From Nitrospiria bacterium (GTDB taxonomy: Bacteria; Nitrospirota; UBA9217): 36,031 bases of DNA. The stretch is taken from the NCBI GenBank assembly GCA_919901555.1, contig CAKKPG010000211.1, positions 1 through 36,031 on the forward strand, given 5' to 3'. The notes under the pieces were generated by a model that made no database searches, was not told the DNA's origin, and saw only the letters and a list, made by a program, of their open reading frames with translations. Positions within the stretch are counted from its first letter, which is position 1; every line of letters starts with the position of its first letter. Below, piece after piece: positions 1 to 36,031 of the stretch. The translations under genes and the position numbers were made by a program.

Positions 1-254
1 CAAATTTGTCGCACACCCTGTCTCTCACCGCCTACTCTGGTCCATGGGGGGCATGCAGGTACAGGAGGCGAGGGTTTCCCGCCATGATCGGCAATCAATA
101 AGGCCGACAGCAGCCGATTCCGGTATAAGCATCCACCTCGACTGTTTTCCCTTCACGACGAAAAAGAACCGACGTCCGATGCCCCGTTTTTCCCCGCCGA
201 ATTTTCTATAACCAAAAACTTCCCGGCCATTTATATTATTTATAGGTAAAATTC

Positions 255-281
255 TTGACTTTGTTTTTTCATTGTGATACT
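255..281 (+). promoter_or_regulatory. Possible sigma-70 promoter of the ATP synthase operon
   Basis: TTGACT at 255-260 and GATACT at 276-281, with a TG just upstream of the -10 (273-274). The 15-base spacer is short, but an extended -10 could compensate. It lies in an AT-rich stretch about 60 bases before the first atp gene. The rest of 1-340 holds no convincing gene; the minus-strand frame there has no family resemblance. Confidence 0.4.
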
Positions 282-340
282 TTTTTGAGGCTTTCAAAGC
301 ACAAACACTGGTTTCTCTTTTTCCCGAGAGGCGCTCCACA

Positions 341-766
341 ATGATCGATATTAACATCTCACTCCTTTATCAGCTGGTCAACTTCATCGTGCTGCTCATT
401 GCGCTCAATGTCATTCTGTTCAAGCCCATCCGCCGCATCATGCAGGAGCGCGCACAGGGCGTCAGCGCCGCCTTCAATGACGCCAAGACCGCACAGGAGC
501 GCGTCCAAAGCCTGCTCGAACAGTACAACGCATCGCTGGCCGAGGCCAAACAGAAGGCCACGGCAACGTACACCACCAGCTATCAGCAGGGGCTTGACGC
601 CCAGCGGGACATGATCGCCGCGGAGCGGACCAGGGGTTCGGAGCTTCTCGACAAGGCGCGGGCGGAGATCACGGCAGCGTCCGGCTCCACACGGGCCGAG
701 CTCCGGAAAGAGGCGGAGCGGCTGTCCCGGGAAATTACCCTCAAACTGCTCGGGAGGGCCGTGTAG
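341..766 (+). CDS. ATP synthase F0 subunit b'
   Basis: This is a peripheral stalk subunit of the F-type ATP synthase, 141 residues. One N-terminal membrane helix spans about residues 7-28 and is followed by the conserved turn FKPIRRIMQER. The remainder is a long charged Ala/Glu/Gln-rich helix that would form a coiled coil with subunit b. The ATG at 341 is preceded by a GAGAGG Shine-Dalgarno-like stretch. A separate b' gene next to b is usual in Nitrospirota, Desulfobacterota, cyanobacteria and alphaproteobacteria. It is the first gene of the operon here, two bases upstream of the next frame. Genes for subunits a and c are not in the window, so the F0 ring must be encoded elsewhere. The fold and position make the call firm, although b-type sequences diverge strongly. 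Confidence 0.9.
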   Translation: MIDINISLLYQLVNFIVLLIALNVILFKPIRRIMQERAQGVSAAFNDAKTAQERVQSLLEQYNASLAEAKQKATATYTTSYQQGLDAQRDMIAAERTRGSELLDKARAEITAASGSTRAELRKEAERLSREITLKLLGRAV

Positions 767-768
767 CC

Positions 769-1374
769 ATGACGAAGGGTGTGGATGCCGTGATAAAAAA
801 GATCATGCCGTTTCTTTCCTCCCTTCTGGCAACGCTTTATGCCGCGCCGGTGTTTGCGGAGAACGAGGCCCACGGCGGGCACGCCGAGGAGATCACGTTC
901 CTCGGCGACTGGCTCCCCCGGCTGATTAATTTCGCCATCATCATGGCGGTGCTCGTCTATTTTCTGAGAAAGCCGATCCGGGACGCCTTCAAGTCCCGCA
1001 CCGCCGAGATCGCAAAATCCATTGAGGAGTCCCGGCAGGCCCGCGAGCGCGCCGTGGCGGCCCTGGCCGAAATGGAGCGCAAGGTCAAAGACCTTGAGGC
1101 CGAGACGAACAGGCTCATCGAAGAGGCCGGGACGCGGGGCGAGAAAGACAAGGCGGCGCTCGTCGAGGAAGGCAAGAAAGTCGCCCAGGACGTTCAGGCC
1201 CAGGTCAAGCAGGGCATCGATATTGAGGTCCAGAAGGCAAAGGCCGCCCTCGCCAGGGAAGCCTCCCTCCTCTCCATCGACCTGGCTGAAGGCACGATCA
1301 GGGAAAAAATAGGCAAGGAAGACCATGATCGCATCCTCAAGGAATACATCGGGAAGATAGGAGGCCGGGGTTGA
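769..1374 (+). CDS. atpF: ATP synthase F0 subunit b
   Basis: This is the second peripheral stalk subunit, 201 residues. An N-terminal signal-peptide-like segment (about residues 10-30, ending ...APVFAEN) is followed by a His-rich linker and a second hydrophobic helix (about 49-66) leading into the RKPIRDAFKSR motif. A long charged coiled-coil helix runs to the C terminus. The extra N-terminal hydrophobic segment is a recurring feature of b subunits in Geobacter-like and Nitrospirota operons, as I recall it. The gene overlaps atpH by four bases (TTGA), which suggests translational coupling. Confidence 0.92.
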   Translation: MTKGVDAVIKKIMPFLSSLLATLYAAPVFAENEAHGGHAEEITFLGDWLPRLINFAIIMAVLVYFLRKPIRDAFKSRTAEIAKSIEESRQARERAVAALAEMERKVKDLEAETNRLIEEAGTRGEKDKAALVEEGKKVAQDVQAQVKQGIDIEVQKAKAALAREASLLSIDLAEGTIREKIGKEDHDRILKEYIGKIGGRG

Positions 1375-1907
1375 TCAGGGTAATAGCAAAGCGGTATGCC
1401 GGCGCCCTCGCGGATCTGAGCGAGGAAAAAAAGACCGTGGACATGACGCAGGCGGACCTCGCCGCGTTTGTGGAGGCCGTTGAAGCCCATCCGGACATGC
1501 AGAGGCTCTTTGCGAGCCCGGTGTTCACCGCGGAAGACAAGAAGGCCGTGATCCGGGAGCTTGCCGCGAAGCTGAAGCTCCAGCCGACCACCCAGCGGTT
1601 CATCGAGCATCTTGCCGAGGCGGGCAGGATCCGGTACGTGCGCGACGTCTCCGAGGCGTTCCAGGCGCTCATCGCCGACCGTCGGAACCGGGCCTCGGTG
1701 CGGCTGAGCACCGCTGCGCCGCTGAACAACGGCGACCTGGCCGAGATCAAAAAACGGCTTGAGGCCATAACGGGAAAGACCGTGGACATCAATGCACAGG
1801 TCGACCCCGCGCTCATCGGCGGAGCAAAGGCCCAGATCGGGAGCGTCATCTACGACGGGACGATCAAGAACCAGCTTGCCAAGATGCGTGAAGAGCTCGT
1901 GAATTAG
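1371..1907 (+). CDS. atpH: ATP synthase F1 subunit delta
   Basis: This 178-residue protein links F1 to the peripheral stalk (OSCP homologue). It has the usual delta layout: an N-terminal helical bundle starting IAKRYAGALADLSEE and a C-terminal domain containing the conserved LIGGAKAQIGSVIYDGTIKNQ-type segment. It starts with TTG at 1371, overlapping the stop of atpF. No ATG further in would preserve the conserved RYAGAL start. A 125-base gap separates it from atpA. Confidence 0.95.
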   Translation: MIRVIAKRYAGALADLSEEKKTVDMTQADLAAFVEAVEAHPDMQRLFASPVFTAEDKKAVIRELAAKLKLQPTTQRFIEHLAEAGRIRYVRDVSEAFQALIADRRNRASVRLSTAAPLNNGDLAEIKKRLEAITGKTVDINAQVDPALIGGAKAQIGSVIYDGTIKNQLAKMREELVN

Positions 1908-1981
1908 CGCCGGCAGCCGCAGGACACGTTCTGTGAATGACCATCGGCGATACAGGATTTGAATATACCATGCAACCCTGA

Positions 1982-3541
<1,560 letters not shown>

Positions 3542-3543
3542 AC

Positions 3544-3612
3544 AGTTTAGAGTTTATAGTTTTTGGTTTTTAGTTAACAACAAACTTGAAACTCAAAACT
3601 TAAAACTCGAAA
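3544..3612. repeat. AT-rich palindromic spacer between atpA and atpG
   Basis: The spacer is made of variants of AGTTTAGAGTTT on the left (3544-3575) and of AACTCAAAACTT on the right (3577-3612), meeting at the palindrome GTTAAC (3573-3578). The two arms are imperfect reverse complements, so the transcript could fold into a long weak hairpin. Composition is very unlike the GC-rich genes on either side. It contains no terminator-like GC stem. Confidence 0.6.
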
Positions 3613-3625
3613 TTAGGAATTACTC

Positions 3626-4492
3626 ATGCCCAGCTTACGAGACATTAAAAGAAAGATCACGAGCGTCAAGAAGACCCAGCAGATCACCAAGGCCATGAAA
3701 ATGGTGGCGGCCGCGAAGCTCCGCCGCGCGCAGGAACGTGTGATCGCGGCGCGCCCCTACGCGCGCAAGATGCTCGCCGTGATCGCGAACCTTGCCGGCC
3801 GTGTGGAGCGGGCGCAGCATCCGCTGCTTGCCAAGCGGGAACCCAAACAAGTGAAGCTCATGGTGCTCACCTCGGACCGAGGTCTCTGCGGCGCGTATAA
3901 TACCAATATCTTGCGCAAGGCAGTTGAGGCGGTCAAGCAGTTCAAGGCCGAGGGCAAGGAAGTAAAGGTGAATGTCGTGGGTCGAAAAGGCCGCGACTTT
4001 TTCCGAAAACGTTCCGGATATACCCTGGGCAAGGTGTGGTCGGAACTCGGCATGATCGACTATGAGAAGGCCGCCGATGTAGGCAAGAACATTGTCGAAC
4101 GCTTTGCCGCAGGCGATGCCGACGAGGTCTATCTTCTTTACAACGAGTTCAAGAGCGTGATGCAGCAGAAGGTCACCCTTGAGAAGCTCTTGCCCGTGGA
4201 GCCGCCTACAGATGCGGACCCGTTCATGGCCGCGGTTGAGTATCTCTATGAGCCTTCAGCTGAAGCGATCCTGAGCTCGATCCTGCCGAAGCATATTGAA
4301 GTGCAGGTCTATCGCTCGATGCTTGAGAGCCAGGCGAGCGAGATGGGATCGCGGATGACGGCCATGGACTCCGCCACGCGGAATGCCAAGGACATGATCG
4401 GGCGACTCACGCTGAAGTTCAACAAACAGCGCCAGGCCGCGATCACCAAGGAGATCTCCGAGATCGTGGGCGGAGCGGAAGCGTTAAAATAG
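3626..4492 (+). CDS. atpG: ATP synthase F1 subunit gamma
   Basis: This is the central rotor shaft of F1, 288 residues, normal length. The conserved N-terminal helix reads MPSLRDIKRKITSVKKTQQI. The central segment LTSDRGLCGAYNTNI and the C-terminal helix with TLKFNKQRQAAITKE are typical for the family. The start at 3626 matches the family N terminus exactly. The immediately upstream sequence lacks a strong Shine-Dalgarno motif (TTAGGAATTACTC), so the flanking palindromic spacer may influence initiation. Confidence 0.97.
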   Translation: MPSLRDIKRKITSVKKTQQITKAMKMVAAAKLRRAQERVIAARPYARKMLAVIANLAGRVERAQHPLLAKREPKQVKLMVLTSDRGLCGAYNTNILRKAVEAVKQFKAEGKEVKVNVVGRKGRDFFRKRSGYTLGKVWSELGMIDYEKAADVGKNIVERFAAGDADEVYLLYNEFKSVMQQKVTLEKLLPVEPPTDADPFMAAVEYLYEPSAEAILSSILPKHIEVQVYRSMLESQASEMGSRMTAMDSATRNAKDMIGRLTLKFNKQRQAAITKEISEIVGGAEALK

Positions 4493-4506
4493 CATTGCAA
4501 ATTGCA

Positions 4507-6017
<1,511 letters not shown>

Positions 6018-6233
6018 TTGCTCCAGCGGGCCGGTACGTTTCCGGTAAATTTTTGTGCTGATCGGCAAACTTGACGGTAACGTCGGACGGTTACGAGGCC
6101 CGTATCGTGAAGCGTCTTTCGGTAACGGAAAAATGAGAACACGAGCGACCCTGCCGCCTGACGAAACGGGCATCGTGACCGTTACCGTGACCCTGAAAAA
6201 ACACAATTGAGTGCCGAGGATTGGAAAAAGAAC
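6018..6233. other. Structured spacer between atpD and atpC
   Basis: The word GGTAACG recurs: ACGGTAACG at 6074-6082, CGGTTACG (its complement type) at 6088-6095, CGGTAACGG at 6120-6128, and CGTTACCGT at 6180-6188. The first and last are perfect 9-bp reverse complements. CCGG at 6031-6034 and 6042-6045 followed by AAATTTTT could form a weak hairpin. No open frame with family resemblance is present. The RNA could fold over the epsilon start, but this is inference. Confidence 0.4.
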
Positions 6234-6662
6234 ATGGTCGCTGAAAAAGGAAAAATGCTCCTGGAGGTCGTTGCGCCGAGCCGCCAGGTGGTCCGTTCGG
6301 AGCGCGTAGACGAAGTGCTTGCGCCGGGTAGCGAAGGCGAGTTCGGCGTGCTGCCGGGACATACGCCCTTCCTGACAACCCTCAAAGTGGGCCTGCTTTC
6401 ATACCGTGAGGGGACGGAGTGGCACCACCTTGCCGTTGACTGGGGATACGCGGAAGTCGGGCCGGACCGGGTGGTGATCCTGGCCGAGGGCGCGGACCGC
6501 GCGAGCGAAATCGACCTTGCCGAGGCCAGGCTGGCAAAGGAGCGCGCGGAAAAGATGCTGGGCGAGAAGCTTGAACAGAAAGACCATGAGAAGATGCGCA
6601 TCGAACTCCTCAGGGCCCTGATCAGGATCCAGGTGGCGGAGAAGCACGGAGGACAGAAGTAG
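6234..6662 (+). CDS. atpC: ATP synthase F1 subunit epsilon
   Basis: This is the rotor and regulatory subunit, 142 residues. The N-terminal beta sandwich reads MLLEVVAPSRQVVRSERVDE, followed by the diagnostic PGSEGEFGVLPGHTPFL; the C-terminal helical hairpin is rich in Ala/Arg/Lys. I chose ATG 6234, giving MVAEKGKMLLEV, because known family members start a few residues before LLEVV and a GGAAAAAG stretch precedes it. A longer frame from TTG 6207 is open but adds nine residues without support. Confidence 0.93.
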   Translation: MVAEKGKMLLEVVAPSRQVVRSERVDEVLAPGSEGEFGVLPGHTPFLTTLKVGLLSYREGTEWHHLAVDWGYAEVGPDRVVILAEGADRASEIDLAEARLAKERAEKMLGEKLEQKDHEKMRIELLRALIRIQVAEKHGGQK

Positions 6663-6700
6663 AGTTCCGGGAGGCATGCCGCACGCTGCGGATAGAATTG

Positions 6701-6757
6701 GCAAAAAAGGCAGTCCCCTCCGGGCCTGCCTTTTCCATTTTGCTCAGGCCCGGAGGG
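6701..6757. terminator. Two overlapping, mutually exclusive hairpins after atpC
   Basis: Hairpin A pairs AAAAGGCAG (6705-6713) with CTGCCTTTT (6726-6734), loop 12 bases. Hairpin B pairs CCCTCCGGGCCTG (6716-6728) with CAGGCCCGGAGGG (6745-6757), a perfect 13-bp stem with a 16-base loop. They share bases 6726-6728, and each arm lies in the other's loop, so both cannot form together. On the minus strand hairpin A is followed by six T. It could simply end the atp operon, or act as a switch towards perR. Confidence 0.7.
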
Positions 6758-6803
6758 ACGCAAAAGGCGTAAAAAAGTGACGGCGGTTTTCAGCGGAATA
6801 TCC

Positions 6804-6832
6804 TTGACAGCTTGGGATTCTTACTTTATATT
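6804..6832 (+). promoter_or_regulatory. Sigma-70 promoter of the perR-like gene
   Basis: TTGACA at 6804-6809, a 17-base spacer, and TATATT at 6827-6832: a near-consensus promoter. The predicted start of transcription, around 6839, leaves only about 11 bases before the ATG at 6851. The AT-rich stretch around the -10 could also be an autoregulatory operator, but I see no clean PerR box. Confidence 0.75.
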
Positions 6833-6850
6833 TATTCCAAACTTAGTGCC

Positions 6851-7276
6851 ATGCTGAAAAAACTGCAAAAACAGGGAAACAAAGCCGGATTCAAGCGCAC
6901 CCCGCAGCGGCTTGCCATCCTCGAGTATCTGGAAGGCAACCTGTCGCACCCGTCCGCTGAGGACATCTACCGGGCCGTCTCCCGGAAATACCATTCCATG
7001 TCCTTTGCCACGGTGTACAATACCCTCAACACCCTTGCGAAGGGCGGAGCGGTAAGGGAGCTCACCATCGACCCGGAACGGCGCCGGTATGATCCCGACA
7101 CGAGCCGGCATCATCACCTCATTTGTGTCGATTGCAGGAAGGTCGTGGACATCGCGGGAGACATCGCGGTGGAAATCCCGAAGACCATGGCAAAGGACTT
7201 TACCGTGTTCGGGAACCATGTTGAGTTTTACGGACATTGCGCCCCCTGCGGGAAGAAGAAAAAGAAGAAGCCGTGA
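6851..7276 (+). CDS. perR: Fur-family regulator, PerR-like peroxide sensor
   Basis: This is a DNA-binding metalloregulator of 141 residues with an N-terminal winged helix (about 14-85) and a C-terminal metal and dimer domain. It aligns with the PerR ligand set: His33 (in SHPSAED), Asp81, His87, His89 and Asp100, plus two zinc-site pairs, C92-x2-C95 and C130-x2-C133. Asp at the position equivalent to Bacillus PerR Asp104 favours PerR over Fur. The tail is a run of lysines. The open frame extends upstream to 6812, but that would run through the promoter, so ATG 6851 is used; it has no visible Shine-Dalgarno sequence. Its neighbours, a flavodiiron protein and a rubredoxin, fit an oxygen/peroxide defence role. 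Confidence 0.85.
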   Translation: MLKKLQKQGNKAGFKRTPQRLAILEYLEGNLSHPSAEDIYRAVSRKYHSMSFATVYNTLNTLAKGGAVRELTIDPERRRYDPDTSRHHHLICVDCRKVVDIAGDIAVEIPKTMAKDFTVFGNHVEFYGHCAPCGKKKKKKP

Positions 7277-7523
7277 ACTGTTCTCTCTGCCGGGTCTTCT
7301 GCGGCAGAGCCTCGTGTCCCCCCCGTCCGGTTTCAGCAGATATAAAAAGCCGCAGTGAAGCGATGGCGGGCGGCGCCGGGTGTTCAGCCTCAGGACCTCC
7401 TGATGACCGGATGGCCCCCCGACGCCGGCGGAGCATTTCGCAATGGCGTTGACAGGCCGTGCGTGGGCCTGACAGGAATTCAGATCAATTCCGGTCTTTT
7501 GCTGCGCGTGACAGCGCCGGATA
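7277..7523. other. Spacer between perR and fprA with a stem-loop
   Basis: CTCTGCCG (7285-7292) pairs with CGGCAGAG (7302-7309) across a 9-base loop just after the perR stop. There is no T tract, so it is a weak terminator candidate. CAGGCC (7453-7458) and GGCCTG (7466-7471) form a second small inverted repeat lying between two copies of TGACAGG. TTGACA at 7449-7454 has no matching -10. A real regulator site for fprA could be here, but I cannot name it. Confidence 0.4.
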
Positions 7524-7535
7524 AAGGAGGTTGCT

Positions 7536-8750
7536 ATGGGTGCGGTAGAGATCAAGCCCGGCATTTACTGGGTGGGCGCAGTTGACTGGTCGATTCGGGA
7601 CTTCCATGGGTACATCACCCCGAACGGCACGTCGTACAACAACTATCTTATTCTCGACAAGCACGTGACGCTCGTGGACACGGTAAAGCACGATTTTTCA
7701 CACTATACCATCGACAATATCCGCGCGCTCACGGACCCCGCGAAGATCGAGAACATCATCATCAATCATATCGAGAACGACCACGCCACGAGCATCGAAC
7801 ACATCATGGCGCTCGCGCGCGCAGCCGTGATCCACATCACCGAGCGCGGGAAGAAAGGGCTCGACCGGTTCTTCGATACGTCCAAATGGAAATTCCGTAT
7901 CGTGAAAACGGGCGACACCCTGAACACCGGAACGAAGACGATCACGTTCCTGGAAACGCCGATGCTCCACTGGCCCGACTCCATGATGAGCTATGTCAAG
8001 GAGGACAAGCTCCTCATCAGCCAGGACGCCTTCGGCCAGCACCTCGCGTCGTCCGCCCGGTTCGACGACGAGTACTGCGACCAGTGCTCCACGGTGGAGC
8101 TGGAGCACGCGGTGCGGGACTATTACGCGAACATCCTCATGCCCTTCGGCCCGCTCATCAAGGCCAAGCTCGCCGAGGTGCAGAAGCTCGGCCTCGAGAT
8201 CGACATGATCGCTCCGGACCACGGCATTATTTGGAGACGGGACCCGGGAAAGATCCTCAAGATGTACCTGGACATGGCGAACGGCAAGGCGGACCTCCGC
8301 GTCGTCATCATCTACGATACCATGTGGCAGAGCACCGAATACATGACGACGCCGATCTTGGAGGGGATCAGGGCGGCCGGCGTCGACGTCGAGGTGATCA
8401 AGCTGCGGGCCACGCCGACGAGCATCGCAATCAAGCGGTTCTGGGAATCGCGCGCCATGCTTGTCGGGACGCCGACGCTCAATAACATCATGTTTCCGTC
8501 CGTCGCTGAGTTCCTCTCGCACCTGCGGGGGCTCCGGCCGAAGGACCGGATCGTCGGCGCCTTCGGCAGCTACGGCTGGGGCGGCGGCGCCGTGAAAGAG
8601 GCCTATGGGGAGCTGAAGAAAATGGGGCTCGAAGCGGTGGAGCCGGGCGTGGAGGTCCTCTACCGGCCGAGCGCTGAGGACGAAAAGAAATGCTTTGAGT
8701 TCGGGAAGCAGTTTGCCGAGAAAGTGATCGAGTATCATAAGAAGTTTTAG
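7536..8750 (+). CDS. fprA: A-type flavoprotein (flavodiiron oxygen/NO reductase)
   Basis: This is a cytoplasmic flavodiiron protein of 404 residues that reduces O2 to water or NO to N2O, fed by rubredoxin. The N-terminal metallo-beta-lactamase-like domain (1-250) carries all diiron ligands: H78, E80, D82 and H83 (HIENDH), H145, D164 and H229. The C-terminal flavodoxin-like domain (about 254-404) starts RVVIIYDTMWQSTE, the FMN phosphate loop. A strong AAAGGAGG Shine-Dalgarno sequence sits before ATG 7536. No extra C-terminal rubredoxin domain is fused; the separate rubredoxin gene 128 bases downstream probably supplies electrons. Position after perR suggests peroxide- or oxygen-responsive control. 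Confidence 0.96.
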   Translation: MGAVEIKPGIYWVGAVDWSIRDFHGYITPNGTSYNNYLILDKHVTLVDTVKHDFSHYTIDNIRALTDPAKIENIIINHIENDHATSIEHIMALARAAVIHITERGKKGLDRFFDTSKWKFRIVKTGDTLNTGTKTITFLETPMLHWPDSMMSYVKEDKLLISQDAFGQHLASSARFDDEYCDQCSTVELEHAVRDYYANILMPFGPLIKAKLAEVQKLGLEIDMIAPDHGIIWRRDPGKILKMYLDMANGKADLRVVIIYDTMWQSTEYMTTPILEGIRAAGVDVEVIKLRATPTSIAIKRFWESRAMLVGTPTLNNIMFPSVAEFLSHLRGLRPKDRIVGAFGSYGWGGGAVKEAYGELKKMGLEAVEPGVEVLYRPSAEDEKKCFEFGKQFAEKVIEYHKKF

Positions 8751-8756
8751 TTCTTT

Positions 8757-8857
8757 CACTGCAGAGACCGCAGAGAAAGCCAAAATTTTGACTGGATTAC
8801 AGGATGAGCAGGATAAAAATCAGGATCAGATTTAATCCTGTCGATCCTGTCTAAAAA
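8757..8857. repeat. Palindromic CAGGAT/ATCCTG spacer
   Basis: ACAGGATGAGCAGGAT then AAAAATC (8799-8821) is an imperfect reverse complement of GATTTAATCCTG then TCGATCCTGT (8829-8850). A preceding half-word, GCAGAGACCGCAGAGAAA, lies at 8761-8778. It sits between fprA and the rubredoxin gene and ends a few bases before the Shine-Dalgarno of the latter. Similar ATCCTGT-based spacers are, from memory, common in Desulfobacterota and Nitrospirota genomes. Confidence 0.65.
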
Positions 8858-8878
8858 AGATTCCTGAAGGAGGCGATG

Positions 8879-9007
8879 ATGTGGAGATGCGCCGTATGCG
8901 GGTACGTGTATGACGAGGCAAAGGAGGGGAAGAAGTTCGAGGACCTCCCTGACGATTACAAGTGCCCGGTGTGCAATGCACCGAAAGAGGCGTTCGTCAG
9001 GATGTAG
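8879..9007 (+). CDS. Short rubredoxin
   Basis: This is a small electron carrier with one Fe(Cys)4 site, 42 residues. The cysteines are C4 and C7 ([12 protein letters not shown]) and C29 and C32 ([13 protein letters not shown]). Only 21 residues separate the two pairs, against about 29 in classical 52-54-residue rubredoxins, so the middle loop is shortened, somewhat as in the rubredoxin domain of rubrerythrin. Two ATGs lie at 8876 and 8879; the GGAGG at 8869-8873 is better spaced for 8879. It probably passes electrons to FprA upstream and ends at a good terminator. Confidence 0.93.
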
Positions 9008-9037
9008 AACCCACGCAATCAGTTCCCATCAGCACAG

Positions 9038-9061
9038 GGCGGCCGCCAAGCCGCCTTTTTT
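9038..9061 (+). terminator. Rho-independent terminator after the rubredoxin gene
   Basis: GGCGGC (9038-9043), loop CGCCAA, GCCGCC (9050-9055), then six T (9056-9061). This is a classic form and closes the perR-fprA-rubredoxin region. Confidence 0.88.
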
Positions 9062-9096
9062 ATTTGCCGCAGGGCGCGCAAAAAACCAAATCTTCC

Positions 9097-9125
9097 TTGC
9101 AATTTTCCTGAATCTGTAATATCTT
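9097..9125 (+). promoter_or_regulatory. Tentative promoter of the HEPN/MNT-RecQ-DprA operon
   Basis: TTGCAA (9097-9102), a 17-base spacer, TATCTT (9120-9125). The match is moderate, and it is the best candidate in the gap before the accessory operon. The rest of the gap is AT-richer than its surroundings and has no other recognisable element. Confidence 0.3.
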
Positions 9126-9227
9126 CCATCTCATAACGGCTCCTCAACCCTGCCTGCTTCTGTCGTAATGAGTATGCATAAGGGGCCGCTGCCTCAATCT
9201 TATTCACAAATACAGGACAGAAGTATT

Positions 9228-9320
9228 ATGGCGCGACAGAAGAAGAATCCCGATAAAAAGAAGGGGTTGGGGTATGGCAACCTCAGCGCGACGTATGCCG
9301 AGAGGAGCAGCAAAAAATGA
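9228..9320 (+). CDS. 30-residue basic micro-ORF upstream of the HEPN gene
   Basis: A small frame encodes a lysine-rich peptide, MARQKKNPDKKKGLGYG..., ending in YAERSSKK. AGGACAG (9213-9219) is a plausible Shine-Dalgarno sequence before the ATG at 9228. Its stop overlaps the next start as ATGA at 9317-9320, the same coupling seen at other junctions in this operon. I do not recognise a family. It may be a true leader or accessory peptide of the toxin-antitoxin pair, or the tail of a deleted gene; the proper start and coupling favour the former. Confidence 0.45.
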   Translation: MARQKKNPDKKKGLGYGNLSATYAERSSKK

Positions 9321-9736
9321 AGCTTGATCTGACATCATTTCGCGATGCTTTTGCCGCACTGGAAAGAAGCATGACGTTTCTGAGCTCCAACAGCGCGAAG
9401 AAAGACCCTCTGTTGCATGAGCAATTCCGGAATTCAGCCATTCAGTGCTTTGAATTCACCCATGAGCTGGCGTTCAAGATGATGAAGCGGCAACTGGAGC
9501 AGATGAGCCCTGATCCCGCGGCAATAGACAAAATGGCGTACATGGATATCGTGCGCTCCGCGGCCGAGGCCGGGCTGGTCACCGATATCGCGAGATTCAA
9601 GGACTACCGTGACAAACGCAATATCACCAGTCACACCTACAACCAGGCAAAGGCGGAAAAAATCGAAGCCATACTGCCGGACTTTCGCGATGACATGCGT
9701 TCGTTGCTCGCCGAACTGGAGAAACGGAACCGGTGA
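9317..9736 (+). CDS. HEPN-domain protein of the HI0074 / HepT type (toxin candidate)
   Basis: This is an all-helical HEPN-fold protein of 139 residues in the nucleotidyltransferase substrate-binding family. It contains the HEPN RNase motif R-x4-H-x-Y as R101-NITS-H106-T-Y108. In the characterised HepT/MntA pairs the HEPN protein is an RNase toxin, and the tyrosine of this motif is AMPylated by the MNT partner, which neutralises it. The gene overlaps its partner by four bases (GTGA at 9733-9736), as expected for a two-component module. Function as a toxin is inferred from family and pairing. Confidence 0.88.
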   Translation: MKLDLTSFRDAFAALERSMTFLSSNSAKKDPLLHEQFRNSAIQCFEFTHELAFKMMKRQLEQMSPDPAAIDKMAYMDIVRSAAEAGLVTDIARFKDYRDKRNITSHTYNQAKAEKIEAILPDFRDDMRSLLAELEKRNR

Positions 9737-10059
9737 AACAAATCGACATAAAACCCATTGAACTCGACATCGTCCGAACTATCCTGGCCCGGCATGTGCC
9801 GGAGCGGGAAGTCCGCGCGTTCGGCTCGCGCGTCTCCGGTCCGGCCAAAAAGTTTTCCGACCTCGATCTCGCGGTGATGGGCGAAACTTCCCTATCGTCT
9901 TCCGTTTTGGCGGATTTGGAGGAGGCTTTCCGGGAATCCGACCTGCCCTTCAAGGTCGATGTGGTGGAATGGGCCACGACGAAAGAGAACTTCAGGCGGA
10001 TCATCGAGCAGGAGTACGTGGTGGTGCAGAGAGGGAAGGGGTTAAATAATGGCGGGTAA
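9733..10059 (+). CDS. MNT-type minimal nucleotidyltransferase (antitoxin candidate)
   Basis: This 108-residue nucleotidyltransferase belongs to the MntA/HI0073 group. The signature GS-x10-D-x-D is intact: G31-S32, then D43 and D45 (SDLDLAV). A third acidic residue is likely in KVDVVEW. It starts with GTG inside the stop region of the HEPN gene. The known partner reaction is AMP transfer to the HEPN toxin. The last codons overlap the start of the hsdS remnant. Confidence 0.9.
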   Translation: MKQIDIKPIELDIVRTILARHVPEREVRAFGSRVSGPAKKFSDLDLAVMGETSLSSSVLADLEEAFRESDLPFKVDVVEWATTKENFRRIIEQEYVVVQRGKGLNNGG

Positions 10060-10410
10060 GTGGCGGGAGGTAGTATCAACAGGCTTTGAGGTATTTACTC
10101 CCACTAAAACGCCGTGGAGCCTGCTTCATGCTGCTTTGAACTGTTCGAACAATTAGGGCGCCTGGCAGATGGCGGAGCATATCCTGCTGTTCGGCCGGAA
10201 GTAATCGCACAGAGGCAGTTGCCGTGGCCTGACAGGCCTGGTGCTGCGGAGGCGTTTCATCGTATTTGTGGACCGCTCTATGAAAAGGCCGATCAAAATC
10301 ATTGGGAGTCTCGCCCCCTCGCTGCTATGCGCGACGCGCTGCTGCCGAGGTTGTTGTCGGGGGAGATAAGGGTGAAGGACGCAGAAAAAATTATTGGGGC
10401 GGTCGCATGA
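10049..10410 (+). pseudogene. Broken type I restriction specificity gene (hsdS remnant)
   Basis: The ATG at 10049 opens a frame MAGKWREV, the usual type of HsdS N terminus, but it soon runs out of homology and stops by about 10156. In another frame, 10114-10410 encodes a typical HsdS C-terminal end: a Pro-rich stretch, a helical segment, then ESRPLAAMRDALLPRLLSGEIRVKDAE. The two target-recognition domains and most of the gene are missing. The remnant's final stop overlaps the recQ-like start (ATGA, 10407-10410). No hsdM or hsdR is present. Confidence 0.8.
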
Positions 10411-12485
10411 CGTACAACGCACAGCGTTCATTAGAACTTCTCCGTCTTGGCGCCGGACGAGCCGACGCAGCATTTCGCGAAGGCCAGGAAGATGCGATAC
10501 GCCATCTTGTGGAGGGTCGGGGGCGATTGCTCGTTGTGCAGAAAACGGGCTGGGGCAAGAGCTTTGTCTATTTCATTGCGACCAAACTGCTGCGCGAAGC
10601 GGGCGCAGGTCCGGCGCTTCTCATATCGCCCTTACTCTCGCTGATGCGTAACCAGATCGCGGCGGCGGAGCGGATGGGTGTCCATGCCGAAACGATCAAC
10701 TCCGATAATGAAGAACGCTGGGAACAGGTCGAAGAGAAGATACGGCGCAACGAGGTTGACATATTGCTGATCTCTCCAGAGCGACTGGCGAATGAGCGCT
10801 TTCGCACGAAGGTGCTGGCGAGTGTCGCGGCCCGCATCGCTTTGCTGGTCATCGATGAAGCGCACTGTATATCGGACTGGGGCCATGATTTCCGGCCGCA
10901 CTACCGGCTCATCGAACGGATCGCGAGGACGCTTCCGCAGAACCTTCGGCTGTTAGCCACCACGGCCACAGCGAATAACCGGGTGATGGATGACCTGAAA
11001 TCCGTGCTCGGGCCAAACCTCACGGTATCCCGCGGGGATCTGAACCGGCCATCACTCAAGATCCAGACGCTCCGGTTTCCTCTGCAATCCGAGCGCTTGG
11101 CTTGGCTCGCCGCCCAGGTGCCGAAATTGCCCGGACATGGTATCATCTATACGCTGACTGTGCGTGATGCCGTCCAGGTCGCTGAATGGCTCAAGTCGCG
11201 CGGTATCAAGGTCGAGTCCTACAGCGGGGAAACAGGCGAGCGGCGGCCCGAACTGGAACAGGCGCTTCTGAAAAACGAGGTGAAGGCTTTGGTGGCAACA
11301 ACGGCGCTGGGCATGGGTTTCGACAAGCCTGATCTCGGCTTCGTCATCCACTATCAGGCGCCAGGTTCCGTAGTGGCGTATTATCAGCAGGTCGGACGGG
11401 CAGGTCGCGCTCTCGATGCCGCATACGGAGTCCTGTTGAGCGGCAAGGAAGAGACCGATATCACGGATTACTTCATCAAGACCGCCTTCCCGACAAGGGA
11501 AGAGGTGAAGCAAGTGCTCGATGCATTGCATTCAGTGCCTGCCGGACTTTCCATCCCCGAGTTGATGGGCAGGGTCAACATCAACAAGGGCAGGATCGAG
11601 AAAACGATCTCATTGCTGTCGCTGGAATCTCCGGCGCCTATCGCCAAACAGGGTACGAAGTGGCAGCTGACCGCGACAAAGATGAGTGATGCCTTCCGGC
11701 AGAGGGTGGAACGCCTTACTGAGTTGCGGCGAAAAGAACAGGAGCAAATGCAGGCTTTTGTGAACCTCAAGTCAGGTCACATGGAGTTTCTCATCCGCGC
11801 GCTGGATGGTGCGCCTGAAGATCTTCGTATGCCACCGCTGCCGGAGCTGACTGATACCCTGGATCAGGTACTTGTTCAGGAAGCGGTAAAGTTCCTTCGC
11901 CGGACCAGCCTGCCGATCGAGCCACGCGCAAAATGGCCGGCCGGGGGCATGCTCAAGTATCAACTGAAGGGCTTGATCCCGCCTGAGCATCAGGCACAAC
12001 CGGGAAAGGCGCTTTGCATCTGGGGCGATGCGGGTTGGGGTTCCGTGGTGCGGGAGGGCAAATATCGAGATGGTCACTTTGCCGACGATCTGGTCGCTGC
12101 GTGCAAAAACCTCATCCACGAATGGAAACCGATGCCCGCTCCAGTATGGGTTACGTGCGTTCCATCGCTCCGTCATCCGAAGCTGGTTCCGGATTTCGCG
12201 AAAAGACTGGCTGATGCGCTGCATCTTCCCTTTCTTCCGGTAATAGAGAGAACCGAGAACCGGCCGGAACAGAAGACAATGGCTAACAGCGTTCAGCAGG
12301 CGCGAAATGTCGATGGCTCCCTTGCTGTTAAGAAAGATAAACTCCCGAAGGGGCCGGTGCTGCTGGTCGACGACATGGTAGACTCGTGGTGGACCTTTAC
12401 CGTCGCAGCATGGCTGCTTCGTTCGAATGGCTGCAGTGAAGTATTTCCCTTGGCGCTTGCCCTGACGGCGCATGGTGATCAATGA
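10407..12485 (+). CDS. RecQ-family helicase fused to a phosphoribosyltransferase-like domain
   Basis: 692 residues. The helicase core has motif 0 FREGQ (23-27), Walker A TGWGKS (47-52), the DEAHC box at 150-154 with RecQ-type [11 protein letters not shown], motif III ATTATA, and motif VI QVGRAGR (328-334). The zinc-cluster region keeps the frame MEFLIRALD but the cysteines are replaced: SGHMEFL at 456-462, and LRMPPLP at 473-479 where CGxCxxC is usual. The C-terminal 170 residues look like a type I phosphoribosyltransferase, with the PRPP-binding loop [15 protein letters not shown] starting at residue 651. ATG 10407 is used; an upstream extension would run through the hsdS remnant. It overlaps dprA by four bases. 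The gene probably acts in phage defence or a toxin-antitoxin pair, not as the housekeeping RecQ. Confidence 0.88.
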
Positions 12486-13696
12486 TGGCACTTTCATCTA
12501 ATACACAGGCGATCCTTCTGCTGACGGCCCCGCTGATCGCGGGACGGGGTGCTTCTGAAGGAGAGCCTCTGACACCCGGAGAATACAAAAAACTTGCGCG
12601 CATCCTCCGGGATAACCAACGCGAACCGTCCGATTTCCTCGGCTCCGATGTCGGTATGATTGTCGATCTGTGTAAACAGGTCGTGGATGGCACCCGGTTA
12701 AAGAGGCTCCTCGACAGAGGTTTCCTGCTTACCCAGGCGTACGAACGGTGGCAGGCGCGGGCGATCTGGGTCATTAGCCGGGCTGACGCCGGATATCCCG
12801 AAAGGTTAAAGGCTCGACTCAGGGACGATGCTCCGCCTGTTCTGTACGGCTGCGGGGACGCGGCGCTCCTGGAAACGGGCGGTCTGGCAATCGTCGGATC
12901 GCGGAATGTGGACTCTGCGCTTGTAGAATATACCGAGGGCATCGGCAGACTGGCGGCAGAAGCAAAGCGGACTGTGGTTTCGGGTGGAGCACGGGGAATC
13001 GATCAGGCTGCAATGAGGGGCGCCTTGGCTGCGGGAGGTCGTGTCGTTGGGGTCCTGGCAGAAAATCTTGAACGTATGGCCCTGGTCCGGGAACATCGTG
13101 AATTCCTGATGGAGGGGCGGCTGGTGCTGATCTCGCCCTATGATCCGTCAGCCGGGTTCAATGTCGGAAACGCGATGCAGCGTAATAAGTTGATCTACGC
13201 GTTTGCGGATGGAGCACTTGTGGTGAGTTCCGACGTGGAGAAGGGCGGGACATGGGCAGGAGCAATAGAGCAATTGAAAAAGCTGCGGTTTGTTCCGGTC
13301 TATGTCCGCACGAAGGGTGAAACAAGCAAGGGACTTGATGCGCTTCGAAGAAAGGGCGCCTTGCCCTGGCCGAATCCAGCGACGACGGAAGCATTTGCAG
13401 GAGCTTTGGCAGCGAAAATCTACCCTGAACAAGGCGCTCCTGGTCAGGATGAACTGTCCTTCGCAGTGCGAGAAGAGTCCATGGTACTTTCATCTGAAGA
13501 TTTGTGTGAAAAGTTGAGAGAGTTGCTTCAGAATACGAAGACAACTCAGACCGAGGCAGATTTAGTAAATATGCTTGGTATCTCCAAGAGCCAGGCGAAA
13601 GGATGTCTGAAGCTTCTTGTGAAGGAAGGCGCCGTGAAGAAGCTTTCGAAGCCAGTCCGATACCAGGCGGTTGAAACCTCAGGACGATTGTTTTAA
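12482..13696 (+). CDS. DprA/Smf-like Rossmann protein with C-terminal winged helix
   Basis: 404 residues. The Rossmann-like DprA core (about 95-310) has the family signatures IVGSRN (137-142), SGGARGID (167-174), and later [20 protein letters not shown] with [10 protein letters not shown]. The C-terminal segment (about 335-395) predicts a winged helix. Classical DprA binds single-stranded DNA and loads RecA. In ShosTA-type systems a DprA-like protein is the antitoxin for a phosphoribosyltransferase-domain toxin, which matches the fused domain in the gene just upstream. ATGA overlap with that gene indicates one functional unit. It is unlikely to be the competence dprA. Confidence 0.88.
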
Positions 13697-13803
13697 TTCA
13701 AGGATGGTGTCCATCAGCAGCATATATTTGAATGACATCAAAACAGGAAAACCGCAACAGTGCATCTTTTCCCTATCTCCATACGGGTTCTATTTTTTTC
13801 TTA

Positions 13804-13971
13804 TCAAGCTGACCTTTGGTCGGGTTTGCCGTGGAACAGGTCGTTGAGCGATTCGAGACCCTTGCTTTCCAGCAAGGTGTCCAGGTGCATATCGCCGCGC
13901 ACGCCCAAATCGACACGGTGCTTCTTCTCGATCGTGCCGATGCGCGTATCGCCCTGTTTGATCGGATGTGA
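13804..13971 (-). pseudogene. Small gene fragment, antisense to its neighbours
   Basis: One minus-strand frame ending at TGA (13804-13806) reads like real protein: IKQGDTRIGTIEKKHRVD, then LGVRGDMHLDTLLESKGLESL and a short tail. A GGAG sits upstream on the same strand, but there is no ATG, GTG or TTG in frame behind it; the codon at the expected place is ATC. It may have lost its start codon or its 5' end. I do not recognise the family with certainty. Confidence 0.35.
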
Positions 13972-14005
13972 TCTCCTGGAACCATGGAAAGAAAATCCCT
14001 CTCAG

Positions 14006-14026
14006 TCCCCCTTTTCCAAAGGGGGA
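14006..14026. repeat. Short perfect hairpin in the dprA-ATPase gap
   Basis: TCCCCCTTT (14006-14014) and AAAGGGGGA (14018-14026) form a 9-bp stem with a 3-base loop. A second inverted pair, GTTACATTT (14079-14087) and AAATGTAAC (14131-14139), is interleaved with GAGCGCC (14089-14095) and GGCGCTC (14143-14149). The rest of 13697-14180 has no convincing intact gene. Confidence 0.6.
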
Positions 14027-14180
14027 GGCGAAGGTACCATCCGGTTGCAATGAGGGGTGAAGGATTTTTTGGAAGACCGTTACATTTTGAGCGCCATAAC
14101 CGGGCACAGACTGACCAGGAACGGCGCATGAAATGTAACAGGGGCGCTCCGTGCGCCTGACGGCGAAACGGAGATTCGTC

Positions 14181-14209
14181 TTGACACAACGCCGGGAGTT
14201 AAGTAAAAT
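14181..14209 (+). promoter_or_regulatory. Sigma-70 promoter of the AAA ATPase gene
   Basis: TTGACA (14181-14186), a 17-base spacer, TAAAAT (14204-14209): close to consensus. It indicates that the ATPase gene is transcribed separately from the recQ-dprA operon. Confidence 0.75.
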
Positions 14210-14244
14210 AGCCCAGCTGACATTAAGGTCAATTGGGATATTCT

Positions 14245-15894
14245 ATGTTTACCTATTTCTACCGAAAAGACGACCAGGACATCTTCACCGGGCGCAAGCA
14301 TGAACTGTCCCTCCTGGAGGGGTGCCTGCTCGCAAAGCGTCCGGCGGACGCGCACCTTTCGGGGCTGCGGCGCATCGGAAAGACCATGCTCATCAAGGAG
14401 TTCATCAAGCGCCGCCTTCGCGACCGGGCCGTTCTGCCGGTCTACGTCAACCTGGAGGAGATTGCGGAGACGCCCGAGGACTTTGCTCTCAAGTTTATAG
14501 GATGGCATCTCTATTGGCATTATACGAAGGGTGACCGGCTCCCCGGGCCTTTTCTGCACCTGCCGTCGCTCCTGTTCGAGGTGCATGACAAAGCGCTGCG
14601 GGACGCCCTCCTGCCGATCACGCAGGAACTGGAAAAGGCGAAGCCCGACCGGCAGCGGCTGCTCCAGGAGTGTTTCGGGTTCTCCGAATCGCTCGCCCGG
14701 TTTACGAAAAGACGGGTGCTGCTCTTTCTCGACGAGTTTCAGGAAATCCAGAACCTTACCAATTTCGACCAGACGAAGAACATCCTGAAAATCATGCGCG
14801 GCGTCAAAGACCGGTCCGCGAACGTGACCTACTGCATCAGCGGCTCGATCATCTCGGAGATGGAATGGATCACCAAAGACGACCGGAGTCCGTTCTTTAA
14901 TCAGTTCAGCCACATTGCCGTTCCTCCCTATTCTCCGGAAGAGTCGCGTGAACTCATCCGCAAGTTCATCCCGGACATTGACGCGCGGAACGCCGGCCTC
15001 CTGCATCACTATAGCGGGGGGAACCCGTTTTACCTCGTCCAACTCCTGAGGAAGGCCGTGCTGTTTCTTGGCCGCGGCGAGGAAGTGTCGGAAAGCCTGA
15101 TCAAACGCGCGTTCATTTCCGAGACCCTTTCCCCGAACGGACTGATCCACTCCTATTGCAACTATCTCTATTCCGTTTCGCTGCAGCGCGCCAAGGGATA
15201 CGGCGTGCTGAAATCGCTCCTGGACGCCATCGCCGCCTCAGAATCCCCGATGACCCAGTCCGAGCTCGCCCGTGACCTCAGGATGACCCAGGGCGCGGTC
15301 AGGGTCAACCTGAAGGAGCTGCAGGCCATCGGTCTGCTCATGGAGCGGGACCGGCGATATTTTTACAACGACCCGGTGCTCAGGTACTGGGTGGCATACG
15401 TCCAGAACGGCATCGAGGCCCCGGACTTTCCGAAAAAGAAAGACCTGCTCTCCCTCATTGAGGAACTGGACCGGAAGTACCGGCTCGTTTCGGAAGAGCT
15501 GGGTCGGGAGAAAGAGGGGATGATACGAGAATTGATGCGGCTTTTTGCCGGCCAGAGGGTGGAGGGAAAATTGTTCGGCGCTGTCGGATCGGTCGCACTT
15601 CCCCGATTTAAAACCATCGAGCGTTTTGTCTCGGATGACGGCAGGACGGAGATCGACGTGTTGGCGAGAAACAGTATGAGATGGGCGGTGGAGGTGAAGT
15701 GGAAGAGCAAGGCGGCGGGAGAAAAAGAAGTCTCGGCTTTTTTCAGGAAGGCTTCGGCCATTGCCGACCGATGCTGGTACGTATCGAAGGCCGGTTTTAC
15801 CCTGGAGGCCAAGGCCTTCGCCTCGAAAAAAGAAATGTTTTTCTCTTCGGAGCGTGATATCGGCATTCTGAAAAAGGAACTGGAAAAGGCATGA
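14245..15894 (+). CDS. Archaeal-type AAA ATPase with C-terminal PD-(D/E)xK-like domain
   Basis: 549 residues. The N-terminal P-loop is GLRRIGKT (40-47), the GxRRxGKT form of the archaeal ATPase / STAND-related family, with Walker B RVLLFLDEFQE (157-167). A winged-helix segment lies around 320-370 (SPMTQSELARDLRMTQ). The C-terminal region (about 430-549) resembles DUF234: D471 and E483-V-K485 form a PD-(D/E)xK-like core. It has its own strong promoter. ATG 14245 is chosen over an in-frame TTG at 14233, which has the better-spaced AAGG, so the start is uncertain by four codons. Members are scattered in archaea and bacteria, often in accessory regions; the function is unknown, with nuclease-linked defence or toxin activity possible. 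Confidence 0.8.
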   Translation: MFTYFYRKDDQDIFTGRKHELSLLEGCLLAKRPADAHLSGLRRIGKTMLIKEFIKRRLRDRAVLPVYVNLEEIAETPEDFALKFIGWHLYWHYTKGDRLPGPFLHLPSLLFEVHDKALRDALLPITQELEKAKPDRQRLLQECFGFSESLARFTKRRVLLFLDEFQEIQNLTNFDQTKNILKIMRGVKDRSANVTYCISGSIISEMEWITKDDRSPFFNQFSHIAVPPYSPEESRELIRKFIPDIDARNAGLLHHYSGGNPFYLVQLLRKAVLFLGRGEEVSESLIKRAFISETLSPNGLIHSYCNYLYSVSLQRAKGYGVLKSLLDAIAASESPMTQSELARDLRMTQGAVRVNLKELQAIGLLMERDRRYFYNDPVLRYWVAYVQNGIEAPDFPKKKDLLSLIEELDRKYRLVSEELGREKEGMIRELMRLFAGQRVEGKLFGAVGSVALPRFKTIERFVSDDGRTEIDVLARNSMRWAVEVKWKSKAAGEKEVSAFFRKASAIADRCWYVSKAGFTLEAKAFASKKEMFFSSERDIGILKKELEKA

Positions 15895-16006
15895 ATGAAC
15901 AAGGCTGGATTCCGTTTATGCACGGATTATTCGGGTGCGTTTTGCCGGTTCGTGTTGGCTAGAACAAAGATTCCAACGGCTTAAAACTCCGATTTTTGTG
16001 ATTAAC

Positions 16007-16031
16007 AGTTTGCAGTTGATAACCGCAAACT
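16007..16031. repeat. Short inverted repeat after the ATPase gene
   Basis: AGTTTGC (16007-16013) and GCAAACT (16025-16031) with an 11-base loop; AGTTGAT and ATCAA extend it imperfectly. No T run follows. The remainder of 15895-16116 has no gene I can support. Confidence 0.4.
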
Positions 16032-16116
16032 ATCAATAAAAGCCTGAAGGTGTCGAACCAACGAGCACTGCCGATCATAAAACGGATCATCAATTGCTGG
16101 ACGAAATGTTGATCGA

Positions 16117-16251
16117 ATGATGAAAATTCCTTACGTCATCGACAACCAGACCTACAAAATGGCAGATGTCCTGAATACTCTGCTCAAGAATCAACGTCAT
16201 TGTGCATCGGTAAAGCATGCTTCCCTTACAAGAGGTGCATATGTCCGGTGA
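16117..16251 (+). pseudogene. N-terminal fragment of a PLD-domain helicase
   Basis: ATGATG at 16117 opens a frame reading MKIPYVIDNQTYKMADVLN then TLLKNQ, closely matching the start of large SNF2/DEAD-type helicases with an N-terminal phospholipase-D-like domain, as I recall them. Homology stops after about residue 26; the frame then runs through unrelated sequence into the radC start and stops at 16249-16251. It looks like the stump of a deleted gene of several kilobases, probably another defence or helicase gene of this island. Confidence 0.55.
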
Positions 16252-16954
16252 AAGCAAAAAGAGCGTGAAGCACTGGCCCGAAGACGAACGGCCCCGTGAG
16301 CGGCTCATCGCCCACGGCCCGGCGACCCTCTCCGACGCCCAGCTTCTTGCAATCATCATCAAGATGGGCAAACCGGGACGCTCCGCCCTCGACCTTGCTC
16401 TGGAGCTTCTTTCCAAGTTCGAAAGCCTCGCGGGCATTGAGCAGGCGGGGATCAACGAGCTTCGCGAGGTGCCGGGCATCGGACTGGCCAAGGCCGCCGA
16501 GATCAAGGCCGCCATCGAGCTCGGCAGGCGGCACCAGAAACCCTCCCTCGCGGGCGCGTCCTTCTGTTCAAGCCAGGAGGTCGCGGCGTACTACCGGCCA
16601 AGAATGAAGGACGCCAAGCAGGAAGAGTTCAGGTGCGCGATCCTGGACACGAAGAACAAGATCATCAAGGATGTAAGTGTCACCACAGGCACCCTCACCG
16701 CCTCCCTGGTCCACCCCCGTGATACCTTCAAGGCCGCCATCCGCGAATCCGCCGCGGCGGTCATCTTTGTCCACAATCATCCCAGCGGCGATGTGAAGCC
16801 GAGCCAGGAGGACCTGCTTCTCACGAAGCGGCTCGTCCAGGCAGGGGAAGTGCTCGGCATTCAGGTGCTCGATCATATCATTATCGGCGACGGCACCCAC
16901 TTCAGCTTCAGGGACCAGGGACTGATCAACGGCGCGCTCCCGCGCACTCTCTAA
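16241..16954 (+). CDS. radC: RadC family JAB1/MPN protein
   Basis: 237 residues, full length for the UPF0758 family. A helix-hairpin-helix lies at about 75-95 (REVPGIGLAKAAEIK). The C-terminal JAMM metalloprotease-like site H178-N-H180-PSGD...D191 is intact. ATG 16241 is preceded by AGAGG at proper spacing; a longer frame from 16217 is less likely. The original link to radiation resistance in E. coli was withdrawn, and the biochemical role is unsettled. Here it is the first intact gene after the accessory island and is followed five bases later by an amidohydrolase gene. Confidence 0.94.
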   Translation: MSGESKKSVKHWPEDERPRERLIAHGPATLSDAQLLAIIIKMGKPGRSALDLALELLSKFESLAGIEQAGINELREVPGIGLAKAAEIKAAIELGRRHQKPSLAGASFCSSQEVAAYYRPRMKDAKQEEFRCAILDTKNKIIKDVSVTTGTLTASLVHPRDTFKAAIRESAAAVIFVHNHPSGDVKPSQEDLLLTKRLVQAGEVLGIQVLDHIIIGDGTHFSFRDQGLINGALPRTL

Positions 16955-16959
16955 ACTCC

Positions 16960-17841
16960 ATGCCGGTGAGGAAACCCCCCATTGCAGCAGGGCCTGTAGA
17001 CGCCCATGTTCATCTCAGGGATCGCACGGGACCGGCGTCCGCGGCAGCCGCCGGCGTTTTAGCCATACGCGATGCCGGCGCCAAAGACGGAGCGGGCCTG
17101 GGCTGCACGAAGCCCGGGGTCTCCGGAGACGTTCCTGCGGTCCTCTCGGCCGGCTGGGCGCTCTTCAGTAAAGGCGGGTACGGCTCGGCATTCGGCGTGC
17201 CCGTGGGGTCCACGGACGAAATAAAATCCCAGATTCTCCGGCTGAAGGCCGCGGGAGCTGGTATAATAAAGGTCATAACTTCGGGCATGGTGAGCCTCGA
17301 GGACCCGGGCGCCATCGCACCCGGCGGTCTTGAGCGAGACGCCATAGCCTTCGCCGTGCTCGAGGCGCGGCGCCTTGGACTCGGCGTCATGGCACACGCC
17401 AACGGCGAGGCGGCAATCATCTCATCAGCCGAGGCTGGTGTTCGCTCTCTCGAACACGGGTTTTTCATGACCGGGCGGGCCCTTGAGCTCATGGCCCAAA
17501 AGAAAATCTTCTGGGTCCCCACCGTGGGCGCGCTCGCGAGAGCGGCGGACCGGGCGGGAGGGCAAGCGCGGACATTTGTCGAAGGTTTAATCCACGATCA
17601 CCTGGCCATGATCCGTCGCGCCCATGCCATCGGCGTTCCGCTTGCCGTGGGTACTGATTGCGTCTTGCCTGATCCACGATATAAAGAAGCCTATGCCGCA
17701 GAGCTTGCCTATTTTGAACAGGCGGGAATCCTTCGCGAGGACGTCATGAAGATCGCCTGCGAAGGCGGGGCGGAGCTTTTGGGATTTAACACACAGGGTC
17801 AGGGGGCAGGGGACAAGGGTCGGGGATTTACGGATCAGTGA
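16960..17841 (+). CDS. Amidohydrolase family protein
   Basis: 293 residues with a metal-dependent hydrolase TIM-barrel pattern: DAHVHL (H16, H18), K104 in IIKVITSG, H146 in MAHANG, H166 in LEHGFF, and D233 in VGTDC. This is the imidazolonepropionase/prolidase-like branch; the substrate is unknown. No clear Shine-Dalgarno precedes ATG 16960, so it may be coupled to radC. The last 16 or so residues (TQGQGAGDKGRGF...) are low-complexity because a palindromic element forms the 3' end of the gene; the natural C terminus probably lay near LLGFN. Confidence 0.87.
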   Translation: MPVRKPPIAAGPVDAHVHLRDRTGPASAAAAGVLAIRDAGAKDGAGLGCTKPGVSGDVPAVLSAGWALFSKGGYGSAFGVPVGSTDEIKSQILRLKAAGAGIIKVITSGMVSLEDPGAIAPGGLERDAIAFAVLEARRLGLGVMAHANGEAAIISSAEAGVRSLEHGFFMTGRALELMAQKKIFWVPTVGALARAADRAGGQARTFVEGLIHDHLAMIRRAHAIGVPLAVGTDCVLPDPRYKEAYAAELAYFEQAGILREDVMKIACEGGAELLGFNTQGQGAGDKGRGFTDQ

Positions 17842-17883
17842 GAGTTTCGTGACCCTTGCCCCAAGACCCATTGACCCTTTTTT
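17796..17883 (+). terminator. Nested GGGTCA palindrome ending in T6
   Basis: The outer stem is GGGTCA (17796-17801) with TGACCC (17872-17877). The inner stem is CAAGGGTC (17814-17821) with GACCCTTG (17851-17858), extended by GGGG (17809-17812) and CCCC (17859-17862) around one bulged base. Six T follow at 17878-17883. It overlaps the 3' coding end of the amidohydrolase and runs up to the Shine-Dalgarno of the phosphofructokinase gene, so it may both end upstream transcripts and act as a repeat element. Confidence 0.6.
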
Positions 17884-17893
17884 GGAGGTAACA

Positions 17894-18973
17894 ATGCGAA
17901 TCGGTGTCCTGTCCGGCGGAGGCGATGCGCCGGGGCTCAACGCGGTGATACGGGCCGTGACCAAGACCGCCATATTCAAATACGGCTGGTCGGTGACGGG
18001 GATCATCGACGGGTTCGAGGGCCTGCTCTCTCCTACGAAGACACGGCAGCTCACCTCGTGGAACACGAGGGGGATACTCTTCATCGGCGGGACCATCCTG
18101 GGCACGACGAACCGGGGCAATCCCTTTGCGTACAAGACCGTGGTCGGCGGCAGGGAGATCGTCGAGGACATGTCTCCCCTCGTCCTGAACAACATCAAAG
18201 AGCTCGGCCTCGATGCGCTCGTGGTGATCGGAGGGGACGGCTCGCTCAAGATCGGGCACGGCCTCTACAAGCTCGGCGTACCGGTGATCGGCGTGCCCAA
18301 GACCATCGACAACGACCTTTCCGCCACCTATGTGACCTTCGGATTCCAGACGGCCGTCGACACCGCGACGGATGCCCTGGACAAGCTCCATACCACCGCC
18401 GAGAGCCACCAGCGGGTGATCGTCCTCGAGGTCATGGGACGGTACGCGGGATGGATCGCGCTCGAGGCCGGCATCTCAGGAAGCGCCGACGTCATCCTCA
18501 TTCCCGAGATCCCCTTCAGCATGGACAAGGTCGCTGAAAAACTGACGGAGCGGAAAAAGGCGGGGAGCCATTCGAGCATTGTCGTCGTGGCCGAGGGCGC
18601 GAAGCCCCTGGGCGGCGAGATGGCGGTGCGCGAGAAGGCTGCCGACGGCTATGTGCTGCGGCTCGGCGGCATGGGCGAGATCGTGGGCAGCGAGATCGCC
18701 AGCCGCACCGGGATCGAAACGCGGGTGACCGTGCTCGGCCATTTGCAGCGCGGCGGCAGCCCCTGTCCCTTCGACCGCCTCCTTGCCACGCGGTACGGCG
18801 CCGCGGCCGTGGAGCTCATTGCGAACAAGAAATTCGGCGAGATGGTCTCGTACCAGCCGCCGGACATAACCTCGGTGCCCCTCGAAACGGCGATCAGCGC
18901 GCTGCGGCTCGTTGACCCCGAGGGTGAACTGGTGAAAATCGCCGAGGGAATGGGGGTGAGCTTCGGACGATGA
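17894..18973 (+). CDS. 6-phosphofructokinase, mixed-substrate group
   Basis: 359 residues; phosphorylates fructose 6-phosphate in glycolysis. The donor-binding loop is GGGDAPGLN near the N terminus. The GGDGS motif (113-117) has glycine where ATP enzymes do, while PKTIDND (135-141) has lysine at the position equivalent to E. coli Gly124, as in pyrophosphate enzymes. This mix occurs in group III enzymes and in trypanosomal ATP-dependent enzymes, so the phosphoryl donor cannot be decided here. ATG 17894 follows GGAGG (17884-17888) directly after the terminator-like element. It overlaps the next gene by four bases. Confidence 0.95.
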   Translation: MRIGVLSGGGDAPGLNAVIRAVTKTAIFKYGWSVTGIIDGFEGLLSPTKTRQLTSWNTRGILFIGGTILGTTNRGNPFAYKTVVGGREIVEDMSPLVLNNIKELGLDALVVIGGDGSLKIGHGLYKLGVPVIGVPKTIDNDLSATYVTFGFQTAVDTATDALDKLHTTAESHQRVIVLEVMGRYAGWIALEAGISGSADVILIPEIPFSMDKVAEKLTERKKAGSHSSIVVVAEGAKPLGGEMAVREKAADGYVLRLGGMGEIVGSEIASRTGIETRVTVLGHLQRGGSPCPFDRLLATRYGAAAVELIANKKFGEMVSYQPPDITSVPLETAISALRLVDPEGELVKIAEGMGVSFGR

Positions 18974-20154
18974 TACTATTCCTTGCAACGTTCTTTACCA
19001 TTTACGGCAGTGTCCATGTTTACGCTCTCCTCAAAGCGCGTACAGCCTTTGGACTTGGATGGGCCGGTGGATCAGCGCTTGCCCTGTTCATGATTGCAAT
19101 GACCGCTGCCCCGTTCCTCATCCGCATTCTCGAGCGGCACGGTTATGATCTTCCGGCGAGGGCGCTGTCCTACGCGGCCTATCTTTGGATGGTGGCGTTG
19201 TTCCTGTTCTTCTGCAGTTCCCTCGTGATCGACCTTTTGAACCTCCTGCCCCGCCTCGTCGGCCTGATGATCAACATGGACCTCTCGCCGCTCCAGGCAA
19301 GGCCGAAACTTCACTTCTTCATAAGCCTCGGCCTCGCGCTCGCCGTAAGCGCCTATGGCTACTTTGACGCAAAGGATATCCGGACGGAGCGGATCACCAT
19401 CGAGACAACGAAGCTGCCCAAAGGAATGGACCGGCTCACGATCGCCCAGATCTCCGACGTTCACCTCGGCCTCATCGTACGGTGCAGCCGGCTCGACCGG
19501 ATCCTCGACGCGGTCAAGGCAGCGAAGCCGGACCTCTTCGTTTCCACCGGCGACCTGGTCGACGCGCAGATAAACCACCTGCCCGGACTGGCGGAGCGCC
19601 TGCGGGCTATCAATCCACGATACGGCAAATTCGCCATTACCGGCAACCACGAGTACTATGCGGGACTCGACCGGGCCCTCGCCTTTACGAAAGAAGCGGG
19701 GTTCACGCTTCTGCGCGGAACAGCCGTGAGCAGCGGTGCGATCAATGTCGCAGGCGTGGACGACCCTGCGGGCGTGCAGATGAAGATAGACAAGCCCGCA
19801 TCGGAAAAGACGCTTTTGTCGAAGCTGCCGAAGGACAAATTCACGCTTTTCCTGAAGCACCAGCCCAGGATAGACCCGGAAGCGGCGGGCTTGTTCGACC
19901 TCCAGCTCTCGGGCCACACGCACAAGGGCCAGATATTTCCCTTCACCTATCTGAGCGCCGTCACCTATCCCATGAATGCCGGCAGGTATGATCTCGCGAA
20001 GGGCTCCGTGCTGTACGTGAGCCGGGGCTCCGGCACCTGGGGCCCGCCCGTCCGGTTCCTCGCCCCGCCGGAAGTGACGATCATAGAGCTCGTGCGGAAA
20101 GGCGGGAGGGTGGAAACGCCGAAGGTCAAGGGAAAACGCGATAAGAGGAGATAA
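18970..20154 (+). CDS. Membrane-bound metallophosphoesterase
   Basis: 394 residues. Three to four hydrophobic helices fill residues 1-130. A calcineurin-like domain (about 140-390) follows, with the five classical blocks: SDVHLG (162-167), GDLVD (194-198), GNHEYY (225-230), KHQPR (296-300) and SGHTHKG (314-320). It resembles the YaeI-like group of membrane phosphoesterases; the substrate is not known. It is translationally coupled to the phosphofructokinase gene (ATGA), although the functions look unrelated. Confidence 0.92.
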   Translation: MILFLATFFTIYGSVHVYALLKARTAFGLGWAGGSALALFMIAMTAAPFLIRILERHGYDLPARALSYAAYLWMVALFLFFCSSLVIDLLNLLPRLVGLMINMDLSPLQARPKLHFFISLGLALAVSAYGYFDAKDIRTERITIETTKLPKGMDRLTIAQISDVHLGLIVRCSRLDRILDAVKAAKPDLFVSTGDLVDAQINHLPGLAERLRAINPRYGKFAITGNHEYYAGLDRALAFTKEAGFTLLRGTAVSSGAINVAGVDDPAGVQMKIDKPASEKTLLSKLPKDKFTLFLKHQPRIDPEAAGLFDLQLSGHTHKGQIFPFTYLSAVTYPMNAGRYDLAKGSVLYVSRGSGTWGPPVRFLAPPEVTIIELVRKGGRVETPKVKGKRDKRR

Positions 20155-20211
20155 GCTGAACGAAAAAGCCATGCTGTCGAGCCGACGTGCATACTGAGCG
20201 AGGAAAAGCCC

Positions 20212-21222
20212 ATGGACTTCGAACAAACCCTTCCGCGAGAAGAACACACGATGCAGCTCAAGGGCGGCCTGGGTCGCCGCATATCCGGCATCGCCCTCTG
20301 GACGGCAGTGGCCTATGTGCTGCTGCATCTGGCGCTGGTCCCGGTGTTCTCGCTCCTGACGAGAACGGAGCATAAAAAGGGGAATACTCCACGGAACTGG
20401 GGCCTAGCGTACCAGTTCCATGAAGTGAAAGGGTTCCCGGGCTTCGCGATTCCCGCCTGGTACGTGCCGGGCGCGGCCAACAAGCCGATCATTCTCGTCC
20501 TCACGGGAAGCGGGGGCAATAAGTACGGGACGATTGCGAAGCTGATGACGCTCTCCCTGCACGAGAAAGGGTACAATGTCTTTCTTTTTGACACGAGAGG
20601 GCAAGGGCAGAGCCGGGGGATAAAAACGTACGGCATCGGCGAGGCCGCCGACGTGGTCCGTGTGCTCGACCACCTGTCGAAAATCCATCCCGACAAAAAG
20701 ATCGGCGCCGTCGGGTTTTCCCTGGGCGCAGCGAGCGTCCTCAGGGCGGCAGGCATGGACGCCCGCCTGCAGGCAATCGCAGCCTATGCCTCGTACAGCG
20801 AGCTCGATTCCGACCTGATCCGCAACGGGGTCGCCGTCCAATTGAAGACCATGCTCCGGGGGAAGGTGCCCCGAAAGCGCCATACCTACGCTGACTACGG
20901 CGTGAAGGCGGCTCGGTGGATCGTCTGCCCGGCGCTGGTGAGAGTATCTCTTAAGCTCTGGTCCGGCACCTTCCGGTCCATCCCCACGCCGCAGGAAGCG
21001 GTCGCGGCCTTCGGGGACCGGGCGCTCCTCCTCATGCAGAACGACGGAGACCCGGAGATTCCGGTCCGTCAACTGGACGCGCTGTACCAGTCGGCGCAGA
21101 CCGCGAAGAAACAGAAAATGAGCTTCCGGTCCAACACCCACGAGCCGCCCTTTTGGAATGAGCAGTTCCGGGGCCGGTTTAAGGCGATCATCCAGGGGTT
21201 CTTCGGGAAAAATCTGAAATAG
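20212..21222 (+). CDS. Alpha/beta hydrolase with N-terminal membrane anchor
   Basis: 336 residues. A single hydrophobic helix (about 25-50) probably anchors it in the inner membrane. The hydrolase fold carries the nucleophile elbow GFSLGA (S170), an oxyanion-side segment LTGSGGNK, FDTRGQGQS, a likely acid in NDGDPEIPV, and a likely histidine in NTHEPPF near the C terminus. GAGGAAAA lies at good distance before ATG 20212. Substrate unknown. It ends convergently with the minus-strand gene, only 29 bases away. Confidence 0.88.
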   Translation: MDFEQTLPREEHTMQLKGGLGRRISGIALWTAVAYVLLHLALVPVFSLLTRTEHKKGNTPRNWGLAYQFHEVKGFPGFAIPAWYVPGAANKPIILVLTGSGGNKYGTIAKLMTLSLHEKGYNVFLFDTRGQGQSRGIKTYGIGEAADVVRVLDHLSKIHPDKKIGAVGFSLGAASVLRAAGMDARLQAIAAYASYSELDSDLIRNGVAVQLKTMLRGKVPRKRHTYADYGVKAARWIVCPALVRVSLKLWSGTFRSIPTPQEAVAAFGDRALLLMQNDGDPEIPVRQLDALYQSAQTAKKQKMSFRSNTHEPPFWNEQFRGRFKAIIQGFFGKNLK

Positions 21223-21251
21223 GCCGGGTCTAAAGAGCCTGAGGGCGGACG

Positions 21252-23039
21252 TTACTCCGACCTCACGAGATCCTCGAACCTGATGTCCACGCCGAACACG
21301 CCGACGAGCTCACTGTCTTTATTGCTGATGGGCGCCGACACGGTGATGCAGAGCGCGCCGGTGATCTTGGACGTATAAAAGTCCGACACGCAGCTCTTGC
21401 CCGTTTTCATGGGATTGATGAACCATGACCGGTCCGAAAAGTTGTCCCCCAGGCCGGCGGTCTCGAACTTGGCCTTGTTCTCGATGTCCGTGATGTTCTT
21501 CGTGATCTTCTTCCCCTCGGCGTTCACCACATAGGCAAACTGAATGTAGGGGTCTTCCCGCTGCAGCTTCTCCATTACCGGCTCCTGCTGCGCCGGGTTC
21601 ATGGACCGGAGCTCTGTCCGCTCCACGAATTCCTCCACGATATGGCGTGCGACCTCGGACGCCTTCTTTTTCAGCCTGTCGAGGTCCGATATGAAATACT
21701 CGGGCAGGTACTTCTTGGCCTTCTCCAGCAGCTCCTCACCCGAGATGCTTGTGGTCCTGCCCTGCTCGTACTGCTCCATCACCCACTTGTGCATCTTGGC
21801 GAGCCCGGGATGGCGCTTGTCGATCTTCTTGTCGGCGTCGAGGCCGAGGTGGGCGTTCACCCAGTGGGCGATGCCGGCCACGCCGGACTTGTCCGTAATG
21901 ATCACGCCCATGGGACGCTTCAGGATCTTCGCGGTATCGAAGATGTTGTAGATCTCCTCATTCTTCATCATGCCGTCGGCGTGAATGCCGGCGCTCGTTG
22001 AGTTGAACTCCGAGCCCACGAAGGGGTAATTGGACGGGATCGGGAATCCCATCTCTCTGCGGAAGTACTCGGCCATCTCGGTGATCGCCGTCGTGTCTAT
22101 GCCGTCGTCGTTCCCCGTAAGGCTGATATAGTCGATCAGCATCGCCTCGATGGGGGTGTTGCCCGTGCGCTCGCCGAAGCCGAGAAGCGCGCCGTTTACC
22201 GCTGCGCAGCCGTACAGCCATGCCGAAACGCCGTTGACCAGCCCCTTGTGGAAGTCGTTGTGGCCGTGCCACTCAAGCTGCTCCGACGGCACCCCGCCGT
22301 CGTGGATGAGCGCGTAGAAGATTTCCGGTACGCCGCGCGGAAGCGCCGTGCCGGGGAAGGGGAACCCGTAGCCCATGGTGTCGCAGGCCCTGATCTTGAT
22401 GGGGACCCCGGCGGACGCCGAGAGCTTCATCAGCTCCTGCGCAAAGGGGATGACGAATCCGTAAAAGTCCGCCCGCGTGATGTCCTCCAGGTGGCAGCGC
22501 GGCGTGATGCCCTGCTCGAGCGCCGTGGCCACGATATCAAGGTACGACGTCATCGCATCCTTCCGCGACAGGTTGAGCTTCAGGAAGATGTGATAGTCCG
22601 AGCAGGAGGTGAGGATGCCCGTCTCCTTGAGGCCCATTTCCTTCACGAGCTTGAAGTCGTTCTTGTTCGCCCGGATCCAGCCGGTGATCTCCGGAAAGCG
22701 GTAGCCCCGCTCCATGCAGAGCCGCACGGCCTCCCGGTCCTTGGCCGAATAGAGAAAGAACTCGGTCTGGCGGATCACGCCGTTCGGTCCGCTCATCCGG
22801 TGCAGGAAGTCGAAAATGTCGCCGATCTGCCCGGGCGTATAGGGCGGGCGGGACTGCTGGCCGTCGCGGAACGTCGTGTCCGTGATCCAGATGTCCTTGG
22901 GGATGCTGGCCTGGATGAGCCGCTCCTCGAGCACCACCCTGGGCACGCCCGTATAGGGAAACATCTCCCGGTACAGGACCGGGTCCTTCACATTCTTCAG
23001 CTCGAAGGGTGTCGTTGTTTTGCGTTGGATGATGGCCAC
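21252..23039 (-). CDS. Citrate (Re)-synthase-like enzyme with C-terminal Cache-like domain
   Basis: 595 residues of the DRE-TIM metallolyase / 2-isopropylmalate synthase superfamily. The barrel has DTTFRDGQQ (54-62), RCHLEDITRADFYGF (181-195), CDTMGYG (219-225) and the metal-binding HGHND (258-262). These segments look closer to citrate (Re)-synthase and homocitrate synthases than to LeuA. After a helical linker (440-490) there is a domain of about 100 residues with Cache/PDC sensor features: YVVNAEGKKI, SDRSWF, TGKSCVSDFYTSKITGA, and ITVSAPI then VGVFGVDI. Sensors of that kind are normally extracytoplasmic, yet no membrane helix is visible. GTG start with AGGAGG four bases upstream. It could supply citrate for the TCA cycle or amino-acid synthesis. 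Confidence 0.8.
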   Translation of the reverse strand: MAIIQRKTTTPFELKNVKDPVLYREMFPYTGVPRVVLEERLIQASIPKDIWITDTTFRDGQQSRPPYTPGQIGDIFDFLHRMSGPNGVIRQTEFFLYSAKDREAVRLCMERGYRFPEITGWIRANKNDFKLVKEMGLKETGILTSCSDYHIFLKLNLSRKDAMTSYLDIVATALEQGITPRCHLEDITRADFYGFVIPFAQELMKLSASAGVPIKIRACDTMGYGFPFPGTALPRGVPEIFYALIHDGGVPSEQLEWHGHNDFHKGLVNGVSAWLYGCAAVNGALLGFGERTGNTPIEAMLIDYISLTGNDDGIDTTAITEMAEYFRREMGFPIPSNYPFVGSEFNSTSAGIHADGMMKNEEIYNIFDTAKILKRPMGVIITDKSGVAGIAHWVNAHLGLDADKKIDKRHPGLAKMHKWVMEQYEQGRTTSISGEELLEKAKKYLPEYFISDLDRLKKKASEVARHIVEEFVERTELRSMNPAQQEPVMEKLQREDPYIQFAYVVNAEGKKITKNITDIENKAKFETAGLGDNFSDRSWFINPMKTGKSCVSDFYTSKITGALCITVSAPISNKDSELVGVFGVDIRFEDLVRSE

Positions 23040-23139
23040 AAATCCTCCTCGGACGAAAAACTTATTGCAACAGGCAGTGAATGACGCACACCGTGCTCAG
23101 CGCCGCACCAGGGCATAGTGCACGGCCCATAATGAACGG

Positions 23140-23799
23140 TCAATTTCCCCTGATCCCGCGGATCGCCGATGCGTAGTCCTTCGCACCGAAGACCGCCGAG
23201 CCCGCCACGAGGATGTCGGCCCCGGCGGCGATGAGCTCCGCCGCGTTGCCCGGTTTTACCCCGCCGTCGACCTCAATTTCCGTTTTCAATCCCCCGTCGT
23301 CGATGCGCTTCCTGAGCTGCCTGATCTTGTCCAGGGCCGAGGGAATGAATGCCTGGCCGCCGAACCCCGGGTTCACGGACATGATGAGCACCAGGTCGAG
23401 GTCGCCCAGGATATGGTCCAGGCTCGTAAGGGGCGTGGCCGGGTTCAGCGACACACCGGCCTTTACATTTTTCTGCTCCCTGATGGACTGCACCAGCCGG
23501 TGCAGGTGGTACGCCGTCTCCACGTGCACCGTGAGGTAATCGGCGCCCGCCCCCGCGAAGTCCGCCACGTACCGCTCAGGGTTGGTGATCATCAGGTGCA
23601 CGTCCAAGGGCAGTTTAGTCGCCTTCCGGGCCGCCTCCACCACGAGGGGGCCGATGGTGATGTTCGGCACGAAGTGGCCGTCCATCACATCCACGTGGAT
23701 GATGTCCGCGCCGGCGGCCTCGACCGCCCTGATCTCCTCCCCCAGCCGCGAAAAGTCCGCGGAGAGAATGGAGGGAGCCACCTTGATTTTTCTCGTCAT
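23140..23799 (-). CDS. rpe: Ribulose-phosphate 3-epimerase
   Basis: 219 residues, normal length. It interconverts ribulose 5-phosphate and xylulose 5-phosphate in the pentose phosphate pathway. TIM-barrel signatures: [25 protein letters not shown] (metal ligands H35, D37), LDVHLMI (H68), SVNPGFGGQ, and [10 protein letters not shown]. It lies in the def-fmt-DUF116-rsmB-PASTA-rpe gene order, downstream of a palindromic spacer. Confidence 0.97.
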
Positions 23800-23817
23800 T
23801 TCATTCCTCGAAAATCA

Positions 23818-23917
23818 ACAATGCAAAATGCAGAATGCAAATTTCAAAATGCAAATTGAAAAATCGGTCCTCACTTTTCATTTTGCCTTTTGCACTTTGC
23901 CTTTTGCATTGATATTG
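23818..23917. repeat. ATGCAAA/TTTGCAT palindromic spacer between PASTA gene and rpe
   Basis: The left arm (23818-23864) repeats ATGCAAA-like heptamers; the right arm (23875-23917) repeats TTTTGCA and TTTGCCTTT. The outer ends CAATGCAAAA and TTTTGCATTG are exact reverse complements. The arms could fold into one long AT-rich hairpin of roughly 40 base pairs with mismatches. The same word builds the spacer at 27147-27253. Confidence 0.8.
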
Positions 23918-23919
23918 AC

Positions 23920-24636
23920 CTACTTGCTCACCACGAGCTCCACGCTCGCGTCAGCCGTTACGGGATATCCCGCCGCAGGTTTCTGGCCGACGACCGTGCG
24001 CTCAACGGGCTGCGATTTGTCGCCCGTTGTCTTGTAGAGTATCCGGTGCTGGAGCCCCATCCGCTCGACGGCGCGCACGGCATCGTCCGCTTTTCTTCCA
24101 ACGAGCTTCGGCATGACGATGGCCTGCGCCTTTTTGCCCGAACTGACGAGAAGGCTGATCCTGCCGCCCCGCTCAAGGGGCGTTTCCGCCGGGGGGTCCT
24201 GGGCGATTACCACATCCCGCGGCGCCTCCGCGGAGGATACGCGGGACTGGTCAGCGGGGAAAAAGCCGGCCTGGCGGATCATCATCTCGGCCTTGCGGTA
24301 GTTTTCGCCCGCCAGTTTCGGCGCCTGCATCTCGCTCGGTCCCTGGCTCACCACCACCCGCACGGGCCTTCCCTTTTTGATGGTCGCCCCGCCGGCAGGC
24401 GTCTGGGACAGCACCGTGTCCCTGGGGTAGGAGGGGTGGGGCTCGCGACGCTCCACTTTCAGCTGGAGACCCTGCTGGGAAAGCGTCTCGATGGTGGTCA
24501 CGATGTCCTGGCCCGTGAGGTCGGGTACGCGCACCTCTTCCTGGCGGAGGAGGAGCGCCACTACGGCAAAAGCGCTGAGCACCCCTACGCCGGCGAGGAC
24601 AAAGAATATGCCGAGACCTCTGAGAAATCGCATCAT
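23920..24636 (-). CDS. Membrane-anchored PASTA-domain protein
   Basis: 238 residues: one N-terminal membrane helix (about 8-31), then three PASTA repeats of roughly 68 residues. These begin VPDLTGQDIVTTIETL (about 37), APKLAGENYRKAEMMI (about 104) and MPKLVGRKADDAVRAV (about 174), each closing with a VVSQG / LLVSSG / ELVVSK strand. PASTA repeats bind peptidoglycan fragments or penicillins and usually sit on Ser/Thr kinases or penicillin-binding proteins. No kinase is attached here. Stand-alone PASTA proteins in this genomic spot recur in Geobacter-like genomes, as I recall. Confidence 0.9.
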   Translation of the reverse strand: MMRFLRGLGIFFVLAGVGVLSAFAVVALLLRQEEVRVPDLTGQDIVTTIETLSQQGLQLKVERREPHPSYPRDTVLSQTPAGGATIKKGRPVRVVVSQGPSEMQAPKLAGENYRKAEMMIRQAGFFPADQSRVSSAEAPRDVVIAQDPPAETPLERGGRISLLVSSGKKAQAIVMPKLVGRKADDAVRAVERMGLQHRILYKTTGDKSQPVERTVVGQKPAAGYPVTADASVELVVSK

Positions 24637-24749
24637 GGTTTAAGACTGTATTTTACCCAGAATGGGCATAAGATGCAAGATTTACCTGACGCCTGACGAG
24701 GCGCCGGCCTCTGTTTGTCATCGCGCGGCCTGCATCACCCGGCGAGCGT

Positions 24750-26081
24750 CTAACCCTTCCTCACCAGCCTCACCCCGAAAAAGCCGTCCATTCCGGGCTT
24801 CTTCGGCCATGTGCGGAAGTACCCCGCATCATCGACGAGGCCGGCTGCGGCAGGCGGGAGGAAGGGCCTGGGGTCCTCGACCTGGAATTCTCCGCCTTTC
24901 CCCTTGAGGAACGCCGCGATGACGTCCTCATTTTCCTCCGGTTCGGTGGTGCAGGTGGCATAGACGAGCGCGCCGCCCGGCCTGAGGAGCCCGGCGCAAT
25001 TATCCAGGATGCCCTGCTGGACCAGCTGTCGCTCGTGGACGATCTTTTCTTCCTTGTTCCACCTGCCGTCGGGGTGCCGCCGGAGCACCCCGAGGCCGGA
25101 ACAGGGGGCATCGATCAATATCTTATCGAACGACCCCTCTTGGTGCCGCGTTGCGTCGCCCTTCACGGGTTTAACGATGGTGGTCCCCAGGCGCTGAATG
25201 TTCTCGCCGATTTTTCCGAGCCTTGCCGGGTCCGTGTCGAGCGCGATCAGGACGCCCTGGTTTCCCATGATTTCCGCCAGGTGCGTTGCCTTGCCGCCGG
25301 GAGCGGCGCATGCGTCGAGCATGGTCTCCCCCGGGTGGGGGGCGAGCATCATGCTCACGAGCTGGGCCGCCTCGTCCTGGACCATGAACCAGCCCTCGCG
25401 AAACGCCGTGAGCGTGCTGAGGCCGACAGACGGCTTGATTGCCAGCCCCGCAGGGGAATATTCCGTCTCTGCCGCCGTCGCCCCCTCAGACTCCAGGGAA
25501 GCCTTGAGCCCGTCCCTCGTGGTCTTCAGCGCATTGGTCCGGATGACAAGAGGAGCCGGGCAATTGTTCGCAGCCAGGAGCGTTGCCGCGGTTTCAACCC
25601 CGAACCGGCCTTCCCACCGCCGGACGAGCCACGCGGGGTGCGAGTAGAGCACGGAAAGCCGCTTCACCGGGTCTTCAGGCCCCGGCCAGGCCACGGCGCC
25701 GCGGCTTCGGTCGAGCGTCCTGAGCAGGCCGTTCACGTACCCCGGCTTCTTCCCGCGGCGCTTGGCAAGCTCCGTCGAGGTGTTCACAGCGGCGCTTACG
25801 GGAACCCTGTCCAGAAACAACATCTGATAGGCGCCGAGCCTCAGGATGTTTCTGGTCCATTGGTCGGCTTTCCCGACCGGGCGCTCCGAGAAATGGTCCA
25901 GCGACCAGTCGAGGCGAGCCCGGTTCCTGAGCACGCCATAGACGAGCTCGCGAATAAAAGCGTTGTCCTGCGCCCCGAACTCCGGGCGCGCCTGGTCCAG
26001 GAGTATGTCGGCGTATGCGCCGGTCTCCGTGCGCCGGAGGATTTCGAGCGCCTTGTCTCGGGGATTGTCGAGCGGAGTCAT
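24750..26081 (-). CDS. rsmB: 16S rRNA m5C967 methyltransferase
   Basis: 443 residues. An N-terminal NusB-like RNA-binding domain (about 5-135) precedes a Rossmann methyltransferase domain: SAM-binding DACAAPGGKATHLAE, the IDAPCSGLGVLRRHPD loop and YATCTTEPEENE, which contain the two cysteines used in 5-methylcytosine chemistry. ATG 26081 is preferred; an in-frame TTG at 26099 would add six residues. AGAGAAG lies before the ATG. It belongs to the def-fmt translation cluster. Confidence 0.95.
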   Translation of the reverse strand: MTPLDNPRDKALEILRRTETGAYADILLDQARPEFGAQDNAFIRELVYGVLRNRARLDWSLDHFSERPVGKADQWTRNILRLGAYQMLFLDRVPVSAAVNTSTELAKRRGKKPGYVNGLLRTLDRSRGAVAWPGPEDPVKRLSVLYSHPAWLVRRWEGRFGVETAATLLAANNCPAPLVIRTNALKTTRDGLKASLESEGATAAETEYSPAGLAIKPSVGLSTLTAFREGWFMVQDEAAQLVSMMLAPHPGETMLDACAAPGGKATHLAEIMGNQGVLIALDTDPARLGKIGENIQRLGTTIVKPVKGDATRHQEGSFDKILIDAPCSGLGVLRRHPDGRWNKEEKIVHERQLVQQGILDNCAGLLRPGGALVYATCTTEPEENEDVIAAFLKGKGGEFQVEDPRPFLPPAAAGLVDDAGYFRTWPKKPGMDGFFGVRLVRKG

Positions 26082-26120
26082 TATCGGCTTCTCTGGCAAA
26101 CTTCTTTCAACAGGGTAAGA

Positions 26121-26259
26121 AAAAAAACGTAACTACTCAGGTCAGCCGCAAAAAGACGCAGAAGTCACAAAAGGTTGTAGCGTCGGGGTTTATCCCCGAC
26201 GATTAGTCGCCCTCAGTAAATGAGGACGCTACAGGGGACCTGAGTAGTTACAAAAAAAC
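26121..26259. mobile_element. 123-bp MITE-like element with terminal inverted repeats and 8-bp flanking repeat
   Basis: Terminal inverted repeats GTAACTACTCAGGTC (26129-26143) and GACCTGAGTAGTTAC (26237-26251) match perfectly over 15 bp. Immediately outside lies AAAAAAAC on both sides (26121-26128 and 26252-26259), a candidate target-site duplication. Inside is a second stem, TGTAGCGTC (26176-26184) with GACGCTACA (26225-26233). It encloses two hairpins: GTCGGGG...CCCCGAC (26182-26200, sharing three bases with the stem) and CCTCA...TGAGG (26211-26225). No coding capacity. Confidence 0.7.
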
Positions 26260-26337
26260 AAAAAAGGCATCACGAATGACTCAAGTATGACAACGTATAC
26301 GAATAAAGACCCCTGCTTCCATTCATGAGCTTCGCGC

Positions 26338-27132
26338 TCAAGCCGTTCCGGGTTGCGGCTTGTCCACGGCGGATTCACAGCTTCCCTTGGCGAGGAACTC
26401 CAATGCCTCGGCGACCTTGCTGATGTCAACGCTCGTGTTGAAGCACGGCCCGAAGGGCCGCTCATTCAGGATGCCGATGACGGGGAGGGGATAGGCGTCC
26501 TGGATGCCGCTCGTGAGGTCGCGCTCGCACGCCACGGCGATGATGGCCTGGGGCCTGGACTCGGCCACCCGCCTCCGGGCGAGGGTGCCTCCCGTGGCAA
26601 CGGAGAGGTGCACGCTGTATTTCTGCGCCAGCTCCACGAGGTCCTTGATCTTGCACTTGCCGCAGGCCTTGCACTTGTATGCGTCGCTCGTGATCTTGAT
26701 GGCGCAGTCACTGAACTGGAGACAGTGGGGCATGAGCAGGAGGATCCTCTTCGGCTTGGCGCCGTTGCACTTGGCGCGGACGAGGAGGTTGTTCACCTCC
26801 ACGAAGGACTGCTGGATCTTTTCCTTCGAAATTCCCAGAAACTTTCCCACGACGATCATGATGGGAAAGAGCACTTCGATCACGATCCCCCGCAGTCTCG
26901 CGGCAAGGAATATCTCGCGCCCCCGGATGAGCGTGAGGATCAGGAGCGAGACGCCGAATATGAGCAGGCCCACCACGCCGCCCATGGTGATGCAGACGAC
27001 CTGGGGGGCCAGGGGGTGGATGTTCCTGAGCCCGATGTACGGGATCAGATAGAGGCCCACGGTGACGGCGGTAATGAGAAAGACCGTGAAGACGATGAGG
27101 CCGATGAAGATTCTTTTTCTCGGTTTAGGCAT
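26338..27132 (-). CDS. DUF116 family membrane protein with cysteine cluster
   Basis: 264 residues. Two N-terminal membrane helices (about 8-33 and 45-69) and a weaker hydrophobic stretch near 83-98. The cytoplasmic part has five clustered cysteines, C137, C143, C154, C157 and C160 (HCLQFSDC and CKACGKC), a plausible metal or Fe-S site, then SVATGGTLARRR and VACERDLTSGI. Function unknown; the gene is widespread beside fmt and rsmB in Desulfobacterota and Nitrospirota. ATG 27132 is used; no Shine-Dalgarno is visible, and a longer frame would start within the adjacent palindromic spacer. Confidence 0.88.
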   Translation of the reverse strand: MPKPRKRIFIGLIVFTVFLITAVTVGLYLIPYIGLRNIHPLAPQVVCITMGGVVGLLIFGVSLLILTLIRGREIFLAARLRGIVIEVLFPIMIVVGKFLGISKEKIQQSFVEVNNLLVRAKCNGAKPKRILLLMPHCLQFSDCAIKITSDAYKCKACGKCKIKDLVELAQKYSVHLSVATGGTLARRRVAESRPQAIIAVACERDLTSGIQDAYPLPVIGILNERPFGPCFNTSVDISKVAEALEFLAKGSCESAVDKPQPGTA

Positions 27133-27146
27133 GATTAGAAAATAAA

Positions 27147-27253
27147 CAATGCAAAAGTCAAAATGCAAAAGTCAAAATGCAAAATGGTGGTATGGCCTTC
27201 GCCATGGTTATGTATTCCTTCATTTTGACCTTTGCATTTTGCACTTTGCATTG
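27147..27253. repeat. ATGCAAA/TTTGCAT palindromic spacer between fmt and DUF116
   Basis: The left arm (27148-27186) reads CAATGCAAAAGTCAAAATGC and repeats. The right arm (27221-27253) reads CATTTTGACCTTTGC... to ...TTTGCATTG and is its near reverse complement over about 33 bases. The centre holds a GC-rich mini-hairpin, ATGGC-CTTC-GCCAT (27192-27205). It shares its word and its outer ends with the spacer at 23818-23917. Confidence 0.82.
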
Positions 27254-27262
27254 ATCAATTGA

Positions 27263-28207
27263 TCAGCTCCCCTGCTTGTCGGGACCTGAGAATCTTTTCC
27301 CCGCAAGCCCCCGGTGTCCGTGAATAAAGTCCGCTGCGGTCATCGGTTTCTTGCCCTCGGGCTGGATGCGAAGGACGTGTATGAGCCCCGTTCCCGTGCC
27401 AACCTCGAGGACGCCGCCGTCGCGCTCATGGATCACGCCCGCCCCTCCCTGTCCGCCGGCGACTCCGGTCTCGAGGATCTTGATGAGCTTGCCGTCGAGA
27501 TAGGTGTATGCGCCGGGCCAGGGATTGACCCCCCGCACCCGGTTATGGATCTCCACTGCCGCTGTTGTCCAGTCGATGAGGCCGTCTTGCTTCTTCAGGA
27601 TCGGCGCAAGCGTCGCCTTTGCATGGTCCTGCCGGACAGGCTTCAGCGATCCCGCTTCGATGAGCGCCAGGGCCTTTCCGATGAGCCGTGCGCCCAGGTC
27701 CGAAAGCTTTTCCGTCACCGTTCCCGCCGTGTCCTTGGGGTCAATGGATATGCTCTCCTGCATGAGGATCGCACCGGTGTCCATTCCCTCGTCCATCTGC
27801 ATGATGGTAATGCCCGTTTCCGTTTCACCGCGGATGACGGCCCAGTTGACGGGCGCAGCGCCCCGGTAGAGCGGCAGGAGCGACGCGTGGATGTTCACGC
27901 AGCCGTATTTCGGGAGCTCGAGAATGTCCTTTGGAAGTATCTGCCCGTATGCCGCCACGACGATCGCGTCGGGGGAGATCTTCCGGAGCGTTTCAATGAA
28001 TTCCGGGTCGCGCACGCGCCCGGGCTGGTGCACGGTAAGGCCCATCTGCTGAGCGGCGAGCTTGATTGCCGGCTGCGCCACAGCGCGTCCCCGGCCGGCA
28101 GGCTTGTCTATTCGCGTGACCACGCCCGCCAGTTCATGGCCCGCCTGTGCCAGGGCCTGCAGGGGCCGCACGGCGAACAGGGGTGTACCCATAAACACAA
28201 GCTTCAT
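27263..28207 (-). CDS. fmt: Methionyl-tRNA formyltransferase
   Basis: 314 residues; formylates the initiator Met-tRNA using 10-formyltetrahydrofolate. The formyltransferase fold has FMGTPLFAV at the N terminus and the catalytic triad N105, H107 (VNIHASLLP) and D143 (EGMDTG), matching E. coli N106/H108/D144. A C-terminal OB-fold domain starts near residue 205. ATG 28207 gives the family start MKLVFMGTP; an upstream GTG at 28225 is less likely. It is paired with def 51 bases upstream. Confidence 0.97.
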   Translation of the reverse strand: MKLVFMGTPLFAVRPLQALAQAGHELAGVVTRIDKPAGRGRAVAQPAIKLAAQQMGLTVHQPGRVRDPEFIETLRKISPDAIVVAAYGQILPKDILELPKYGCVNIHASLLPLYRGAAPVNWAVIRGETETGITIMQMDEGMDTGAILMQESISIDPKDTAGTVTEKLSDLGARLIGKALALIEAGSLKPVRQDHAKATLAPILKKQDGLIDWTTAAVEIHNRVRGVNPWPGAYTYLDGKLIKILETGVAGGQGGAGVIHERDGGVLEVGTGTGLIHVLRIQPEGKKPMTAADFIHGHRGLAGKRFSGPDKQGS

Positions 28208-28258
28208 GATGTAACACCCGGCCACCCCGGAACAGGCGGCGGCCCTTCCCTCTCGCTG

Positions 28259-28795
28259 CTAAGCCTTTTGAAGGGCTGCTTTTCTGTATTTTCGTTTGAA
28301 GATGTCTTTTTTGAGCGTGCTCAGCCTGTCTATCAGCAACAAGCCGTTTAAGTGGTCGATCTCATGCTGGAGCGCCTTTGCCATGAGTCCGTCGGCCTCG
28401 ATCTTGAAGGGTTTGCCCCGGCGGTCCTGGGCCCGCACCGTGACCTTCGCGGCGCGCTTTATCTTTTCGGCGTATTCGGGGAGGCTGAGGCAGCCTTCTT
28501 CGGCGATCACCGACCCCTGGGTCGAGAGTATCTCGGGATTGATGAGGACCAATAGGGGATGACGACTTTCCTGCTCCTCCCGTGTGCTCAGATCGATCAC
28601 CGCCAACTGGAGGGGTACGCCCACCTGGTTGGCGGCAAGACCGACACCGGGTGCGGCGTGCATGGTTTCCACCATGTCCTCGATAAGGCGCTGGATCGTG
28701 TCGTCGATGGTTTCGACGCGCGCGGTCTTGTTCCGGAGCACCGGGTCGGGATATGTTTTGATTTCACGTACCGCCATGGTCATTATTTTTAACAT
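28259..28795 (-). CDS. def: Peptide deformylase
   Basis: 178 residues; removes the N-formyl group from new proteins. All three motifs are intact: GVGLAANQVG (50-59), EEGCLSLP with the metal ligand C102, and QHEIDHLNG with H144 and H148 and catalytic E145. The start is uncertain: ATG 28795 has AGGAAG upstream, while ATG 28777 (MAVREIKTYPDPVL) gives the usual family N terminus. It is probably the first gene of the minus-strand operon. Confidence 0.96.
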   Translation of the reverse strand: MLKIMTMAVREIKTYPDPVLRNKTARVETIDDTIQRLIEDMVETMHAAPGVGLAANQVGVPLQLAVIDLSTREEQESRHPLLVLINPEILSTQGSVIAEEGCLSLPEYAEKIKRAAKVTVRAQDRRGKPFKIEADGLMAKALQHEIDHLNGLLLIDRLSTLKKDIFKRKYRKAALQKA

Positions 28796-28860
28796 GATCT
28801 TCCTGAAAAATCAAGGCAGAAGATGGCAGGATATCATAAGAACCACGGAATATGCACGGA

Positions 28861-28890
28861 TTGCGCTCCCCCTGATTCTTATGGTATAGT
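28861..28890 (+). promoter_or_regulatory. Possible promoter of the bacterioferritin gene
   Basis: TTGCGC (28861-28866), an 18-base spacer, TATAGT (28885-28890). It leaves an untranslated leader of about 160 bases before the ATG at 29056. I see no iron-box palindrome. The same gap carries AACCACGGAATATGCACGGA at 28841-28860, a half-arm resembling the window's last bases. Confidence 0.35.
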
Positions 28891-29055
28891 TGATCTAGGT
28901 CGGGGGCAGATCATCAGCGAGCTCCCGTGCCAATCATGCACGCGAACAACGTGAAATGTTGCGGCCATACCCCTGGCAGGCCCGGGGGAGAAGAATCGAG
29001 CGGTTTCTTTCCGAGTAATCCCGTTTCTACTACCTTAGACTGAGGAGGATACATC

Positions 29056-29481
29056 ATGGTACAGAAAGCGAGTCCCAAACTCACCGAGATGTTGAATCAG
29101 GCCATCGCAGGCGAGCTCCAGGCCATCGTCCAGTACATGTGGCACCATATCATGGTGAAGGGCATGGACTCGGCGTCGTTGTCCGAGGTGTTCGAGGAGG
29201 TGGCGATGGACGAGATGAAACACGCCGAGAAGATAGCGGAAAGACTTTTTTATTTCGACGTCAACCCGACGATTAAGCCCAACCCCATTGCCGTGGGCGG
29301 AGACCCGACGCAGATGCTCAAGGCGGACACGAAAGCCGAGGAAGAGGCCATTACCCTCTATAAGGACATCATCAAGCAGGCGGCTTCGGAGCATGATGAA
29401 ACAACGCGGCTGCTCTTTGAAGAAATCCTGTCCGAAGAAGAAAAGCACCACGACACGTTCACGACGCTGCTGGGAGAGTAA
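29056..29481 (+). CDS. bfr: Bacterioferritin
   Basis: 141 residues; iron storage and detoxification. All six ferroxidase diiron ligands of E. coli Bfr are present with an offset of two: E20, E53, H56, E96, E129 and H132. Met54 corresponds to the haem-ligating Met52. The protein stops about 17 residues earlier than E. coli Bfr, so the short fifth helix (helix E) at the four-fold pore appears to be missing. Strong Shine-Dalgarno GAGGAGG (29042-29048). An alternative is a bacterioferritin-like Dps relative, but the exact ligand spacing favours bacterioferritin. Confidence 0.88.
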   Translation: MVQKASPKLTEMLNQAIAGELQAIVQYMWHHIMVKGMDSASLSEVFEEVAMDEMKHAEKIAERLFYFDVNPTIKPNPIAVGGDPTQMLKADTKAEEEAITLYKDIIKQAASEHDETTRLLFEEILSEEEKHHDTFTTLLGE

Positions 29482-29500
29482 CACCCTTTATCGAAGATAT

Positions 29501-29609
29501 GAATCGGAGAATCGGGGAAGGGGAGAATCGGGGAGACATTAAAAAGAGCCAATCACCGGTCCGTACTCAGCTTTTTCCCTGCTTCACCGATTCCCCCTTT
29601 CACCGTTTC
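29501..29609. repeat. GAATCGGGGA palindromic spacer between convergent genes
   Basis: The left arm (29501-29536) repeats GAATCGG(G)GA. The right arm (29582-29609) reads CTTCACCGATTCCCCCTTTC and its continuation; these are imperfect reverse complements. It separates the ends of bfr and the stress-protein gene and could serve both as a terminator, although no long T run follows either arm. Confidence 0.65.
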
Positions 29610-29625
29610 ATGCGTCTGCCCCACT

Positions 29626-30087
29626 CTACGGCATCTTGAACTGTTTGCCCGCGATGCGCACCGTCAGCACCGGGCAATCCGCTTTGCGGACCACCTTTTC
29701 AGCCGTGCTTCCGAAGAGCATGTGGTCAATGCCGGTCCTGCCGTGGGTGCCGATGACGATCATGTCCACCTGTTTTTCCCGCGCCGTCCTGATGATCTCC
29801 ACGAAGGGCACACCGCGCACCACCATCTTCTCCACATCCTTCACTTTTGCCCCGGCCTCTGAAGCCCACTTGCCCATCTCGTTCCACGCGCTTTTCTGCA
29901 TGTCCTCCACGAGGTCCGTCGCCGATATGGAGGAAGGGATGTACCACTCGGCGATGCTGATGTCCTGAACCACGTAAAGGAGAATGAGTCTGGCATTGTA
30001 ATCCCGCGCCAGCGAGAGGGCATAGTCCATGGCCGCGCGCGCGCCCTGCGAAAAATCGGTGGGGAAAAGGACGGTCTTGATCTGCAT
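29626..30087 (-). CDS. Universal stress protein, UspA family
   Basis: 153 residues with the single Usp fold: N-terminal KTVLFPTDFSQGARAAM and the C-terminal ATP-binding signature GTHGRTG, nine residues, GST, then CPVLTVR. The start at 30087 has GGGAGG five bases upstream; the longer frame to 30204 is not used because it would pass the promoter. Its promoter diverges from that of ilvE. Confidence 0.94.
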   Translation of the reverse strand: MQIKTVLFPTDFSQGARAAMDYALSLARDYNARLILLYVVQDISIAEWYIPSSISATDLVEDMQKSAWNEMGKWASEAGAKVKDVEKMVVRGVPFVEIIRTAREKQVDMIVIGTHGRTGIDHMLFGSTAEKVVRKADCPVLTVRIAGKQFKMP

Positions 30088-30127
30088 GGGAACCTCCCGG
30101 GAGACGTGATAGGGCCTTGATGATTTA

Positions 30128-30156
30128 ATTCTATCCCGCATGCTCCACCTTGTCAA
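30128..30156 (-). promoter_or_regulatory. Consensus promoter of the universal stress protein gene
   Basis: On the minus strand: TTGACA (30156-30151), a 17-base spacer, TAGAAT (30133-30128). A near-perfect sigma-70 site about 40 bases before the start codon. Confidence 0.8.
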
Positions 30157-30197
30157 ACGGAAATCCGAAAGCGCCGCGCAGATGAGGAAAAAAACGA

Positions 30198-30226
30198 TTG
30201 ACAATTCAGGCTCAGGCTGTTATAAA
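30198..30226 (+). promoter_or_regulatory. Consensus promoter of ilvE, apparently leaderless
   Basis: TTGACA (30198-30203), a 17-base spacer, TATAAA (30221-30226). The expected transcription start near 30233 is only about two bases before the ATG at 30235. Confidence 0.8.
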
Positions 30227-30234
30227 ATACGCCT

Positions 30235-31176
30235 ATGCTGCAGGCAACGGAAAAGATATGGATGAATGGAAAGCTCATCCCCTGGAACGACGCCAAGGTG
30301 CATGTGCTCACGCACACCCTGCACTACGGCACCGGCGTGTTCGAGGGTATCCGCTGCTACAAGGCCGACCCGGGTTCCGCGGTCTTTCGCCTGAAGGAGC
30401 ATGTGGACCGGTTGTTCGCATCGGCCCACATCTGCCAGCTTGACATTCCCTTTACGCGCGAGCAGGTGTCCGAGGCGGTCCTCGAGACCATCCGGGTGAA
30501 CAAGATCGAGGCCTGCTACATCAGGCCCATCGTGTACCTGGGCTACGGCGCCATGGGCATCTTCCCGAAGGAAAACCCGGTCGACCTCGCCATCGCCGTC
30601 TGGCCCTGGGGCAGCTACCTCGGCGAAGAGGGGCTCAAGAACGGCATCCGCGTAAAGGTGTCGTCCTTTATCCGGCCCCACGTGAACTCCGCCATGGTGC
30701 GCTCCAAGACCACGGCCAATTATGCGAACTCTCTCCTTGCCAAGCGCGAGGCGCTCAAGGACGGGTACGACGAGGCCATGCTGCTGGACACCGACGGCTA
30801 CGTTGCCGAAGGGAGCGGCGAGAACGTGTTCATCGTGCGGAACGGCCTCATCAAGACGCCGCCGCTCACCTCCATCCTCGAAGGCATCACGCGGGACACC
30901 ATTATCCAGCTCGCAGCGGAGCGCGGCATGAGGCTCGTGGAGGAGCGCTTCACGAGAGACGAGCTCTACATCGCCGATGAGGCGTTCTTCACCGGCACGG
31001 CCGCCGAGATCACGCCCATCCGCGAGGTGGACAATCGGCGCATCGGCGCGGGCAAGCCGGGGCCGATCACCAAGGAGCTGCAGTCGGCATTTTTCGACAT
31101 CGTTTACGGCAAGGACGGCCGCCACACGGACTGGCTGACGTACATTTCCGAAAAACAGCCGGTGATGAAGAAATAG
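30235..31176 (+). CDS. ilvE: Branched-chain amino acid aminotransferase
   Basis: 313 residues; PLP enzyme (fold type IV) that makes Leu, Ile and Val from their keto acids. The N terminus, [12 protein letters not shown] then [18 protein letters not shown], is typical. PLP lysine K158 ([12 protein letters not shown]), E192/E195 in EGSGEN, and GTAAEITPI near the C terminus are all present. The family N terminus fixes the start at 30235 although no Shine-Dalgarno exists; the mRNA may be leaderless. An internal ATG at 30262 with weak GGAAAAG is less likely. Confidence 0.96.
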
Positions 31177-31182
31177 CTGTTA

Positions 31183-31288
31183 GCCACGAATTACCAAAAG
31201 TAGGCGCTCCTAAGCGACACGAATTTTCACGAACGGAAAATACGACCCGGGGTTTTTAATTCGTGTCGATTCGTGACAATTCGTGGCA
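31183..31288. repeat. CACGAATT palindromic spacer between ilvE and tRNA-Leu
   Basis: The right arm AATTCGTGTCGATTCGTGAC continues to AATTCGTGGC (31259-31288). The left side has GCCACGAATT (31183-31192) and CGACACGAATTTTCACGAA (31215-31233), the complement of the right arm, but interrupted by about 22 extra bases. The loop has CCCGGGG followed by TTTTT (31246-31257). Confidence 0.7.
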
Positions 31289-31303
31289 GAAAAAGGTTTT
31301 TGT

Positions 31304-31388
31304 GCCGAAGTGGTGGAACTGGTAGACACGCACGTTTGAGGGGCGTGTGGGGCAACCCATGGGGGTTCGAGTCCCCCCTTCGGCACCA
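31304..31388 (+). tRNA. tRNA-Leu (anticodon GAG)
   Basis: The acceptor stem GCCGAAG (31304-31310) pairs with CTTCGGC (31378-31384), followed by discriminator A and an encoded CCA (31386-31388). The anticodon stem CACGT/GCGTG closes the loop TTGAGGG, giving anticodon GAG, which reads CUC and CUU. A long class II variable arm (TGGGGCAACCCATG region) and the T arm with GGTTCGAGTCC are clear. Confidence 0.97.
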
Positions 31389-31583
31389 TCTTAAACCGCG
31401 GAAGCGGAAATGCCTCACGGTGAAGGTCTCGATTCTCATGAGCGCCGAGTTTCAGGTTTCAAAGGCTGAACCGGTTGCGACATTCCTCCCGTTGAATTTT
31501 ATGCAGGGTTTCGATATCGGTATTTCGAGCTTCATTACACCATTCTCTGCGGTATTCCATTTCGCCGTCCCCGGTCTAACGTG

Positions 31584-33191
31584 ATGATGAAACGAATCCT
31601 TGTCCCGGCATTTTTGCTCGCGGCGTTTTTGCCGCCCGTCGCCGCGTTCTCCCAGCAGGGGGCGACGGGCACCCCGGGCATTGTGTCCGTGCCTCTCGCC
31701 AATGTCCACGAAGAGCCCGTTCCCAAGTCCGAACTTGCCACGCAGGTGCTCCTCGCCGATGAGGTCCGCATCCTCGAAAAGAGGGACTACCGCTACCGCA
31801 TCTCCATCCCGGGCCAGGGAAACAGGGAAGGCTGGATCCAGCAGGAGGCGGTGCTCGTTCCCCGGGACAAGGGCCGCGCCTACTTCAAGCCCGACCGGCA
31901 GTGGATCGTGATCACGGTGCCGAAAACGCCCGCCCTGATCCTGGACAAGACCGGCAACCACAACGTTTCGCTCTATGCCGGCACGCGGCTGCCCGCGCTC
32001 GAAACCACCGCCGATGGATTCAAAGTGCAGTTTCCCGACAATACCCGCGCCGTCATCGGCGTCTCGGACGCGCGGCCGGACAAACCGGTGGACCCCGTGA
32101 TCAACGACATAGCCCCGGCGGAGCTTGCCGGGACGGCGAAGAAGTTCCTGGGCGTACGCCATCTCGCCGGCGGGCTGTCGGCCCAGGGCATGGACACCCG
32201 CGGTCTGGTCTATCTCGTCTATCGCATCCACGGGATCGTGCTGGATAAGGACCGCGCGGCGCTCAAGGCCAGGGCCGTCCGCGTCCGGAAAAAGGAGCTC
32301 CTGCCGGGCGACATCCTCGTGTTCTTCGGGGAGGGCGAGGGCCTCTCGGTGGGCGGCGGGTATTTCCTGCATGCGCCGAAAAAAAGCGCCGTCCAGACCG
32401 GCGGCATCTACGACCGCCGGTATGCCAATGCCTTTCAATACGGACTCCGCATCCTGAACGCCGACCCTGCCCGGAAAAAGGTCCCTGCGGAGATGACCGC
32501 CGACGAGGTCCTCATTACCCAGTCCCTTGCGGCGCAGCTCCCGCTGAACAAACGCATCGCCTACTGGGCGGGCCGGTTCATCGGCACACCCTATGACCCC
32601 GACCCCCTCGGACTCTATGTGCGCACGAACCGCATCGTTGCGGACGAAAAAGTGGACTGCATGTACCACACGTTCCGCAGCGTGGAACTGGCGATGTCCG
32701 ACGCGCCGCGTGAGGCCATTGAGAAGGCGCTGGACCTCCGGTTTATCACGCGGGGCGAGCTCCTCGACGGCCTGGTCCGGAATTACGATGCACGCTTCCA
32801 GTACGGCGAGGACATGGTCTTCAGCGGAAAATGGGGGAAGAACATCACGGCCGACCTGGGCGCAGCGAAAAAGATCGCGGGTTCCCGCGGCCGCGATGAG
32901 GTGGACATTCTTCCCAAAGACGTCCTCGTCAAAAAAGCCCTCCAGGACCAGCTCCGGGACGGCGACATCATCTACTGGGTCAAGGACCCGAAAAAGCGCG
33001 TCGTCGAGGAGATCGTCGCCCATCTGTCCACCGTCCGGGTCAAAGCCGGAAAGCCTTATGTGATCCACGCGGCAGGCTCCAAGGACTCGGCGACCAAGCG
33101 CGGCGGCGGCCAGGTAAAAGAAGTCCTTCTCTCGGACTACGTGCGCGACATGCGCTTCATCGGCGCTTTCGTGACACGGTTCGAGCAGTAA
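31584..33191 (+). CDS. Secreted SH3 / NlpC-P60-like protein with a degenerate first peptidase domain
   Basis: About 535 residues. Signal peptide (about 1-22, ending VAAFS). A bacterial SH3-like region (about 33-160) is followed by an NlpC/P60-like domain (about 180-290). There the expected DCSGLV around the catalytic cysteine reads DTRGLV (about 204-209), and the first catalytic His region (HVGIY type) is replaced by LSVGGG; only YFLHA remains. A second cysteine-peptidase-like domain follows: GTPYDPDPLGLY and VDCMYHTFRSVELA with C359, then a His in VIHAAGS. It resembles DUF1460-type amidases. Probable periplasmic peptidoglycan binding or hydrolysis. Start GTG 31581, ATG 31584 or ATG 31587; no Shine-Dalgarno. 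Confidence 0.75.
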   Translation: MMKRILVPAFLLAAFLPPVAAFSQQGATGTPGIVSVPLANVHEEPVPKSELATQVLLADEVRILEKRDYRYRISIPGQGNREGWIQQEAVLVPRDKGRAYFKPDRQWIVITVPKTPALILDKTGNHNVSLYAGTRLPALETTADGFKVQFPDNTRAVIGVSDARPDKPVDPVINDIAPAELAGTAKKFLGVRHLAGGLSAQGMDTRGLVYLVYRIHGIVLDKDRAALKARAVRVRKKELLPGDILVFFGEGEGLSVGGGYFLHAPKKSAVQTGGIYDRRYANAFQYGLRILNADPARKKVPAEMTADEVLITQSLAAQLPLNKRIAYWAGRFIGTPYDPDPLGLYVRTNRIVADEKVDCMYHTFRSVELAMSDAPREAIEKALDLRFITRGELLDGLVRNYDARFQYGEDMVFSGKWGKNITADLGAAKKIAGSRGRDEVDILPKDVLVKKALQDQLRDGDIIYWVKDPKKRVVEEIVAHLSTVRVKAGKPYVIHAAGSKDSATKRGGGQVKEVLLSDYVRDMRFIGAFVTRFEQ

Positions 33192-33251
33192 ACGCACAAG
33201 TTCGTATCTGCAACCACTTCTTTACTTCCGACCGAAAACCGTTCATACCAC

Positions 33252-33280
33252 TTGAAAACAGAAGAAACTTATGGGATAAT
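33252..33280 (+). promoter_or_regulatory. Promoter of the toxin-antitoxin operon
   Basis: TTGAAA (33252-33257), a 17-base spacer, GATAAT (33275-33280), about 30 bases before the antitoxin start. Confidence 0.7.
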
Positions 33281-33312
33281 TACCACATCCAGTAATTGAG
33301 GAGGGAGTGAAT

Positions 33313-33504
33313 ATGCCAGCCGTTTCGGTAAAGGAAAAGGTGCTGAAAGCCGTTCAAGAGCTTCCGCAGGAAGTCACTTTTGAAGACGCCATTGAGAAGC
33401 TGTATTTCCTCTCCAAGGTTGAGAAGGGACTGCAGCAGGCGGACGAGGGCCGCACAGTAACGCACGAGGAAGCAAAACAAAGAATGCAGAAATGGCTCAA
33501 GTGA
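33313..33504 (+). CDS. Antitoxin of a RelBE/ParDE-type pair
   Basis: 63 residues, acidic and helical, with the pattern of short addiction-module antitoxins (LPQEVTFEDAIEKLYFLSKVEKGLQQADEGR in pieces, ending EAKQRMQKWLK). A strong GGAGGG precedes ATG 33313 at seven bases; the GTG at 33307 lies too close to it. The 3' end overlaps the toxin gene by 13 bases. Antitoxin role is inferred from size and pairing. Confidence 0.82.
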   Translation: MPAVSVKEKVLKAVQELPQEVTFEDAIEKLYFLSKVEKGLQQADEGRTVTHEEAKQRMQKWLK

Positions 33505-33785
33505 GCTGGACGGAACAGGCCCTTGACGATGTCGCAGCGACCTGCGAGTTCATTGCAAGGGACTCTTTCCGGTATGCCCAACTGTTTGCCGACCGCGTGT
33601 TTACGGCTGCCGGCCGACTCGAAATCTCGCCTCGGTTGGGCCGCGTTGTTCCCGAGTTCGGGCGCGACGATATTCGTGAAATTCTCCTTGGCAATTATCG
33701 CATTGTTTACCGTGTTTTCCCTCATAAGGTTGAAATCCTGACTGTCTATCATGGTGCAAGACTTCTCGATCTTACCAGAATTTAA
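33492..33785 (+). CDS. RelE/ParE-family toxin
   Basis: 97 residues of the RelE/ParE fold. Typical marks: WTEQALDDVAATCEFIA at the N terminus, SPRLGRVVPEF and IREILLGNYRIVYRV, and YHGARLLDL near the C terminus. ParE members inhibit gyrase, RelE members cleave mRNA; sequence reading cannot separate them, although the RxxxP-like central region and ILTVYHGAR ending favour the ParE-like side. It starts inside the antitoxin gene. Confidence 0.87.
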   Translation: MAQVSWTEQALDDVAATCEFIARDSFRYAQLFADRVFTAAGRLEISPRLGRVVPEFGRDDIREILLGNYRIVYRVFPHKVEILTVYHGARLLDLTRI

Positions 33786-33928
33786 CCAAAACAGATTCAG
33801 TTTGACAATCCAGCCGTTTCTCTGATATAACAATCACAGAAAAGAAGTCAGGAGTCAGAAGAAACAGGCAAATTTGGCCGCTGATTCCGCAATCCGAAAT
33901 CTGCAATTCATTAATAAAAGGGGTCATC

Positions 33929-35461
33929 ATGCTCGCCAAGGTCATCAGCTCCGCTGTGCTGGGCATCGACGCCTATCCGGTCGAGGTGGAGGTTGACATC
34001 GCGAGCAGGGGACTTCCCTTCTTCTCCACCGTGGGCCTGCCCGACGCCGCCGTCAAAGAGAGCAAAGAGCGCGTACGCGCCGCGCTCAAGAACACGGGCT
34101 TCGATTTCCCCCTCAAGCAGGTCGTCGTCAATCTCGCCCCCGCGGACATCAAGAAGGAAGGCTCCGCCTTCGACCTGCCCATCGCCATCGGCATGCTGAT
34201 CGCCGAGGGCATCCTCACCCAGGAGATGGTGAACGGCTACCTCATCGTGGGCGAGCTCTCCCTCGACGGCAGGGTGAAGCCGGTGCGGGGCGCGCTCTCC
34301 ATGGCCGTGCTTGCGAAAAAGGCCGGGTACCGGGGCATGGTGCTCCCTGAAGACAACGCGCAGGAGGCGGCCGTCGTCGAGTCCGTCCCGATCTACGGCA
34401 TGCAGACCCTGCCGCAGGTGGTGGAGTTCCTCGCCGGCGCCGCCCTCCTCGATCCCGTGAGCATCAATATCCAGAGCGCCTTCGAGACCTATTCCGCGTA
34501 CCAGGAGGATTTCTCCGAGGTAAAAGGACAGGAGCATGCCAAACGCGCCATCGAGGTCGCCGCGGCAGGAGGGCACAACATCATCATGATCGGGCCGCCG
34601 GGATCGGGCAAGACCATGCTCGCGCGCCGCTTGCCGTCGGTCCTTCCCCGGATGAGCTTCGACGAGTCCATCGAGACCACCAAGATCCACAGCATCATGG
34701 GCCTGCTCAGAAAAGGCCAGCCGCTCATCGCCACGAGACCGTACCGTTCCCCGCACCATACGATTTCCGATGCCGGTCTTATCGGCGGCGGACAGGTCCC
34801 GAAACCCGGCGAGGTGAGCCTGTCGCACAACGGCGTGCTCTTCCTGGACGAGCTTCCCGAGTTCAAACGGAATGTGCTCGAAGCGCTCCGCCAGCCCCTC
34901 GAAGACGGCCAGGTCACGATCTCCCGGGCCATCACGTCGCTCACCTATCCGGCCTCCCTCATGCTCGTGGCCGCCATGAACCCCTGCAAGTGCGGGTTCC
35001 ACGGCGACCCCTTCCATCAATGCCTCTGCACGCCGCACCAGATCCAGACCTACCGCTCGAAAGTCTCGGGCCCGCTCATGGACCGGATCGACATCCATAT
35101 CGAGGTACCGGCCATCAAGTTCAGCGAGATATCCTCCGATACGCTTGGCGAGCCGTCAACGAACATCCGCGGGCGCGTGACCGGTGCTCGCACCATCCAG
35201 CAGGAGCGGTTCAAAAGCGACGGCATCTACGCGAACGCGCACATGAAGCCGCGGCACATCCGCAAGTACTGCAAGATCGACGCGGACTGTCAGACGCTTA
35301 TGGAGTCGGCCATGAACCGCCTGGGCCTGTCCGCCCGCGCGTACAACCGCATATTAAAAGTCGCCCGCACCATCGCGGACATCGAAGGGAGCGACAAGAT
35401 AGCATCGGAGCATATCTCCGAGGCGATCCAATACAGAAGTCTGGACAGAAGGGTGAGTTGA
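33929..35461 (+). CDS. YifB/ComM family AAA+ ATPase
   Basis: 510 residues, full length. The N-terminal domain (1-175) has the Lon-protease-like fold without protease activity (SRGLPFFSTVGLPDAAVKES in parts). The central Mg-chelatase-like AAA+ domain has Walker A GPPGSGKT (222-229), Walker B LFLDELPEF, and a zinc-finger-like insert NPCKCGFHGDPFHQCLC. ComM/YifB is a hexameric helicase that extends branch migration in natural transformation and recombination. It lies between two toxin-antitoxin-type loci. Confidence 0.96.
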   Translation: MLAKVISSAVLGIDAYPVEVEVDIASRGLPFFSTVGLPDAAVKESKERVRAALKNTGFDFPLKQVVVNLAPADIKKEGSAFDLPIAIGMLIAEGILTQEMVNGYLIVGELSLDGRVKPVRGALSMAVLAKKAGYRGMVLPEDNAQEAAVVESVPIYGMQTLPQVVEFLAGAALLDPVSINIQSAFETYSAYQEDFSEVKGQEHAKRAIEVAAAGGHNIIMIGPPGSGKTMLARRLPSVLPRMSFDESIETTKIHSIMGLLRKGQPLIATRPYRSPHHTISDAGLIGGGQVPKPGEVSLSHNGVLFLDELPEFKRNVLEALRQPLEDGQVTISRAITSLTYPASLMLVAAMNPCKCGFHGDPFHQCLCTPHQIQTYRSKVSGPLMDRIDIHIEVPAIKFSEISSDTLGEPSTNIRGRVTGARTIQQERFKSDGIYANAHMKPRHIRKYCKIDADCQTLMESAMNRLGLSARAYNRILKVARTIADIEGSDKIASEHISEAIQYRSLDRRVS

Positions 35462-35563
35462 TTTTTTTGCGATCATTCGTGGGCCTGCTCATGACACCCA
35501 ACTCGGAACTCCGAACTTAACTCACCGGGTCGCTTCTCTGTCGCCGGTCTTGCAATAACATGG

Positions 35564-35593
35564 TTGCTTTATTATATCCAATTAGGTATAATA
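35564..35593 (+). promoter_or_regulatory. Promoter with overlapping palindromic operator before the HigA-like gene
   Basis: TTGCTT (35564-35569), a 17-base spacer, TATAAT (35587-35592). A perfect inverted repeat, TATTATA (35570-35576) and TATAATA (35587-35593), covers the spacer and -10. Binding of the encoded XRE protein here would block transcription. Confidence 0.72.
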
Positions 35594-35660
35594 TCGGTAA
35601 AGAAAAATGAAACCGTTACATTGGGTAGCGTCTGCCAAAAAGGATCTTTAGGAGCGGCAC

Positions 35661-35981
35661 ATGAGTAAAATAGAAAAAGGCAGCGGGAATGTTTATGCCG
35701 ATCTCGGCAGGCCCGATGCGGAAGAAATGCTTGTTAAAGCACAGCTATCCACGAAGATCGCTGAGATCATCAAGCTTCGGAAAATGACACAAACGCAGGC
35801 GGCAGAGGTGCTTGGTATGCCCCAGCCCAAACTGTCCAACATGCTGCGGGGACGTTTCCGAGGGATTTCGGAAGCCAAGATGCTTGAATGTCTGACCCGG
35901 TTAGGTCGTGACGTGCAGATTGTAGTCAAACCGTCATCGAAGGCCCGCAAAATCGGCCGTGTATCGGTCTCGTTTGCCTAA
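35661..35981 (+). CDS. XRE-family HigA-like antitoxin/regulator
   Basis: 106 residues. A helix-turn-helix lies at about 38-63 (MTQTQAAEVLGMPQPKLSNML), preceded by the VYADLGRPDAEEMLVKAQL segment typical of HigA2-type antitoxins whose toxin gene lies upstream. Here the upstream 200 bases hold no toxin gene, and the window ends 50 bases after the stop, so it is orphaned on the side where the partner is expected. AGGAGCGG precedes ATG 35661. Confidence 0.85.
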   Translation: MSKIEKGSGNVYADLGRPDAEEMLVKAQLSTKIAEIIKLRKMTQTQAAEVLGMPQPKLSNMLRGRFRGISEAKMLECLTRLGRDVQIVVKPSSKARKIGRVSVSFA

Positions 35982-36031
35982 CCCGGACAAGCCGGAACTA
36001 AAAATAAATTCATATTTACCACGGATGCACA

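Follow-up and report, generated by a model that had tools for sequence, protein, structure and literature searches.

The two overlapping genes at positions 10407-13696 of the window (the entire 36,031-nucleotide stretch of Nitrospiria DNA that was analyzed) almost certainly constitute a PsyrTA module, also known as RqlHI. Overall, the data are best explained by a PsyrTA/RqlHI module in which the phosphoribosyltransferase (PRTase) tail of a RecQ-like helicase is the toxic part and a DprA-like antitoxin is produced from an overlapping start; the probability of this reading is estimated at roughly 0.85. The pair is an already named and experimentally studied system and opens no new class. PsyrTA is a validated toxin-antitoxin family according to the citation of Sberro et al. 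2013 in PMC8790059, and the helicase-PRTase/DprA-like architecture of RqlHI was worked out in extraintestinal E. coli (Russell & Mulvey 2015, PMC4670107). In E. coli, RqlH on its own induces the SOS response, makes cells filament and raises the mutation rate, and both growth inhibition and SOS induction are abolished by the RqlH D663A exchange or by deletion of the PRTase domain (PMC4670107). RqlI restrains RqlH, and the co-immunoprecipitation of the two proteins depends on the RqlH PRTase domain (PMC4670107). The value of the present locus lies in an example of PsyrTA in Nitrospirota, in a zinc-less toxin subfamily and in repeated nesting between hsdS and hsdR. These features offer handles on the target and the release signal of the PRTases of the PsyrTA family.

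Table 1. Positions of the psyrTA genes, their domains and motifs, and the adjoining hsdS remnant in the window.
Feature	Residues or length	Position	Strand	Basis or remark
hsdS 3' remnant	98-codon ORF	about 10108..10410	+	HsdS profile; stop overlaps psyrT start by 4 bp
psyrT / rqlH (toxin; RecQ-like helicase and C-terminal phosphoribosyltransferase)	692 aa	10407..12485	+	ATG start
RecQ helicase core of PsyrT	~22-369	10470..11513	+	NCBIfam recQ/recQ_fam
Walker A TGWGKS of PsyrT	47-52	10545-10562	+	
DEAH box of PsyrT	150-153	10854-10865	+	reads DEAHC
PRTase domain of PsyrT	495-692	11889..12482	+	AlphaFold, Foldseek, profile matches
PRPP-type loop of PsyrT	651-665 (15 residues)	12357-12401	+	
psyrA / rqlI (DprA-like antitoxin)	404 aa	12482..13696	+	PADLOC PsyrA; 4-bp overlap with psyrT
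DprA Rossmann-like domain of PsyrA	90-293	12749..13360	+	PF02481; high-confidence model region
Winged-helix-like C-terminal domain of PsyrA	~338-399	13493..13678	+	AlphaFold, weak HTH Pfam matches

Identification of the PsyrTA pair

The comparison with defense-system models that the initial annotation had proposed yielded PADLOC matches for both proteins over their full length (PsyrT, 917 bits; PsyrA, 447 bits), with the next-best models far behind. The psyrT product scored 916.6 bits on PDLC03928, its residues 1-691 aligning to model positions 1-688/689, and PsyrA scored 446.7 bits on PDLC03927. Full-length homologs share 72-75% identity with PsyrT of the window. A sister pair in another genome of the same family is 75% and 67% identical to the two window proteins and displays the same 4-bp overlap; as both proteins and the overlap are kept, a chance association is excluded. 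The link to the experimentally characterized system is provided by an E. coli RqlH-like toxin (P0004, locus L095), which reaches 1065 bits on the PADLOC PsyrT model and shares 49% identity with the window PsyrT over its length. Its residues K49, D148 and D663 correspond to the published numbering of the RqlH mutants and align to K51, D150 and D656 of the window protein; the DIVD loop of the E. coli toxin starts at D663.

The domain reading of the initial annotation, i.e. a RecQ core, a C-terminal PRTase and a DprA gene overlapping by four bases, was borne out in all three parts. PsyrT exceeds the cut-off of the NCBIfam recQ_fam model (229 bits, cut-off 219.8) and carries an intact Walker A motif and DEAH box, motifs that are kept in 75-76 of 77 homologs. 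On the recQ equivalog model it stays below the cut-off (257.7 bits versus 640), and the protein is thus a member of a RecQ-like subfamily only and not a canonical RecQ equivalog. For the tail, PF00156 was matched with E=0.024 in a single-sequence Pfam search, which falls short of the cut-off, so that evidence from fold and profile was needed. In the PDB, a profile of residues 495-692 built from 71 homologs found PRPP synthetases and PRTases (E~1e-5), and the AlphaFold model obtained from the same 71-sequence alignment has a mean pLDDT of 94.8 and a pTM of 0.91. Foldseek matches of this model include APRT, PurF, ComF and ShosT, with query TM values of 0.53 for ComF (7p0h) and 0.48 for ShosT (8zvd). 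A PRTase fold of the PsyrT tail is therefore predicted with confidence. Within the PRPP-type loop, D655 and W662 are invariant across 77 homologs and D656, S660 and T663 nearly so; D656 is the acidic residue that aligns to RqlH D663. The residue preceding W662 is a tryptophan in the window protein alone, the other homologs having R, G, A, K or T.

PsyrA matches the DprA family PF02481 with about 128-130 bits. Its AlphaFold model (pLDDT 92.8) is closest in the PDB to ShosA (8zva), with DprA structures next, and places helices at residues 338-351, 358-365 and 369-381 together with two strands in the C-terminal domain.

Probable remains of a type I restriction operon

The stop codon of a truncated hsdS gene overlaps the start of psyrT. 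An HsdS profile built from related loci matched this stump with E=2.4e-8 over profile positions 333-414 of 440. By eye, a short ORF on the plus strand starting with MAGKWREV at position 10049 resembles the start of HsdS, and the hsdS gene at 10049-10410 appears internally deleted, its profile-supported 3' stump being located at 10114-10410. No intact hsdM or hsdR is found in the window; restriction-modification (RM) genes are present elsewhere in the draft genome. An E. coli plasmid (L093) has the complete order hsdM-hsdS-psyrT-psyrA-hsdR in its annotation, loci of Providencia (L079) and Vibrio (L058) show it as well, and hsdR immediately follows psyrA in the nearest relative of the window (L013) and in a locus of the same phylum (L115). 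Judged from these complete operons, from the downstream hsdR of the nearest relative and from the overlap with the stump, the window probably holds the remains of an hsdM-hsdS-psyrT-psyrA-hsdR operon. As far as could be found, the recurrent nesting of PsyrTA in type I restriction operons is a modestly new detail.

These gene orders, together with the overlap of the hsdS stump and the psyrT start, would also be expected if PsyrTA were a working accessory of the type I RM operon, e.g. a guard that fires when HsdMSR restriction fails or is inhibited. This explanation appears improbable, as type I RM genes account for just 4 of 66 downstream neighbors (HsdR) and 4 of 70 upstream neighbors (HsdS), so that most pairs stand without them, an E. 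coli rqlHI-type pair is located between gntU and yhgN without any RM genes, and hsdM and hsdR are absent from the window itself.

Distribution and genomic neighborhoods

The PsyrTA/RqlHI reading is in agreement with the distribution of the pair. Counting of co-occurrence, which had been suggested at the outset, revealed psyrA directly 3' of the psyrT homolog in 65 of the 69 loci with enough downstream sequence, and these loci stem from many phyla. Within the phylum of the window, full-scoring PsyrT proteins were detected in 6 of 296 genomes, two of the six being partial, and the other matches were ordinary RecQ proteins. The search of 50,697 phage genome records gave matches to the helicase core only and no full-length PsyrT. 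Neighboring families in other genomes include type I RM, Hma (three cases of an Hma-type methylase), GmrSD (three cases), HamA, JetD and BrxL among many unrelated genes. This combination of sporadic spread and defense-type neighbors is the pattern of a mobile defense or toxin-antitoxin module and not of a housekeeping pair. The possibility, raised in the initial annotation, that homologous pairs would occur solely as housekeeping genes outside variable regions does not apply, since they are found in variable or defense neighborhoods.

Nevertheless, RecQ and DprA are both recombination families, and one could envision a housekeeping or repair pair in which a second RecQ and the DprA of the cell serve recombination or the uptake of DNA and lack any toxin function. 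Strong canonical DprA proteins (PF02481, ~245-264 bits) were detected in 12 other genomes of the family, and the genome of the window (G000) shows only PsyrA and two weak partial DprA matches. In the absence of a strong canonical DprA, PsyrA could in principle stand in for it or have a second housekeeping role; the draft genome is 96% complete, so the missing dprA may equally reflect an assembly gap. A housekeeping pair is considered very unlikely, as a separate RecQ of 616 aa is encoded in the same genome (contig C122), PsyrA scores 447 bits on the PsyrA model versus 90.6 bits on the dprA equivalog model (cut-off 191), canonical DprA and PsyrA are both present in the sister genome G011, and the pair is sporadic within the phylum while its close clade crosses many phyla. 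Filing of the genes as canonical RecQ and DprA was rejected, both proteins being under the respective equivalog cut-offs.

Several individual loci deserve mention. In one locus of the same phylum (L116), psyrT is broken into three ORFs at 8001-9910 on the minus strand and psyrA is open at 7003-8040 on the same strand, which is consistent with loss or decay of the toxin. Large same-strand genes adjoin psyrTA in L059, L064 and L075; assigned by position and size, they are probably the genes with HmaB/DUF1156-type methylase and DUF499 matches, which suggests that Hma-type operons, too, can harbor a nested psyrTA, besides those of type I RM. The IS3-like element ISEc52 splits psyrTA at NZ_CP124405.1:3043220-3047991 in E. 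coli AVS0935; apart from the insertion the locus is ~100% identical, and a piece annotated as a ComF family protein is left behind.

In the window itself, a HepT-like (nucleotidyltransferase-substrate-binding) gene at 9317-9736 and a small MNT-type nucleotidyltransferase gene at 9733-10059, both on the plus strand and overlapping by 4 bp, are located just upstream and likely form a second toxin-antitoxin-type pair. For the MNT-type protein, PADLOC additionally gives a match to the N-terminal part of a type I specificity model. Downstream, the product of the plus-strand gene at 14239-15894 combines an AAA ATPase (AAA_14/ATPase_2), an HTH and, at its C-terminus, an Mrr-like nuclease domain; its matches to the PADLOC candidate PDC-S27 are weak.

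A zinc-less PsyrT clade

A four-cysteine zinc motif is kept in 51 of 53 more distant PsyrT homologs and is missing in the window protein and in 23 homologs of at least 62% identity to it, a sharp identity gap that may be partly a sampling effect because the homologs were gathered with patterns drawn from the window protein. The zinc-less sequences form a clade of 26 members, including two more from the phylum, with 100% SH-aLRT support. They are spread over Nitrospirota, Pseudomonadota, Chlorobiota, Planctomycetota, Actinomycetota and others. With ~49% identity to the tested E. coli type and no zinc motif, the helicase of this clade may behave differently. A non-exhaustive literature search did not find this subfamily singled out, and the clade is, as far as could be found, a modestly new detail. 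It is an improbable extension that the clade represents a mechanistically distinct branch in which the RecQ zinc element was lost, and that type I restriction (and Hma-like) operons harbor PsyrTA as an exchangeable guard that fires upon loss or inhibition of the operon around it. If this were true, the window would be a relic that kept the guard after deletion of its restriction operon.

Proposed mechanism

The activity of the window pair can be outlined by transfer from E. coli RqlHI, and on this analogy it is likely that the PRTase is toxic and restrained by PsyrA. PsyrA would bind the PRTase domain and thereby hold PsyrT in check. Loss, titration or diversion of PsyrA would set off a reaction dependent on the PRPP pocket, with DNA damage, SOS induction and growth arrest as the outcome. 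The helicase would load on single-stranded DNA, on processed DNA ends or on damaged DNA and bring the PRTase to these sites. PsyrA, via its DprA fold, would sense foreign or phage-generated single-stranded DNA and then let go of the toxin, and the release of PsyrT during infection or plasmid entry would act as abortive infection. A trigger by phage or other foreign DNA is plausible at somewhat less than even odds, and phage defense by PsyrTA itself is weakly supported. The trigger suggested in the initial annotation, DNA ends or unwinding, is hypothetical. A study in a native host, E. coli strain NILS69, detected no protection against phages by PsyrTA and noted a growth defect when the pair was expressed (PMC12409345).

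Comparison with known systems

The competence proteins ComF and DprA share the PRTase fold (ComF, 7p0h) and the DprA fold with the window pair. In contrast to ComF, the window PRTase is fused to RecQ and not paired with ComFA, and PsyrA differs from DprA by its score under the dprA equivalog cut-off. ShosTA resembles the window pair in having a PRTase toxin and a DprA-like antitoxin of similar folds, but the profile scores of the window pair are far lower for this system and the PDB chain of ShosT has a length of 412. ShosT is not a RecQ fusion. A true ShosTA variant whose ShosT had acquired a helicase would be supported by the structural matches to ShosT and ShosA and by an 87-bit ShosA profile match, but is very unlikely because PsyrA scores 447 bits on its own model, no ShosT model is among the best 25 PADLOC matches listed for PsyrT and the ComF fold match is at least as good as that of ShosT. 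Filing under ShosTA was rejected on the PADLOC scores, the toxin being a helicase fusion and the antitoxin scoring best on the PsyrA model; a relationship to ShosTA is favored over membership. The initial annotation had described the pair as a ShosTA-like system with a helicase. Its domain reading and the toxin/antitoxin analogy hold, but the supposed new twist does not, since this arrangement is that of PsyrTA/RqlHI (PADLOC model, PMC4670107). The analogy itself is sound but not new, because shosTA, syrTA and rqlHI had already been grouped by their DprA-homolog antitoxins (Rousset et al. 2022, PMC9122126).

With PsyrTA, a system of both PADLOC and TADB, the window pair has both proteins, the gene order and full-length model matches in common. 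The window copy belongs to the clade without the four-cysteine zinc motif. RqlHI differs in that the toxins are ~49% identical, in that the E. coli protein contains a CGKCSSC zinc motif that the window PsyrT does not have, and in a chromosomal site and neighbors unlike those of the window. The two systems agree in a helicase-PRTase toxin, a DprA-like inhibitor, the aligned lysine and two aspartate residues, and genes that are adjacent or overlapping.

Follow-up and report, generated by a model that had tools for sequence, protein, structure and literature searches.

A Re-citrate synthase-type enzyme with a C-terminal Cache domain in a Nitrospiria bacterium: architecture, distribution and a candidate amino-acid pocket

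A 36,031-nt contig of a Nitrospiria bacterium (hereafter the window, i.e., the whole stretch of DNA analyzed) encodes a 595-aa protein that is best read as a Re-citrate synthase carrying a Cache domain at its C terminus. The assignment as a citrate synthase is strongly supported by comparative sequence evidence, and the fold of the C-terminal domain, its fusion to the enzyme and the conservation of the fusion across phyla are equally well supported. We consider it fairly probable that we are dealing with a cytoplasmic Re-citrate synthase whose Cache domain binds a small amino acid and feeds back on the catalytic barrel. The initial annotation of this DNA regarded a small-molecule-gated enzyme of this kind as a new allosteric design. 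Other genomes carry the fusion too, however, and the architecture as such is no novelty, as it is already present in a characterized enzyme, the Re-citrate synthase of Syntrophus aciditrophicus. What we describe is a known enzyme family joined to a sensor fold that is itself known but whose role here seems not to have been recorded. No paper naming a Cache on a citrate synthase was found among open-licence full texts, and the literature that could be searched does not explore how Re-citrate synthase is regulated. A census of Cache domains places them exclusively in proteins with signaling output domains (PMC4822843), a statement with which a Cache on an enzyme of central metabolism is at odds.

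Domain architecture of the 595-residue protein

The gene (21252-23039, minus strand) is a single unbroken frame that starts with GTG and ends with a stop codon at 21252-21254. Its N-terminal part encodes an HMGL-like acyltransferase TIM barrel at residues 51-324 (22068-22889, minus strand), which was delimited by a Pfam match (3.6e-27). The metal and catalytic motifs of the barrel, TTFRDGQQ (residues 55-62), EWHGHND (256-262) and GERTGN (289-294), are invariant or nearly so and are kept across 51 homologues, the conserved forms being DTTFRDGQQ, EWHGHND and GERTGN. The barrel is complete, as had been proposed. It is followed by a helical region at residues 325-450 (21690-22067, minus strand) in which HCS_D2 is matched at residues 349-403, below its cut-off. 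Among solved structures, the sequence-level relatives of the barrel are citramalate, homocitrate and isopropylmalate synthases, and the C terminus matches the KinD sensor.

The Cache/PDC domain occupies residues 464-591 by the limits of the dCache_1 model (21267-21650, minus strand) and includes a long N-terminal helix at residues 482-495. Two Pfam models score above their curated cut-offs, MCP-like_PDC_1 at residues 498-591 (1.6e-13, 51.5 bits against a cut-off of 27) and dCache_1 at residues 464-591 (2.9e-13, 50.4 bits against 45), and both were matched by the C-terminal piece alone in 51 of 51 aligned homologues. Structure prediction of the C-terminal region, which the initial annotation had proposed as a check, returned a Cache fold for residues 450-595 (AlphaFold; pLDDT 91, pTM 0.86). 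The full-length chain was modeled with a pLDDT of 90.2 and a pTM of 0.75, the join between the domains being less certain (pLDDT 67-77 around residues 451-470). The best PDB matches of the Cache by Foldseek were KinD, which ranked highest, the C-terminal domain of YkuI, Tlp3, Mlp24 and DctB, and CitA was matched as well; the Tlp3 entries are those with leucine, valine or isoleucine, and the Mlp24 entries are those with amino acids. A profile built from the C-terminal parts of 51 homologues matched Tlp3 (1.9e-11), KinD (2e-10) and PctA (1.3e-7), followed by PctC, PctB and YkuI. With scores above curated cut-offs and a Cache fold, the domain belongs to the Cache superfamily, and it is a single Cache that corresponds to the membrane-distal half of dCache_1. 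The Cache-type C terminus read from the sequence alone is therefore confirmed, the domain being slightly longer than the limits first given for it, residues 490-595.

In isopropylmalate synthase (LeuA) the homologous barrel and post-barrel helical region are likewise followed by a C-terminal effector-binding domain, but the LeuA regulatory domain is unrelated to Cache, and overall identity to LeuA and homocitrate synthase is only 25-30%. A Pfam search of the 595-aa protein gave no match to the LeuA regulatory domain, in keeping with the earlier view that a Cache stands in its place. The protein has no membrane segment, its highest 19-residue hydropathy being 1.27, which agrees with the cytoplasmic location first suggested. 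Caches are usually extracytoplasmic, lying between two membrane helices of a signaling protein, whereas here the domain is fused to a metabolic enzyme. A parallel in layout is YkuI, a cytoplasmic TIM-barrel protein that consists of an EAL barrel and a C-terminal YkuI_C Cache and was matched both by profile and by Foldseek (TMq up to 0.67). Unlike the enzyme, YkuI is a c-di-GMP signaling protein, and YkuI_C is a different Pfam family (20 bits here against a cut-off of 26). YkuI_C and Diacid_rec have been described as mainly intracellular Cache families (PMC4822843).

The gene lies downstream of that for ribulose-phosphate 3-epimerase (rpe; 23140-23799, minus strand), and rsmB, fmt and def are found farther upstream in the window, a housekeeping context that is uninformative on the role of the enzyme. 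The window also contains a gene for a 238-aa protein (23920-24636, minus strand) that aligns with PASTA-domain Ser/Thr kinases over their C-terminal part alone and is devoid of a kinase domain, and a tRNA-Leu (GAG) gene (31304-31388, plus strand).

Distribution and evolution of the fusion

Homologues with the same architecture, whose collection had also been proposed, were found in at least eight phyla. Full-length fusions occur at 74-86% identity in genomes of the same family, at 61-68% in other families of the phylum and at 49-83% across phyla, and a scan of species genomes placed them in Nitrospirota, Desulfobacterota, Omnitrophota, Spirochaetes, Elusimicrobia, Lentisphaerae, Fibrobacteres, Termititenax and others. 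The Desulfobacterota concerned include Syntrophales, Desulfarculales and Desulfovibrio; 94 of 155 Syntrophales genomes had a match, nearly all of them reaching the end of the Cache. In a sample of 349 Bacillota genomes, 39 had a close relative, which was fused in only one of these (G499). Long frames in two Bacillota members (G462 and G365) were considered as a possible new C-terminal domain, but what makes these frames long is sequence ahead of the start, and the candidate was rejected.

Cache-less relatives are common. They mostly share 57-65% identity over residues 10-455 and stop at about residue 445-465, i.e., at the end of the post-barrel helical region. They presumably carry out the same reaction, and the Cache would then be dispensable for catalysis. 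The Cache-less enzymes of Bacillota and anammox bacteria and the Re-citrate synthase of Clostridium kluyveri are of the same catalytic family as the fused protein. The relatives whose sequences were compared stop at about residue 450, short of any Cache, and C. kluyveri itself enters the comparison through a published identity. In a tree inferred with FastTree from 141 catalytic domains, rooted with a remote outgroup and having weak deep support (0.42-0.59), at least four changes of Cache state were counted and the reconstructed root was fused. Cache-less enzymes of anammox bacteria, most Bacillota and Auribacterota nest inside the fused ones, which suggests, short of proof, that the Cache was lost more than once in the family.

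Several homologues are irregular. At four Cache-less Bacillota loci (L134, L135, L136, L156) an in-frame stop interrupts the match; the matched stretch may extend past the true end of the gene, or these may be pseudogenes, and the homologue of a Deltaproteobacteria MAG (L077) contains an in-frame stop codon that reflects either a broken gene or a sequencing error. Seven Bacillota genomes (G309, G336, G361, G434, G458, G480, G501) possess two to three close Cache-less homologues each, whose identities to the query are about 60%, 58% and, in some of the genomes, 40%; these may be paralogues with split functions.

Evidence for the citrate synthase reaction

An aconitase-family hydratase is encoded near 11 loci of the family, NADP-isocitrate dehydrogenase near 9 and malate dehydrogenase near 4, for the most part on the strand of the synthase gene; neighbors were identified by naming one member of each gene family. 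At one Elusimicrobia locus (L066) the gene order is Re-citrate synthase, malate dehydrogenase, aconitase and isocitrate dehydrogenase. A Cache-less relative in Kuenenia (L105) adjoins sucC, and so does the Kuenenia gene for which 55% identity to the Re-citrate synthase of C. kluyveri has been reported (PMC8027424). At 46 Desulfobacterota loci (L036, L038, L040-L042, L044-L046, L048-L054 and others), aspartyl-tRNA synthetase is encoded directly upstream on the same strand, and in many cases (20 loci) the gene before that is for histidyl-tRNA synthetase; aspartate and oxaloacetate are one transamination apart.

The Si-citrate synthase family (PF00285) was missing from 29 of the 40 named genomes with the fusion and from 10 of 11 others, counts that are uncontrolled for completeness; as a control, the same search found PF00285 in 13 of 14 reference genomes. 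Within Nitrospirota, the fusion occurs without PF00285 in one family (f3) and in parts of two more (f4 and f8). In Syntrophus and several Desulfovibrio genomes, no citrate synthase other than the fused enzyme could be detected. PF00285 was not found in the genome of the bacterium itself (G000), an assembly that is 96.5% complete, and this may reflect a real loss or a gene in the missing 3.5%. Since PF00285 is present in 13 of 13 same-family relatives and the assembly is incomplete to that extent, we do not claim that the fused enzyme is the sole citrate synthase of this organism, and that proposal was set aside; the Re-type enzyme may be one of two citrate synthases in this lineage. The genome does contain aconitase-family and isocitrate-dehydrogenase-family genes. 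It also holds two further homologues of the enzyme, one of which (contig C132) lies near aconitase-family and Iso_dh genes, as expected of leuA.

The genome of S. aciditrophicus SB (G525) yielded one match at E <= 1e-100, a protein of 629 aa (71,766 Da from its ATG) that has the same full-length HMGL barrel and C-terminal Cache and is 59% identical to the window protein over residues 11-593, its C terminus being about 28 residues longer. PF00285 was not found in that genome. Kim and colleagues reportedly purified the Re-citrate synthase of S. aciditrophicus in 2013 and proved its Re stereochemistry; the enzyme is said to be a tetramer of 72,892-Da Strep-tagged subunits with about one calcium per subunit, and reportedly it was active without added effector. 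We take the fused gene to be that of this enzyme, and probably to be SYN_02536, as its mass and family suggest. The two masses differ by about 1.1 kDa, roughly the size of a Strep-tag, whereas a Cache-less protein would be much smaller. Because the enzyme is reportedly active without an added effector, the Cache does not appear to be an obligatory activator. Together, the neighboring genes, the missing Si-citrate synthase and the S. aciditrophicus match substantiate the (Re)-citrate synthase-like catalytic domain of the initial annotation.

A different product, i.e., homocitrate, isopropylmalate or citramalate, would make the label of Re-citrate synthase wrong. The best NCBIfam model is indeed that of the homocitrate synthase NifV, but its 129 bits are far below the cut-off of 463, and the curated models of LeuA, NifV and CimA all stay below cut-off; the LeuA models fall far short of theirs (e.g., 105 bits against 517), which places the protein outside LeuA. 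Given also the two additional homologues in the same genome, one of them in the leuA-like setting, the citrate-pathway neighbors elsewhere, and the same architecture in the reportedly proven S. aciditrophicus enzyme, we regard another product as highly improbable. That a frameshift or an assembly join created the fusion, which the initial annotation named as grounds for dropping it, is excluded, as the full-length fusion recurs in more than 100 independent assemblies, including a complete chromosome, both among relatives (61-86% identity) and across phyla.

Candidate ligand pocket and proposed regulation

Alignment with the amino-acid receptor PctA identified a candidate pocket in the Cache. 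The motif R537-x-W539-F540 (21420-21431, minus strand) aligns with R126-x-W128-Y129 on the carboxylate side of the PctA pocket, and Y555 (21375-21377, minus strand) and D585 (21285-21287, minus strand) align with Y144 and D173 on the amine side. In the amino-acid motif the arginine and tryptophan touch the ligand carboxylate, and the second tyrosine and the aspartate touch the amine (PMC11237719, PMC10104139). Among 67 fused homologues, W539, S557 and D585 are invariant, and F540 is found in 66, R537 in 62 (with lysine in two more) and Y555 in 57 (with phenylalanine in eight more). The mean column identity of the Cache domain is 45%, and the pocket residues are among the most conserved. The five-residue pattern [RK]xW[YFW] x13-17 [YFW] x27-34 D is matched by R537, W539, F540, Y555 and D585 in the window protein and by 62 of the 67 homologues.

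The fused domain thus resembles the dCache_1AA domains of Tlp3, PctA, PctB and PctC in having the distal Cache fold and in keeping, at the same spacing, five of the six positions of the motif, but those proteins are membrane receptors with double Caches, and their first aromatic position ([YFWL] 4-5 residues before [RK]) is missing from the enzyme, which has N533/D532 there. The full six-position pattern was found in 11 of the 67 homologues, the window protein not being one of them, and strict dCache_1AA membership was rejected on this first position. In other Caches of the same phylum, whose alignments were read by eye, the five pocket residues occurred in one of seven (L173), and no other MCP-like_PDC_1 domain was found in the genome of the bacterium.

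From the sequence we infer the class of ligand, the direction of the effect (inhibition) and the mechanism of coupling, and we likewise infer that the Cache gates the enzyme. In the cytoplasm, the barrel would condense acetyl-CoA and oxaloacetate to citrate, which aconitase and isocitrate dehydrogenase would convert toward 2-oxoglutarate and glutamate in anaerobes. The Cache would serve as a retained ligand-binding module where isopropylmalate synthase has its leucine-sensing domain. Its ligand would most likely be a small amino acid, held at the carboxylate by R537 and W539 and at the amine by Y555 and D585, glutamate-family amino acids or aspartate being the obvious physiological candidates. 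The signal could pass through the helical connector (residues 452-495) to the barrel as feedback control, and the simplest proposal would be that a glutamate-family amino acid exerts end-product inhibition, or that aspartate drawn from the same oxaloacetate pool does so. If so, a Cache would act on a soluble enzyme directly, with no membrane helix to relay its signal, and the fused pocket can be read from the sequence well enough to permit a specific test of ligands. More tentatively, it is possible that many anaerobes have a chemoreceptor-type amino-acid sensor that was taken into the cell to serve as the allosteric domain of their citrate synthase, with amino-acid supply gating the oxidative branch of the TCA cycle, and that this is the older state, from which the C. 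kluyveri-type enzyme lost the sensor.

The Cache might instead bind a carboxylate that is not an amino acid (e.g., pyruvate, acetate, citrate, a C4 dicarboxylate or 2-oxoglutarate) and provide metabolite feedback or feed-forward control. The best structural match and second-best profile match, KinD, is an extracytoplasmic double Cache that was solved as a pyruvate complex (4jgp), DctB and CitA are also matched, and R537 would hold a carboxylate whichever reading applies. However, the alignment places a phenylalanine and no acidic residue in KinD where the fused family has the invariant W539 and D585, and sensors of amino acids and of amines have an aspartate at the latter position on the amine side of the ligand (PMC10104139, PMC11237719). 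As KinD, with its pyruvate, is devoid of this tryptophan and aspartate, an amino acid is favored over a keto acid; the nearest profile match, moreover, is the isoleucine receptor Tlp3, and we consider a ligand of the non-amino type unlikely. A purely structural Cache, kept for tetramer formation or stability after ligand binding was lost, would be consistent with the frequency of Cache-less relatives and with the apparently repeated loss of the domain, but the pocket residues are conserved above the domain mean, where drift would be expected had function been lost, even if the tryptophan and phenylalanine may serve packing. We find this explanation rather unlikely too, and retain the amino-acid-binding Cache as the preferred reading.

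In five divergent fused proteins from Spirochaetes, Fibrobacteres and one Desulfovibrio (L076, L079, L082, L096, L098) the pocket is altered, with histidine or serine in place of R537, leucine in place of F540 or cysteine in place of Y555, and a change of ligand is possible in these members.
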